Below are positions 1-60,497 of a stretch of 60,497 nucleotides of DNA, in pieces. A program made the position numbers and the translations under genes. The stretch is taken from positions 1 to 60,497 of the forward strand of contig JALFKC010000014.1 in the NCBI GenBank assembly GCA_022775765.1. The letters run 5' to 3'. The notes under the pieces are model-generated. The model made no database searches, was not told where the DNA came from, and worked only from the letters and a program-made list of their open reading frames with translations. Origin of the DNA: Campylobacter sp. GTDB taxonomy: Bacteria > Campylobacterota > Campylobacteria > Campylobacterales > Campylobacteraceae. Position 1 is the stretch's first letter; every line of letters starts with the position of its first letter.

Positions 1-2
1 GA

Positions 3-293
3 GATAGTTCAAAAACAACTCTTAATTTAACTCAAATTTTAGTTATTTTATGGCTTGGCATAGGAGCTAGTGCAGTTGGATATTTCTTATGGAACAAAGG
101 AGCTTGCGAAGTTGATAGTGGAGTTTTGGCTATTATGAATAGCGCTTTAATCCCAACTGCTATTTTAGTAAATTTAATATTTTTTGGAGCAAAAGCTGAT
201 ATTTTAAAACTTATAATTGGTGGTGGTATAATCTATCTTTCGCTACTCATTCATAAAAAAACAATGAAATATTATGGTCTAAAAAACAGTTAA
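3..293 (+). CDS. C-terminal part of an EamA/DMT-family permease (5' end outside window)
   Basis: An open frame enters from the left edge and stops at 291-293, giving 96 residues. The visible part has three hydrophobic stretches separated by short polar loops and ends in a basic tail (HKKTMKYYGLKNS). The segment GYFLWNKGA is typical of the second EamA repeat of drug/metabolite transporters. These inner-membrane proteins export or import small metabolites; the substrate cannot be told from this piece. The next gene starts about 75 bases downstream on the same strand. Confidence 0.6.
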   Translation, partial: DSSKTTLNLTQILVILWLGIGASAVGYFLWNKGACEVDSGVLAIMNSALIPTAILVNLIFFGAKADILKLIIGGGIIYLSLLIHKKTMKYYGLKNS

Positions 294-367
294 TTTTATA
301 TATTATTTACATTTTAGTAGTATCATCTTTTTAAAATAATGATAAAATGAAATATGAAAAGAGAGTT

Positions 368-1537
368 ATGAAAAAAAGTGGATATTTTTTATAGTAATTT
401 TACTTGTTGTTTTAAGCTATTTTAAATTTTTTAATAAAAAAGAAGAGGTTGATTATTTTACTATTAAACCAACAAAAAGGGATTTTGCAAATGTTGTAGT
501 TGCAACTGGCGAGATTAGTGCGCAAAATTTAATAGATGTTGGAGCTCAAGTTAGTGGGCAAATTCAAAAACTTTTTTGTAAAAACAGGTGATATGGTAAA
601 AAAAAGTGAAATTATTGCCAAGATTGATTCTGTTAAGCAAAGCAACGAAGTTGGAAAGCTAAAAGCAGAAAATGAAATTTTACTAGCCGATCTAAACGCA
701 GGTGAAATTTCATTAAAAATCCTAAACTCAAAATACAAAAGACAAAAAACTCTTTATAAAAAAAATGCAACTTCAAAAGAGGCTTTGGATGATGCGTATG
801 ATTTAGTTGCCTTAAAAATAGCTCAAATTTCTCAAATAAAAGCTAGAGTTTTGCAAAATCAAATTGCCCTTGATACGGCTATGACAAATTTAGGTTATAC
901 ACAAATTCTATCTCCGCTTGATGGCGTTGTGATTTCAACAATTGTAAAAGAGGGGCAAACTGTAAATGCAAATCAAACAACCCCTTTAATAGTCCAAATA
1001 GCCGATCTTTCAAAACTTGAGATAAATATGCAAATAGCTGAGGGTGATCTGCCTAAAGTAAAAACTGGAATGAAAGTAAGATACTCGATTTTAGCTGATC
1101 CAAATAAAAAATTTGATGGAGTTATTTCAAGCATTGATCCTGCAATGACAACTTTGAGTGATGGTATAAAAAACACACAAAACTCACAAAAAAATGAAGC
1201 TGTTTATTACTATACAAAAATTTTAGTTGATAATAGCAATAATTTTTTAAAAATAGGCATGACTACCGAAAATGAGATAGTTATAGAAGAGGTAAAAGAT
1301 GCAATTTACTTGCAAAAAAACGCAATTATAAAAGAGGGCGATAAGTTTTTTGTAAAAATTTTAAAAGATGAAAAGCCAATTAAAAAAGAGGTAAAAGTTG
1401 GAATTAGTGATGGATTTTATAGTGAAATTAAAAGTGACATTAGTCAAAACGATGATATTATTTTAAATAGCGAGGCCCATCAAACCGGAGAAAACCATAA
1501 AATTTCACACCCTGGTGGAAGAAATACTAGGATGTAG
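368..1537 (+). pseudogene. macA: macA-like periplasmic adaptor (HlyD family), two frameshifts
   Basis: The likely ATG at 368 has a run of seven A; one A too few puts the reading into TAG after eight codons. Reading on from the TGG at 379 restores a membrane anchor and the adaptor N-terminus (VVATGEISAQN, VGAQVSGQI). At about 573 a run of six T, one too many, shifts the frame again. From there VKTGDMVKKSE and the rest is intact to 1537: lipoyl-like half motifs, a coiled-coil hairpin (about 660-870), SPLDGVV, and the beta-barrel domain. MacA links the MacB ATPase to an outer-membrane channel for export. An ATG at 536 would give a 333-residue product without anchor and with 14 foreign N-terminal residues, so it is unlikely to work. 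Confidence 0.8.
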
Positions 1538-1539
1538 TT

Positions 1540-2736
1540 TTGCTAAAACTTGAAAATATTAATAAAAATTTTAATCTTGGTAAAGTCCAAGTTCTAAATG
1601 ATATAAATTTAGAGATTAAAAAGGGTGAGTTTGTAGCCATAATCGGACAAAGCGGAAGTGGAAAATCAACTTTGATGAATATAATTGGCTGCTTAGATAC
1701 GCAAAGTAGTGGAAAATACTATGTTGATGATAAAGACATAAGCAAGTTTTCAAGCGATGAAAAAGCAAGCCTTAGAAGAAAAAAATTTGGTTTTGTGTTT
1801 CAAAGATATAATTTAATTTCAAATTTAACTGCACTTGAAAATGTTTGTTTGCCAGGAATTTATGAAGGTTTAGATGATAGAAAAACAAAAGGCTTAAACT
1901 TGCTTGATAAGCTTGATATAAAGGAAAAAGCCTATAGCAAACCAAACCAATTAAGTGGCGGACAGCAACAAAGAGTTAGTATAGTAAGAGCTTTAATAAA
2001 TGGTGGAGAAGTTATTTTAGCTGATGAGCGAACTGGAGCTTTGGATAGTAAAAGTGGCATCATGGTTATGGAAATTTTGTCAAATTTACATAAAAATGGA
2101 CATACAATAATTTTAGTAACGCATGATAAAAATGTTGCAAATTACGCAAATAGGATAATTGAGATAAAAGATGGAAAAATCATAAATGACGAAACTAAGA
2201 AAAATGAAAAATTTACTATACAAAATTTAGATAAAAATAAAAATAAATCATCTTTTGGATACAAATTTCTAGAAGCTTTAAAAATGGCTATAAGCTCAAT
2301 TTTTTCTCATAAATTAAGATCTTTTTTAACAATGCTTGGAATTATTATAGGAATTGCATCTGTTATTTGTGTGGTGGCTCTTGGTGAGGGTTCACAAGAA
2401 AAAATTCTATCATCAATTAGAGCAATTGGAACAAATACGATAAATATCTATCCTGGAAAAAATTTTGGTGATTTAAGAGCTGGAAAGGTAAAAAGCTTAA
2501 GCGTAGATGACTCAAGAATTTTAGGAATGCAAAATTATTTAGATTATTCTACGCCAAATACTTCAACAAGTGGTGTGATAACTTATAAAAATTTAAGTTT
2601 AAATGCAAATTTAAGAGATGGCGGGGTAAATTCTCTAGCAGTTAATGGTATAGAAATTCAAACTGGAAGAAGCTTTGAATTAAGCGATATAGCAAACTCA
2701 ACTTCAAAACTCTCAAATTCATTATTAATTAATTGA
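1540..2736 (+). pseudogene. macB: macB-like ABC exporter, truncated after the first periplasmic segment
   Basis: Starts with TTG two bases after macA. The ATPase domain is complete: Walker A GQSGSGKST (about residue 36), signature LSGGQQQR, and H-loop VTHD. Walker B reads LADERTGALD, with Arg where the family has Pro. The first transmembrane helix and the start of the periplasmic domain follow (LGIIIGIASVICVVALGEG, IGTNTINIYPGKNFG). Similarity ends near GRSFELSDI at about 2690. There the sequence turns into an inverted fragment of the binding-protein gene at 8181-9053, and translation stops at 2736. MacB proteins are about 640 residues with four membrane helices; this one has 398 and lacks the last three helices, so transport is not expected. 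Confidence 0.85.
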
Positions 2737-2858
2737 CTAAATGGTGGAATATCTGGGTGTAATCCAATTCTTATTGTTTTGCTAGTTTGGATCTCTTGTA
2801 ATGAGTTTGCACAGCAGAACACCCCCAAAACAAAACACAAAAATAACTTTTTTAACAT
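2691..2858 (-). pseudogene. 5' fragment of an amino-acid-binding protein gene
   Basis: Codes for residues 1-56 of the protein at 8181-9053, including its signal peptide, with two substitutions (V to I and G to S). Beyond residue 56 the reading runs into antisense macB sequence and soon stops. The copy has a poorer ribosome-binding site (AAGAA in place of AAGGA). It is a by-product of the rearrangement that truncated macB, not a working gene. Confidence 0.9.
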
Positions 2859-2859
2859 A
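2691..2859 (+). repeat. 169-bp direct repeat, left copy
   Basis: This stretch equals 8886-9054 in the same orientation with only two mismatches by eye (at about 2711 and 2729). Weaker similarity continues about 14 bases further right, through the ribosome-binding region of the copied gene. Its left end is the breakpoint of macB. The two copies bracket 6.2 kb holding prs, nrfA, nrfH, the flotillin remnant and most of the binding-protein gene. Confidence 0.95.
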
Positions 2860-2946
2860 CACTATTCTTGAAAATATATTTTTATTAGCACAAAATTTGT
2901 AAATAAATAAAATTAAGTTTTTTGTATAAAGATAGCATTGAAAAGC

Positions 2947-2978
2947 AAATTTGAGTAAATTTTCATCTACTCAAATTT
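2947..2978 (-). terminator. Probable terminator of prs
   Basis: An 11-bp perfect inverted repeat (AAATTTGAGTA at 2947-2957, TACTCAAATTT at 2968-2978) with a 10-base loop lies eight bases past the prs stop. On the minus strand it is followed by GCTTTTC. The stem is AT-rich and the T-run short, so it is a likely but not strong terminator. Confidence 0.6.
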
Positions 2979-2985
2979 ATTAAAT

Positions 2986-3915
2986 TTATAAAAACAAGCT
3001 ATTTACGCTCTCATCGTGATAAACTCTGCGAATAACTTCACCAAATAGCGGGGCTACAGAGATGACTTTGATCTTGTCATTTTCTTGTTTTAGAGGGATT
3101 GTATCGGTGACGATTAGCTCATCAAGTGTGTCGCTTTTTAGATTTTCATAGGCATTGCCACTTAGCACTGCGTGCGTGCAATACGCCATCACGCTAGTTG
3201 CACCCCTTTGCTTAAATGCACTCGCTGCTTTGATGATAGTGCCACCAGTGTCAATCATATCGTCAATTAAAATCACATCCTTGCCATTTACATCACCTAT
3301 GACATTCATAACTTCACTTTTGTTAGCCTCTTCTCGGCGTTTATCTACGATAACCATATCAAGCTCAAGTTTTTTAGCAAAGCTTCTAGCTCTTGCCACA
3401 CCACCCACATCAGGGCTTGCGATGATAGGATTGGCTAGATTTTTAGCCTTAAAATAGTCATCAAATACAATTGAACCATATAGATTATCCACAGGCACAT
3501 CAAAAAATCCTTGAATTTGTCCTGCGTGAAGATCCATTGTCACGACTCTATCAATTCCTGCAACTTGCATCATATTTGCCACAAGTTTTGCGGTGATTGG
3601 CACTCTAGGGGCGGCTTTGCGATCTTGCCTTGCATATCCAAAATATGGCACTATAGCGGTGATTGAGTTGGCCGAGCTTCTTTTTAGAGCGTCAGTTAGT
3701 ATTAAAAGCTCCATCAAATTTACATTTGCAGGTGCACAGGTTGGCTGAATGACAAAAACATCCTTTCCACGCACACTTTCGCCGATTTGGACATTGATCT
3801 CACCATCGCTAAATCTCTTGATAGAACACTCACTAAGTGGCAAAGATAGATATTTGGAAATCTTTTTGGAAAACTCTAAATTTGCCGTTCCTGAAAATAT
3901 TTTATAACCACGCAT
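2986..3915 (-). CDS. prs: Ribose-phosphate pyrophosphokinase (PRPP synthetase)
   Basis: Makes 5-phosphoribosyl-1-pyrophosphate from ribose-5-phosphate and ATP, for purine, pyrimidine, His, Trp and NAD synthesis in the cytosol. The 309-residue protein has the class I signatures: FSDGEINVQI near the N-terminus, the ATP-site segment YARQDRKAAPR, DLHAGQIQGFF, the catalytic-loop segment VDKRREEANKSEV, and the PRPP-binding loop ILIDDMIDTGGT. I chose the ATG at 3915, which gives the usual MRGYKIFSG start. A TTG two codons upstream is also open and sits nearer the AAAGG, so it cannot be excluded. The gene is intact, unlike its accessory neighbours. Confidence 0.97.
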   Translation of the reverse strand: MRGYKIFSGTANLEFSKKISKYLSLPLSECSIKRFSDGEINVQIGESVRGKDVFVIQPTCAPANVNLMELLILTDALKRSSANSITAIVPYFGYARQDRKAAPRVPITAKLVANMMQVAGIDRVVTMDLHAGQIQGFFDVPVDNLYGSIVFDDYFKAKNLANPIIASPDVGGVARARSFAKKLELDMVIVDKRREEANKSEVMNVIGDVNGKDVILIDDMIDTGGTIIKAASAFKQRGATSVMAYCTHAVLSGNAYENLKSDTLDELIVTDTIPLKQENDKIKVISVAPLFGEVIRRVYHDESVNSLFL

Positions 3916-4050
3916 AGTCAAAATAACCTTTTAATAAATTAATCTGTTTAATAAACAAAATCTTTCAAATGGTATCAAATTTGCACTTAAATTTATAATA
4001 AAATGCGAAATTTCGCACCATAAATTTGAAATTTGCAGAATTTATAAGAG

Positions 4051-4076
4051 TTCAAGCCCAAATTTATGGGCTTGAA
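4051..4076 (-). terminator. Terminator of nrfHA
   Basis: A perfect 10-bp inverted repeat (TTCAAGCCCA / TGGGCTTGAA) with a six-base loop lies just beyond the nrfA stop. On the minus strand it is followed by CTCTTATAAATT. The GC-rich core at the apex makes this a convincing terminator. Confidence 0.8.
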
Positions 4077-4084
4077 ATGAAGAG

Positions 4085-5761
4085 TTATTTGAAGTCTAAG
4101 TTTTTGACTTGAGTATCAACTCTTTGAAGTCTGTATGATGGCTCACTTCCAACTTCACCTTTATGAAGTTCGATTCTAGCTGGTGCTTCAGGTATATTAG
4201 CGTCTATTGTTAGCTCAATATTTATGCCATATTTTGCCAAAGTGTTTGCAAGTTCTACTTGACCTTTTCTAGCATATTCTTGGCATTGACCTGTAACTCT
4301 AGCTGCTTCTTGTGGGGCGTGGAAACCATAGCTATTTTCGCTAAATGCAAAATCCCATCTAAGGTGAGCACGTCTTTGAGCCCAAAGAGTGTCTTTTAGA
4401 GCTTCGCTTATTGCCTCTTTTTGTTCGTCACCACTTAGGCTAGCAAATTCGCTATGTTTAGCAAGTTCAGCTCTAGCTTTGACAATATCTTCTATCAAAG
4501 AGTGAAGTGCGTTTTCGCATTTTCTAAGTTCAAGCGAATGGCGATTTTGGATGAAAAGTATTCTATCTTTTAGATTCTCTTCATCTTGCATATGGCAAGT
4601 TTTGCAACTTGCTGTGATATCAGCAAATGGAGTTTGAACTGTATGATTTGTGACTTTTTGAGCACCCTCTCTTTTGTATGGCATATGGCAATCTACGCAG
4701 GTTACGCCACTTCTTGCATGAATTCCAGCTGAAGTTAGCTCAGCTTCAGAGTGTTGCATTTTGACTATTGGGGCGTCGGTTTGTTTGTGTTTGTAGTCAA
4801 ATTTAAAGCTTCCATCCTCAAACTTTTCATCATAGTATTTGTCAAACATCTCTATTTTGAATGCTTCGTCTTTTGGCCAGTGATTCCACGGATATACTAC
4901 ATTGCCCTCGGGCATATAGTATTCAACATGACACTGCATACAGACATAGCTTCTCATTTCAGCTCTAGTAGCTTTAATTCCGCTTTTTACGTCTGCTTCA
5001 TAGCCTCTTTTTACCATAGCATTTACAAAAGCTGGTCTTGTAACTCTTAGGCTCATATCATCAGGGTGGTGACAATCCGCACAGCTACTTCCGAGGTGTG
5101 AGCCACCATATGGATCTTCGCCGTGTTTTTTAGCTACCATTTCCATCACATTAAAATATGGTATAGAGTTCATCTGTGTCCAAGCTCTTTTTCTAGCTTC
5201 GCCGTTTTCTTTATCTACATCAAAAAATGGCATTTCAAGCTTGCTTGCTGCAACTGGTTCTTTTTCGCTTAGATGATAATCAGGATCAAGTATTATCGCA
5301 GTTAAGTGTCCTGTGTGACAATTTACGCATCCGCCTGGCTGACCTTTAAATTTTGGAAGTCCGTGAGAGTTTAGATACTCTTTGTTATTTCTCATAGTCT
5401 CAATTTGGTCTATTTGAGTATAAAAGTGAAGTCTAGGTCTATTATAATCCACAGCAAAAGCGTATCCATCCCAAAAAGTAGTAGCCGCAGGCCATCTAAT
5501 GAGCTTGCTATATGGCAAAGACCCAGCAAATGGTGTCTCATATGAGATATCTTTCATCGCAACTAAACTATCGTATTGTGATGGGAAGTTTTTGCCCCAC
5601 TCTCTAATATCCGGGTTTAATTCGCTGACTTTGTGAAGCATCATCGGATAGGCTTTCTCTTCGTGCTTTTTCTCGCCGATATCAGCAAAAAGTGCAAACA
5701 TAGCAGCCCCTAAAACAACTGCTACTAAAAATGCTACTGCATAAACTAATCTGTTTTTCAT
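4085..5761 (-). CDS. nrfA: Ammonia-forming cytochrome c nitrite reductase NrfA
   Basis: Reduces nitrite to ammonium with six electrons in the periplasm; related enzymes also reduce NO. The 558-residue protein has an N-terminal hydrophobic segment (about 5-27) that works as signal or anchor. Five c-type haem motifs are present: CVNCH (145-149), CADCH (227-231), CMQCH (274-278), CVDCH (355-359) and CKTCH (386-390). In most NrfA proteins the first, catalytic haem is held by CxxCK; here it is CVNCH, the His form also known from C. jejuni. The gene follows nrfH by 21 bases and is followed by a good terminator, so nrfHA is a two-gene operon. Electrons come from menaquinol through NrfH. Confidence 0.96.
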   Translation of the reverse strand: MKNRLVYAVAFLVAVVLGAAMFALFADIGEKKHEEKAYPMMLHKVSELNPDIREWGKNFPSQYDSLVAMKDISYETPFAGSLPYSKLIRWPAATTFWDGYAFAVDYNRPRLHFYTQIDQIETMRNNKEYLNSHGLPKFKGQPGGCVNCHTGHLTAIILDPDYHLSEKEPVAASKLEMPFFDVDKENGEARKRAWTQMNSIPYFNVMEMVAKKHGEDPYGGSHLGSSCADCHHPDDMSLRVTRPAFVNAMVKRGYEADVKSGIKATRAEMRSYVCMQCHVEYYMPEGNVVYPWNHWPKDEAFKIEMFDKYYDEKFEDGSFKFDYKHKQTDAPIVKMQHSEAELTSAGIHARSGVTCVDCHMPYKREGAQKVTNHTVQTPFADITASCKTCHMQDEENLKDRILFIQNRHSLELRKCENALHSLIEDIVKARAELAKHSEFASLSGDEQKEAISEALKDTLWAQRRAHLRWDFAFSENSYGFHAPQEAARVTGQCQEYARKGQVELANTLAKYGINIELTIDANIPEAPARIELHKGEVGSEPSYRLQRVDTQVKNLDFK

Positions 5762-5782
5762 ATTCTCTCCTAAATTTGTAAT

Positions 5783-6280
5783 CTAAAAATTATGTGCGTG
5801 ACCCACGCTTCTGTGACAACTAACGCAACTAAGTGGCTCATTTCCAGGTGCTCCAGCTTTTTGTGTGGCGTCAATTGAGTGTGTGGCATATTCGCTATGG
5901 CATGACATACAGTTATTTTGAACTATTTTCTTGCTTTTTGGGGTAGCAGAAAACGATACTGGATTGTCTTTGAAAGTTACAGCATATCCGTGGTGAAGCC
6001 CACTCTCAGCCTTCATCGTCCACTTTCCGATAAAATCGTGTGGAACATGACAATCATTACAGGTGGCAACGTGTTGGTGACCGCCTTTCATCCAGCTTTC
6101 ATAGACTTGATTCATCACATGGCAGTTTTTACAGGCCGCGGGATCATCGCTCATATAAGAAAACCCCTTAGCATAGACAAAGGTAAAAAGCCCATGCCCT
6201 ATAACCACGCCAAAACTAATGACTAATATCAAAATCGCAAAGAAAGATGGACGCTCTTTGATTTTTTGTAAAATACTCAA
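5783..6280 (-). CDS. nrfH: Tetrahaem quinol dehydrogenase NrfH (NapC/NirT family)
   Basis: A membrane-anchored cytochrome that takes electrons from menaquinol and passes them to NrfA. The 165-residue protein has one N-terminal membrane helix (about 13-36) and four haem motifs: CKNCH (50-54), CNDCH (74-78), CMSCH (124-128) and CVSCH (152-156). The usual short loop after haem 1 (VMNQVYESWMKGGH) is present. The start is preceded by AAAGGAGG. It is the first gene of nrfHA. Confidence 0.96.
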   Translation of the reverse strand: MSILQKIKERPSFFAILILVISFGVVIGHGLFTFVYAKGFSYMSDDPAACKNCHVMNQVYESWMKGGHQHVATCNDCHVPHDFIGKWTMKAESGLHHGYAVTFKDNPVSFSATPKSKKIVQNNCMSCHSEYATHSIDATQKAGAPGNEPLSCVSCHRSVGHAHNF

Positions 6281-6308
6281 AAAACCTCCTTTTGATAAAT
6301 TAACTTGT

Positions 6309-6350
6309 ATTCTACAAAAAATTTAAAAACTATTCAATGACTTTAGTCAA
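6309..6350 (-). promoter_or_regulatory. nrfHA promoter with CRP/FNR-type box at -41.5
   Basis: On the minus strand a -10 box TAGAAT lies at 6314-6309, which puts the transcription start near 6302. Upstream is a dyad TGAC-TAAA-GTCA (6349-6338, full site TTGACTAAAGTCAT) centred at 6343.5, that is -41.5. This is the class II position for activators of the CRP/FNR family. Family sites have the form TTGAT-N4-ATCAA or TTAAC-N4-GTTAA. The site and spacing are seen; the regulator is inferred. Confidence 0.65.
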
Positions 6351-6505
6351 AAAGTGTTGAAATTCATTAAGAGTATGTATAAAAGCTGTTTAAAAAAATT
6401 ATATTTTAAATTTATCACAAATTTTAACATTAAAGTGTCATATTTTAGTAAATTTAGCGATTAATAATGCTACAATTTTAGACTATTATCTCAAAGGATC
6501 TATCT

Positions 6506-7915
6506 ATGTTAAATTTATTATTAATTATTGGTGGCACAATAGGTGTTATAGTTGTAGCTGTATTGCTATTTGCTTTGCTTTTTAGGCGAGTAGTAAATAA
6601 CAACGAAGTCCATATCGTCCAAAGCTCTACTAAAACTATGAGTTATGGTAAAGATACAGGCAATGGCAACAGCTATTATGAGTTTCCTTCGTGGATACCA
6701 AAAGTAGGCGTTAGCAAGATAGTGCTTCCAGTCTCAGTATTTCTATCAATATCCAAGATTACGAAGCTTACGACCTTGAGAGACTTCCATTTGTCGTTGA
6801 TATCACTGCATTTTTTAGAATAGCGGATTCAAATTTAGCCGCTCAAAGGGTGTAAAATTTTGAGGATATGAAAAGCCAGTTAAAAGATATCATACAAGGC
6901 TCAATCAGATCTATCTTATCAAGTAGAAGTTTATCTGATATCTTACAAATCAGATCAGAACTAGGTGATAATTTTACCAAAGCGGTCAAAGAACAGCTCA
7001 AAAGCTGGGGGATTGAACCTGTTAAAAACATAGAGCTGATGGATATTAGAGATAGTGGCGATAGCAGAGTTATCCTAAATATAATGGAAAAGAAAAAGTC
7101 CTTTATAAAAAAAGAGAGCCGTATAGAGGTGGCAAATAACAAAAAAGAAGCTGCAATTGCTGAGATAGAGGCTAAAAAAGAGGCAGATGTTAAACAGCAA
7201 GAAGCTGATAAGATGGTTGGGCTTAAAACCGTTGAAAATGAAAGAGAAGTAGCAATTGAGCAAGAGTTAGCTGAGCAAAAAATCAAAGAACAGCAAAAAC
7301 TTACTCAAGAAAGAGAGATGGAAGTTCAAAGGGATAAAGATGTCAAAGACACTGAGATTAAAAAGCAGGTTGAAATCGTTAGAGCCGAACAAGATCAAAG
7401 AAAGATTGAGATTGACGCTGAGGCTAGAAAAAATGCTAAAATCAAAGATGCTGAAGCTATTAAAGAAAATCAAATCCTAGTCGCTCAGGCTGATAAGGAA
7501 AAGACCTTCCTAGAAGCAGCCGCACTTCTAGAGATGAAAGATAAAGAGGCTCAAGGTATGCTAAAAATAGGAACAGCCGAAGCTGAAGCTCTAAGGCTAA
7601 AAGAACTTGCCCCAATTAACACTCAAATAGAACTCGCTAAAGAAATCGGCGAAAATGAAGGGTATCAAACATATCTAATCTCAATCCGCCAAATCGAAGC
7701 TTCTCAAGCAGTTTGTATAGAACAAGCAAAAGCTCTAACTAATGCTGATATGAAATTATCATCAATGAAGGTAGGATTGATAAAGGAATTGACAAGGTTG
7801 GTGAGCTATTTAGCTCAAATGGTGGTACAAAACTAGGGGCAATGCTTGAAGGAGTAGCTCAAAGTGGTGTTGGAAAAGAGAGCTACTTGATAAATTTGCT
7901 AATAAAAAGCAGTAA
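6506..7915 (+). pseudogene. Flotillin-like (SPFH/band 7) membrane protein, four lesions
   Basis: Flotillins are membrane scaffold proteins with an N-terminal helix, an SPFH domain and long Glu/Ala-rich coiled coils. The N-terminal helix is at residues 3-26. Reading breaks at about 6742 (TTT where TTTT is needed), after which INIQDYEAYDLERLPFVVDI follows in the new frame. A TAA at 6853-6855 interrupts the SPFH domain. The coiled coil (EIEAKKEADVKQQEADK onward) is open from 6868. A further one-base loss at about 7757 moves GRIDKGIDKVGELF and GGTKLGAMLEG to another frame, and a last one at about 7885 is needed to reach LDKFANKKQ and the stop at 7913-7915. AAAGG precedes the ATG. Four independent lesions argue for real decay. 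Confidence 0.85.
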
Positions 7916-8135
7916 ATTCGGCTAAATTTGTGGCTAATTACACTAGATAATTATGTAAAATTTGCACAAATTTATGCTTTTTGATTTGATAAATATCTAA
8001 ATTTAATCTATTGATTAATTTTAATACATTAAATCAAAACCATCAACAATGCATATATAAAAGTTACAAATTTAATCTATACTATCCAAAATACAAATTA
8101 AATTACGCCAAAAGATTTGAGAATTAAGCAGAAAC

Positions 8136-8176
8136 TATCAAACAATTACCACCAAATTTAGCAGTAATTGTTGATA
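8136..8176 (-). terminator. Probable terminator of the binding-protein gene
   Basis: Two arms, 8136-8149 (core CAATTAC) and 8164-8176 (core GTAATTG), form a stem of 13 pairs with one bulged A and a 14-base loop. It lies five bases past the end of the minus-strand gene at 8181. There is no strong T-run, so confidence is moderate. Confidence 0.5.
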
Positions 8177-8180
8177 TAAA

Positions 8181-9053
8181 TTAATAGTTCATAGCCAAAT
8201 TTTTAGCATTTTGCATATTTTCAAATGGTAAAAACTCATATAATCCATAAATTCTATAGATATTTTCTAGCAAAAATTGATTTGGATTTAGGGTATTTCT
8301 ATAAAATATTCCAAAATTATCATCATAAATTTTTTTAAAAAACTGCTCTTTGCTAAGAGTTATCATATATTTATCTATGGCTTGTTTAAGCTCGGTATTG
8401 TTTTTGGCAACTGCGGCTGACATATAATCGCTACTTCCTAAATTCAGCAAATACTCAGGAACTTCAACTGTATCGTCTATTATAGGATAGGCTAAAACTA
8501 TGATATTATCATCTGCCAAACCATCTACTTTGCCCTCTTTTAGGGCTCTATAGCCGTGATTTGAACCTTCAACATAGACAATCTCAATATCTGGGTATTG
8601 TTTTAAAACTTGCTCTGCGGTTATACCTTTTTCGACTGCAACTTTTTTGCCGCTTAAATCTTTTGTATTTTTGATATTGCTATCTTTGTTTACTAAAATT
8701 CCAACTGCAGTTGAAAAGTAAGGCATTGAAAAATCGACTTGTTTTGCCCTTTCAGCAGTTTTGGTAAAGGCTTGAATGACAATATCAACTTGATTATCTT
8801 GCAAACTTTTGATCCTATCTTCAGCATTAATTGCTATAAACTCTACCTTTCCACCATCACCAACTAACTCTTTGCCAAGGCGTTTAGCAAACTCAACTTC
8901 AAAACCCTCAAATTCATTATTAACTAATTGACTAAATGGTGGAATATCTGGGTGTAATCCAATTCTTATTGTTTTGCTAGTTTGGATCTCTTGTAATGAG
9001 TTTGCACAGCAGAACACCCCCAAAACAAAACACAAAAATAACTTTTTTAACAT
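8181..9053 (-). CDS. Periplasmic amino-acid-binding protein of an ABC transporter (SBP family 3)
   Basis: The 290-residue protein has a hydrophobic signal peptide (LKKLFLCFVLGVFCC) and a full family-3 fold. IRIGLHPDIPPFSQL opens lobe 1, GFEVEFAKRLGKEL is the family signature, AFTKTAERAKQVDFSMPYF is the ligand-site region, and GKKVAVEKGITAE opens lobe 2. Such proteins deliver polar amino acids to an inner-membrane permease and ATPase; neither partner is in the window, so it may serve a distant or shared transporter. The ATG at 9053 is preceded by AAGGA; an upstream in-frame ATG at 9077 has no such site. Its first 56 codons were copied to 2691-2858. Confidence 0.9.
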   Translation of the reverse strand: MLKKLFLCFVLGVFCCANSLQEIQTSKTIRIGLHPDIPPFSQLVNNEFEGFEVEFAKRLGKELVGDGGKVEFIAINAEDRIKSLQDNQVDIVIQAFTKTAERAKQVDFSMPYFSTAVGILVNKDSNIKNTKDLSGKKVAVEKGITAEQVLKQYPDIEIVYVEGSNHGYRALKEGKVDGLADDNIIVLAYPIIDDTVEVPEYLLNLGSSDYMSAAVAKNNTELKQAIDKYMITLSKEQFFKKIYDDNFGIFYRNTLNPNQFLLENIYRIYGLYEFLPFENMQNAKNLAMNY

Positions 9054-9054
9054 A
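8886..9054 (+). repeat. 169-bp direct repeat, right copy (within the parent gene)
   Basis: The intact source of the copy at 2691-2859: it covers the start codon and first 56 codons of the binding-protein gene on the minus strand. Two mismatches separate the copies. Confidence 0.95.
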
Positions 9055-9128
9055 TATTGTCCTTGAAAAAATTTCAACTATTTTAGTAAAAAAATATTAA
9101 TTATTTTAAAATTTAGACGAATTTAAGC

Positions 9129-9586
9129 CTACCCATCTCTTAAAAGAGTGGATTTTATAATATCAAGGGTATCAAGTGCAGTATGGACTTTTGGTGCTGT
9201 TTTTGTTATCGTTTGCATTTTGAGATAATTGATTATTTGTAAATAAAAATTTGGCTTTACGAAATCTCTCGTAAGCCTATTTGAATGATGATAAATCAGT
9301 ATTATGCTAGTGTAGATTTTAACTTTTGGGTCCTTATTCCAAAGTGGCTTTAGCCCTACAAATACATCGTTTTTAAATAGTTCGCTCTCAAGATATGCTT
9401 TTGTATTTTGTGGACTATCAAAGCCGTGAAAAACTTGCACATCCTCATCTCTTACAAACAAATTTTTAGAAACCGCACCTTTGATCGTCTTTAAAAATGG
9501 CTCACAGTAGTCATTATAGACTTTAACTACTGCACCTCTTTTTGCTTCATCTATCACCATTGCAATCTCTAAATACGCTTTTGCAT
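9129..9586 (-). pseudogene. Small monooxygenase-like protein, frameshifted just after the start
   Basis: An ATG at 9586 with AGGAT upstream reads only MQKRI before a stop. Adding one A to the run after it gives M-Q-K-A-Y-L-E-I-A, continuous with the open frame that holds the body of the protein (VYNDYCEPFLKTIKGAV, DEDVQVFHGFDSPQNTKAYLESELF). This resembles small antibiotic-biosynthesis-monooxygenase (ABM)-like proteins, about 95 residues with a ferredoxin-like fold. After KVKIYT the last 60 or so residues look unrelated and may be read-through into other decayed sequence. An internal ATG at 9560 lacks a ribosome-binding site. The family assignment is tentative. Confidence 0.5.
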
Positions 9587-9610
9587 TCGTATTTTTATCC
9601 TAATATTTTA

Positions 9611-9626
9611 TTAGTTTCGAAACTAA
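9611..9626. promoter_or_regulatory. Perfect 16-bp palindrome, probable operator
   Basis: TTAGTTTCGAAACTAA is fully self-complementary and lies about 25 bases upstream of the monooxygenase-like start, over or next to its likely -10 region. The HxlR-type regulator remnant lies just upstream in the same orientation. HxlR/MarR-type dimers bind such palindromes, so this is probably its operator. The palindrome is seen; the link to HxlR is inferred. Confidence 0.55.
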
Positions 9627-9856
9627 AAAAAATAACAAAACCGCTCAAAAAAGTAAATATATTAATAAATTTATAAGTAACTAATAAATTTCATAGTTAA
9701 GATTTGGCGAATTTGCTAAATTTAGCAAATTTTTATCACACATAAATTCACAACAAAACAAAATTTATAAATTCAGCAAAATTTACAATTTTATTTATTG
9801 CAAGTTTTGCTAGAGGCTAATTTAGCATTTAATTAGCCATTTAGATTTTGTCTAGA

Positions 9857-10166
9857 CTATTTGCAAATGCTCTCAAGTATCGCTAAAACGCTATTTCCTT
9901 TTGGGGTTAGAGAGTATTGTACGCGTGGTGGAATTTCATTGAAGCTCACTCTTTTTACCATTTCATCTTTGATAACTCTTTTAGCATACTTACAAGCACC
10001 GCGTCTGTGATGTCGTTTAGCTCTTTTTTGAGTTCATTGTAGAGCGATATGAGTCTTTGGTGGCTAAAACGCAGATTATGTGTGATTTCCACTTGTCACC
10101 AAAAATTTCAAGCCCATACTCTAAAGGGTACAAAAACTCTTTTTGAAGCTTTGGTTTGTAACTCAT
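9857..10166 (-). pseudogene. HxlR-family winged-helix regulator, two frameshifts
   Basis: The ATG at 10166 has AAAGGA upstream and begins MSYKPKLQKEFLYPLEYGLE then IFGDKWKSHIICVLA, the classic HxlR start. Near TKDS the frame shifts and YNELKKELNDITDAVLVSML appears in a second frame. A further shift is needed to read IKDEMVKRVSFNEIPPRVQY and then SLTPKGNSVLAILESICK to the TAG at 9857. The reconstructed protein, about 103 residues, has the normal length. HxlR proteins often control nearby redox or electrophile-response genes; here the neighbour on the same strand is also broken. Confidence 0.8.
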
Positions 10167-10208
10167 ATTTTTCCTTTTTAACTAAATTTACTTAAATTTT
10201 AGCCAAAT

Positions 10209-12098
10209 TTAACTATTTCTAGCCTTACCAAGTTTGATATAAATTTGAAGTATATCAAGAGCTGCAGGTGTTACGCCGCTTATGTTGCTTGCATCAAATA
10301 GCGTTGGTGGGCGAATGGTGCTGAGTTTTTCGATGATTTCATTGCTAAGGCCTGAAATAGCTTTAAAATCCATATCCTCAGGGATTTTAATGCTTAGCAT
10401 ATTTTTCATCCGCTCTATATCTTTTTTTTGCGTGTTAATGTAGAATTTATACTTGCATTCGGTTAGAATTTCATCCAAACTAAACTCATCTAGGTTTTGA
10501 AAATACTCACCCAAAGCCATCAAATTCTCTCTTGTGAAGCTTTTTTTAGCTACAATTTTGGTTAAGGTTGTATTGCTAGTGATATTTTCTTGTCCTAGCG
10601 AGTTTAAAAATTCATTGCTTTTTTTGGATGGGGTTAGGGTGGTGGATTCTAGAATTTCAAGCCCTTTTGCGATATTTTGTTTTAGAGCGGTGATTTTAGC
10701 GTGAGTTTGCTCATCAAGTAGCCCCAAATCAAATCCATAATCCCCAAGCCTAAATATGGCATTACTTTCTCTTAAAAGTAGCCTGTATTCGGCCCTGCTA
10801 GTAAACATTCTATAAGGCTCTTTTGTCCCTTTTATAACCAAATCATCAATCAAAACCCCAATATACGCTTCATCTCTTCTTAGCACAAACTCGCCTCTAT
10901 TTTGAAAGCTTAAGCTAGCGTTTATCCCAGCCATTAGCCCTTGAGCTGCCGCTTCTTCGTATCCTGTGGTGCCATTTATTTGGCCGGCTAGATATAGCCC
11001 GTTTATTGCCTTAGTTTCAAGGGTGTGTTTTAGCTCTGTTGGCTCAACATAGTCATATTCTATTGCGTATCCGTGCCGTGCAATTTTGGCGTTTTCAAAG
11101 CCTTTGATGGTGTGCAAAAACTCAACTTGCACCTCATAAGGAAGCGAAGTTGAAAGCCCATTGACATAGTATTCTGTGGCCTCTTTGGTTTGGGGTTCTA
11201 CAAAGATATGGTGGCGTTCTTTGTCGACAAAGCGGTTGATTTTGTCTTCTATGCTAGGGCAGTATCTTGGACCTGTGCCGTGAATTTGCCCTGTGAAAAT
11301 CGGTGCACGGTCAAAATTTGCCCTGATAATTTCGTGAGTTTTTTCGTTGGTGTAGGCGATATAGCAAGGTAGCCACTCCTTTTCTCGGTGCGAGCTTCTA
11401 AAGCTAAAAGGGGCGGTTTTTGCGTCCCCACCTTGCTTTTCTAAAACGCTAAAATCTATGCTTTTTGCGTCTATTCTAGGGCAGGTTCCAGTTTTTAATC
11501 TTCCCATTTTAAGCCCTAGACTTGCCAAAGATTTTGATAGGCTAATGCTAGCAAACTCGCCAACTCTTCCAGCACTTAGCTTATTTTCGCCCACATGGAT
11601 TAGCCCGTTTAAAAAAGTTCCTGTGGTGATGATGAGTTTTTGGGTCTTATAAAGATTGCCTAGATGGGTTTTAACGCCTGTAATTTGAGAGTCTTGAGTG
11701 AGAATTTCGGTGGCAATTTCTTGAGTTACGCTTAAATTTGGAGTATTAAGTAGCAAATTTCTAGCAAAAACTCTATATCTATCCATATCAATTTGTGCTC
11801 TAGTTCCACGCACAGCTGGGCCTTTGCTCTCATTTAGAGTTCGTAGCTGAATAGCACAATTATCAGTTATCACACCCATCATTCCGCCAAGTGCGTCAAT
11901 TTCTTTGACTAGATGACCCTTTGCAAGTCCGCCGATTGCAGGATTGCAACTTGCCACACCGATCTGTTCGATAAGGATGGTTATTAGTAGGGTTTTTAGT
12001 CCCATTTTTGCACACGCCAAACTCGCTTCAATCCCAGCATGTCCGCCACCAACGACGATTATATCAAAGTTTTGCATATCGTGATTAAAATCTTGCAT
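10209..12098 (-). CDS. mnmG: tRNA uridine-5-carboxymethylaminomethyl modification enzyme MnmG (GidA)
   Basis: With MnmE it installs the cmnm5 group on the wobble uridine of several tRNAs, using FAD, methylene-THF and glycine. The 629-residue protein has the Rossmann FAD motif [11 protein letters not shown] near the N-terminus and the signatures [22 protein letters not shown], here split as [20 protein letters not shown], then [21 protein letters not shown] and [12 protein letters not shown]. The C-terminal domain ([14 protein letters not shown]) that contacts MnmE is present. The first ATG is used because AAGGAA lies nine bases upstream. A minus-strand -10 box TATAAT at 12146-12141 fits as its promoter, divergent from ribE. 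Confidence 0.97.
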
Positions 12099-12140
12099 TA
12101 TATGAATTCCTTAAATTTGCAGTTTCTGTAAAAATTTGTC

Positions 12141-12146
12141 ATTATA
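12141..12146 (-). promoter_or_regulatory. -10 box of mnmG
   Basis: TATAAT on the minus strand, 43 bases upstream of the mnmG ATG, in the short divergent gap shared with ribE. The -35 region is not conserved, as is usual for sigma-70 promoters of Campylobacter. Confidence 0.5.
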
Positions 12147-12197
12147 GTATAAATTCAATTGATTTTTGATAAAATCGCACAAAAATAGGAGAAATTT

Positions 12198-12812
12198 ATG
12201 TTTAACGGGCTTATTAGAGAGTTTGGTAAGGTTGAAAGTTTTAGTGGCAATAAGCTTAAAATTAGGGCGAAATTTGAGCCAAATTTAGGCGATAGCATAG
12301 CGGTAAATGGGGCGTGTTTGAGCGTAGTTGAAAAGTTTAGCGGTGGATTTAGCGTAGAACTTAGTAGTGAAAGCGCAAAGGCTTTGGCAGTTGAGAACTT
12401 TAAAAATTTAGTCCATATTGAACCGGCGATGAGATTGGGAGATAGAATCGATGGGCATTTAATGCAAGGTCATATCGATTTTATCGGTGAAATTTCAGCT
12501 ATCAAAAGGCTTGAGAGTGGGACGGATTTTTATATAAATTTACCTAAAAACGCGATGAAATTTATGGCAAATAAAGGAAGCGTGGGTGTTGATGGAGTGA
12601 GCCTAACGATAAGCGAAGTAATTGATAACTCTATTCGCCTAACCATCATCCCACTAACGCTAAAAGATACGCTATTTGGGAGCTACACGCTAAAAAGACG
12701 CGTAAATATAGAAAGCGATTTACTTGCAAGATACGCAGATAGGGTGCTAAATTTCAAAGATAAAAAGGGTGATGAGTGGCAAAAGATGACGCTGTTTTCG
12801 AGCCTGTATTAG
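12198..12812 (+). CDS. ribE: Riboflavin synthase, alpha chain
   Basis: Dismutates two 6,7-dimethyl-8-ribityllumazine molecules to riboflavin. The 204-residue protein shows the two tandem lumazine-binding repeats: MFNGLIREFGKV with GDSIAVNGACLSV in the first, and GDRIDGHLMQGHID with GSVGVDGVSLTI in the second. AGGAG lies seven bases before the ATG. It overlaps the next gene by 37 bases, so the two are co-translated. Confidence 0.95.
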   Translation: MFNGLIREFGKVESFSGNKLKIRAKFEPNLGDSIAVNGACLSVVEKFSGGFSVELSSESAKALAVENFKNLVHIEPAMRLGDRIDGHLMQGHIDFIGEISAIKRLESGTDFYINLPKNAMKFMANKGSVGVDGVSLTISEVIDNSIRLTIIPLTLKDTLFGSYTLKRRVNIESDLLARYADRVLNFKDKKGDEWQKMTLFSSLY

Positions 12813-13546
12813 ATGATGATAATTTTATAGCTGGATTTAGCTCAAAGTTTGGTGGCGTTTCAAAGGGCGTATATAAGGGGCTAAATTTGGGACTTCACAT
12901 AGGCGATGAAATCTCAGCAGTTTTAGAAAATAGAGAGATTTTAAGGGCAAATTTGGGGGCTAAAAAGCTTGTGTTTATGGAGCAAATTCACTCAAACAAT
13001 GTCACTATTATTGATGATTTAAAATTCCTAGAGAGCGAAAATTTAGGTGAATTTGCAAATCCTAAAATTTATAAAAATACTAAAACTACTCTAAATTTAC
13101 CAAAGTGCGACGCTATTATCACAAATTTACAACGCATTGCAATTGCGGTGATGGTGGCTGACTGTATGCCTGTTTTGGTGGTTGGTAAACATTCAGTCGC
13201 AGCCATTCACGCCGGTAGAGTGGGTCTGATGAAATATATAGTTAGTAAGAGTTTAAATTTGATGAAAGAGCGTTTTGGTGAGAGTGAATTTAGGGTGTTT
13301 GTAGGGCCTTTTATAGGGGGGAATTGCTATGAAATTGGAAATTTAAACTTAGGTGAGTTTGAGCGGTTTAAAAAAGATAATAAATTTAGCCTAAAAAAGG
13401 CTCTCTTAAGTGAGCTAAAAAGCTTTGAAAAAGGTATTATAAGCCTTGAGATTTCAGATATTTGTTCGCATTGTGATGAGAGGTTTTATTCATACAGAAA
13501 AGACGCTATAACTGGTCGTTTTGCTGGAGTTGTGATGATAAAATAA
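12776..13546 (+). CDS. pgeF: PgeF/YfiH-type multicopper-oxidase-fold protein (DUF152)
   Basis: The family was first described as laccase or polyphenol oxidase; in E. coli the member (PgeF) corrects wrongly incorporated residues in peptidoglycan stems. The 256-residue protein has the family's metal/active-site segments: MEQIHSNNV, VADCMPVLV, AIHAGRVGL, and the C-terminal CSHCDERFYSYRKD. It starts inside the end of ribE. No terminator is obvious after the stop. Confidence 0.85.
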   Translation: MAKDDAVFEPVLDDDNFIAGFSSKFGGVSKGVYKGLNLGLHIGDEISAVLENREILRANLGAKKLVFMEQIHSNNVTIIDDLKFLESENLGEFANPKIYKNTKTTLNLPKCDAIITNLQRIAIAVMVADCMPVLVVGKHSVAAIHAGRVGLMKYIVSKSLNLMKERFGESEFRVFVGPFIGGNCYEIGNLNLGEFERFKKDNKFSLKKALLSELKSFEKGIISLEISDICSHCDERFYSYRKDAITGRFAGVVMIK

Positions 13547-13614
13547 TCTTGTTATTAAAATATATAAAATTAATAATGTTTTGGATTTAGCAGCATTTGG
13601 GGTATTATAAATTT

Positions 13615-13686
13615 TTAAATTACAATAGCCGCCACCGCTATAATATATTTGATAACTGCTTTCTTACTACTCAAAAGTTTAGTCAT
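13615..13686 (-). CDS. 23-residue hydrophobic small ORF overlapping the capsid remnant
   Basis: ATG at 13686 overlaps the stop of the capsid frame in ATGACTAA, the usual arrangement of translationally coupled phage genes. The product is basic at its start and then strongly hydrophobic (a single short helix). It could be a tiny phage membrane peptide or the cut-off N-terminus of the next phage gene. The evidence is only position and composition. Confidence 0.25.
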   Translation of the reverse strand: MTKLLSSKKAVIKYIIAVAAIVI

Positions 13687-14504
13687 AGCATAATGTGTTA
13701 TCAAGCCCTGATATACAAGAAAAATAGTCTTGGTTTTTAACTTCGATTGTAAATTCTGTAAAAAATTGTTTAATATATGCGGTTTGGTCTGTTGGGATAT
13801 TTCGCAAATTTGTATCAATAAGATATTTTAGTTTTACTGCATTAAAATTACCAATTAAAATTTTATCTTTTAACTCGTCGTTTTCAAAGAGCCTATGTAG
13901 GCAAATCTCAACCTTTCCAAAATCAGTTCTAATTTTTTGATTTAATTGATAGCAATCCATATTTTTAACTCCTATGCTAGGATTCTTTTCTATCCATTTA
14001 TTTATTTGCATTTTTTGAGCCCATCCCATAACAATTCTAAAATTCCATTTTTTTCCCAGATGGGCTGAATTGCTTCGCAAAGTAAATCATAGGCAAACTT
14101 AGCGCCATCTGCTTGTAATCTATTATCGTTAGGCACAAAGTAAAAAAGCCCACCATTCTAGCAGGTGTGGTTTCGTCTCTATTTACAGGGGCTGAAAATA
14201 CATCGCCCCTGCCTAGTCCTAAGACTGCAAATTCTATATCTTTGATATGTTCTTTTGCAACTTTTTTGGTTCGATAGCTAAACTCATTTTCGAAATTAGA
14301 ACCAGCTAATGCACACTCTGTAAAAGGCATAGTAACATTATTTATAATAATTTGTGTGTTATTTTTTGGTGTTTTTATAAAGCCGATTTTCTCACCCTTA
14401 CCTAGTATTTCAATAATAGGTGTGCCCTCAACACCTTGCATAATAATAGCGTCACGGATGGATGGCTTGTGAGCAACTGTATTTTGCGTAGAAGTTATAA
14501 TCAT
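13679..14504 (-). pseudogene. Phage major capsid protein, SU10/DUF5309-like, two frameshifts
   Basis: The N-terminal frame starts at 14504 behind AAGGG and carries RDAIIMQGVEGTPIIEILGK and VAKEHIKDIEFAVLGLG, like the start and middle of SU10-type capsid proteins. At about 14143 a T-run one base short shifts the frame; adding a T gives GFFYFVPNDNRLQADGAKFA and then YDLLCEAIQPIWEKNGI. A second shift in an A-run near 14012 leads to MQINKWIEKNPSIGV and the typical C-terminal part TDFGKVEICLHRLF with KDKILIGNF and YTIEVKNQ-like FTIEVKNQDY. The reconstructed length is about 275 residues, normal for the family. No other structural phage gene lies nearby. Confidence 0.65.
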
Positions 14505-14739
14505 TTTTTACCCTTTTATTTTTAAAATTAAGTTAATTTTCCCATAAAATGGCGGTGCAAATGTAGAGGTATTTGCACTTATTTGGTTAAATTTATATAA
14601 ATATTAGGATTGTTTAGATAATTTATTGGATTTTTGAAAATGTCAATTTTTATTTTAAAATAAAGTTTTCATACAAATTATTTTATTTTAAATTGCCTGA
14701 TAATTTGCAATATTTATATTAAATTTAGCAAATTTTTGA
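14505..14739. other. AT-rich gap between the capsid remnant and the rpsB promoter
   Basis: No coding frame with recognisable content. It holds the ribosome-binding region of the capsid gene at its left end and T-rich sequence upstream of the rpsB -10 box at its right end. Confidence 0.6.
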
Positions 14740-14839
14740 TATTATCACCGCTTATCTCACACACACCAATTTCCTTTTACGGTTGCAAAATTTTGCTAAT
14801 GGGTGTGGAGGCAAAACCAAATATTTTAAGGAGAAACTC
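14740..14839 (+). promoter_or_regulatory. rpsB promoter and structured leader
   Basis: A -10-like TATTAT (14740-14745, in TTTTGATATTATC) places the start near 14752. The leader then folds at once: CACACACCA (14758-14766) pairs with TGGGTGTG (14800-14807) with one bulged A, and inside it GCAAAATTTTGC (14785-14796) is self-complementary. AAGGAG at 14828-14833 follows. In E. coli, ribosomal protein S2 represses rpsB-tsf through its leader; this hairpin may serve the same purpose here, which is inference. Confidence 0.5.
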
Positions 14840-15640
14840 ATGGTAACAATGAGAGATTTATTAGAGTGTGGTGTGCATTTTGGTCACCAAACAAGAAGAT
14901 GGAATCCAAAGATGAAAAAATTTATCTTTGGTGAGAGAAAAGGCATATACATTATAGATTTGCAAAAAACTATAAGGTATTTTAGATACACTTACAATGT
15001 CGTTAGAGACGCAGCAGCTGAGGGCAAAACTATACTTTTTGTCTCTACCAAAAAGCAAGCCGGCCCAACTATCAAAGAATACGCAGATGCTTGTGGGATG
15101 CCATATGTCAATCACCGCTGGCTAGGTGGTATGCTTACAAATTTTGGCACTATTAGACAATCAATTAGAAAACTTGAAGTTATAGAAAGTATGGAAGAAA
15201 GTGGCGATATTAACCTTTTAACCAAAAAAGAAGCTCTAATGCTAAGACGAAAAAAAGAGAAACTTGAGGCGTATCTGGGTGGAATTAAAAATATGAAAAC
15301 TTTGCCTGATATGATGTTTGTCATCGATATCGTCAAAGAAAAAATCGCAGTTGCAGAGGCAAATCGCTTAGGTATTCCAGTAATTGCACCGCTTGATACA
15401 AACTGCGACCCTGATCTTGTAACTTACCCAATGCCAGGAAATGATGATGCGATTAGAGCGATTCAATTATTTTGCAAAGAAATTTCAGAAGCAATCAATG
15501 AAGGCAAAGCCCTAAGAGACGAAGATGCTTCAGTTGAGACTGGAGAGAGTGTAAGTCAAGATGAAAAAGATGAAGTACTAAAAGAAGCAATTGAAGAGAG
15601 TATGGAAAATTTTGACGAGGAATTTGAGGAGGAGGAGTAA
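14840..15640 (+). CDS. rpsB: 30S ribosomal protein S2
   Basis: Binds the head-body junction of the 30S subunit and is needed for S1 recruitment. The ATG at 14840, seven bases after AAGGAG, gives the usual [17 protein letters not shown] start; an upstream in-frame ATG at 14783 lies inside the leader hairpin and is rejected. The 266-residue protein has [26 protein letters not shown] and [19 protein letters not shown]. The C-terminal 45 residues are very acidic. tsf starts two bases after the stop. Confidence 0.98.
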
Positions 15641-15642
15641 GA

Positions 15643-16695
15643 ATGGAAATAACTGCAGCAATGGTTAAAGAGCTTCGCGAAAAAAGCGGAGCAGGCATGA
15701 TGGACTGCAAAAAAGCCCTAGTAGAAACTGGTGGTGATATAAAAAAGGCTATTGATTTTCTAAGAGAAAAGGGACTTGGCTCAGCAGCTAAAAAGGCTGA
15801 TAGACTTGCAAGTGAAGGGCTTGTAGGACTTGTAGTAGATGATAATAATACTAAAGCGACTGTGGTTGAAATCAACTCAGAAACTGATTTTGTGGCTAAA
15901 AACGATAAATTTCAAAATCTTGTAAAAGATACCACAGATTTGGTTCAAAACAGCTCTATTAAAACCATAGAAGAGCTTAAAAACTCAAATATCAATGGTG
16001 AAAAATTTGAAGAGTATCTAAATTCTCAAATCGCAGTAATAGGTGAAAATTTGGTAGTTAGAAGAATTGCTACTATTGAAGATGAGGTTGTAAATGGCTA
16101 TCTTCACTCAAATGGCAGGGTTGGCGTGATAATCGGTGCTAGTTGTGGCTCGGCTGATAAGACAAAAGTCGCTGAGTTTTTAAGAAATCTAGCAATGCAC
16201 GCAGCGGCAATGAAGCCAAGCGTGATAAGCTACAATGAGTTTGATAAAGATTTCGTAGAAAAAGAGACTATCGCACTAAAAGCTGAACTTGAAAAGGACA
16301 ATGAAGAACTAAAAAGACTAAATAAACCACTTCATCACATTCCTGAGTTTGCAAGCAGACTTCAACTAACTGACGCAGTTATCGCAAAAGCCACTGAATA
16401 TATCAAGGCTGAGCTAAAAGCTGAGAACAAACCTGAGAAAATTTGGGATAAAATCATCCCTGGTAAGCTTGATAGATTTTTTGCTGATAATACAGTGCTA
16501 GACCAAAGGCTGACTTTACTAGGACAATTTTATGTAATGGATGATAAAAAAACAGTAGAGCAAGTAATAGATGAAAAAAGCAAAGAGTTAGGCGGTGAGA
16601 TCAAAATAACTTCATATGTAAGATTTGAAGTTGGCGAAGGCTTAGAGAAAAAAGAAGAAGACTTTGCAGCTGAAGTTGCAGCACAAATAGGCTAA
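15643..16695 (+). CDS. tsf: Elongation factor Ts
   Basis: Releases GDP from EF-Tu. The 350-residue protein opens with MEITAAMVKELREKSGAGMM then DCKKAL (the UBA-like domain) and has the EF-Tu-contacting TDFVAKNDKF. It is co-transcribed with rpsB and the next ABC gene starts two bases after it. Confidence 0.98.
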   Translation: MEITAAMVKELREKSGAGMMDCKKALVETGGDIKKAIDFLREKGLGSAAKKADRLASEGLVGLVVDDNNTKATVVEINSETDFVAKNDKFQNLVKDTTDLVQNSSIKTIEELKNSNINGEKFEEYLNSQIAVIGENLVVRRIATIEDEVVNGYLHSNGRVGVIIGASCGSADKTKVAEFLRNLAMHAAAMKPSVISYNEFDKDFVEKETIALKAELEKDNEELKRLNKPLHHIPEFASRLQLTDAVIAKATEYIKAELKAENKPEKIWDKIIPGKLDRFFADNTVLDQRLTLLGQFYVMDDKKTVEQVIDEKSKELGGEIKITSYVRFEVGEGLEKKEEDFAAEVAAQIG

Positions 16696-16697
16696 TT

Positions 16698-17339
16698 ATG
16701 CAAATTTTAAAGGGCGTAAATTTAACCCACAAGTATGATTATACGCTCTTTGAAGAGATAAATTTTGGGCTTGATTTGCACGAAAGTGCGTCAATAGTGG
16801 GCGTTAGCGGGTGTGGCAAATCAACCCTACTTCATATACTTTGTTCACTTTTAGAGCCAAATTCGGGCGAAGTATTTTACAAAGACAAATCAATCTATAA
16901 ATTAAGCAAAGATGAAAGAGTTAGAATTTGCAGACTTGATTTTGGGATAATTTTTCAATCTCACTACCTTTTCAAAGGTTTTAGTGGTATTGAAAATATC
17001 GAACTCGCCACGCTACTAGCTGGCACCAAGCTTGATTATGAACTCTATGAAAAACTAAAAATAACTGAAGTTTTAAAAAACAAAATAGGCGATCTTAGTG
17101 GTGGTCAGCAGCAGCGCATTAGTATAGCCAGAGTTCTAAGCAAAAAACCACGCATAATCTTTGCTGATGAGCCAACTGGCAATCTTGATAAAACTACAGC
17201 AAGCGATGTAATGAGTGTTATTTTTGAGTATATAAAAGATAGTGAGGCCTCTTTAGTTCTTGTAACGCACGATGAAAATATCGCAAAAAGTTGTCATTCA
17301 TCTTATGTTTTAAAAGATAAAAAACTTAACAAATTTTAA
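16698..17339 (+). CDS. ABC transporter ATPase, LolD/MacB-type
   Basis: A 213-residue nucleotide-binding protein with Walker A GVSGCGKST, Q-loop (FQSHYLF), signature LSGGQQQR, Walker B IIFADEPTGNLD and H-loop VTHD. It is of the LolD/FtsE type, which powers MacB-fold membrane proteins such as the lipoprotein-releasing LolCE. No permease is adjacent. The position after tsf matches C. jejuni. Function in lipoprotein export is likely but not proven. Confidence 0.85.
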   Translation: MQILKGVNLTHKYDYTLFEEINFGLDLHESASIVGVSGCGKSTLLHILCSLLEPNSGEVFYKDKSIYKLSKDERVRICRLDFGIIFQSHYLFKGFSGIENIELATLLAGTKLDYELYEKLKITEVLKNKIGDLSGGQQQRISIARVLSKKPRIIFADEPTGNLDKTTASDVMSVIFEYIKDSEASLVLVTHDENIAKSCHSSYVLKDKKLNKF

Positions 17340-17435
17340 CTTTTTATGTTAAAATTACAAACTAAATTTTATATTAAGCACAAAATAAAGAAAAATATCT
17401 TAAAATAGCGTGTTTAAACCAATTAAGGAAATGAT

Positions 17436-18467
17436 ATGAGAATTTTGCTTTTAAGCGATAATCAAGCTGTTGCCAATGTTGTAACGCTGTGTCTTGATAA
17501 ACCCGGTTACGAGATTGTAAGTGATGCCAATAATTGCGATTTGATTATTAAAGATTTGGAAAATGCACAAGACGATATAACTGAATTTGATTTAAATAAA
17601 ACTCTTTTTTTGATATCTGCTGTTAATTTTGACACAATTAATGTCCCAAATAAAATTCAAAAACCATTCCTACCAAGTAAATTGATTGATTTTTTGACTG
17701 CCTATGAAAATAGCGGTGTTGATATTGTGGCTAAAAGTTTAAAAGACACAGTCGATAGCGGAGATGATATTGAGACTATAACAAATATTGTTGATGAGAT
17801 TGACCTTTTAGACGACAAAGATGATGATAAATTATATGATGATGTTAAAAATACAAATGAAAAGGAGTCTTTAGTGGCTAAAGTAAATACAAAAGAAGTA
17901 CTTGCAAAAAAAGAGAAACTTTTAGAAATCCTAGATGATGACTTTATGGATAAGCATTCTCCGCATGAAAAGCTTGATGATTTGATAGATGAATACTCAC
18001 CACTTATAGAGATAGCCAAAGAGCTTGATGGCGATGAGTTTGAACCTATAGATGACAAGGTAGAGAACAAAGTAGAAGTTGAACTCTCTCAAAACAACGA
18101 TCAACAAGGCGAAAAAGAAATTTCACTTGAAAAATTAGCCAATGATTTTGAGAATCCTAGTGAAGTAGCAGATGATATAAATTTGCTAGAAAATGATATC
18201 TCATTAGAGGATTTTGCCAATAGTATTTTAGATGATAAAAGCGATAGCATACAAAAAGAGCTAAATTTAAAGAGTTTTTCTGATAAAAAAGAAGATGAAG
18301 TGGATGAGTCTAAGATAATGAATTTTGACGAAGAAAAAGAGGATAATTTAAATACTTTAAAAGAGAACTTAGAAGTTGGCATAAAAGATCTTATCAAAGA
18401 GAATGTAGATGAAAATTCTCTAAAAAATCTCAAAATAAATGTGGTTGTAACATTTGAGGAAAAGTGA
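17436..18467 (+). CDS. Highly acidic protein with N-terminal receiver-like domain
   Basis: The first 90 residues look like a shortened response-regulator receiver: ILLLSDNQA (acidic pocket), CDLIIKDLE with D40 in the phosphoacceptor position, TLFLISA with S61 in the Thr/Ser position, and IQKPFLPSKL with K76 as the conserved Lys. The remaining 250 residues are a low-complexity, very acidic tail rich in D, E, K, S and L with no known fold. AAGGAA precedes the ATG. Its stop overlaps the gmk start. The orthologue in C. jejuni is called only 'highly acidic protein'; its role is unknown. Confidence 0.8.
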   Translation: MRILLLSDNQAVANVVTLCLDKPGYEIVSDANNCDLIIKDLENAQDDITEFDLNKTLFLISAVNFDTINVPNKIQKPFLPSKLIDFLTAYENSGVDIVAKSLKDTVDSGDDIETITNIVDEIDLLDDKDDDKLYDDVKNTNEKESLVAKVNTKEVLAKKEKLLEILDDDFMDKHSPHEKLDDLIDEYSPLIEIAKELDGDEFEPIDDKVENKVEVELSQNNDQQGEKEISLEKLANDFENPSEVADDINLLENDISLEDFANSILDDKSDSIQKELNLKSFSDKKEDEVDESKIMNFDEEKEDNLNTLKENLEVGIKDLIKENVDENSLKNLKINVVVTFEEK

Positions 18468-19070
18468 TTGAAAGGGCAATTTTTAGTCGTCTCTGGACCT
18501 AGTGGTAGTGGCAAAAGTACTCTTATAAGTAGGCTTTTAAAGGAAAATTTGGATCTATATTTTTCAATTTCTTGCACAACTAGAGCCCCAAGAGATGGTG
18601 AGATTGATGGGGTAAATTACCATTTTGTTAGCAAAGATGAGTTTAAAAGCGGCATAGATGATGGCGAGTTTTTAGAGTGGGCTTTGGTGCATGACAATTA
18701 CTATGGGACATCTTTTAAAAAGTGCTTAAATGCTTGTGATGATGGCAAAATTGTGCTTTTTGATATAGATGTGCAAGGATATAGAGCTGTTAAGGATAAA
18801 TTTAGCGATATTACAACTTCAGTTTTTATCACCACTTCTAGCAAAAGCGAGCTTAAATCTAGGCTTTTTGCAAGAAATACAGATGATAAAAACTCTATTT
18901 TAAACCGCCTTGACAATGCAACTTCTGAGATGAAACATATAAATTTGTATGATTATTTTTTGTGCAATGATGACTTAAATAGGTGCTATTTTGAGCTAAA
19001 TTCCATACTTGAGAGTATGCGACATAAAACTCAAACTTTGAATTTAAATAAAATTATTAATAACTGGTAA
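18468..19070 (+). CDS. gmk: Guanylate kinase
   Basis: Phosphorylates GMP to GDP. The 200-residue protein has the P-loop SGPSGSGKST, the GMP-binding segment SCTTRAPRDGEIDGVNYHFV and EWALVHDNYYGT. Translation starts at TTG immediately after the stop of the acidic protein, so expression is coupled. Confidence 0.96.
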   Translation: MKGQFLVVSGPSGSGKSTLISRLLKENLDLYFSISCTTRAPRDGEIDGVNYHFVSKDEFKSGIDDGEFLEWALVHDNYYGTSFKKCLNACDDGKIVLFDIDVQGYRAVKDKFSDITTSVFITTSSKSELKSRLFARNTDDKNSILNRLDNATSEMKHINLYDYFLCNDDLNRCYFELNSILESMRHKTQTLNLNKIINNW

Positions 19071-19079
19071 GGAGAAAAA

Positions 19080-19298
19080 ATGGGAGCGATGAGTATAAGC
19101 CACTGGCTTATAGTTTTAGTTATAATTGTGCTACTTTTTGGAGCCAAAAAATTGCCTGAACTTGCAAAAGGTGTGGGTAAAAGCATAAAAGTCTTTAAAA
19201 AAGAGATGGAAGATGATGAGAAAAAGGTAGAAGCAAAAGATGATGAAAAAGTCGTCGATGCTACTGTTGTAAAAGATGAAAAAGTAGATAAAGCTTGA
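19080..19298 (+). CDS. tatA: Sec-independent translocase subunit TatA
   Basis: Forms the pore-like oligomer of the twin-arginine export system. The 72-residue protein has one N-terminal helix (about 6-22), the hinge [20 protein letters not shown] and an acidic, lysine-rich tail. AAGGAG precedes the start. The argS start overlaps its end by four bases. tatBC are not in the window. Confidence 0.95.
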
Positions 19299-20896
19299 AA
19301 AATTTAGTCAAAAAAGAGCTTTCTAAGATTTTAAATGATGAATTTGTTTTAGAGAGTCCAAAGGATAAAAATTTAGCTCACTATGCTATTCCATTGGCAT
19401 TTGCTCTAGCCAAAAAGCTAAAAAAATCACCAAAAATTATAGCCGATGATTTAGCTAAATCTTTAAATGGCAATGAAGAGTGTGCTAAAAAATTTAGCAT
19501 TACTTCGCTAAATGGCTATATCAATGTCCATTTAAGACCAACTCTTTTAAATACTTTGGCAACTAATGCACTTAAATTTAGCTCAGATTTTGCCAAATCA
19601 GAGCCCAAAAATAAAAGCATACTTATTGAGTATGTTAGTGCGAATCCTACTGGCCCACTTCATATAGGTCATGTAAGGGGTGCAGTTTATGGTGATACTC
19701 TGGCTAGAGTTGGTAGAGCTGTTGGCTATGATATCACAACTGAGTATTATATTAATGACGCTGGAAACCAGATAAATTTACTAGGAACTTCTATATTTTT
19801 ATCAGGTCAAAAAAACATCCTAGAGAGAGAAGTTAGTTATCCTGATAGTTACTACCGTGGCGATTATATTGATGATTTGGCTAATGAAGCAGCTAGTGAG
19901 TTTGGCAAGCAAATCTTTGAAAATGAAGCAAATGAAGCAAAACTAAGCCTTTGGGGTAAGGATAAAATGCTTGAAATTATCAAGCAAAACTTAGCTAGTG
20001 CTAATATCTCTATTCAAAACTGGGTGAGTGAAAGCTCACTCTATAAAGATTTAGATTCAACCTTAGAGCAGTTAAAAAAATGTGGCGGGGTTTATGAGAG
20101 TGAGTCAAAACTTTGGCTGAAATCTAGCGAATTAGGCGATGAAAAAGATAGAGTTATCATAAGAGACGATTCTCGCCCTACATACTTGGCTGGTGATATT
20201 GTCTATCACTATGACAAATTTAAACGTGGTTTTGATGAGTATATCAATATTTGGGGTGCAGACCATCACGGATATATCGCTAGAATCAAGGCTAGCATCC
20301 ATTTTCTTGGTTTTAATGAAAATAGACTTGAGATTATTTTAGCTCAAATGGTTAGCCTTTTAAAAGATGAGCAAACCTTTAAGATGAGCAAAAGAGCGGG
20401 TAATTTTATACTGATGAGTGATGTTTTAGACGAGATAGGAAGTGACGCTTTAAGGTTTATTTTTATCTCTAAAAAGTGTGATACCCCACTTGAGTTTGAT
20501 GTGGATGAATTAAAGGCTACTGATTCATCAAATCCAGTATTTTATGTGAATTATGCACACGCAAGGATTTACCAAATTTTTGCGAAAGCTGGCAAGAGTT
20601 TTGATGAGGTTATGGATAAAGATATCTCAAATTTAGATGAAAATGCTCTAAATTTGCTATTTGAGGCTCTAATTTTAAATGATGTTTTAGAAGATGCTTT
20701 CTCTAGCAAACAGCTTCAAAAAATTCCTGATTATCTCAAAACTTTAAGTGCAAATTTCCATAAATTTTATAGCGAAAATAGAGTTGTTGGATCAAAAAAC
20801 GAAGATAAACTTTTGAAAGTTTTTGCAGTAGTTGCAACTACTATCAAAACAGCCCTTGGGCTTATTGGGATAAAAGCTAAAGAAAAAATGCAATGA
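19295..20896 (+). CDS. argS: Arginyl-tRNA synthetase
   Basis: Class I synthetase. The 533-residue protein has the N-terminal Add-1 domain, the HIGH motif in [15 protein letters not shown], the KMSKS-like [11 protein letters not shown] and the C-terminal anticodon-binding helices. It starts with TTG within the end of tatA; it overlaps alr by four bases (ATGA). Confidence 0.98.
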
Positions 20897-21915
20897 GCCT
20901 GATTGAACTTGACAAAAAGGCTTATTTTTGGAATTTAGATATTTTATCCAAAAAAGCTGGTGGAGCTGATAAAATAATCGCCGTTTTAAAAGACAATGCC
21001 TATGGCCACGGAGCACGCCTAGTTGCTTCAATGGCTAGAGAATTTGGGATAAAATTTGCCGTTGTAAAAAACGAAAGAGAAGCCTACGAAATAGATGAGT
21101 TTTTTGATGAAATTTTAATACTCTCTCATATTCCAACAGGCCTTGAGAGTCAAAAATTTACTTACGCTATTAATGATTTAAGCCAAATTTCTAAGCTCAA
21201 AAAAGGCACCAAAGTTCATATTGCACTTGATACTTTGATGAGTAGAAATGGAATTAAATTTGCTGATTTGCAAACCACTTTAGATGAGATTCAAAAATAT
21301 GGGCTTATTTTGCGTGGTGCATATACGCATTTTAGGTGTGCTGATGAAATTGGCGGAGATTTTTTTACTCAGAAGCAAAACTACATAAAAGCCAAACTTG
21401 CCCTTAAAACTCTAGCCAAAGATCAAGGCATAAATTCGCTAGTTTTTCACTCTTGTAACTCTGCTGCGACCCAAAGAAGCGAAATTATAGATGATGATTT
21501 TATAAGGGTTGGTATAGCTCAATTTGGCTACGAACAATTCAATAGCATAAGTTTTGGCAAAAGCCTAAAGCCAGTGTTAAAACTTTATGCGGACAAAATC
21601 AGCCAAAGGGTGCTTAAAAAGGGCGAGAAAATAGGCTATGGCGGCGTTTATGAAGCTAGTGAAAATATAGATATTGTCACTTATGACCTTGGTTATGGAG
21701 ATGGGCTTTTTAGGTGCGATAAGAGTATTAATCCACTTTTAGCTGGTGGCAAACTCATTCTTGGCAAAATGTCGATGGATAGCTTTTCTTCGCCTGATTA
21801 TGGCAAGAGAGTGTGCGTTATAGACGACGCAAGAATGTTTGCCAAGGCTTTTCATACAATTGAGTATGAGATTTTGGTTAAGCTGTCACCATTTATAAAA
21901 AGAGTGATAATTTAA
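20893..21915 (+). CDS. alr: Alanine racemase
   Basis: A PLP enzyme making D-alanine for peptidoglycan. The 340-residue protein carries the PLP-lysine motif AVLKDNAYGHG (K33), the second catalytic tyrosine in KIGYGGVYEA, and LGKMSMDSFS. It is slightly shorter than the usual 360. Translationally coupled to argS, and the stop codon lies in the loop of a terminator. Confidence 0.93.
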   Translation: MSLIELDKKAYFWNLDILSKKAGGADKIIAVLKDNAYGHGARLVASMAREFGIKFAVVKNEREAYEIDEFFDEILILSHIPTGLESQKFTYAINDLSQISKLKKGTKVHIALDTLMSRNGIKFADLQTTLDEIQKYGLILRGAYTHFRCADEIGGDFFTQKQNYIKAKLALKTLAKDQGINSLVFHSCNSAATQRSEIIDDDFIRVGIAQFGYEQFNSISFGKSLKPVLKLYADKISQRVLKKGEKIGYGGVYEASENIDIVTYDLGYGDGLFRCDKSINPLLAGGKLILGKMSMDSFSSPDYGKRVCVIDDARMFAKAFHTIEYEILVKLSPFIKRVII

Positions 21916-21924
21916 ATCACTCTT
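21900..21924 (+). terminator. Terminator after alr
   Basis: A perfect 9-bp inverted repeat (AAGAGTGAT / ATCACTCTT) with a seven-base loop that contains the alr stop codon. It closes the rpsB-to-alr gene run. Confidence 0.7.
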
Positions 21925-22232
21925 ATAGATATTTATAGCACTTAACACTTTATAATTGCACTAAACCGATAAGTTTGAATGTTTTAGAATAATTTGTATT
22001 TTTTGCTAATTTATCTCATTTATTTGATTTAAGAAATTCACTATTTAAATACCAACTAAACTAATTTTTAAATTAGACTTTTGCTACTTTATCTATATTT
22101 TTACATATAAATTTACCAAATTAATAGATAAAAAGTTAATTTTATAAAATTAACTTGAAAATTTAAATATAAATTTAGTTTTACTTATTAGAATAATGGA
22201 CTTATTTTAAATTTTATTTTCAAAAAGGAGTG
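21925..22232. other. AT-rich intergenic gap
   Basis: About 300 bases with no gene. It is very AT-rich with many short ORF remnants and no recognisable protein similarity. The ribosome-binding site AAGGAG of the next gene is at its right end. Confidence 0.6.
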
Positions 22233-22844
22233 ATGGTGTTTACAAAACTTTTGCAGCCATTTTTAGTTTTTGTTGGATGCTCATTAGCTACAATTTTGTG
22301 TTTAGTGTGTATTTATATTGATTTTTTGATAACCGATAAAGGAATTGGTGAAATCTCAGTAACCGAAATAACTCAAGAGTTTGTATTGCTTGTCATAGTC
22401 ATTTTATTTTTAAAAATTGCAAAAAATCATAGCGAGAACAAAAATAGCTCATTTCTTATCGCAGGCTTGTTTTTGACGATGCTTATTAGAGAATTTGATG
22501 CATTATTTGATCAAATATTAGGACACGGAACTTGGCTATATTTTGCACTTTTTGTGACGACATTTTTTTGTATTATAACTTTTGGTAGGAATCTAAACTC
22601 AACTATTAATGAGCTTTATGAGTATTCAAAAGAACCATCTTTTGGGATGATGCTAAGTGGATTGGTGTGTATTTTGGTGTTTTCAAGAGTGTTTGGGACG
22701 ACTGAATTGTGGCGAGTGATAATTCACGAAGAGCATATTAAGCTTGTCAAAAATATGGTTCAAGAATCGCTTGAGCTTTTTGGATATATAACCTGTTTGA
22801 GCTCTGGGATTTGGTGCTTTTTTTGCCAAAAAAGATATTATTAA
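22233..22844 (+). CDS. Multi-pass membrane protein of unknown function
   Basis: About 203 residues with five or so hydrophobic helices (near 8-30, 48-63, 75-90, 100-120, 140-160, 180-200). Polar features are VTEITQEF, IREFDALFDQ, FGRNLNSTINELYEY and a HEEHIKLVKN helix before the last span. AAGGAG lies two bases before the ATG at 22233 and five before a GTG at 22236, so the GTG may be the true start. I do not recognise a characterised family. It stands alone between two AT-rich gaps. Confidence 0.75.
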   Translation: MVFTKLLQPFLVFVGCSLATILCLVCIYIDFLITDKGIGEISVTEITQEFVLLVIVILFLKIAKNHSENKNSSFLIAGLFLTMLIREFDALFDQILGHGTWLYFALFVTTFFCIITFGRNLNSTINELYEYSKEPSFGMMLSGLVCILVFSRVFGTTELWRVIIHEEHIKLVKNMVQESLELFGYITCLSSGIWCFFCQKRYY

Positions 22845-23305
22845 ATTGATTTGATTATAAAATTGCCACTTAAAATTTAGTTTTGCTACATTCTACAAAA
22901 GTTTTAAAATTATAGACATAATAATATTACGATTGTATAATTTAGCAATATTTTATAAGTTTTATTTGTAAAATAGCATTTTTTAATTAGCTATGTCTAA
23001 GCTATATGTTAGATTATAATTATGATTTTTATTTAAAATCACTTAGTCAGTAAAATAAATATTAGATACTAAATTTACGCTCTTTAAATATAGTTCTATT
23101 TGAGTACTAAATTTGATATCTTTTTACGCTTGACAGAAATTTTATCAAAACAAAAAACATTTCAAAGCTCTTAAATTTAACCACTTAGCGCTATAGATAA
23201 TAATTTAGATAAGCTTTTTTGATGATTTAAAATAGCGTAATTTACTTGAGATTTATCCTAAAATTTCAAGCAAAATTTACAAATTTCAGATAAAATTGCA
23301 AATAT
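22845..23305. other. AT-rich intergenic gap
   Basis: Some 460 bases between a plus-strand and a minus-strand gene end. No ORF with recognisable content, no strong hairpin and no RNA gene seen. It may carry the weak terminators of both convergent genes. Confidence 0.6.
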
Positions 23306-23926
23306 TTATCTACACTTTTGCACAGCTTCTTTTAAATTTGTCACATATCCGCCACTATCAGTTTTTAACACTCTATCACAACACGAAGTTTTTGGAACAG
23401 TATTGCACGAATTATCATCACAAACTTGCTCATATTCGCCAGTTGGTGTGCAACTTTTCCAAATGTATTCGCCATTTGCTCTTTTTTTGTCTGGTTCACC
23501 CCAAGCTTTGATAACAGCACTTATATGATATGCTCCAATTGAATTTGTCGCTGCTACTGTGCTTGTCGCCGCACCGGCCGAAGTAACTGTGGTAGTATTG
23601 TCATTTTGAGCTGCATTTTGCATAGCTAATTTATCATCAGCTGTGGCTTGATTTTCTTCTAAATTTATCCCCTCAAAAAGCTCACTAATTTTCTCATTCT
23701 CTGTGTTTTCCTCTATAGGTTCGTTTATAGCAATAGTCTCTTCTTGAATTTGAGGTTTTACAATAGTTTGATTATTTTGATTATCCGCCTTTGGTGCGGT
23801 AGTCGTTTGGGCGGTTTTAGGCTTTTTTTGCACGACATGCTGTTTGCCTAAGTTCCAATTTGACGCACTGCAACCAATAAGCGTCATAGCAAAAACCGCT
23901 ATGATTAGATAGTTTAAAATTTTCAT
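23306..23926 (-). CDS. Outer-membrane-type lipoprotein of unknown function
   Basis: The 206-residue protein has a lipoprotein signal peptide ending in LIGC (C19), then a long low-complexity stretch rich in T, A, N, Q and E (about 35-130). A compact C-terminal domain follows (ISAVIKAWGEPDKKRANGEY) with six cysteines in its last 40 residues, including CDDNSC and SCC. Such a pattern suggests a disulfide-bonded periplasmic domain on a flexible tether. It is transcribed divergently from the first cytochrome c peroxidase. I do not recognise a named family. Confidence 0.8.
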   Translation of the reverse strand: MKILNYLIIAVFAMTLIGCSASNWNLGKQHVVQKKPKTAQTTTAPKADNQNNQTIVKPQIQEETIAINEPIEENTENEKISELFEGINLEENQATADDKLAMQNAAQNDNTTTVTSAGAATSTVAATNSIGAYHISAVIKAWGEPDKKRANGEYIWKSCTPTGEYEQVCDDNSCNTVPKTSCCDRVLKTDSGGYVTNLKEAVQKCR

Positions 23927-24041
23927 ATCAATTCCTTAAATTTATTGATTTTGAGCTTAATTCTACATAAAAATAGTTTAAGAGTAGTTTAATTTATTCT
24001 TAAAATTTACATTAAATTTGCTAAATAGCGAGTATTTCAGT

Positions 24042-24108
24042 AACTATAATCAAAATAAAAATTAAAAATTATAGTTTTTATTTTATTTTAGATTTATTCT
24101 GCTATAAT
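24042..24108 (+). promoter_or_regulatory. Promoter of the first peroxidase, with an inverted repeat upstream
   Basis: A -10 box TATAAT at 24103-24108 lies about 60 bases before the ATG. Upstream, AACTATAAT (24042-24050) and ATTATAGTT (24068-24076) are a perfect 9-bp inverted repeat 26 bases apart centre to centre. It could be a two-site operator for a dimeric regulator over the -35 region. The -10 box is firm; the operator is a suggestion. Confidence 0.5.
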
Positions 24109-24169
24109 ATAGTCGTTTGTTTAAAATAAATATTAAGCAAATAAATTTATTATCAAAGGAGAACTCATT

Positions 24170-25222
24170 ATGAGATTAGTTTCAGCTGTTGTAGCTGCAT
24201 CTTTAGCAGCTATTACTCTTAGTGCGGCTCAAAACCCTGCGGATATGAGAGCTTTGGCAAAAGATGTAGGTTTTATGGCTATACCAAGTGATGCGAATGA
24301 ACTTGAAAAACTTATCAAAGAATACGCCCCTGATTATGAAGCATATCCAACTACAAAAGAAAGAAGTGAGCTTGGTAAAATGCTGTATTTTGACCCAAGG
24401 CTTAGTAAAAGTGGAATTATTAGTTGTAATACCTGTCACAATTTAGGATACGGCGGAAGCGATAATATTCCAGCTTCAACAGGGCATAAATGGACGCCAA
24501 ATCCTCATCATATCAACGCTCCAACAGTCTTAAACTCAGTATTTAATTCTGTTCAGTTTTGGGATGGTAGAGCAGCTCACTTAGCAGCTCAAGCAGCTGG
24601 TCCTATGACAGCTGATCCTGAGATGGCTTCGACTCCAGATAGGGTTGAAAAAGTTATAAACTCAATCCCTGAATATGTAGAATTATTCAAAAAAGCTTAT
24701 AGTGATGATGTCAAAATCAATTTTGATCTTATAACCACAACTATAGGAATTTATGAGAGAAATCTAGTAACTCCATCAAGGTTTGATGCATTTTTAGAAG
24801 GCGACGATAAAGCACTAAGTAGCGAAGAGTTGGATGGTATGAAGTTATTTATTGACAAAGGTTGCACAATGTGTCACACAGGCATTAATCTTGGCGGAAC
24901 AATGCAAGCATTTGAACTAGTTAATAAATTTGAGTTTGCGAATGTGGGCGACTTCAAAGGCGATGAAAATGGTCTAGTTAAAACTCCAGTCCTTAGAAAT
25001 GTAACCCTTACAACTCCATATTTCCACAATGGAACTATTTGGAAACTAACTGATGCAATCAAAACTATGGGTAGCGTGCAACTAGGCATCGATATTAATG
25101 ACAAAGATGCCAAATCTATAGAAGTTTTCTTTAAAGCTTTAGAGGGTAAATTACCAGATGTTATCTATCCAACTCTCCCAGCTTCAACCGATGCTACTCC
25201 AAAACCAGAGCTTGATTATTAA
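24170..25222 (+). CDS. Di-haem cytochrome c peroxidase
   Basis: Reduces hydrogen peroxide to water in the periplasm with electrons from cytochrome c. The 350-residue protein has a signal peptide (cleavage near SAAQ) and two haem motifs, CNTCH (86-90) and CTMCH (232-236). GHKW at 105-108 supplies the distal His of the peroxidatic haem, and SVFNSVQFWDGRA is the family signature. AAAGGAG precedes the ATG. It is followed by a terminator and then by a paralogue. Confidence 0.93.
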   Translation: MRLVSAVVAASLAAITLSAAQNPADMRALAKDVGFMAIPSDANELEKLIKEYAPDYEAYPTTKERSELGKMLYFDPRLSKSGIISCNTCHNLGYGGSDNIPASTGHKWTPNPHHINAPTVLNSVFNSVQFWDGRAAHLAAQAAGPMTADPEMASTPDRVEKVINSIPEYVELFKKAYSDDVKINFDLITTTIGIYERNLVTPSRFDAFLEGDDKALSSEELDGMKLFIDKGCTMCHTGINLGGTMQAFELVNKFEFANVGDFKGDENGLVKTPVLRNVTLTTPYFHNGTIWKLTDAIKTMGSVQLGIDINDKDAKSIEVFFKALEGKLPDVIYPTLPASTDATPKPELDY

Positions 25223-25226
25223 GCTC

Positions 25227-25248
25227 TAGCCCGTAAATTTGCGGGCTA
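25227..25248 (+). terminator. Terminator of the first peroxidase gene
   Basis: TAGCCCG (25227-25233) and CGGGCTA (25242-25248) form a GC-rich 7-bp stem with an eight-base loop just after the stop. It is followed by AAATTATATCT. Confidence 0.75.
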
Positions 25249-25487
25249 AATTATATCTATAAATTTAGCCTAAATATATAAAAATATAAAATTTTTATCA
25301 CTATCTAAAATAAGTTTAATATGTTATAAAATATTGTCAAATTAAGAAAAATTTAATATAAAAATTTGATAATTTGTGTAAATTTGTAACAACAACTTTA
25401 AAATCAAAAAAAATCAACCGAATTTTTCTAATAAATTTATTCTTAAAAATGTTACTATCAAACTTTAAAATTATTTAAAGGAAAAAT

Positions 25488-26504
25488 ATGAAAAAATTTT
25501 TATTTAGTCTTTGCTGTTTGTTTGCCTTGCAAATGAGTGTTTTTGCAAATCAAACAATGGATGAAAAAATCAAGAGCAGAGTTATTCGGTATGGTATGGT
25601 TCCAATCCCAAAAGACGCAAATTTACTAGATAATCTTATAATGAAAGAGTATTCAAAAAACTCTTCGTGGGAGACAACGCCACAAAGAATAGAACTAGGC
25701 AAAAAGCTATTTTTTGACAAAAGACTTTCAAGAGATGGCGATATAAGTTGTGCGACCTGTCACGATTTAAACGACTACGGGGTAGAAAAAAGACGCGTTA
25801 GTATGGGTTCTTCGCGTAAATTAAATCCGTTTGAATTAAACTCACCTACTATTTATAACTCAGTATTTAATTCTGTTCAATTTTGGGATGGAAGATTATC
25901 AACCCTCTCAGACCAAGTTGTCGGTCCATTACTAAATGATTATGAGATGGCAAATACTAAAGAAAATGTAGTCAAAACTATCAATTCAATCCCTGGCTAT
26001 ATTACGCTTTTTAATGAGGCATTTGATGGTGAAAAAATCACCTTTGAGCTCATTGCAAATGCTTTTGAAATTTATGAGAGAACTTTGATTTTAAGAAGTA
26101 GGTATGATGACTATTTAGAAGGAGACCTAAATGCTCTTAGCGATGAAGAAAAAGAGGGATTTTTGACATTTTTTGATGGTGGTTGTGCAAGTTGCCATAA
26201 TGGGATAAATTTTGGTGGAACAATGAGACAGTTTGAAATTTTTGGGAATTATAAATATAGAGATATTGGTGGTTTTAGAGGCGACATATCAGGGCTTATC
26301 AAAGCACCATCTCTTAGGCTTGTTACTAAAACAGCACCGTATTTTCACAACGGTATGATCGAGACTTTAGATGAAGCGATTGCAACTATGATGGAGGTGC
26401 AAACTGGTTATATTATTGATGACAGATATTTGCAACCACTAAAGAAATTCTTGGAAGTTTTGGCCCCAGAAATTCAATATGTTGATGAGCCAGAGTTGCC
26501 ATAA
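25488..26504 (+). CDS. Second di-haem cytochrome c peroxidase paralogue, without the distal His
   Basis: The 338-residue protein has a signal peptide (cleavage near VFAN) and haem motifs CATCH (88-92) and CASCH (233-237), and shares long blocks with the upstream gene (NSVFNSVQFWDGR, INFGGTMRQFE). At the position of the GHKW of the first copy it reads SSRKL, so Arg110 replaces the distal His. The insertion between the motifs is otherwise conserved. AAAGGA precedes the ATG. It has its own promoter region, so the two are tandem paralogues rather than one strict operon. Confidence 0.9.
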   Translation: MKKFLFSLCCLFALQMSVFANQTMDEKIKSRVIRYGMVPIPKDANLLDNLIMKEYSKNSSWETTPQRIELGKKLFFDKRLSRDGDISCATCHDLNDYGVEKRRVSMGSSRKLNPFELNSPTIYNSVFNSVQFWDGRLSTLSDQVVGPLLNDYEMANTKENVVKTINSIPGYITLFNEAFDGEKITFELIANAFEIYERTLILRSRYDDYLEGDLNALSDEEKEGFLTFFDGGCASCHNGINFGGTMRQFEIFGNYKYRDIGGFRGDISGLIKAPSLRLVTKTAPYFHNGMIETLDEAIATMMEVQTGYIIDDRYLQPLKKFLEVLAPEIQYVDEPELP

Positions 26505-26581
26505 ATATAGTTTCGCAAGTTTAAAATTTAAAATTACTAAGAGATTTATATTCTTAAAGCAAAAATTTATATAAATTTTAC

Positions 26582-26648
26582 TATAATGCCAAGTTTTGGA
26601 TCACCAAAGCTCCATAAATCTTAGCCAGATGGTCAAGTGCTTTGTGAT
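26582..26648 (+). promoter_or_regulatory. rplU promoter and structured leader
   Basis: A -10 box TATAAT (26582-26587) sets the start near 26594. The leader RNA can form a ten-pair stem, ATCA-C-CAAAGC (26600-26610) with GCTTTGTGAT (26639-26648), with one bulged C. Inside, CTTAGCC and GGTCAAG can form a smaller hairpin. The stem ends 16 bases before AAAGGA. It looks like a ribosomal-protein leader that could allow L21 feedback; the regulation is inferred. Confidence 0.5.
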
Positions 26649-26672
26649 TACTACCACATTAAAGGAAAATTG

Positions 26673-26981
26673 ATGTATGCTATTATCAAGCATGGCGGCA
26701 AACAGTACAAAGTTAGTGAAGGCGACTTCCTAAATTTAGACCATTTTGACGCAGAGATTAAAGCCAATGTCGAAGTGAGTGAAGTGCTTGCTGTAAATGA
26801 CGGAAGCTTAAAGGTAGGAGCACCATATGTTGATGGTGCTAAGGTTGTTTTAGAAGTCGTTAGCGAAGGTAAAGATAAAAAAGTCATTATCTATAAAAAA
26901 CGCAGAAGAAAAGACTCAAAACTTAAAAAAGGCTTTAGACGCCAATATACACGCGTTAAAGTTGTAAGTATAAAAGCCTAA
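26673..26981 (+). CDS. rplU: 50S ribosomal protein L21
   Basis: The 102-residue protein begins [14 protein letters not shown] and ends with the basic [20 protein letters not shown] region that binds 23S rRNA. The ATG at 26673 follows AAAGGA; an upstream in-frame start at 26637 lies within the leader stem and is rejected. rpmA follows after nine bases. Confidence 0.98.
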
Positions 26982-26990
26982 GGAGAGAAA

Positions 26991-27251
26991 ATGGCACACA
27001 AAAAAGGTCAAGGTTCAACCCAAAATAATCGCGATTCCATCGGACGCCGCTTAGGTGTTAAAAAATTTGGCGGGGAATTTGTAAGAGCGGGCAATATCAT
27101 TATCCGCCAAAGAGGCACTGCTACTCACGCAGGTAAAAATGTAGGACTTGGCAAAGACCATACTATATTTGCTCTAACAGATGGTTTTGTAAAATTTGAA
27201 AGATTTGACAAAACTCGCAAAAAAGTCTCAGTTTATCCTACAAAAGACTAA
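26991..27251 (+). CDS. rpmA: 50S ribosomal protein L27
   Basis: An 86-residue protein starting [16 protein letters not shown], so the N-terminus that reaches the peptidyl-transferase centre needs no processing, unlike in Firmicutes. Signatures [11 protein letters not shown] and IIRQRGT are present. AGGAG precedes the ATG. Confidence 0.98.
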
Positions 27252-27257
27252 ACTCAT

Positions 27258-27279
27258 ATCTCGCCACTTTTGGCGAGAT
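27258..27279 (+). terminator. Terminator after rpmA
   Basis: ATCTCGCCA and TGGCGAGAT form a perfect 9-bp stem with a CTTT loop directly after the rpmA stop. There is no long T-run after it, so it may only partly stop transcription. A new -10 box follows for obgE. Confidence 0.75.
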
Positions 27280-27308
27280 CTCTAACAGTAAATTCAACTA
27301 TTTTATTA

Positions 27309-27314
27309 TATAAT
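27309..27314 (+). promoter_or_regulatory. -10 box of obgE
   Basis: TATAAT 30 bases before the obgE TTG start and just downstream of the rpmA terminator, so obgE and following genes have their own promoter. Confidence 0.55.
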
Positions 27315-27343
27315 CTAACCTAAAATTCAAATAAGGAAAACTA

Positions 27344-28393
27344 TTGTTTGTAGATAGTGTTAAATTTCAAATAAGTTCAGGCAAAGGTGGTGCAGGTTGC
27401 ACGAGTTTTCGCAGAGAAAAGCATGTGCTCTTAGGTGGCCCTGATGGTGGCGATGGCGGAAATGGTGGTGATGTGTATTTTAAAGTAGACAATAACACAA
27501 ACACTCTTGTTTTTTACAAAGGCAAAACCAAACTAGTCGCACAAAATGGCTTTCCGGGCGAAGGCAGGAAAAAAAGTGGCAAAAAAGGAAGCGATCTTTA
27601 TCTTGTGGTTCCACCAGGGACTGCGGTTTATGATGATGAGAGTGGGGAGCTACTTTTTGATATGATGAATGATGGCGAGATTAAGCTATTTTTAAAAGGT
27701 GGCAAAGGAGGTCTTGGCAACACTCACTTTAAAAACTCAGTCAATCAACGCCCTGAATACTCTCAACCAGGGTTAGCGGGCGAGAGCTTGACAGTCAGGC
27801 TTGAATTAAAACTCATCGCAGATGTGGGGCTTGTGGGCTTTCCAAATGTTGGCAAATCCACTCTTATCTCAACTATTTCAAACGCTAAGCCACAAATCGC
27901 AAATTATGAATTTACCACTCTAACCCCCAAACTTGGACGAGTTGAGATAGATGAGTATAGTGGCTTTGTGATGGCTGATATACCAGGAATTATCGAAGGT
28001 GCAAGCGATGGCAAGGGGCTTGGGCTTGACTTTTTGCAACACATTGAACGCACAGAGATTTTACTTTTTATGGTTGATTTGGCAAATTATAGAGATATCG
28101 CAACTCAGTTTAAAGCTCTTCAAAAGGAGATTTTAAAGTTTTCTAGCAAAATGAAGGATAAAGTCTACGCCATTGCTCTAACCAAAATGGACGCGATTGG
28201 CGAATATGCAGAGACAAAAGCCACTGAGTTTGCTAGAGAGTTTGACTTTGAAAAAAGGCAAAACTTTGATGAGCTTGACCCCACAAAATCGGCATTTATC
28301 ATCCCTATATCGGCAGTTACTAATCAAAATATAAGCGAACTTAAATTTTTGCTCTCAGAGCTAGTTAAGGTTATCAAAAAGGATGAAGCGTGA
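27344..28393 (+). CDS. obgE: GTPase ObgE/CgtA
   Basis: An essential ribosome-associated GTPase for 50S assembly and stress signalling. The 349-residue protein has the Gly-rich Obg fold ([26 protein letters not shown]) and then the G domain: GFPNVGKST (G1), TTLTPKLG (G2), ADIPG (G3), TKMDA (G4). The C-terminal OCT domain is absent, as in related species. Starts with TTG behind AAGGAAAA. It overlaps proB by four bases. Confidence 0.96.
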
Positions 28394-29157
28394 AGCGAAT
28401 TGTTATAAAAGTTGGCTCTCATATTTTAAATGACGAACACGATGTAAATTTACAAAGAACCACCGCACTTTGCGAGTTTTTGTGCGAATTAATGGGGCGA
28501 TATGAGGTGATTTTGGTTAGTTCTGGTGCGATTAGTATCGGTAAGACTAAATTTGACATTCCCAAAAACACGGTGACTAATCGCCAAATTTTAGCAGCAA
28601 TCGGCCAGCCATATTTGATGGAAATTTACGATCATTTACTTAGTAAAGGCGGTGTTAGATGTGCTCAAATTTTGCTAGCGGGCAATGATTTTGACTCACG
28701 CAAAAAAACTCTCTATGCCAAAAATTTAGTCGATGGTCTAATAAAAAATAAAATTTTGCCAATAATCAATGAAAATGACGCTACGGCTATTTCTGAGATA
28801 GTTTTTGGCGACAATGACCGCTTAGGGGCGAGTGTGGCTGTGTATTTTGATGCAGATATGCTAGTATTACTAAGTGATATCGATGGGTACTATGACAAAA
28901 ATCCTAGTGAGTTTAAAGACGCTAAGATTAAAAGTGAAGTTTTTGAAATTGCAAAGGATGAGTTAAATATCAAACCTTTAGCAGGTAGTGAGTTTGGCAC
29001 AGGCGGAATAATTACCAAGCTAAAAGCGGCAAATTTTATGCTTGAAAATGGCAAGGATATGTTTTTGGCAAGCGGATTTGATCTTAGAGTAGTTAGGGCG
29101 TTTTTGCTTGACGATAATCAGATCGGTGGGACAATTTTTAGAGCAAAAAGGGGTTAG
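28390..29157 (+). CDS. proB: Glutamate 5-kinase
   Basis: First step of proline synthesis. The 255-residue protein starts with GTG and has the kinase motifs [36 protein letters not shown] and [13 protein letters not shown]. It consists of the amino-acid-kinase domain only and lacks the C-terminal PUA domain found in E. coli ProB. proA is not in the window. Confidence 0.95.
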
Positions 29158-29159
29158 AC

Positions 29160-30077
29160 TTGAATATTATTTTTATGGGAACGCCTAAGTATGCAGTTGA
29201 CATCTTAAGTGAAATTTTAGCTAATGGTATAAAAGTAAGTGCAGTTTTTACTCAGCCTGATAAAAAAGTCGGCAGAAAGCAGATTTTAACCCCTTGTGAA
29301 GTTAAAAAATTTGCAATTCAAAAAAGGCTAGAGGTTTTGCAACCTATTACTTTAAAAGATAAGCAAATTTACTCTTTTATCAAGGGATTAAAGCCCGATT
29401 TTATCGTAGTTGGAGCCTATGGGCAAATTTTGCCAAAAGAGATTTTGGATATTACACCTTGTATTAATCTTCACGCCTCTATTTTGCCTGAATTTCGCGG
29501 GGCTAGCCCAATTCAAAGTGCGATTTTAAGAGACGATAAATTTGGTGGAGTAACCGCTATGAAAATGGGCGTAGGGCTAGATGATGGCGATATGCTAGGC
29601 TTTAGTTTTGATAGTATCGATGGATTAAACTCTAACGAGGTGTTTGATAAATTTGGCAAAATGGCAGCCAAATTAGCACTCAAAACTCTCAAAAATTACA
29701 GCTTAATTTCACCAATTTCTCAAACTCACGCACTTTCATCAAAGTGCCAAAAAATCAAAAAACAAGATGGACTGATAAGTTTAAATGAAAATATTGATGA
29801 GATTTTGGCTAAATTTAGAGCATTTTATCCGTGGCCTGGAGTGTTTTTGCAAAGCAGGCTTAAGCTTTTGGAGATTAAAAAATTTAAATCAAATAGTGGC
29901 GATTTAAACAGCACAAAAATTGGTGAAATTTCTCAAATACTCAAAAATAGCTTTGTTATCAAAGTTTTAGATGGTGAAATTGAGATAATTAGCATCCAAG
30001 AACCGGGCAAAAAAGCACTCAAAGGAAGTGATTTTATAAACGGTAAAAGACTAAAAATAGGGGATAAAATTGCCTAA
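29160..30077 (+). CDS. fmt: Methionyl-tRNA formyltransferase
   Basis: Formylates initiator Met-tRNA. The 305-residue protein starts with TTG (MNIIFMGTPKYAV) and carries the catalytic region INLHASILPEFRGASPIQ and the 10-formyl-THF site segment. The C-terminal OB-like domain follows. The next small gene overlaps its end by eight bases. Confidence 0.96.
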   Translation: MNIIFMGTPKYAVDILSEILANGIKVSAVFTQPDKKVGRKQILTPCEVKKFAIQKRLEVLQPITLKDKQIYSFIKGLKPDFIVVGAYGQILPKEILDITPCINLHASILPEFRGASPIQSAILRDDKFGGVTAMKMGVGLDDGDMLGFSFDSIDGLNSNEVFDKFGKMAAKLALKTLKNYSLISPISQTHALSSKCQKIKKQDGLISLNENIDEILAKFRAFYPWPGVFLQSRLKLLEIKKFKSNSGDLNSTKIGEISQILKNSFVIKVLDGEIEIISIQEPGKKALKGSDFINGKRLKIGDKIA

Positions 30078-30282
30078 GTTAATAGTAGTTATTTTGATAG
30101 TTATAGGTTTTGTCATCGCTTACTCAAAGCTCAAAGATAAAAGCGAAGAAAAAATAGAACTTGAAAACAATATAAGCAAAGAACGCCTTGAAGATCTATG
30201 TTTAAATATGGGTCACAAGGGAGCTTGCAGCAAATTAGGTCTTGATTTTATCAAATCTCACAAGGGCAAAAATGCAAATTGA
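30070..30282 (+). CDS. Small membrane-anchored protein between fmt and birA
   Basis: A 70-residue product starting with TTG inside the end of fmt. It has a single N-terminal helix (about 4-18), then a charged linker (DKSEEKIELENNISKE) and a short domain with two cysteines, LCLNMGHKGACSKLGL. The overlaps with fmt and birA suggest translational coupling. I do not recall it in the same place in C. jejuni. Function unknown. Confidence 0.55.
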   Translation: MPKLIVVILIVIGFVIAYSKLKDKSEEKIELENNISKERLEDLCLNMGHKGACSKLGLDFIKSHKGKNAN

Positions 30283-30904
30283 TTTTGTAGAGATTTGCAC
30301 TTCAACCCAAAGCTTAGTTATAAACGCTCTAAAAAATGGCAAAACCCCGCCATTTGGCGTTTTTGCTAGACTTCAAACTGCTGGAGTTGGAAGTAGGGGC
30401 AATGAGTGGCAAGGCGGGGATGGAAATCTATATTTTTCATTTTGCGTAGCCAAAAGCTTACTTCCAAAAGATCTATCTATTAGTTCATCAAGTATATATT
30501 TTGCAATGATTATGAAAGAAATTTTATTAGAATATGGTTCAAAAGTTTGGCTTAAATGGCCTAATGATTTTTATATAGATGACAAAAAAATAGGTGGGGT
30601 AATAACTAATAAAATAGGCTCAAATTTAGTTTGTGGTATGGGTATAAATTTAGTCTCAAGCCCACAATTTGCCGATATTTTGGATATAGATATTACCCCA
30701 AAAAAACTGGTTGATGAGTATGTTAAAAGATTGAAAAATAATATCTCGTGGAAGCAAATTTTTAGCAAGTTTATGATAGACTTTGAAAAATCAAAAAAGT
30801 TCTATTCGCACATAGGAGATGAGATGATAAATTTAGATGATGCGAGATTATGTGAAGATGGAGCGATTTTAATTAACAAAAAGAAGGTATATAGTTTAAG
30901 ATGA
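30272..30904 (+). CDS. birA: Biotin-protein ligase
   Basis: Attaches biotin to the biotin carboxyl carrier of acetyl-CoA carboxylase (accD is at 47413). The 210-residue protein is the catalytic domain alone, without the N-terminal repressor helix-turn-helix. Motifs are STQSLVINAL, AGVGSRGNEWQG (the GRG-R loop as GSRGNEW), WLKWPND and KIGGVITNK. The ATG at 30272 follows AAGGGC; the open frame extends upstream but into the previous gene. It overlaps parA by four bases. Confidence 0.93.
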   Translation: MQIDFVEICTSTQSLVINALKNGKTPPFGVFARLQTAGVGSRGNEWQGGDGNLYFSFCVAKSLLPKDLSISSSSIYFAMIMKEILLEYGSKVWLKWPNDFYIDDKKIGGVITNKIGSNLVCGMGINLVSSPQFADILDIDITPKKLVDEYVKRLKNNISWKQIFSKFMIDFEKSKKFYSHIGDEMINLDDARLCEDGAILINKKKVYSLR

Positions 30905-31683
30905 GTGAGAAGATAACTATCGCAAATCAAAAAGGCGGGGTTGGCAAAACTACGACAGCTATAAATTTAGCAGCCTCTTTGTCTATGCACGGCAAAAAAG
31001 TTTTGTTAATAGATGTTGATCCCCAAGCAAATGCGACGACTGGACTAGGCTTTAGTAGAAGCGACTACGAATACAATATCTATCATGTTTTTATAGGTAG
31101 AAATAAACTATCAGAAGTGATTTTAAAAACTGAAATTCCAACTCTGTTTTTAGCCCCATCAAATATCGCTCTTGTAGGTGTTGAACAAGAGTTTTCTAAT
31201 CAAGATAGGGATTTTAGACTTGTGCTTAAGGCCAAAATTCAAGAAGTTGATTCAAAATTTGACTATATAATCATAGATTCGCCGCCAACTCTAGGCAATA
31301 TCACAGTCAATGCTCTTTGTGCAAGCGACAGCGTAATCGTGCCAATTCAGTGTGAGTTTTTTGCTCTAGAGGGGATGGCTCTTATTTTAAATACCATCAA
31401 AGTTATCAAGCAAACTACCAATCCAAAACTCACTATTAGAGGGTTTTTGCCTACGATGTATAGTGCACAAAATAATCTTTCAAAAGAGATGGTTGCAGAG
31501 CTTAAAGAGCACTTTGACAAAAAGCTTTTTAAATCTAGCGAAGCAGAGCACGGATTTGTGGTAATTCCTAGAAATGTCAAGCTTGCAGAATCACCAAGCT
31601 ATGGCAAGCCTATAATACTTTATGACGCAAAATCAGCAGGAAGTCAAGCTTATCAATGTTTGGCAAATTCTATTTTGGAGTGA
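30901..31683 (+). CDS. parA: Chromosome partition ATPase ParA (Soj)
   Basis: A 260-residue Walker-type ATPase with the deviant Walker A QKGGVGKTTT, VDVDPQANATTG, and IIIDSPPTLG. It moves origin-bound ParB complexes apart. The ATG overlaps the birA stop; parB follows after three bases. As in C. jejuni, parAB directly precede the ATP-synthase genes. Confidence 0.96.
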   Translation: MSEKITIANQKGGVGKTTTAINLAASLSMHGKKVLLIDVDPQANATTGLGFSRSDYEYNIYHVFIGRNKLSEVILKTEIPTLFLAPSNIALVGVEQEFSNQDRDFRLVLKAKIQEVDSKFDYIIIDSPPTLGNITVNALCASDSVIVPIQCEFFALEGMALILNTIKVIKQTTNPKLTIRGFLPTMYSAQNNLSKEMVAELKEHFDKKLFKSSEAEHGFVVIPRNVKLAESPSYGKPIILYDAKSAGSQAYQCLANSILE

Positions 31684-31686
31684 TAT

Positions 31687-32568
31687 ATGGCAAAGACTAA
31701 AAAAAGTGCGTTAGGTAGAGGATTAGAGAGTATTTTGGGCGATGTGGAGGTTGCATATACAAAGGAGCTTGAAAGTGGAAAAGATAGTATGGTTCTTGAA
31801 ATCGAAGTTGATAAAATTTCCCCAAATCCATATCAGCCACGCTATAAATTTGATGAAGTTGCATTAAACGAGCTTAGTGCCTCTATCAAAAAACACGGCC
31901 TTATTCAGCCAATTATTGTAATCAAAAAAGATGATGGATATCAGTTAATTGCAGGAGAGAGACGTTTAAGAGCGACTAAGCTTTTGGGCGAAAACAAGAT
32001 AAAAGCTATCATAGCTGATATGCAATCTCAAAATTTAAGAGAGCTTGCACTTATTGAAAATATCCAAAGGCAGGATTTAAATCCGCTAGAACTTGCCAAA
32101 TCTTATGAAGAGCTTATAAAAGAGTATAATATCACCCAAGAAGATCTCTCAAATATTATTAAAAAATCTCGTTCTCAAATCACAAATACTTTGAGAATTT
32201 TAACTCTTAGCGATGAGACAAAAGAGGCTCTAAATAGCGAAAAAATCACTCAAGGACACGCCAAAATAATGGTTGGACTTGATAAAGATGATGAAAAAAA
32301 AGTCCTTGATACTATAATAGGTCAAAAACTAACCGTAAGAGACGCTGAAGATTTAATCAAAAAAATTAAAAATGCAAAAATAAAAAATTCAGATAAAACT
32401 CAGGTAAAAAATTCAGTCGATGAGAGTATTAAAAACGAATTACAAACATTAAAAACAACACTACAAAATTTTGGAAAAGTTAAGATTAAGGACAAAAGTA
32501 TAACTATAAAATTTGATAAATTATCTCAAATTGAAAATTTATTAAAAAAAATAGATAAAAACTTCTAA
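31687..32568 (+). CDS. parB: Chromosome partition protein ParB (Spo0J)
   Basis: A 293-residue CTP-dependent DNA clamp that loads at parS. It has the N-terminal ALGRGLESILG, the CTP-binding GERRLRATKLLG, ENIQRQDLNPLE, the helix-turn-helix around TQEDLSNIIKKSRSQITNTL and a C-terminal dimerisation helix. I did not find a clear parS palindrome in the window. Confidence 0.96.
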   Translation: MAKTKKSALGRGLESILGDVEVAYTKELESGKDSMVLEIEVDKISPNPYQPRYKFDEVALNELSASIKKHGLIQPIIVIKKDDGYQLIAGERRLRATKLLGENKIKAIIADMQSQNLRELALIENIQRQDLNPLELAKSYEELIKEYNITQEDLSNIIKKSRSQITNTLRILTLSDETKEALNSEKITQGHAKIMVGLDKDDEKKVLDTIIGQKLTVRDAEDLIKKIKNAKIKNSDKTQVKNSVDESIKNELQTLKTTLQNFGKVKIKDKSITIKFDKLSQIENLLKKIDKNF

Positions 32569-32633
32569 ATTTAATCTAATTTTTTCTTTTGTTAGGGTAG
32601 AATTAGAAGCTTAATTATGAAAAAGGAGAGCGA

Positions 32634-33056
32634 ATGCTAGAAATTCACTTACCGTCGTTTATCGCAACGGTAGTTATTTTTTTAGGGCTTATTGCATATT
32701 TGAATGCTAAGCTTTATAAACCGCTTTTGTCTTTTATGGATGATAGGGAAAACTCAATCCAAAAAGATGAAAAAGAAGCAGAACAAAATCTAGCCAAGAC
32801 CACTCAAGCTCATGATGAAATTGATGAAATTTTAGAAAAAGCGAGAATGGAATCGGCAAAGATTAAAGAGGACGCTTTGACTTCTGTGAGAGAGAAATCA
32901 GCCAAACGAATTGCTGATAAAAAAGAGGAGTTTGAACTAAGTTTTGAAGAGTATCTCAAAAACTTAGAGAAACAAAAAATAGAGTTAAAAAATGAACTAA
33001 AAAGCAAAATACCTGAGATTAAAAGTGTATTTAAAGACTCTCTTGCAAAAATTTAG
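32634..33056 (+). CDS. atpF': ATP synthase subunit b' (F-type)
   Basis: A 140-residue stator subunit: one N-terminal helix (about 5-24), a LYKPLLSFMDDRENSI region, then a long charged coiled coil. Together with the next gene it gives a b/b' heterodimer, as in other epsilonproteobacteria. AAGGAG precedes the ATG. A -10-like TAGAAT lies near 32599, so the atp genes may have their own promoter. Confidence 0.93.
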   Translation: MLEIHLPSFIATVVIFLGLIAYLNAKLYKPLLSFMDDRENSIQKDEKEAEQNLAKTTQAHDEIDEILEKARMESAKIKEDALTSVREKSAKRIADKKEEFELSFEEYLKNLEKQKIELKNELKSKIPEIKSVFKDSLAKI

Positions 33057-33064
33057 GAGAATTT

Positions 33065-33580
33065 ATGAAAAAAATCGCAATTTTTACTATGTTTTTGCTT
33101 CCGGCTTTGGTTTTTGGTGCAAATGATGCCCCAAAAGATTTTGATATAGTTCCTAGAACTGTTAATTTTTTGATATTTTTTGGCATACTTTTTTATCTTC
33201 TTAAAGATTTTGCAAAAAGAGCTTATGCAAATAGGATAAATGGTATAGTCGCAAGGCTTGAAGCTATAGAAAACAAATTAAAAGACTCTAAAGCTAAAAA
33301 AGCTCAATCTGTCAAAGACTTAGAACTTGCTAAAAATAGAGCTGTAAATTTAGTCGAAACTTCTAAAAAAGAGGTTGAAATCCAAAAGAAAAAGCTAGAA
33401 GAGGCTACAGAACTAGAGATACAAACTATTCAAAAATCATTTGAAGAGCAAAAGGCGTTTGAAGCAAGAAAGATGACTAAAAATATTACAAAAGAAGTTA
33501 TTGATGAGGTCTTTAGTGACGGTAGCATTAAGCTTGAACAAAACGAGCTTTTAGATGTGATTGAACAAAAGGTTGGCTAA
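33065..33580 (+). CDS. atpF: ATP synthase subunit b with signal-peptide-like N-terminus
   Basis: A 171-residue stator subunit with two hydrophobic N-terminal stretches: a signal-like one (about 2-18, ending VFGAND) and the usual membrane helix (about 31-47). The rest is a lysine/glutamate-rich coiled coil. Ordinary b subunits have only one helix. Overlaps atpH by one base. Confidence 0.92.
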   Translation: MKKIAIFTMFLLPALVFGANDAPKDFDIVPRTVNFLIFFGILFYLLKDFAKRAYANRINGIVARLEAIENKLKDSKAKKAQSVKDLELAKNRAVNLVETSKKEVEIQKKKLEEATELEIQTIQKSFEEQKAFEARKMTKNITKEVIDEVFSDGSIKLEQNELLDVIEQKVG

Positions 33581-34104
33581 TGAGTATTTCAAAAAAATAT
33601 GTAAAAGGAATTATGAGTGGATTTAACATAAAAGAGATCCCGCTTGTCCTAAAAGAGTTAGAAGAAATTTCTAAGGCCTTTGGCGTTGATAAATTTAACA
33701 AAATCATCTCTTCACCATTAGTCTCTTTAAAACAAAAAGAGGATTTAATTCTTGGAATGTATGAAGGTGATAATCAAAAATTTATAAATTTGCTTAAAAT
33801 TTTGCTTGAAAATGGTAGGATTGATAGCATCCCTGAAATCAAAGATGAGATTAAAAACAATCTAGTTGCTATGAAAAATGAGTATATCGGTCAAGTTTAT
33901 AGCAAAGATGAAATTTCAAAAGATGATTTAGCTAAATTAGAGAGCAATTTTTCTAAAAAATTTAATGCCAAGATAAATTTAGAGTATATCAAAAGCGACC
34001 TCGATGGTATAAAAATTGATATAAAGGATTTGGGCGTGGAAATTAATTTTTCTATGGATAGATTGAAATCAAAATTAACTGAATATATATTACAAGCAAT
34101 TTAA
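33580..34104 (+). CDS. atpH: ATP synthase subunit delta
   Basis: A 174-residue subunit joining F1 to the b/b' stator. The N-terminal helical domain is [18 protein letters not shown] and the C-terminal region contains the typical [18 protein letters not shown]. AtpA follows after ten bases. Confidence 0.94.
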
Positions 34105-34114
34105 AGGAGAAAGT

Positions 34115-35632
34115 GTGAGTGCTAAAGTAAAAGCAGATGAAATCAGCAATATAATCAAACAACGCATTGAGAGTTTTGAACTTAGTGTTGATATAGAAGA
34201 GACAGGTAAGGTTATCTCTATTGGAGATGGAGTTGCTAGTGTTTATGGCTTAAAAAATGCTATGGCTAATGAGATGCTTGAGTTTGAAAATGGCACACAA
34301 GGTATTGCATTAAATCTAAACGAAGATAGTGTTGGTGTGGTTATTTTGGGTGATGCTTCTGGTATAGTTGAAGGAAGCAGTGTTAAAAGACTAGGTAAGC
34401 TTCTTAGAGTTCCAGTTGGAGATGGTCTTATAGGTAGAGTGGTTAATGCTCTAGGTGAGCCAATTGATGCAAAAGGTGCGATAGAATACACAGAGACTAG
34501 ATTTGTTGAAGAGAAAGCTAAAGGTATTATGGCTAGAAAATCAGTCCATGAGCCACTTCAAACAGGATTAAAGGCAATTGACGCTTTGGTTCCAATCGGT
34601 AGAGGTCAAAGAGAGCTAATTATTGGTGATAGACAAACTGGTAAAACCACTGTTGCAATCGATACTATAATCAATCAAAAAGGTCAAGATGTAATTTGTA
34701 TCTATGTTGCTATTGGTCAAAAGCAATCAAATGTCGCTCAAACTGTCAAAAAACTTGAAGAGTATGGAGCGATGGATTATACTATCGTTGTTTCAGCTGG
34801 TGCTAGTGAATCTGCAGCCCTTCAATATCTTGCACCATATTCAGGTTGCACGATGGGTGAGTATTTTAGAGATAACTCTCGCCACGCATTAATTATCTAT
34901 GATGACCTTTCAAAACACGCGGTAGCTTACCGTGAGATGTCGCTAATTCTTCGTCGCCCACCAGGAAGAGAGGCGTATCCTGGTGATGTTTTTTATCTTC
35001 ACTCAAGGCTTCTTGAGAGAGCTAGTAAGCTAAACGATGAACTAGGTGCTGGTAGCTTAACTGCACTTCCTATTATAGAGACTCAAGCAGGAGATGTCTC
35101 AGCATATATTCCTACAAATGTTATTTCTATTACGGATGGTCAAATTTTCCTAGAAACAGGTCTTTTTAACTCAGGTATCCGCCCTGCGATAAATGTGGGC
35201 TTATCAGTTTCAAGAGTTGGTGGTTCAGCTCAGATAAAAGCTATCAAAAAAGTTTCAGGAACTCTAAGACTTGATCTAGCTCAATACAGAGAGCTTCAAG
35301 CGTTTTCACAATTTGCAAGTGACCTTGATGAGGGAACTAGAAAGCAACTAGAACGCGGTCAAAAAATGGTAGAGGTGTTAAAACAGCCGCCATATTCACC
35401 ACTTCCAGTTGAGAATCAAGTCGTGATAATATATGCTGGAACAAAAGGATTTTTGGACGATTTGCCAGCTAGTGCAGTTGGTAAATTTGAAAGTGAACTT
35501 TATCCTTATATAGAAGCTAGATATCCTGAAATTTTTGAAGAGATTAGAACCAAAAAGACTATAGAAAAAGATCTTGATGAAAATCTTGCGAATGTATTAA
35601 ATGAATTTAAAGCGACTTTTTCAGCTGAATAA
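34115..35632 (+). CDS. atpA: ATP synthase subunit alpha
   Basis: A 505-residue non-catalytic F1 subunit with P-loop GDRQTGKT, the arginine-finger region, and [17 protein letters not shown]. It starts with GTG behind AAAGGAG. All features of the family are intact. Confidence 0.98.
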
Positions 35633-35641
35633 GGTTAGAAA

Positions 35642-37950
<2,309 letters not shown>

Positions 37951-37959
37951 GGTGCTATT

Positions 37960-38352
37960 ATGAGTGATAGATTCAAATTAGAGATAGTTACGCCAGAGGG
38001 AATGATTTTTTCTGGCGATGTTAAATCAGCACAGCTTCCAGGAAGTGAGGGTGAGCTTGGAGTTATGCCAGGTCACGCATCGCTTATAACGCTACTAAAT
38101 GCAGGAATTATAGAAGTTGTTGATATAGATGATAAAAAAGAAGTTATCGCAATAAATTGGGGATATCTTAAAGTCCAAGAAGACAATGTCACTGTGCTTG
38201 CTGATGGGGCGGTATATGTTGGTGGCAGTAGCGATGGTAAGATTGCAGAATCTCTTCAAAAAGCAAAAGATTTAATCTCATCTATGAGTAGTGATAGTGC
38301 AACTTATGCTGGAACTATTGCTAGAATGGATGCTTTAGCGAGGTCAAAATAG
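37960..38352 (+). CDS. atpC: ATP synthase subunit epsilon
   Basis: A 130-residue subunit with the N-terminal beta-barrel (LEIVTPEGMIFSGDV, GELGVMPGHASLITLL). The C-terminal helical part is short. Subunits a and c of F0 are not in this cluster. Overlaps tolQ by one base. Confidence 0.96.
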   Translation: MSDRFKLEIVTPEGMIFSGDVKSAQLPGSEGELGVMPGHASLITLLNAGIIEVVDIDDKKEVIAINWGYLKVQEDNVTVLADGAVYVGGSSDGKIAESLQKAKDLISSMSSDSATYAGTIARMDALARSK

Positions 38353-38915
38353 TGGGCGTTATGCTTAATTACTTAGCCAACAGTGGCTTTATTACGATCT
38401 TTGTATTGTTATGGCTGTTGGCTTATTTTATTACTACTTTTACAATTTTGATATCAAGATGTGTTGGCTTATCTGCTTGGAAAAGAAGAGAAAACAAAGC
38501 CTTAGAGGCTTTTTTGATGGGGACAAAACCATCTACTGTAAATTCATCAATCAAAAAATGCATTACCGAACCCCCAACAAGGCAAAGGTTAAATATCTGC
38601 CTAAGTATAGCCAAAAAAGAGGCTACAAGTGGTCTTACTTGGCTTTCAATAATAGCTTCTACTTCGCCTTTTATAGGGCTTTTTGGAACTGTAATAGGCA
38701 TACTTGATACATTTAGCAAACTTGGAGCCACAAATGCTGGAATTGGCGTAATAGCCCCGGCTATAAGCGAGGCTTTAGTTGCAACTGGGGCTGGTATTTT
38801 TGTGGCAATTCCTGCTTATACTTTTCATCTTATTTTAAAACGCAAAGCTTATGAGATTGTCTCTATAATCGAACGCGAAATAGATGTAGTTATGCTAGGC
38901 GAAGAAAATGTTTGA
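38352..38915 (+). CDS. tolQ: TolQ/ExbB-type proton channel subunit
   Basis: A 187-residue inner-membrane protein with three helices (about 13-33, 96-118, 133-158) and the conserved GLFGTVIGILDTF and ISEALVATGAGIFVAIPA. It starts with GTG sharing the last base of atpC; an ATG at 38361 is an alternative. With TolR it uses proton flow to energise TolA. The tol genes follow atpC directly. Confidence 0.93.
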   Translation: MGVMLNYLANSGFITIFVLLWLLAYFITTFTILISRCVGLSAWKRRENKALEAFLMGTKPSTVNSSIKKCITEPPTRQRLNICLSIAKKEATSGLTWLSIIASTSPFIGLFGTVIGILDTFSKLGATNAGIGVIAPAISEALVATGAGIFVAIPAYTFHLILKRKAYEIVSIIEREIDVVMLGEENV

Positions 38916-39285
38916 TGAAAACGAAAAACCAGAACTAAACATTACCCCTTTGGTTGATGTTATGCTAGTATTGCTTGCTATTTTGATGGTGGCAATGCCA
39001 GCAATTATATATAATGAAAACATACTTTTGCCAGATGGGTCTAAGGTAGAGGTTTCTACTAGCCCTGATTTTGTTATCAGTATTGATAGGGATAAAAATA
39101 TCTATATGAATAATCACAAAATGAGTTTTGATGAATTTGCTGATAATTTAGTATTATCTCAGGTTGATAAAGGTAGCGTTGCATACATAAAAGCTGATAA
39201 GAATTTAATGTATGATGATGTTATGTTTGTTATGAAAACTCTTAAAAAACTCGGCTATCTAAAAATTTCACTTCAAACGCTTTAG
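38908..39285 (+). CDS. tolR: TolR/ExbD-type protein
   Basis: A 125-residue protein with one N-terminal helix carrying the proton-relay Asp in LNITPLVDVMLVLLAI, followed by the periplasmic domain ending KLGYLKISLQT. Overlaps tolQ by eight bases. Confidence 0.93.
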   Translation: MFDENEKPELNITPLVDVMLVLLAILMVAMPAIIYNENILLPDGSKVEVSTSPDFVISIDRDKNIYMNNHKMSFDEFADNLVLSQVDKGSVAYIKADKNLMYDDVMFVMKTLKKLGYLKISLQTL

Positions 39286-39293
39286 GGTAAAAA

Positions 39294-40088
39294 GTGAAGA
39301 ATGTCAAATATCCTGAGTTTAGCTCGTTTTTAATCTCGCTTTTTTTAGCTTTTTTAATTTTATGCTTTGTAGGATATCGTTTGGGAATATCTTCACTTCA
39401 AGCTATCAAATACACCGATGATAAAGACGCAGTTATTGATATATATTTTGAAGAAGATAGTGAAGAAAACTCAAAGCCAGAAAAATCTATAGAGGAAAAA
39501 ACGGTCGAAAAACAGACTGAGACCCCAAAACCAGAGCCTAAAAAAACTGAAATTCCAAAAGAACAGCCAAAAGAAGTCATCAAAGAAGAGCCCAAAAATG
39601 AGCTAGTAAAAGAACCAAAAGAAACCTTAGAAGCAAAGGCTGAGCCTACAATAGAACACAATCAAACTCAAAGCGAACTAGAGCAAACAGATGAGTTAGT
39701 ATTAAGTGATCTGTTTGATAGCAGTGTAAAAAAGAGTGTTGAAAATAGTAAAGATCACATTTCAGATTCACAATCTTTATCAAATTCCAATAAAGGCAAA
39801 AGTCAAAGAACTGGAGTTTATAATGAATTTATAGGTGGAGTTGAAAAAAAGCTTGAGAGAATTTGGCGTTCATATAGAGCGAATCCAGGCTATTCTGCGG
39901 TGGTTGAGATTAGAATTACAAAAGATGGTAGGGCTTATGTAGATATTGTTAAAATTCCTTATGATACAATGTTTAATCAAAAAGTTAGGGATTTTGCTGA
40001 TAGGATTGAGAAAGAGACATTCCCGCGTCCGCCGGGGAATGAGTTTATCCAAGAGTATAAACTAACTGATAAATTAAAGGAGAATTAG
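39294..40088 (+). CDS. tolA: TolA-like energy transducer
   Basis: A 264-residue protein: N-terminal helix (about 9-30), a long Pro/Lys/Glu-rich spacer (about 58-120) that crosses the periplasm, and a C-terminal domain (GGVEKKLERIWRSYRANPGY, VEIRITKDGRAYVDIVKI) that contacts TolB or Pal. Starts with GTG. The gene in C. jejuni is annotated as TonB-like; the context with tolB and pal favours TolA. Confidence 0.88.
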   Translation: MKNVKYPEFSSFLISLFLAFLILCFVGYRLGISSLQAIKYTDDKDAVIDIYFEEDSEENSKPEKSIEEKTVEKQTETPKPEPKKTEIPKEQPKEVIKEEPKNELVKEPKETLEAKAEPTIEHNQTQSELEQTDELVLSDLFDSSVKKSVENSKDHISDSQSLSNSNKGKSQRTGVYNEFIGGVEKKLERIWRSYRANPGYSAVVEIRITKDGRAYVDIVKIPYDTMFNQKVRDFADRIEKETFPRPPGNEFIQEYKLTDKLKEN

Positions 40089-41323
40089 TGAAAAAATTAC
40101 TACTGATTATGTTTGCATTTGTTTTTGTATTTGCTAAACCAACAGAGATTGTCAATGAGGGTGCAAACGCACTTCCTAAAATCGTCATTCAAGACGCTAC
40201 AAATTCAAGCGATATAAGCTTAAAGACTAAAGTTTTTAAGCTTATAGTTGGAGATTTAAAAGTTGGTGCTGTTTTTGATGTGCAAAATAGCTACAGCACA
40301 AGCAGTTATGATGGAGATTTAACCACCAATATAGATAGCTCTGTAGCTTATATCTTTAGATATGAGCTTGTTGATGGGACAAACTTAAGAGCCAAAGTTT
40401 TAAACGCTTCAAATGGCAAGGCTGTTTTTGAAACTACAGCTAGCGAAGAGAACACCAAAAGATTTCCATTTTTGGTTCACGATATAGTCTCAAAAGCTTT
40501 AAAAGAGGTTGCCTATGTTAATGTAGATTGGATGAAAGAGCCAATTTTGTTCTCTCGCTACACTTCAGCGGCTCAAAGCCAGATTATAGTGGCCGATTAT
40601 ACTTTGTCATATCAGCAAATTTTGCTAAGTAATGGCTTAAATATATTTCCAAAATGGGCAAGCAGTGCCAAAAATGAGTTTTACTATACATATTATGAAA
40701 ATAAAACCCCAACTTTAAGGAAATTTAACATCTCATCTGGTAGATCAACCAAAATAATGAATGGTCAAGGTATGCTAGTTGCCTCAGATGTTAGTAGCGA
40801 TGGTTCAAAAATTCTCATCACAAATGCCCCAAATGATCAAGCTGATATCTATATGTATAATTTAAGAACCAAAACTTCAACTAAAGTTACAAGCTTTGGT
40901 GGAATTGATGTAAGCGGAAATTTTATAGATGATGAAAAGAGAGTAGCTTTTGTAAGTGACAGACTTGGATATCCAAATATTTTTGCAGTAAATGCAGATG
41001 GAAGCGGTGGAGTTACTCAGCTTGTTTATCACGGCAGAAACAATAACTCAATAAGCACTTTTAGAGATAGTATTGTCTATTCAAGTAGAGAGAGTGGCTC
41101 AAGAGAGTTTAATATCTATATAATGTCATCATCTACTAATTTTGTTAGACAGCTTACATCTGGGGGCAAAAATTCATTTCCTAGATTTTCAAGCGATGGC
41201 GGAACTGTGCTATTTATAAGAGAGGGTGCAGTTGGAAGTGCAGTTGGAATTATCAGAATTAATGAGAATAAAAGTTTTCATTTTCCATTAAATTTAGGAA
41301 AAATTCAATCTCTTGACTGGTAA
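40088..41323 (+). CDS. tolB: Tol-Pal system protein TolB
   Basis: A 411-residue periplasmic protein with signal peptide (to about residue 17), an N-terminal alpha/beta domain, and a C-terminal beta-propeller with repeats such as VSSDGSKILITNAP, VAFVSDRLGYPNIFAVNADG and RFSSDGGTVLFI. Starts with GTG that shares the last base of tolA. Confidence 0.95.
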   Translation: MKKLLLIMFAFVFVFAKPTEIVNEGANALPKIVIQDATNSSDISLKTKVFKLIVGDLKVGAVFDVQNSYSTSSYDGDLTTNIDSSVAYIFRYELVDGTNLRAKVLNASNGKAVFETTASEENTKRFPFLVHDIVSKALKEVAYVNVDWMKEPILFSRYTSAAQSQIIVADYTLSYQQILLSNGLNIFPKWASSAKNEFYYTYYENKTPTLRKFNISSGRSTKIMNGQGMLVASDVSSDGSKILITNAPNDQADIYMYNLRTKTSTKVTSFGGIDVSGNFIDDEKRVAFVSDRLGYPNIFAVNADGSGGVTQLVYHGRNNNSISTFRDSIVYSSRESGSREFNIYIMSSSTNFVRQLTSGGKNSFPRFSSDGGTVLFIREGAVGSAVGIIRINENKSFHFPLNLGKIQSLDW

Positions 41324-41350
41324 GCCTTGCTAAAGTTAATTAAAATATGA

Positions 41351-41356
41351 TATAAT
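41351..41356 (+). promoter_or_regulatory. -10 box of pal
   Basis: TATAAT 29 bases before the pal ATG, in the only notable gap of the tol cluster. It suggests a separate promoter for pal-cpoB. Confidence 0.55.
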
Positions 41357-41384
41357 TTACGAAATCTTAAAAAAGGTGGATATA

Positions 41385-41855
41385 ATGAAAAAATTGTTTT
41401 TAACATCAGTTGCAGTTGCTGCTTTAGTATTAAGTGGTTGTAGTAAAAAAACTCCAGAGGTAGATGTAAGTGAAAAAATACTAACTCCTGCTGAGTTGGC
41501 TGCTCAAATTCAAGGTCAAACTCAAAAAGTATACTTTGGCTTTGATAAATACAATGTTACTTCAGATATGCAATCAGTTGTAGCAAGTAATGCTGCTTTG
41601 TTTAATCAAGCAGAAGCTTCAAGTTTTGATATTAGAGTTGAAGGAAACTGCGATGAGTGGGGAACAGATGAATACAATTACGCTCTAGGTCTAAAAAGAG
41701 CAACTTCTATCAAAGATGAACTTATCAAAAATGGTGTAAATGCTGATAGAGTTTCAGTTGTTAGCTATGGTGAGAGCAATCCAGTTTGCACAGACAAAAC
41801 AAAAGATTGTGACGCTCAAAATAGACGCGGTGAATTTACTGTAACAGCTAAATAA
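41385..41855 (+). CDS. pal: Peptidoglycan-associated lipoprotein Pal
   Basis: A 156-residue outer-membrane lipoprotein. Lipobox LSGC (C19), then the OmpA-C peptidoglycan-binding domain with VYFGFDKYNV, VEGNCDEWGTDEYNYALGLK and CDAQNRRGEF. The ATG at 41385 follows AAAAGG; a GTG nine bases upstream is also open. Confidence 0.96.
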   Translation: MKKLFLTSVAVAALVLSGCSKKTPEVDVSEKILTPAELAAQIQGQTQKVYFGFDKYNVTSDMQSVVASNAALFNQAEASSFDIRVEGNCDEWGTDEYNYALGLKRATSIKDELIKNGVNADRVSVVSYGESNPVCTDKTKDCDAQNRRGEFTVTAK

Positions 41856-42574
41856 TGAGATTTACATTAAAATTTATAGTGGCAACTTGTTTGGTTGCCA
41901 CTTTTTCTTTCTGTGAAGAGATTTCTGTTTTTGGAATGGGAGATGTTAGCTCAGGTAGCACATATGGTCTTACTGAAAATGAGCAGTTCCTAATCCAAAA
42001 TCAAAAAAAACTCAAAGATTTGCAAAGTACAGTTGATTCTCAACAAACCACCATAGATGGTCTAGTTGGAATTATTGAAAGTTTGAATGAAAAAGTTGCA
42101 AATTTAGAGGCTAGAGTTGCTGATTTGGAGATTAGAACTACTGGTAGAGTATCTAAAAAAACTGCTAGCAAAATCTCTCAACCCAAAAAGTCAGTTGCGT
42201 CAGCTTCTACTAAAAAAGACTACTCTTCTGTGAGCTTAGATGAAGTCCAGCAAGAGGCTAAAAAACTATATAGCGAAAAAAAATATAGCGACGCAAAAGC
42301 TGCTTATGATTTTTTGCTTTCCAAAAACTATCAACCAGCATATACAAATTTTGCACTAGGCGAGATAGCCTTTAATCAAAAAAACTATTCGGCTGCGATT
42401 ACAAGCTACCAAAAAAGCGTTTCTTTAAATGCAGATGCACCATATATGCCAAAACTTCTATTAAATACAGGTAAGAGTTTAGAAAATTTAGGTAATAAAG
42501 AGAGTGCTAATAAATTTTTCTCAGCCTTAAAAAGCAAATATCCTACTTCAAATGAAGCGATGTCTTTGCAGTAG
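41855..42574 (+). CDS. cpoB: Cell division coordinator CpoB (YbgF)
   Basis: A 239-residue periplasmic protein with a signal peptide (about 1-21), a trimeric coiled coil (about 43-95, QKKLKDLQSTVDSQQTTIDG region), a linker, and a TolA-binding TPR domain at the C-terminus (YSEKKYSDAKAAYDFLL, FNQKNYSAAITSYQKSV). Overlaps the pal stop by one base. Confidence 0.93.
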   Translation: MRFTLKFIVATCLVATFSFCEEISVFGMGDVSSGSTYGLTENEQFLIQNQKKLKDLQSTVDSQQTTIDGLVGIIESLNEKVANLEARVADLEIRTTGRVSKKTASKISQPKKSVASASTKKDYSSVSLDEVQQEAKKLYSEKKYSDAKAAYDFLLSKNYQPAYTNFALGEIAFNQKNYSAAITSYQKSVSLNADAPYMPKLLLNTGKSLENLGNKESANKFFSALKSKYPTSNEAMSLQ

Positions 42575-42637
42575 CAAAGCGTCAATTTATCTTTTTTTGT
42601 TACAATTAACAACTTTATTTTAATCTTAGGAGAGAGT

Positions 42638-43204
42638 ATGTCTCAAAACAGAGTTATTTCGATGCAATACGAGTTAAAAGACGCAAACACAGGTGAAATT
42701 TTAGAAAGCAATTGGAATTCAAATGAAATTTCTTTTATTAGTGGTTTAAACCAAATTATAGCTAAGCTTGAAGAAGAGGTTTTAAAGCTTAGCGAAAATG
42801 AAGAGACCAAGATATTTATAGCCTCACAAGACGCAACAGGTGAGTATGACCCAAGTGCTTTAAAAGCGATACCAAAAGAGCAATTTGCCGGTATTGATTT
42901 GGTTGAGGGAATGGAGCTTTTTGGCGAGGAAGAAAATGGTGCTCAAGCTAGAGTTATTGTCAAATCAATTGGTGATGAAGAGGTAATGGTGGATTTTAAT
43001 CACCCATATGCAGGCAAAGATCTTGAGTTTAAGATTAAGGTTATAGAAAACAGAGAAGCGACTGAAGATGAGATTTTGATGGGAGTTCCGCAAGGTGCTC
43101 ATGTTTGTTCGTGCGGCTCTCATTCACACGACGAAGACGATGAGTGTTGTGGTGGACACGGCCACGGCGATGGTGGATGTTGTGGTAGGCACCATCATGG
43201 ATAA
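42638..43204 (+). CDS. slyD: FKBP-type peptidyl-prolyl isomerase SlyD
   Basis: A 188-residue cytosolic isomerase and metallochaperone. The split FKBP and insert-in-flap domains are seen (YELKDANTGEILESN, GQ-like GLNQIIAKLEEEVL, VDFNHPYAGKDLEFKIKVI). The tail after about residue 155 is rich in Cys and His (CSCGSHSHDEDDECCGGHGH) and would bind nickel for hydrogenase or urease maturation. A -10-like TACAAT lies near 42600. Overlaps fabD by eight bases. Confidence 0.95.
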   Translation: MSQNRVISMQYELKDANTGEILESNWNSNEISFISGLNQIIAKLEEEVLKLSENEETKIFIASQDATGEYDPSALKAIPKEQFAGIDLVEGMELFGEEENGAQARVIVKSIGDEEVMVDFNHPYAGKDLEFKIKVIENREATEDEILMGVPQGAHVCSCGSHSHDEDDECCGGHGHGDGGCCGRHHHG

Positions 43205-44132
43205 AAAATTAGCATTTATTTTCCCAGGACAAGGTTCTCAAAGCTTTGGAATGGGAAGTGAAATTTACCAAAACTCAAATTTAGCCAAAAATTTACTTGA
43301 AAAAGCTAGTTATGAGCTTAAAATAGATTTTAAGGCTCTTATGTTTGAAGAAAATGACAGGCTCTCTTTGTCTGAATTTACTCAACCTGCGATAGTTTTA
43401 AACTCTCTTATGCTTCTTAGTGAGTTTAAAAATTCGCTAAATTTAGCCCCATCTTTTTATATGGGGCACTCGCTTGGTGAGTTTAGCGCTTTAGCAGCAG
43501 CTGGAGCGTTGGGTGAGATTGATACTATTAGGGCTGTAAATTTGCGTGGGAAATTTATGCAAGAAGATTGTGATGGCAAAGACTTATCAATGATGGTAGT
43601 GCTAGCTTTGCCTGATAATACAATTGAAGAGATCTGCAAGAGTGCAAGGGCTGATGGCAAAGAGATCTTTGTAGCAAACTACAACTGTGATGGACAGGTC
43701 GTTCTAGCAGGAAGTAAAAAAGACCTAGTAGAGATTGAGCCAATTATTAAGCAAGCTGGTGCAAAAAGAGCTATGATTCTTGATATGAGTGTGGCAAGTC
43801 ATTCGCCTTTTCTTAAAAATGCTTCGCAAAAACTTAGCAAATTTTTGCAAACTTGTGATATCAAAGAGAGTTTTGCTGATATTGTCTCAAATGCAACTTC
43901 TAAAAAATATAACACCAAAGATGAAGCATTGATTGTGCTTGAAAAACAGCTAGTTAGCCCAGTTTTATATAGACAAAGCGTTGAGAAATATGAGAGTGAA
44001 ATTGACGTGTTTATAGAGTTTGGAAGTGGAGTTTTAGCCTCTATTAACAAAAAAATTACCAAAAAACCAACGATTTCTATTAAGGATTATAAAACCTTAC
44101 AAGACGCGATAAAAAGGCTTGAAGAGCTATGA
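43197..44132 (+). CDS. fabD: Malonyl-CoA:ACP transacylase
   Basis: Loads malonyl groups on acyl carrier protein. The 311-residue protein has FIFPGQGSQSFGMG, the catalytic-serine motif MGHSLGEFSALAAAGAL and SVASHSPF. I start it at the ATG at 43197, in the last codons of slyD, which gives the family N-terminus; the frame is open further upstream but only in antiphase to slyD. Overlaps mtnN by four bases. Confidence 0.96.
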   Translation: MDKKLAFIFPGQGSQSFGMGSEIYQNSNLAKNLLEKASYELKIDFKALMFEENDRLSLSEFTQPAIVLNSLMLLSEFKNSLNLAPSFYMGHSLGEFSALAAAGALGEIDTIRAVNLRGKFMQEDCDGKDLSMMVVLALPDNTIEEICKSARADGKEIFVANYNCDGQVVLAGSKKDLVEIEPIIKQAGAKRAMILDMSVASHSPFLKNASQKLSKFLQTCDIKESFADIVSNATSKKYNTKDEALIVLEKQLVSPVLYRQSVEKYESEIDVFIEFGSGVLASINKKITKKPTISIKDYKTLQDAIKRLEEL

Positions 44133-44815
44133 GAGTTGCGATTTTAAGTGCGATGGAAGAGGAACTCTTTCCTATTTTAGAAAGTCTTGAAAACTACGAA
44201 AAAATCTCATATGCTAATAATATATATTACAAATCAAGCCTAGCAGGTCACGAATTAATTCTTGCATATTCAAAGATTGGCAAGGTTAATGCAGCACTCA
44301 CTACTACAATTTTACTTGAGAGATTTAAAGCTGAAGTTTTGCTTTTTAGTGGAGTTGCTGGCTCGCTTAGTAATGAGTTTAAGATAAAAGATCTATTTTA
44401 TGCTACTTCCCTAGCCCAACACGACCTTGATATTACAGCGTTTGGACATCCGCACGGCTTTGTGCCAGGTGGAAGTATTTTTGTCAAAACAGATACAAAT
44501 TTAAACACTCTAGCCAAAAAAATTGCTCAAAGCTTAGGTATAAATTTAAAAAGTGGAGTAATTGCCACAGGCGATCAATTTGTATGCTCAAAAGCTCAAA
44601 AAGAGTTTATCGCTAAAACCTTCAAAGCTGACGCGGTTGAGATGGAAGGAGCTTCAGTGGCGGTAGTTTGTGAAGCTTTTAGAGTGCCATTTTTTGTTTT
44701 AAGAACGATAAGTGATAATTCAAATGAAGAGGCTGATATTCATTTTGATGAGTTTTTGGACTACTCATCAAAGATAAGTGCTAAATTTACTGTAGAAATG
44801 GTCAAAAATTTGTGA
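44129..44815 (+). CDS. mtnN: MTA/SAH (and aminofutalosine) nucleosidase
   Basis: A 228-residue hydrolase of methylthioadenosine and S-adenosylhomocysteine. In Campylobacter the same enzyme can act on 6-amino-6-deoxyfutalosine for menaquinone, which NrfH needs. Motifs: ILSAMEEEL, FSGVAGSLS, ATGDQFVCS and the VEMEGASVAVVC region with the catalytic DNSNEEAD. Coupled to ttcA by a four-base overlap. Confidence 0.94.
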   Translation: MRVAILSAMEEELFPILESLENYEKISYANNIYYKSSLAGHELILAYSKIGKVNAALTTTILLERFKAEVLLFSGVAGSLSNEFKIKDLFYATSLAQHDLDITAFGHPHGFVPGGSIFVKTDTNLNTLAKKIAQSLGINLKSGVIATGDQFVCSKAQKEFIAKTFKADAVEMEGASVAVVCEAFRVPFFVLRTISDNSNEEADIHFDEFLDYSSKISAKFTVEMVKNL

Positions 44816-45570
44816 TAGAACTTAGCAAAAAACTTATCAGACAAGTTGGCATTGCAAATGCCAAATACAAAATGTTTGAAGATGGGGACAAAATTCTACT
44901 TGGAGTAAGTGGGGGCAAAGATAGTCTAACTCTAGCTCATTTACTCAAGCATTTTTCTAGTGTAAGCCCCTTGAAATGGAGTTTTGAGGCTGTTACAGTA
45001 AGATATGGCATTGGCGAAGATGTCAGCAAAGTAGCGGCTCATTTTAAAACTCACGGCATTGATTATAGTGTGATTGATACTAATATCTTTGAGTTTGGCA
45101 AAGAAAAAATTAGAGAAAATACGACATTTTGTAGTTTTTGTAGTCGCCTAAGGCGTGGATATCTCTATAGCTACGCACTCAAAAATGGCTTTAACAAACT
45201 CGCTATAGCTCACCATTTTGATGACGCAGCGGAGAGCTTTTTTATGAATTTGACATATAATGGTGCACTTAGAACTCTAGCACCTAAATACAGGGCCCAA
45301 AATGGACTTGTGCTAATTAGACCGCTAATCACTTCAAGAGAGAGACAGATTATTGATTGTGCTATCAAAAATGAGCTTCCTATAATGGATGAAGAAGATA
45401 GTTGCCCAGCCAAACAATACACCGGCAAAACCCCAGTAGCAAGGGCTAAAACCAAACAGATGCTTGCTGATATGGAAAGAGAAAATCCTAAATTTTTTAT
45501 CAGCCTTATGTCTGCGTTTCAAAATATTCACAAAGATACATTTTTTGATTATAGTATAGAAAATCAGTAG
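44812..45570 (+). CDS. ttcA: tRNA 2-thiocytidine synthetase TtcA-like
   Basis: A 252-residue PP-loop ATPase (GVSGGKDSL) with the central CSFC (Fe-S ligands) and HHFDDAAESFF. The TtcA family thiolates C32 of certain tRNAs. Starts with GTG. A long inverted repeat lies just after the stop. Confidence 0.88.
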   Translation: MIELSKKLIRQVGIANAKYKMFEDGDKILLGVSGGKDSLTLAHLLKHFSSVSPLKWSFEAVTVRYGIGEDVSKVAAHFKTHGIDYSVIDTNIFEFGKEKIRENTTFCSFCSRLRRGYLYSYALKNGFNKLAIAHHFDDAAESFFMNLTYNGALRTLAPKYRAQNGLVLIRPLITSRERQIIDCAIKNELPIMDEEDSCPAKQYTGKTPVARAKTKQMLADMERENPKFFISLMSAFQNIHKDTFFDYSIENQ

Positions 45571-45580
45571 AAATTTAAAA

Positions 45581-45623
45581 GTAAATTTAGGGATAAAATT
45601 TGCAAATTTAACCCTAAATTTAC
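45581..45623 (+). terminator. Terminator-like inverted repeat after ttcA
   Basis: A perfect 12-bp inverted repeat, GTAAATTTAGGG (45581-45592) and CCCTAAATTTAC (45612-45623), with a 19-base loop, ten bases after the ttcA stop. The loop is long, but the location fits the end of the operon. Confidence 0.6.
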
Positions 45624-45937
45624 AAATAGTTTTCGCAATACAAAATCAAATTTAGTTCTAAGTTCATACAACAAGATTTATCAATCTATTTTAAACAATT
45701 TTAACTGATTTTTATTTATTAATTTTGTAATCTATAAATAAATTTGTTAATAAGTTAAAAATTTTACTAGAATACACTGATTTTATGTAAATTCTTAAAA
45801 ATAAGTTGTTAAAATAAAAATTATAATAATTAATGATTTGAAATTTAGTATATATTAGTTTTATATAAAGTAAAAATTCAAATAAGATAAAATTTGTATC
45901 ATATAGTTTCACTACATTTTACTTGAAAGGAAAAGAT
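45624..45937. other. AT-rich intergenic gap
   Basis: About 310 bases of very AT-rich sequence between the ttcA terminator and the hydrolase remnant. No ORF with recognisable content. The right end carries AAAGGA before the hydrolase ATG. Confidence 0.6.
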
Positions 45938-46702
45938 ATGAATTTTTTACAAACTAAAGATCACCAAGAGATCTACTTTGGAGATAGTGGCAAAGGTAAC
46001 CCTATACTATTTTTGTCTGGTTTTATGGGAATAACTGAGATTTGGGATGGCGTTATAGCTGATTTAAGCAAGGATTTTAGGTGCACAGCTCACGATAGAT
46101 TAGGCTATGGTCCGCTCATCAAAGCCAGCTTTAGAGGATAGATATTTTGTAGAAAGAGATGACGCAATAGCTATTCTTAAGAAGCTGGGCATCAAAGAAA
46201 AAGTCATCCTAGTAACTCACTCAATGGGTAGCAATATCGCTACGATTTTTGCAAACAGATACCCAGATCTGATAAAAGCTATCATTTACACACCTCCAAA
46301 TTATTCTGGCAAATCAATGGGCGAATACAGCTCAAGAGCTATGTATGAGAGCTTTTTTACCACTCCATCAAAGTAGGCTGAGAGTTTTATATCAAGTTAG
46401 GATTAGAGCCAAATATCGCTAGTGAAGCAGCCAAATGGTCCAAAGAGTGCTTCATTAATAACGCGATGGCGATAATTGAGTGCGATTTAAATGATGAAAA
46501 CTCTACTCAAATTTCAGTTCCAACTCTAATAATTCACGGCGAAAATGACATTGGAAGCTCACTTGAAAATGACGCAAAAAGGATTCATTCGCTTATTAAA
46601 AACTCAAAACTTGAAGTTTTAAAAGATACAAATCACTTTCCAATAACTGAAAAAACTGATGAAGTGATTAGGCTGATAAGGGAATTTATAAAAACTCTTT
46701 AA
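45938..46702 (+). pseudogene. Alpha/beta hydrolase, three lesions
   Basis: The ATG at 45938 follows AAAGGA. The N-terminal part (ILFLSGFMGITEIWDGVI, CTAHDRLGYG) is normal, but an extra base near 46112 leads to an early stop. In the next frame come SSKPALEDRYFVERDDA, the nucleophile elbow THSMGSN (Ser) and YTPPNYSG, then a TAG at 46374-46376. A missing T near 46390 shifts the last third (LGLEPNIASEAAKW, VPTLIIHGENDIGS with the acid, and TNHFPITE with the His). The reconstructed protein is about 255 residues, the usual length. All catalytic residues are still recognisable, so inactivation is recent. Confidence 0.85.
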
Positions 46703-47317
46703 TCACATACCTTGAAGCACTATGTTAAAAAGTTCATCCACGACTTCGTCGTCTAAATTTATAGTGCTTTTAAGTCTGTATAGCTCAAGCAGCTCTTTTT
46801 TATCAAATCCGCTTTTGTTTATACAGCTTTCGCAAGCTGGCAAAAATGCTCGTGCTAGAGCGACTTTACCAGCAATCTTGCTATCGCAAATAAAGCATTT
46901 AAACTCATCATAAAGCCTGCCTTCATTTTGCAAAATTTCAATATAAGCTTCAACTATTACTCGCTTAGGATTTTCTTTGTTAAATTTCATATATGCATTA
47001 TCTAAAATTTGCATATATGATTCTTCTATATCTTCAAGGCCTGAGAGATGTTTATAAAGTAGCCTGATAAACTCTTGCCAAATTATCATCTTTTGTCTTG
47101 AGTGAAGCCACTCAAGCCCAAGGTGCATTACATTCCTAAGGCGTGGGAGAAACTTTGGTGAGCTTTCAAGTTCAAAGTCAATCTTATACCCAAGAGCTAT
47201 ATTTGAGTGGCGTGCCCCATAAAATCTATATGTTTGAGTTAAATTTTTAGCACTCAAAATATGAACTATACAGTCTTCATCTTTTACTTTTTGAACTCTT
47301 AAAATATATCCTTGCAT
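46703..47317 (-). CDS. recO: DNA repair protein RecO
   Basis: Loads RecA on SSB-coated gaps. The 204-residue protein has an N-terminal OB-fold (MQGYILRVQKVKDEDCIVHI) and a C-terminal zinc site (CFICDSKIAGKVAL and CESC). It is convergent with the hydrolase remnant; the two stops nearly touch. Confidence 0.88.
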   Translation of the reverse strand: MQGYILRVQKVKDEDCIVHILSAKNLTQTYRFYGARHSNIALGYKIDFELESSPKFLPRLRNVMHLGLEWLHSRQKMIIWQEFIRLLYKHLSGLEDIEESYMQILDNAYMKFNKENPKRVIVEAYIEILQNEGRLYDEFKCFICDSKIAGKVALARAFLPACESCINKSGFDKKELLELYRLKSTINLDDEVVDELFNIVLQGM

Positions 47318-47382
47318 CCTGAAATTATACTAAATTTTGGATTAATAGAGAAATTTTTTGTTTTTAATAAGCAAATGTTGGC

Positions 47383-47388
47383 TATAAT
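47383..47388 (+). promoter_or_regulatory. -10 box of the accD operon
   Basis: TATAAT 25 bases before the accD ATG, preceded by T-rich sequence. It fits as the promoter of accD-rlmH-dksA and following genes. Confidence 0.6.
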
Positions 47389-47412
47389 GCAACAATTTTT
47401 ATATAGGTAGGT

Positions 47413-48276
47413 ATGATGAATTTCGGTGATTTCTTTTCTAAAATACGAAAAAAACAGCCCGATCCAAGCGAAGCACCAACGCACTGGATAAAGTGTCCAA
47501 AGTGTGGGTCTTTGATGTATCACAAAGAGGTTGAGGCGTCTTTGAATGTCTGTCCAAAATGTGCTTATCATATGCGTATAAGTGCTACAAAAAGGATAGA
47601 AATGCTCTGTGATGCTGGAAGTTTTGTTGAGTTTGATAAAAATCTTGAGCCGGTTGATCCTTTGAAATTTGTGGATAAAAAATCGTATAAAAAACGAATC
47701 CAAGAAGGGATTGCTAAAACTAGTAGGGCTAGTTCAGTAATAAGTGGCGAAGCTAAAATCGATGGCAAAGATATTGAACTTGTGGTGTTTGATTTTGCAT
47801 TTATGGGTGGAAGTTTGGGCTCAGTTGAGGGTGAAAAAATCGTCCGTGCAGCCAAAAGAAGTATGGATAAACTATTTCCACTTATTATCATTAGTGCAAG
47901 TGGCGGGGCTAGAATGCAAGAGAGCACATTTTCACTAATGCAGATGAGCAAAACTTCAGCTATTCTTAAGCAGCTATCAAGCTGTAAAATTCCTTATATT
48001 TCAATCCTAACTGACCCAACAATGGGTGGTGTTAGTGCGTCATTTGCGTGGCTAGGGGATCTCATAATCGCTGAGCCAGGAGCTTTGATAGGTTTTGCTG
48101 GTCCTAGAGTTATCAAGCAAACTATCGGGGCTGATCTGCCTGAAGGGTTTCAAACTTCTGAGTTTTTGCTAGAGCACGGACTGATAGACGCTATCGTTCC
48201 GCGAATAGAGCATAAACAGTATCTATCTGATATGATTAGCTTGCTTTGTGACAATGATGATAAAAAGTTGGCTTAA
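47413..48276 (+). CDS. accD: Acetyl-CoA carboxylase, carboxyltransferase beta subunit
   Basis: First step of fatty-acid synthesis. The 287-residue protein has the N-terminal four-Cys zinc ribbon (CPKCGSLMYH and CPKCAYHM) and crotonase-fold motifs ISASGGARMQE and GGVSASFAWLGD, GFAGPRVIKQT. AGGTAGG precedes two adjacent ATGs. Confidence 0.97.
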   Translation: MMNFGDFFSKIRKKQPDPSEAPTHWIKCPKCGSLMYHKEVEASLNVCPKCAYHMRISATKRIEMLCDAGSFVEFDKNLEPVDPLKFVDKKSYKKRIQEGIAKTSRASSVISGEAKIDGKDIELVVFDFAFMGGSLGSVEGEKIVRAAKRSMDKLFPLIIISASGGARMQESTFSLMQMSKTSAILKQLSSCKIPYISILTDPTMGGVSASFAWLGDLIIAEPGALIGFAGPRVIKQTIGADLPEGFQTSEFLLEHGLIDAIVPRIEHKQYLSDMISLLCDNDDKKLA

Positions 48277-48291
48277 ATTTAAGGTATAAAT

Positions 48292-48744
48292 TTGGAAATT
48301 TCAGTCTATAGCATACAAAAAAACGGTGATGAATTTGCAAGTGAAATTGCCAAATACATCGCTATGTCAAAAAATTTTGCCACAATAAAAGACGCTGTGC
48401 TATTTAATAATAAAATCGCAAAAGCTCAAAGCAGCTCAGGGAGTGAAGCCTTAGTGGCATATGATGAGATATATAGCGACAAAATCAACGGCTTTTGCGT
48501 AGGTCTTGATGAAAATGGCTTGATGCTTGATAGCTTTGAGTTTGCTAAGCTAGTTTCTAATCGAAACAAAATTTCATTTTTTATAGGCGGAGCTTATGGG
48601 TTTAGTGAGAATTTTAAGAATAAAATGGATAAACTTGTAAGTTTTAGTAGATTGACAATCGCACATAAGATTGTAAAATTGATGCTTTATGAGCAAATTT
48701 ATAGAGGCCTTAGCATCAATGCAAACCACCCATATCACAAATAA
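48292..48744 (+). CDS. rlmH: 23S rRNA pseudouridine-1915 N3-methyltransferase RlmH
   Basis: A 150-residue SPOUT methyltransferase that acts on the 70S ribosome. It carries the knot motif FFIGGAYGFSE and the C-terminal LMLYEQIYRGLSINANHPYHK-type end (MLYEQIYRGLSI, NHPYH). Starts with TTG. Lies between accD and dksA as in C. jejuni. Confidence 0.92.
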   Translation: MEISVYSIQKNGDEFASEIAKYIAMSKNFATIKDAVLFNNKIAKAQSSSGSEALVAYDEIYSDKINGFCVGLDENGLMLDSFEFAKLVSNRNKISFFIGGAYGFSENFKNKMDKLVSFSRLTIAHKIVKLMLYEQIYRGLSINANHPYHK

Positions 48745-48753
48745 AGGAAAAAT

Positions 48754-49107
48754 GTGAAAAAGTCTGATTTGGAAACTATCAAAAAATCTCTTTTAGAAAG
48801 ACAGGAACAAATTTTAAAAAACATTAATGACTCATCAAATAGCATAAGTGAGCTTCAAAATACGCGTGGTAGTGATGAACTCGATCAAGCTAGTATAAAT
48901 ACTGATTCAAATTTAGAGTATTCTATCTCGTTTAAACAAAGAACTGAGTTAGCTAATATACAAAGAGCATTAGCCAAAATCCAAAATGGAACTTATGGAA
49001 TATGCGAAATGTGTGAAGAGGAGATAAGCCCAGCAAGACTCAAGGCAAATCCAAGTGCAAGACTTTGTATAACTTGCAAAGAGATATCTGAAAGGAAATT
49101 CAAATAA
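48754..49107 (+). CDS. dksA: DksA/TraR-type zinc-finger transcription factor
   Basis: Binds the RNA polymerase secondary channel and works in the stringent response. The 117-residue protein is a helical coiled coil with RGSDELDQAS at the tip and the C-terminal C4 zinc finger (YGICEMCEEEISPARLKANP and CITCKE). Starts with GTG behind AAAGGAAA. Slightly shorter than E. coli DksA. Confidence 0.93.
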   Translation: MKKSDLETIKKSLLERQEQILKNINDSSNSISELQNTRGSDELDQASINTDSNLEYSISFKQRTELANIQRALAKIQNGTYGICEMCEEEISPARLKANPSARLCITCKEISERKFK

Positions 49108-49119
49108 AAAGGTGCGACA

Positions 49120-50127
49120 ATGAAAATAAAACAGTTTATAATCTACTCTATAATCTATATAGGGGTTGTGGGAATTGTTGTTTTTGTGAAACAGAGTGGA
49201 AGTTATACGTTTGAGCTTTTTGGGCTAAATTTAACACTTCCTATTGCTGTTTGGTATATGCTTCCTGTGGCGATTTTGGTCATTTTGGCAGTTTTGCATA
49301 TGATGTATAATGGTATAGGATTTTATCTGGTAAAAAGAAATTTTAGAAGCGATGCGAATTTATACGATGATTTTGCCAAAGAGCTTATGCTAGGATTTGA
49401 TTCAAACAAAGAGTTTAAAACTGAGTTTTTTAGTGACCCAAAAGAGCTTACTAGATTTTTATCCCCGTGGGGCAGTTTTAACTATTCGCCAAAGCTTTCT
49501 AATCAAAATTTAAGCGAAGTTGTAGAGGTAGTAAAAAAGATAAAAAATGGCGAAGCTGTAGAGCTTAAAAAATACCGAGTTTCACCGGATTCTAAGATTT
49601 TTATTCAAAATGAAGAGAACAAGCTCAAAAGCGATAGCAAATATGCAGTCCAAATTTTAAAAGACAAAAAAGGGTTGTATTCTGAAAATTTAAGCAAACA
49701 AGCCTATTTGGTATTTTTGCAAAACGCTACATTTTTGGATATTAAGAAATTTAAACTCCCTGAAAACAAAGATGAGATCAAAATTTTGATAGATAGATAT
49801 ATTGGTGATGAGAGTTTTGAGATGTCAAAAGAGGATCTTTTCACACTACTTTTAAAAGGAGATTTCTCAAATTTAGAGTATGTAGAGTATGTGAAATTTT
49901 TCAAACAAAAAGACGCTAATCCGCAAAATTTAATTAGCTTTTTTGAGCGATTAAAAGCCCAAAGAGAGAGTGCAAATGAGGCGTATTTGTATCTTTTGTA
50001 TGAATTTGGAATGATTGATGAACTAAGAGAAGCACTAAATTACAGCGAAGACAAACTGGATAAATTTGAGATTTTGCTATTTTTAAAAGATAGTGGCAAA
50101 AATATCTCAGCTTCATATTTTTATTGA
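49120..50127 (+). CDS. Membrane protein with two N-terminal helices, unknown function
   Basis: A 335-residue protein with helices at about 5-24 and 42-65 followed by a 270-residue soluble, helix-rich and lysine-rich part, probably in the cytosol. No catalytic motif is seen. The same position, between dksA and dus, is kept in C. jejuni, so it is a conserved gene of the group. Overlaps dus by four bases. Confidence 0.85.
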   Translation: MKIKQFIIYSIIYIGVVGIVVFVKQSGSYTFELFGLNLTLPIAVWYMLPVAILVILAVLHMMYNGIGFYLVKRNFRSDANLYDDFAKELMLGFDSNKEFKTEFFSDPKELTRFLSPWGSFNYSPKLSNQNLSEVVEVVKKIKNGEAVELKKYRVSPDSKIFIQNEENKLKSDSKYAVQILKDKKGLYSENLSKQAYLVFLQNATFLDIKKFKLPENKDEIKILIDRYIGDESFEMSKEDLFTLLLKGDFSNLEYVEYVKFFKQKDANPQNLISFFERLKAQRESANEAYLYLLYEFGMIDELREALNYSEDKLDKFEILLFLKDSGKNISASYFY

Positions 50128-51044
50128 TGATAGATTTTAGCAAAAATCCGCTATTTTTAGCACCTTTGGCGGGATATTCAGACCTGCCGCTTAGAAGTGT
50201 GGTTAAAAAATTTGGCTGTGATGTTACAGTTAGCGAGATGATAAGTGCTAATGCTTTAGCATTTGGTGATAAAAAAACACAAGGTATGCTTCAAAAAAGC
50301 CCAGATGAAAGCCCATTCATCGTCCAAATTATGGGTAATGATGTAGAAGTAATCAAAAAAGCGGTTTTGATTATAAATGAGATGGATTGGGTTGATGGGA
50401 TTGATTTAAATTGTGGCTGTCCAGCCCCAAAGATAGTAAGGCAAAACTCAGGGTCAGCACTTTTAAAGGATCTAAATTTACTCTCAAAAATCATCGAAAT
50501 TATCAAAAAGACATCTACCAAACGCTACGCTAGCCTTAAAATGCGTCTTGGATTTGATAATAAAAACGCCATAAATGTGGTTGAGTGTTTAAATGATTTA
50601 GGGCTTGATTTTATCACAATTCACGGACGGACAAAAGCTGGTGGGTATAGTGCTAACGTGGATTATGACGCTATTGCTAGGTGTGCTGATTTAGCTAAAA
50701 TGCCAGTGGTTGCAAATGGGGATATTACTAGCCAAAATGCTAAAAGTGTGCTAAGCAAAACTGGAGCAAAAGCGTTGATGATAGGTAGGGCAAGTATCGG
50801 TAATCCGTGGGTTTTTTATGAGATAAAAACTGGCAAAAGCGTAGATGAAGAGACCAAAAAACGTATTATTTTGTGCCATTTTGATGAAAATATTAGGTAC
50901 TACGGCGAACACGGCGTGGTAATTTTTAGAAAACACTTGCATAAATATTCAAAAGGCTATGATTTGGCTAGTAGCTTTAGAGATGAGATCAACCACACAG
51001 ATGGCGTAGATGAGATGAGAGAAAAGATAGAAGAGTTTTTTTAA
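50124..51044 (+). CDS. dus: tRNA-dihydrouridine synthase
   Basis: A flavoenzyme reducing uridines in the tRNA D-loop. The 306-residue TIM barrel has APLAGYSDLPLR, the catalytic-Cys motif LNCGCPAPKIVRQNSGSALL-type (LNCGCPAP, NSGSALL), HGRTKAGGY and MIGRASIGNPW. The subclass (DusB-like) is not certain. It ends the accD operon. Confidence 0.95.
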   Translation: MMIDFSKNPLFLAPLAGYSDLPLRSVVKKFGCDVTVSEMISANALAFGDKKTQGMLQKSPDESPFIVQIMGNDVEVIKKAVLIINEMDWVDGIDLNCGCPAPKIVRQNSGSALLKDLNLLSKIIEIIKKTSTKRYASLKMRLGFDNKNAINVVECLNDLGLDFITIHGRTKAGGYSANVDYDAIARCADLAKMPVVANGDITSQNAKSVLSKTGAKALMIGRASIGNPWVFYEIKTGKSVDEETKKRIILCHFDENIRYYGEHGVVIFRKHLHKYSKGYDLASSFRDEINHTDGVDEMREKIEEFF

Positions 51045-52099
51045 GTTATTAATATCATATATAATTTAGATTTATTTTAGTAATTAAATTCTAAATCTAA
51101 CTTCAAGTAGATATTTTTATAGAATACAAAATGTTATATGAGTAATATTAAACCTAATAAATTGTAATTTTATGTAAAATTGAAAATTTTACTTTTTAGT
51201 ATTTAAGTTTTATAACCAAGATTATTGTCTTAAATATAAATTATTAGCATTTTACTCTAAATTTTTTAATTTATTTATATTCGCTAATTTTATACCATAA
51301 ATTGCTAGATATAAATTAGCACAAATTCTATTTTTATATGTTAGAAGCAAGAAACAGCGGATTTTTAAATATGATATAAAATTTAAGCAATATAAAACTT
51401 TTGAAATGGTAATTATATAATGAATCGTCATCAATATAATATTTTATTTTTTGTTAGTCTGATAAAATTTGTTTTTTAGTGGTTTTATAGTAAATTATTA
51501 TTTGATTACATAATGACGATTTTGCTTTAAAACCATTTGATATATGCTTGATTGGTTTTTAAATTTTTCTTGCTTAGAGTTTAAAATAAAACAAAAAAGA
51601 GTAAATTTTAAGAGCTAATTTAAAAAATTAAATTGCTAATAGTGTGAAAAGATATTAAATTATCAACGAGTTTTTTAATAGTGAGATTTTTTACAAACAA
51701 CTAGTGGTAAAAAATGTTTAGAGCTTATCATTATTAACTATATTGATGATAGCTTAGTATATTTTAGATTTAAAAAGCATTTTAGAGTAGGATGCTTAAA
51801 TTTGCTTTGGTATTTTTAAAGTATTAAAAAGTAATTTTATATTTAACGAACTTTGGTCAAAGTGCTATGACATTAAAATTCCTTAAGTAAAACTGAGGTT
51901 GAACTTATATTTTTAAATTAATTAAAGAAATTAATATAGTATTATAATCCACTAAGCCATAATTTTTAATTTCTCTAAAATTTTCCAAAATATTTAAAAA
52001 GGCTAAGTTAATTTTAAAATTAAGTATTTTTAAGAAAATTATAGCTTTTATGAGTATAAAACTACAAAATTCTCTCAAATTTAAAATATAATATAAACT
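51045..52099. other. 1.05-kb gene-free, very AT-rich region
   Basis: No ORF here gives a recognisable protein on either strand; the longest is 60 codons (51252-51434, minus) and reads as low-complexity sequence. Two imperfect or short inverted repeats are visible: GCTAATTTTATA with TATAAATTAGC (51283-51320) and AATCGTCAT with ATGACGATT (51423-51521). A TATAAT near 51942 could be a promoter for an unseen short RNA. It is the longest gap of the window and could be erased genes or a real regulatory area. Confidence 0.6.
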
Positions 52100-52636
52100 T
52101 TAAATCCCAAACTCATACAGATGTCCAAAACCAAGCTTAACCAAAGCCCCATGCACAATTAATGCTAAAAGTCCAGCAAACCCTCCAGCCAAAACATCAT
52201 CAAGCATAACCCCAAGCCCACCTTTGACATCTCTATCGACCTTGCCGATGATTGATGGTTTGAGTATATCAAATCCTCTAAAAAATATCACACAAAGCAA
52301 GATGTTAAGGTATGAAAAGCTTAACTCCCCACCAGTTCCAAAAAGATCAATCCCTCTACTAGCCCCAGCTATCGCCATTGCAAGCCAAACTCCCACAACT
52401 TCATCAATTACAATAAATGAGTTGTCGTGTTCGCCACTAATGCTTTCAAGTTTATTGACTAAATTTATCCCTATCAAAAAAAATAGAATTGAGAGCAAAA
52501 ATAGCGTCTCGGCAGTTAAAAACTTAAGCACCACAAGACCCACTAAAGCCCCTGCGATACTCCCCCAAGTTCCCGGTGCCTTTGGCATTAATCCGGTGTA
52601 AAAAAATGTCAAAATTAGTTTTTCAGTTTTATTCAT
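52100..52636 (-). CDS. pgpA: Phosphatidylglycerophosphatase A
   Basis: Removes phosphate from phosphatidylglycerol phosphate in the inner membrane. The 178-residue protein has the N-terminal PKAPGTWGS, the acidic IDEVVGVW and FDILKPSIIGKVDRDVKGGL-type (FDILKP, VKGGLGVMLDDVLAG), and several membrane helices. It follows the ATP-sulfurylase-like gene after eight bases. Confidence 0.93.
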   Translation of the reverse strand: MNKTEKLILTFFYTGLMPKAPGTWGSIAGALVGLVVLKFLTAETLFLLSILFFLIGINLVNKLESISGEHDNSFIVIDEVVGVWLAMAIAGASRGIDLFGTGGELSFSYLNILLCVIFFRGFDILKPSIIGKVDRDVKGGLGVMLDDVLAGGFAGLLALIVHGALVKLGFGHLYEFGI

Positions 52637-52644
52637 AAATATCC

Positions 52645-53814
52645 TTAAGTAAGCGAGCTAGTTTGATACAAACTCATTAGCCCCTCATAAAATTCTCTAT
52701 TACTATGGTGTTCCAAAATCCCTTTGTTTGGAAACAAATCATTGCAAATTTCTTGTAAATTCTCAAACCTTTGTGTGTGCAAAGTTGATAAAATCAGGCT
52801 TGAAATCTCTTTTCTCATCAGTATGGCTGGTGGCATTATACCAGCGTTTAAAAGTGCTCTAAGGGTTTTGGTGTGATATTTGATATGGTGGTGAGAGCCG
52901 TGTGGGCAGGTTTTAGTGCTTACTATTGTCCTGCAGCGGTTGCAATACACATACTCAGCCATCACCAAAATTTCAATATCAAGCTCTTTTTTATAGTGAT
53001 CTAATAGTGTGTGATATTGATTATTGTCAAAATACATTCCTAAATTTCCATGATTTTGTCCGATGACAAATTTAGTCGCACCGAAATTTTTAGCAACAAT
53101 GCACTCAAGCTGTGGAAATTTATGGCTTGTAAATATATATGAATTTTCTATAGGAACTATTATTAACTTATTTCTAGGCAAAAATTTATTCGCAAAATAC
53201 TCTAGGCATTTTTTTCTAAGCTCAAAACTAAGAGTGTTTTTATAAGCGTTTTCTATGAGAAAAATCATTATCATATCAGCCTTATCAATCGTCATCCTAA
53301 TAAGCCTTTCATGGACTCTATGAAGCGGGTCAAGGCTCATCATTAAAGCGGTTATTTTTTTGACATTTAGCTCTTTTTTGATTTTTTGAATATGGTTTTT
53401 TATAGGAGCAATTTCATCTTTGAAAAGTTTAAATTCCCCACTAATCGCTATTTTGCCAAGTTTTTTGTCATCTTGCTCAAAGCTAAAAATAGAGCTATTT
53501 TGCCAACTTAAATCTATCTCAAAACTGCTATCAACTTTTAATTCACCAACCTTATCGTTATCTTTAATAAGGTCTAAAATTTCACCACTTTTAACCCCGC
53601 TAATACTTTTTATATTCTCTTTGCTAGCTGGGGCAAAAATAAATGGATATGGCATAGGTTCGTTTTGAAAATATCCTGTTTTTAACGCCTCTTCGATTTG
53701 GCTTTTGTCCATTAATTTAGTATATTTACCAAATGCGCCATTTTGAATTAAAGAAAGAATTTCAAAATCACCCTTATTTAAAAAGATAACTCTATTTTTT
53801 CTTGTAAATTCCAT
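52645..53814 (-). CDS. ATP-sulfurylase (sulfate adenylyltransferase)-like protein with altered active site
   Basis: A 389-residue protein with the overall ATP-sulfurylase plan: N-terminal PUA-like domain, nucleotide-binding domain, and the zinc-binding C-terminal part (CNRC 291-294, TKTCPH 301-305, then TKTLRALLNAG). The substrate motif QxRNPxHxxHE reads MSLDPLHRVHE (159-169): PLHRxHE is kept, but the Gln, Arg and Asn that hold sulfate are lost. GRDHAG reads GQNHGN (252-257). It may bind a nucleotide but use another acceptor. I start it at the ATG at 53814, which overlaps the regulator gene by 23 bases; the open frame upstream is inside that gene. Confidence 0.85.
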   Translation of the reverse strand: MEFTRKNRVIFLNKGDFEILSLIQNGAFGKYTKLMDKSQIEEALKTGYFQNEPMPYPFIFAPASKENIKSISGVKSGEILDLIKDNDKVGELKVDSSFEIDLSWQNSSIFSFEQDDKKLGKIAISGEFKLFKDEIAPIKNHIQKIKKELNVKKITALMMSLDPLHRVHERLIRMTIDKADMIMIFLIENAYKNTLSFELRKKCLEYFANKFLPRNKLIIVPIENSYIFTSHKFPQLECIVAKNFGATKFVIGQNHGNLGMYFDNNQYHTLLDHYKKELDIEILVMAEYVYCNRCRTIVSTKTCPHGSHHHIKYHTKTLRALLNAGIMPPAILMRKEISSLILSTLHTQRFENLQEICNDLFPNKGILEHHSNREFYEGLMSLYQTSSLT

Positions 53815-54691
53815 ATTTTTTCCTTTTTTCCCACAAAGATTTCCTTGACATTCCAAGTTTGCTTGCGATTTCGGTATCTGGGAGAACATTTTGGTGGATT
53901 TGAATAACTTGTTTGACATACTCATCTATGCTTAAAATTTCGCTATTTAGGCTAAAGCCTTTGGAAATTTTTGCTAATTCTAGTATGCGAAATTTACCAT
54001 TTTCACTTAAATTTGTCGTCGCAACGATTATTTTTTTGTCAAATGCATTTTCATAAATTTTATCTTTATCGCTTCCTTTGAGCTCTGCAATATTTGAGAG
54101 GTAATATACTTTTGTGCTATTTTCTTGCATAGTTTGCAAAAACTCTAAAACGCTAAATTCATCATTGATTCTAATAAAATCAAAACTAAGATCAAACTTC
54201 CAACACATTTGAAAGACATAGCTATCTGCATCGGCAATATTGATGGCTTTGATTAGCAGTGGAAACATAGGCTTAACAAATTCATATTTTTTATTACTAT
54301 CTATATCAAAATACTCTTTTATGTAATTTTTGTGGCTCTCATTTTGCGAAATTAGCTTTTTGTAGTTTTCAAAATGTTTGATTTTTCTAATGAGCTCTTC
54401 CATCATAAATGGCTTTTGCATATACTCGCTAGCCCCAGCTTTTATCGGATCAAGCACAGTGTCATTGCTAACGTACGAAACCATCAAAATGATAATTGAG
54501 TTTTTAAATTTATCAATTATTTTGTATAAAATATCGTGATTAATGCTAGTGCTAAGCAAAACTATATCAATATTGCTCTGTTTTAGGGCATCTTTTGGGG
54601 TAGAGATTTCACACTCATAGCCTAGTGCAATAAGCTTACTTGAGATGCTTTGGGCTAGATAAATTTCGCTTTCAATTATCAGTATATTCAT
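53792..54691 (-). CDS. cemR: Atypical orphan response regulator CemR (Cj1608/HP1021 type)
   Basis: About 299 residues: a receiver-like N-terminal domain, a middle domain, and a C-terminal Fis-like helix-turn-helix (DTEIASKLGMSRKSLWEKRK). The phosphoacceptor Asp is replaced by Ser47 in IDIVLLSTS, and the acidic pocket is ESE; the conserved Lys is kept in QKPF. The family (HP1021, CemR) acts without phosphorylation, binds the origin and controls energy metabolism. It has two cysteines (27 and one in FQMCW). The ATG at 54691 overlaps the ispDF stop as ATGA. Confidence 0.9.
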   Translation of the reverse strand: MNILIIESEIYLAQSISSKLIALGYECEISTPKDALKQSNIDIVLLSTSINHDILYKIIDKFKNSIIILMVSYVSNDTVLDPIKAGASEYMQKPFMMEELIRKIKHFENYKKLISQNESHKNYIKEYFDIDSNKKYEFVKPMFPLLIKAINIADADSYVFQMCWKFDLSFDFIRINDEFSVLEFLQTMQENSTKVYYLSNIAELKGSDKDKIYENAFDKKIIVATTNLSENGKFRILELAKISKGFSLNSEILSIDEYVKQVIQIHQNVLPDTEIASKLGMSRKSLWEKRKKYGIYKKK

Positions 54692-55803
54692 AGTTTTTTC
54701 CAATCAAAATATCCTAAAGTTACGCTTGCTATGCACGCAATGCCTTCACTCCTGCCTGTAAATCCAAGCTTTTCGGTGGTGGTGGCTTTAATATTTACAA
54801 ATTTAGTCCCCAAAATCTCACTTATCACTTCTCTCATTTTATCTTTGTATTCGCTAAGTTTAGGTCTTTGAGCGATGATGGTAATATCAGCGTTTTTGAT
54901 GATAAATCCATATGAGTTAATCCGTTTTACAATCTCTTTGAGTAAAATTTTAGAATCGATATTTTTGTAGCGTTCATCATTATCTGGGAAAAGCTCACCT
55001 ATATCTCCAAGCATACTAGCCCCACAAATCGCGTCAATTAACGCGTGAATACCAGCGTCTCCATCGCTATGAGCGATTAGGGCGTATTCACAGAGGATTT
55101 TAACTCCACAAAGCGTGATATACTCACCACTTCTAAGGGCGTGAACATCAAAGCCATTGCCGACTAAAATATCGCTTGAAGCACTTTGAAAATCAAAAAA
55201 CTTAAGATCTTCTATTTTGGTGATTTTTTTCATATCATCTTTAATCTCTACAAACTTAAGCTTTCCACCAACTGATTTGATAGCAGAGCTATCATCAGTG
55301 AAAATCTCATCTTTTAAAAGTGCGGCTTTAAGCAGACTGACGCGAGAAATTTGTGGGGTTTGGATGAGTTTGATTTCGTTTCTATCCACCAAACTTTCAC
55401 CCAAATACGCAGTGTCACTAATGCTAGTATATGGGCTAATACAGTCACAATCGGTTAAATTCTCAAAGAGTTTGTTTATATTTTCCTTGCTAACTTTTGC
55501 CCTAGCTGCGTCGCTAACCATTACAAACTCGCTATCAACCATATCAAGGGCGTTTTTAAGTGAAATTTGCCTTAAATTACCCCCTTTTACGTATTTGAAA
55601 TTTGGGGCTATCTTTTGCATATAAGAGATATCGCTATCTTTGGCAACAATTATGATCTCTTTAAATTTATAAATCTTTTCAAATTCTTTAGCCACAAAAA
55701 GCCAAAGTGGCAACTCGCCAAACCTTAACCACTGTTTTTTAATAGGTGCTTTAAATCTAGTTGCGTCTCCAGCGCAGAGTAAAACTAATGATAAATCATG
55801 CAA
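54688..55803 (-). CDS. ispDF: Bifunctional IspD/IspF enzyme
   Basis: Two steps of the MEP isoprenoid pathway in one 371-residue chain. Residues 1 to about 205 are the cytidylyltransferase (LLCAGDATRFKAPIKKQWLR, SDAARAKV), and from about 212 the cyclodiphosphate synthase (GFDVHAL, HSDGDAGIHALIDAICGASM-type, AQRPKLSEY, TTEKLGFTGRSEGIAC-type). Fusion of the two is normal for epsilonproteobacteria. First gene of the ispDF-cemR-sat-like-pgpA run. Confidence 0.95.
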   Translation of the reverse strand: MHDLSLVLLCAGDATRFKAPIKKQWLRFGELPLWLFVAKEFEKIYKFKEIIIVAKDSDISYMQKIAPNFKYVKGGNLRQISLKNALDMVDSEFVMVSDAARAKVSKENINKLFENLTDCDCISPYTSISDTAYLGESLVDRNEIKLIQTPQISRVSLLKAALLKDEIFTDDSSAIKSVGGKLKFVEIKDDMKKITKIEDLKFFDFQSASSDILVGNGFDVHALRSGEYITLCGVKILCEYALIAHSDGDAGIHALIDAICGASMLGDIGELFPDNDERYKNIDSKILLKEIVKRINSYGFIIKNADITIIAQRPKLSEYKDKMREVISEILGTKFVNIKATTTEKLGFTGRSEGIACIASVTLGYFDWKKL

Positions 55804-55834
55804 AATTTGTCCTTGTTTAAAAAAGTGTTACTAT

Positions 55835-55857
55835 ATTATACATTTTTTTAGTATAAT
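55835..55857. promoter_or_regulatory. Divergent promoters of ispDF and thiC
   Basis: On the minus strand TATAAT at 55840-55835 lies 32 bases before the ispDF ATG. On the plus strand TATAAT occurs at 55852-55857 and again at 55901-55906, upstream of thiC. Which one serves thiC cannot be told by eye. Confidence 0.5.
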
Positions 55858-55971
55858 CCCAACTAAAAATGTAAAATTTTATGAAAATATTAAAAATTCG
55901 TATAATTTAGTTACAATTTTAGACATTAAAACTATGAAATTTTATTCATAAATTTAAACTAAAGGTAAAAT

Positions 55972-57303
55972 TTGGAGAATTTAGAGACAAAAAAGAGCGA
56001 TTTTGAGAGCAAAACTCAGCTCTGCTATGCTAAACAAGGCGTCATTACTAAAGAGATGAAAGCAGTCGCTAGTGCTGAAAATTTAAGTGAAAATTTAATA
56101 TTAGATGAAATTTTAAAAGCAAGGCTAATAATTCCAGCAAATATTAATCACACAAATCTCGTTCCGATGGGAATTGGTAGAGTCCTAAAGTGTAAAATCA
56201 ATGCAAATATCGGCTCATCAAGCCTAAGTAGTTGTGAAGATGAAGAGGTGGCAAAATTAAAAGCTTCAGTTAAGTTTGGTGCTGATACGGTGATGGATTT
56301 AAGCACTGATGGGGATTTGGATAAGATACGAAGCAAGATTATAGCAAACTCAAGCGTTCCAATCGGCACTGTCCCACTCTATGAGATGGTGAGTGTAATC
56401 AAAGATATCAAAAAACTAACACCAAAATTCATCCTTGAAATTTTAGAAAAACAGGCCATTCAAGGGGTTGACTACTTTACAATCCACGCTGGATTAAAAA
56501 GAGATTTTTTGGATTTCATAAAAAATAGAAAAATGGGGATAGTTAGCCGTGGTGGAAGTTTGATTGTAAGCTATATGAGTAAAACTGGCAAAGAAAATCC
56601 ATTCTTTGAAATTTATGATGAAATTTTAGAAATTTGCAGGCGTTATGATGTTAGCCTTTCGCTCGGCGATGGATTAAGGCCTGGATGTCTATACGACGCA
56701 ACTGACAAGGCTCAGCTAAGCGAGCTTGAAACTCTTGGTGTTCTAGCTAAAAGAGGTTATGAAAAAGATGTGCAAGTTATGATAGAAGGTCCAGGTCATG
56801 TGCCTTTTGATGAGATTGAACTAAATATGAAATTAGAACAAAAGCTCTGTAGTGACGCACCATTTTATGTCCTAGGACCTTTACCAACTGATATAGGAGC
56901 AGGATACGATCATATTACAAGTGCTATCGGTGGGGCGATGGCGGCGTTTTGTGGGGCAAGTATGCTATGCTATGTCACAAGAAAAGAGCACCTTGGACTT
57001 CCAAACTTAGAAGATGTCAAAGAGGGCATTATAGCTCACAAAATCGCAGCTCACATAGCTGATATCGCTCTTAAAAAAAGTGGTGCGATACAAAAAGACC
57101 ACGAGATGAGCGAGGCAAGATACGCATTTGACTGGGAAAAGCAGTTTAATCTAAGCTTTGACCCCTCTCACGCCAAAGCTCTTTGGAGTGAGAGTTTGCC
57201 AAAAAATGCGAGCCAAAATCAGCACTTTTGTTCAATGTGCGGACCAAAATTTTGTGCGTATAAAATAAGCAAAGATATTATGAAAGGAGAAAAAGATGAA
57301 TGA
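55972..57303 (+). CDS. thiC: Phosphomethylpyrimidine synthase ThiC
   Basis: A radical-SAM enzyme converting aminoimidazole ribotide to HMP-phosphate for thiamine. The 443-residue protein has the central [10 protein letters not shown] and GDGLRPG, and the C-terminal cluster motif C420-x2-C423-x4-C428 ([12 protein letters not shown]). It is the short form, without the N-terminal domain of E. coli ThiC. Starts with TTG behind AAAGG. No TPP riboswitch is visible upstream. mrp overlaps its end by eight bases. Confidence 0.95.
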
Positions 57304-58390
57304 GAATGAAATTTTAGAAAAACTAAAAAGCGTTTTATATCCAGGCTTTAAAAAAAGCATAGTTGAGTTTGGCTTTGTCAAAAATGTCAAAGTTGATGGA
57401 GATAGTGTTACGATTGATATTGAGATAGTCTCAGCTAATCCTAATGTTGCAAATACTATAAAACAAGATATTATAAAAACTCTAGGTTTTAGTCCGGTTA
57501 TAAATATCAGCCAACCAAAGCCACCCACAGAGAAAAGCAACACTAGAAGTGGCAAAAATATCGCCCCACAAATTAAACACTTTGTGATGGTAAGTAGCGG
57601 AAAAGGTGGCGTTGGCAAAAGCACCACAACGCTAAATTTAGCCATCTCTATGGCAAAGCTTGGCAAAAAGGTTGGAGTGTTAGATGCTGATATTTATGGA
57701 CCAAATATGCCTAGAATGCTAGGAGAAGAAAAAACTGCCCCAACAGTTGTAGGTAAAAAGCTTAAGCCGATATTAACTCACGGCGTTGAGATGATGAGTA
57801 TGGGGGTTTTGATTGAACCTGGTCAAGGATTGATGTGGCGTGGAGCGATGATAATGAAAGCGATCGAACAGCTTTTGGTGGATGTGCTTTGGAGTGATTT
57901 GGATGTGCTTTTTATAGATATGCCACCAGGAACAGGTGATGCACAAATCACTCTAGCTCAAAGCGTGCCAGTAACTGCTGGAATTTGTGTAACCACGCCA
58001 CAAACTGTGGCTCTTGATGATAGTGCAAGGGGACTTGATATGTTTGAAAAACTTCATATCCCAATCGCAGGAATTGTAGAGAATATGAGTGGATTTTTAT
58101 GCCCTGATAATGGCAAAGAGTATGATATCTTTGGCAAAGGCGGTGCCAAAAAATTAGCAGACGAGTATAAAACCAAAGTTTTGGCTGAAATTCCTATAGA
58201 AATAAGCGTCAGAGAGGGTGGCGATACAGGTAGGCCTATTAGCTTTTATGAGCCAAATAGCCTTAGTGCTAAACGCTATGAAGAGGCAGCTAGTGCTCTT
58301 TGGGGTGAGATAGAGAAAATTGACAAAGAAAACCTTGCTGATAATTCAGCTATTCAACCAGATACTAGTGGCAAAGCCCACTGTCATTGA
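57296..58390 (+). CDS. mrp: Fe-S cluster carrier Mrp/ApbC
   Basis: A 364-residue P-loop NTPase with N-terminal MIP18-like domain (about 1-75), deviant Walker [24 protein letters not shown] and the switch region [16 protein letters not shown]. It lacks a CxxC near the C-terminus beyond FLCPD but ends in a short CH-containing tail. The neighbour ThiC is a likely client, as it needs a 4Fe-4S cluster. Confidence 0.93.
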
Positions 58391-58402
58391 TAAAGGAACT
58401 AA

Positions 58403-59995
58403 ATGGTAAATATAGACTCTCTTAGTATGAGATTTGCAAATCAAACTCTATTTGAAGATGTAAGCCTAAGCCTTGACAAAGGCAACAGATATGGTCTTAT
58501 TGGTGCAAACGGTGCTGGCAAATCAACGCTTCTTAAAATTTTAAGTGGTGAGATAGAGCCTACTATGGGTGAGGTTAATATCGACGCAGGGCTTAGAGTT
58601 GGGGTGCTAGGACAAGATCAATTTGCTTTTGAAAACTTCACTCTCAAAGACGCGGTGCTCTATGGCAACAAACGTCTATATGACGCAGTCAAAGAGAAAG
58701 AAAAGCTCTATATGAGTGAAGAATTTACTGATGCTATTAATGAGAGATTAGCCGAACTTGAGATAATCTCAGCTGAAGAAGATCCAACCTACGAATACGA
58801 AACAAGAATTGAGAGAATTTTAAGTTCGCTTGGACTAAATGAGTATGAAAAGCTTATGAGTGAAGTTGAAACTAGCGATAAATTTAAGGTTCTGTTAGCA
58901 CAAGTGCTGTTTCCAAAGCCTGATGTGCTGTTTTTGGATGAGCCAACCAACAACCTTGATATTGAGTCGATTTCGTGGCTAGAGGATGAACTTAACCGTC
59001 ACGAAGGCACTATTGTGGTTATTAGCCACGATAGGCACTTTTTAAATCAAGTTTGCACCCATATTTTGGATGTGGATTTTAAAAAAGTTAGGGAATTTAG
59101 TGGCAATTACGATGAGTGGTTTATCGCTGCAAATCTGCTAGCCAAACAACGCCAAATGGAACTTGACAAAAATTTAAAAGAAAAGGAAGCTTTGGAGAAA
59201 TTTATCGCAAGATTTAGTGCAAACGCTAGCAAAGCTAAGCAAGCCACAAGCCGCCAAAAACGACTTGAAAAGCTCAATATAGAGGAGATAGCAACTTCAA
59301 GCAGGAGAGAACCTAGCATTTTATTTAAGCTAAATAGAGAGATTGGCAATGAACTAATCAGCCTTGATGAGATTAGCAAAAAATTTGATGAAAAGGTGAT
59401 ATTTGATAAATTTAGCTTCAAGCTTGAAAAGGGCGATAAGGTTGCTATTATCGGCAATAACGGCGTTGGCAAAAGCACACTTTGCAAAATCATAATGCAA
59501 GAACTATTACCAGATAGCGGAAACGTGCATATTGGAGCGACTATAGAGTTAGGATATTTTGCTCAAGATACCGGAAACAAACTCACAAGCGATTTAAAGC
59601 TTTATGAATACTTGCAAGATAGCAAAAACAAAGACCTTGATGAGATAAGAAAGTGCCTTGGTAGAATGCTTTTTAGCGGAAGCGAACAAGAAAAAAGTAT
59701 TAAGGATTTAAGTGGTGGCGAAAAACATAGAGTAATGCTAAGCAAACTAATGCTTACAAAACCAAATATTTTAGTGCTTGATGAGCCAAATAATCACCTT
59801 GATTTAGAGGCTATCATCGCTCTTGGCGAAGCACTATATAACTACGATGGTGGCGTGATTTGCGTTAGCCACGATAGAGAGCTAATAGACGCGTTTGCCA
59901 ATAGAATTTTGCACTTAAAAGGTGATGGTAAGATAGTGGATTTTAAAGGGAGTTTTGAAGAGTATCAAGCTAGGGAAGTCGCTAGTAAATTTTAG
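58403..59995 (+). CDS. ABC-F family ATPase (EttA/YbiT-like)
   Basis: A cytosolic protein with two ABC domains and no membrane part, acting on ribosomes. The 530-residue chain has Walker A GANGAGKST and GNNGVGKST, a degenerate first signature (SEVETSDKFK) and a complete second one (DLSGGEKHRVMLSKLML), Walker B LFLDEPTNNLD and LVLDEPNNHLD. The charged linker between the domains (about 245-300) is of average length. It is nearer to YbiT than to antibiotic-resistance ABC-F proteins. Confidence 0.92.
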   Translation: MVNIDSLSMRFANQTLFEDVSLSLDKGNRYGLIGANGAGKSTLLKILSGEIEPTMGEVNIDAGLRVGVLGQDQFAFENFTLKDAVLYGNKRLYDAVKEKEKLYMSEEFTDAINERLAELEIISAEEDPTYEYETRIERILSSLGLNEYEKLMSEVETSDKFKVLLAQVLFPKPDVLFLDEPTNNLDIESISWLEDELNRHEGTIVVISHDRHFLNQVCTHILDVDFKKVREFSGNYDEWFIAANLLAKQRQMELDKNLKEKEALEKFIARFSANASKAKQATSRQKRLEKLNIEEIATSSRREPSILFKLNREIGNELISLDEISKKFDEKVIFDKFSFKLEKGDKVAIIGNNGVGKSTLCKIIMQELLPDSGNVHIGATIELGYFAQDTGNKLTSDLKLYEYLQDSKNKDLDEIRKCLGRMLFSGSEQEKSIKDLSGGEKHRVMLSKLMLTKPNILVLDEPNNHLDLEAIIALGEALYNYDGGVICVSHDRELIDAFANRILHLKGDGKIVDFKGSFEEYQAREVASKF

Positions 59996-60002
59996 GGCAT
60001 AA

Positions 60003-60497
60003 ATGCAAATTTTAGCTTTTAACATACTAGGCTGCGTGGCATTTTTGCTACTTAATTTTTATACCTTGCTTTCAATTAAAGCGAGGTATTTTGAGCTAAG
60101 TTTAGCTCTTTGGATAGTGTTTTTCTTGCTTTGTGCTTTGCAAATTTATCACTTTTTAATCCCTATTAAATTTGGCAAATTCAGATTCTCAAGCATTAGT
60201 TTAGCTTTTAGCTTTTTTGCATTTTTGCTCTGTCTTATGCTTGATATAATAAGTCTATTTTTTAGCTTTGATGAGTTTTTCTTGTTTGGATTGATTGGAA
60301 TTTGCACATTTATTATTTTTGGGCTCAAAAACGCTCTCACCCCCAAACTCACCACAAAAACCATCAAAATTAAAAATCTAAAAGAGCCTATTAACTTTGC
60401 AGTAATTAGTGATATACATTTAGGAAAGTTTTTAGGAGCCAAGTTTTTAGATAAAATAGTTGATAAGATAAACTCACTTAATTATGACGCATTATTA
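60003..60497 (+). CDS. Metallophosphoesterase with N-terminal membrane helices (3' end outside window)
   Basis: A frame of 165 residues that runs off the right edge. There are about four hydrophobic helices in the first 110 residues, then the start of a calcineurin-type phosphoesterase domain: FAVISDIHLGKF with the metal-binding D-x-H. This is like the YkuE/YaeI group, which dephosphorylates lipid or UDP-linked substrates. The ATG lies eight bases after the ABC-F stop. Confidence 0.8.
   Translation, partial: MQILAFNILGCVAFLLLNFYTLLSIKARYFELSLALWIVFFLLCALQIYHFLIPIKFGKFRFSSISLAFSFFAFLLCLMLDIISLFFSFDEFFLFGLIGICTFIIFGLKNALTPKLTTKTIKIKNLKEPINFAVISDIHLGKFLGAKFLDKIVDKINSLNYDALL

Follow-up and report, generated by a model that had tools for sequence, protein, structure and literature searches.

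In the ATP sulfurylase (ATPS) of A. vinosum, sulfate is contacted by Gln199, Arg201, and Ala299-NH, the alpha-phosphate by Thr200, Arg201-NH, and Asn202, and the ribose by Gly295, Arg296-O, and His298, with pyrophosphate and the transition state held by Asn202, His205, His208, and Arg365 of the SGTxxR motif, and with GxxKxxD forming a mobile lid (PMC3779200). This site has been described as virtually identical across the metabolic roles of the enzyme (PMC3779200). In genome papers on Sulfurimonas, Nautilia, and other Epsilonproteobacteria, a Sat is taken to be the enzyme that activates sulfate (e.g., PMC4584964, PMC4674564, PMC7952632, PMC10092268), and a TraDIS study of C. jejuni repeats the annotation "sulfate adenylyltransferase" for Cj1609, which transposon libraries scored as part of the essential core in six strains of C. 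jejuni and four of C. coli but not in the single strains of C. lari and C. hyointestinalis (PMC10077673). C. jejuni reportedly does not grow on sulfate (PMC9855970). The adjacent gene, Cj1608, encodes the response regulator CemR, for which a C. jejuni deletion strain exists and whose signal perception is said to be unknown (PMC11334517).

Here, we analyzed a Cj1609-type gene in a 60,497-nucleotide stretch of Campylobacter sp. DNA (the window). The name satL (protein SatL) was coined in this analysis for the Cj1609-type "sat" family of Campylobacterales.

Gene neighborhood and distribution

The neighbors of satL in the window (Table 1) match Cj1607 (ispDF), Cj1608 (cemR), and pgpA of C. jejuni, and the gene is the only one of its kind in its genome. 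The coupling with cemR and ispDF on which the original prediction had remarked is upheld by the order ispDF-cemR-satL-pgpA, kept across most families, and by the cemR/satL overlap, which has the same 23-nt length in 69 of the 79 measurable orthologous loci, a recurrence that also supports the satL start codon. A conserved "YG" (TATGG) near the C terminus of CemR (53792-53814) is the source of the satL ATG; within family f6, this TATGG-derived ATG is gone from cemR where satL has moved or been lost.

Table 1. Features of the satL locus and of the SatL protein in the window
Feature	Position	Strand	Remarks
pgpA, phosphatidylglycerophosphatase A	52100..52636	(-)	downstream of satL, operon-like array
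satL, Cj1609-type divergent ATP-sulfurylase paralogue	52645..53814	(-)	389 aa, ATG start
C-terminal tail G...FYxxLxxLYQT	52648..52722	(-)	codons 365-389; conserved
HTKTLR at place of pyrophosphate-site SGTxxR	52858..52875	(-)	codons 314-319; motif lost family-wide
Zinc-type motif with extra His/Tyr block, CNRCRTIVSTKTCPHGSHHHIKY	52876..52944	(-)	codons 291-313; nearly frozen in family
GQNHGN at place of GRDHAG	53044..53061	(-)	codons 252-257; no Arg, but Gly and His of the ribose contact retained
HRVH (HxxH)	53311..53322	(-)	codons 165-168; second His nearly invariant in relatives
MSLD at place of sulfate/alpha-phosphate loop QTRN	53329..53340	(-)	codons 159-162
cemR 3' end/satL 5' end overlap	53792..53814	(-)	23 nt
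cemR, HP1021/Cj1608-type atypical response regulator	53792..54703	(-)	conserved neighbor of satL
ispDF, bifunctional isoprenoid enzyme	54688..55803	(-)	16-nt overlap with cemR

The gene occurs in 305 of 397 genomes of the phylum, about three quarters of the sampled Campylobacterota, and has been lost several times; where it has gone, ispDF-cemR-pgpA often remains, a clean gap marking its place (five such loci: L157 to L159, L161, and L163). A genome scan confirmed 520 relatives, the best 80 of which all appear to be Campylobacterota, one of them titled just "Proteobacteria bacterium", and a plasmid scan returned, besides canonical ATPS, a single copy, on a Sulfurovum plasmid. In two genomes of family f6, satL lies away from the cemR locus, beside queH, which it faces. 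There, a small lipoprotein-like gene follows the relocated satL, overlapping it or a few bases on (L046, 4594-4998; L053, 4565-4990), the two lipoprotein-like genes being 31% identical to each other. Two candidate associations were rejected: a link to thiamine, proposed as thiC-mrp often adjoin ispDF, since the presence of thiC does not follow that of satL, and a satL-pgpA fusion at one locus (L049), since an in-frame stop separates the two.

Fold and ancestry

SatL matches the Pfam ATP-sulfurylase family PF01747 with an E value of 3.5e-49 (167.5 bits, against a gathering score of 24.3), its score for Pfam PUA_2 falls under the cut-off, and it reaches neither the NCBIfam sopT sulfate adenylyltransferase equivalog (84.1 bits, cut-off 322.95) nor NF003166 (132 bits, cut-off 387). 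The closest solved structures to an AlphaFold2 model built from 48 aligned relatives (pLDDT 87.6, pTM 0.85) are all ATP sulfurylases when compared by VIA-align, including the Thermus enzyme 1v47 (Z of 27.7, 3.0 Å over 316 residues) and the Methanothermococcus enzyme 8a8d (Z of 27.5); the next folds are PPAT/CoaD, at a Z of about 14, and NMNAT. A maximum-likelihood tree split 27 SatL sequences from 12 canonical ATPS at 100/100, and SatL is an ATPS fold in a separate, fully supported clade. The N-terminal PUA-like half is unrecognizable at locus L011 and strongly diverged at L012 and L013, and the C-terminal half is retained at all three (genomes G004, G011, and G012).

Substrate sites and the distribution of constraint

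The case for a lost sulfate activity had been built on MSLD in place of QxRN and GQNHGN in place of GRDHAG, and both read as claimed, the window protein having MSLDPLHRVHE where canonical ATPS has QTRNPxHRAHE. We compared 139 distinct SatL orthologue rows (140 sequences, effective number about 71) with 12 canonical ATPS. The Gln and Arg of QxRN, present in 12 of 12 canonical enzymes, are gone family-wide across the 139 rows, the Arg position being occupied by A (0.87), F (0.06), G (0.04), or L (0.03), a pattern that is not due to chance. Orthologues with a canonical QxRNP in the same position were looked for and none was found. At the positions of the sulfate contacts Gln199, Arg201, and Ala299, the family has M/L, A, and A/S/G; at those of the alpha-phosphate contacts Thr200 and Asn202, it has A/S/T and N/D/K, with D or K replacing the Asn in about half of the rows. 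The GRD Arg is replaced by Q, K, E, or A in 92% of the family (Gln reaching 0.72) and is R in 8% by weight, and D is absent from the residues listed at the GRD Asp position; of the ribose contacts, the Gly is retained at 0.94 and the His at 0.93. At SGTxxR, the consensus is about H-S/A-x-S/T-I/L-x with no fixed Arg, the GxxKxxD pattern is absent and MRYAGP is replaced across the family, and, of the 56 positions at which the 12 canonical enzymes do not vary, 40 are not kept. Zinc-type cysteines and length are kept, as first described; PLHRVHE is likewise kept in the window protein but is not fully fixed in the family. The losses of SGTxxR, MRYAGP, and GxxKxxD, together with the gains of a zinc/His block and a tail, go beyond the original observation.

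Both gains are nearly frozen across the family: the pattern CxxC-x8-CPHGxHHHxxY, and the C-terminal tail, to which nothing corresponds in any of the 12 canonical ATPS. With constraint taken as the minimum number of substitutions per position on the SatL family tree, the zinc/His block (mean percentile 3), the tail (6), and the HxxH-helix residues (1) are slow, whereas the sulfate contacts (42), SGTxxR (64), and GxxKxxD (68) are average or faster, a contrast indicating that constraint has shifted out of the substrate groove and into the zinc segment. In ATPS, this segment joins the adenine-binding strand to the pyrophosphate-binding helix (PMC3779200); by homology with it, the SatL zinc/His/Tyr block should cover the side of the groove that formerly held pyrophosphate. 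Among several changes in an aerotolerant C. coli isolate is "sat" A290V (PMC5366326), which, at SatL residue 290 in C. coli numbering (L102), alters the CxxC of the zinc motif itself, from CDAC to CDVC.

Sulfate assimilation context

No other sulfate-assimilation gene had been seen near satL. This is correct and applies to the host genome as a whole, where PAPS reductase/CysD (PF01507) and APS kinase (PF01583) have no match; in a panel of 32 genomes, several others with satL lack both as well. Conversely, two genomes without satL (G021 and G042) have two strong PF01507 matches side by side, of the CysD/CysH type. A high-scoring canonical ATPS occurs in only 3 of 200 genomes of the class, and 2 of these 3 also have SatL; where SatL stands alongside an intact canonical ATPS (two genomes), the canonical gene in one of them, G171, follows that of APS kinase. 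C. jejuni itself carries a SatL-type protein with the same motif losses. This comparison of gene content, taken with the growth report for C. jejuni, shows that the presence of satL is not tied to sulfate assimilation in either direction. At locus L141 (7550-9123), in a satL-bearing genome of the C. jejuni-like genus, a canonical ATPS gene directly follows an APS kinase gene near those of an AMP-binding enzyme and a pyruvate-kinase-barrel protein, and the cluster possibly provides surface sugars with PAPS or a similar activated group.

Discussion

From sequence, genomic context, and growth data, we conclude with high confidence that SatL is not an ATP sulfurylase. The loss of sulfate activation is very likely, since the motifs are replaced family-wide and the host genome has neither PF01507 nor PF01583; the original prediction of a lost sulfate activity appears well supported by the family-wide loss of contacts, the missing downstream enzymes, and the C. 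jejuni growth report. The label "sulfate adenylyltransferase" is accordingly very probably wrong for SatL.

As to what the protein does instead, we tentatively favor a neofunctionalized pseudo-ATP-sulfurylase that would bind an adenylyl-type ligand and act through its zinc/His block and tail. SatL retains the fold, the second HxxH His, most adenosine-ribose contacts (Gly252 and His255), and the zinc site, as judged from the sequence and the model. On the same evidence, the contacts to sulfate, the GxxKxxD mobile loop, and SGTxxR, which binds pyrophosphate, have been given up, and purifying selection has shifted to the zinc/His/Tyr block and the C-terminal tail. The proposed mechanism would run as follows: (i) an adenylyl-type ligand would still be bound, with sulfate no longer activated; (ii) the zinc/His block and tail would act either by rebuilt chemistry or by contact with a partner protein; and (iii) SatL, translated from the cemR overlap, would be made together with CemR, yet its function would not pass solely through CemR. 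Nucleotide binding is here something that we infer, because the first HxxH His and the QxRN Asn vary.

A repurposed nucleotidyltransferase is a rather unlikely alternative, in which HxxH-based nucleotidyl transfer would serve an acceptor other than sulfate and the zinc/His/Tyr block would replace the Arg of SGTxxR. The second His (0.99 of the family), Glu169, Arg166, and Pro163 are essentially invariant, PPAT and NMNAT are the nearest folds after ATPS, and the reported essentiality of Cj1609 fits an enzyme. In the wider nucleotidyltransferase superfamily, the first HxxH position is H or T, and T occurs in SatL too. However, at that position His stands at 0.80 (N 0.17, T 0.03), with N or T in 27 of the 139 rows (N in 25) and at least 7 changes on the SatL tree, and in human ATPS a single His-to-Ala mutation abolishes activity (PMC11697783). 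The alpha-phosphate Asn, moreover, is D or K in about half of the family. Ordinary adenylyl transfer from ATP is doubtful, since SGTxxR is gone and HxxH tolerates N or T; a nucleotidyltransferase with another substrate, as first suggested, keeps a modest probability.

The other suggestion, a nucleotide sensor for CemR, would make SatL a dedicated sensor or adapter that detects an adenylate ligand and adjusts the activity of CemR by direct contact. Besides the conserved 23-nt overlap, it can draw on the unexplained signal perception of CemR and on co-occurrence, in that all 305 satL genomes have cemR and none of the 9 genomes without cemR has satL, counts that are phylogenetically nonindependent, the nine including one clade and probable draft gaps. 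The SatL-CemR partial distance correlation (0.55) is also the highest in the operon, ahead of pgpA-ispDF (0.40), SatL-ispDF (0.38), and SatL-pgpA (-0.16). On the other hand, cemR persists without satL in 83 genomes, and successful work on CemR has been done in H. pylori and A. butzleri, whose groups, from their presumed identity, appear to be satL-less. A SatL-dependent CemR surface was sought through positions relaxed in both satL-less clades and none was visible, as only 1 of the 67 CemR positions conserved in satL genomes is changed in both clades, and that conservatively (E102 to D); the controls gave 0 of 112 positions for ispDF and 0 of 44 for pgpA. Furthermore, Cj1608 can be deleted and Cj1609 is scored essential, from which it follows that SatL acts beyond CemR, unless the essentiality reflects polarity on pgpA, as it may, or a CemR left unrestrained. 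A role confined to sensing for CemR is, on this balance, quite unlikely: the overlap, co-occurrence, and correlation hold, and the unchanged CemR and the contrast in essentiality count against it. One nearly complete genome from the genus to which the window belongs (G005) has neither cemR nor satL, even though CemR acts elsewhere as a global regulator.

Combining the two lines, SatL might be an adenylate-reading protein that is cotranslated with CemR, the global energy regulator of the phylum, acts on it to give it its missing input, and has a second role essential in C. jejuni, a composite that we hold to be very doubtful.

We regard as distinctly improbable a structural or nucleic-acid-binding protein, whose PUA-like domain, zinc block, and tail would bind RNA or another macromolecule over a vestigial groove. 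Constraint does lie in the zinc/His block and tail and not in the groove, and satL adjoins queH, a tRNA-modification gene, at L046 and L053; against this, the Gly and His that contact the ribose persist at 94% and 93%, and the PUA-like domain is the least conserved part of SatL, as seen at L011 and at L012 and L013. This domain is, moreover, general to ATPS, where it is not known to bind RNA.

That the annotation is right, SatL having remained an ATP sulfurylase whose active site is unusual, is close to negligible as an explanation, for although the Pfam match, fold, HxxH, and zinc site agree with it and published genome papers name it Sat and put it in sulfur pathways, all sulfate contact side chains and the pyrophosphate motif are lost in the whole clade of an enzyme whose site is otherwise virtually identical across roles, the host has no downstream enzymes, and C. 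jejuni has SatL and does not grow on sulfate.

Insofar as the Sat sequences counted in Epsilonproteobacteria belong to the SatL family, the sulfate-activation inferences drawn from them need to be rechecked. The protein is widespread, was scored as essential in both C. jejuni and C. coli, and is very probably misannotated; it is a candidate for an essential function other than sulfate activation and, less likely, for the source of the CemR signal. It also offers a natural case of an ATPS fold retained after its substrate sites have been dismantled.

In comparison with canonical ATPS (1v47, 8a8d, and the A. vinosum enzyme 4dnx), SatL shares the whole fold, the PUA-like N-terminal domain, the HxxH helix, the CxxC...C zinc segment, and the PPxxxxR segment, but it lacks QxRN, the GRD Arg, GxxKxxD, MRYAGP, and SGTxxR, has gained CPHGxHHHxxY and the C-terminal FYxxLxxLYQT, and forms a clade of its own. 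With PPAT/CoaD and NMNAT, the HxGH nucleotidyltransferases, it has in common the fold of the catalytic domain; these enzymes, unlike SatL, have neither a PUA nor a zinc domain, and they bind the triphosphate through an ISSTxxR-type motif, which SatL does not have. Cj1609 ("sat") of C. jejuni belongs with SatL to one orthologous family with an identical operon order, and the motif losses are identical in the C. jejuni and C. coli relatives; it differs in that C. jejuni has SSFDPLH and a tail ending in HQMSYMV, whereas the corresponding stretches read A[N/D/K]P and YQTSSLT in most of the family.
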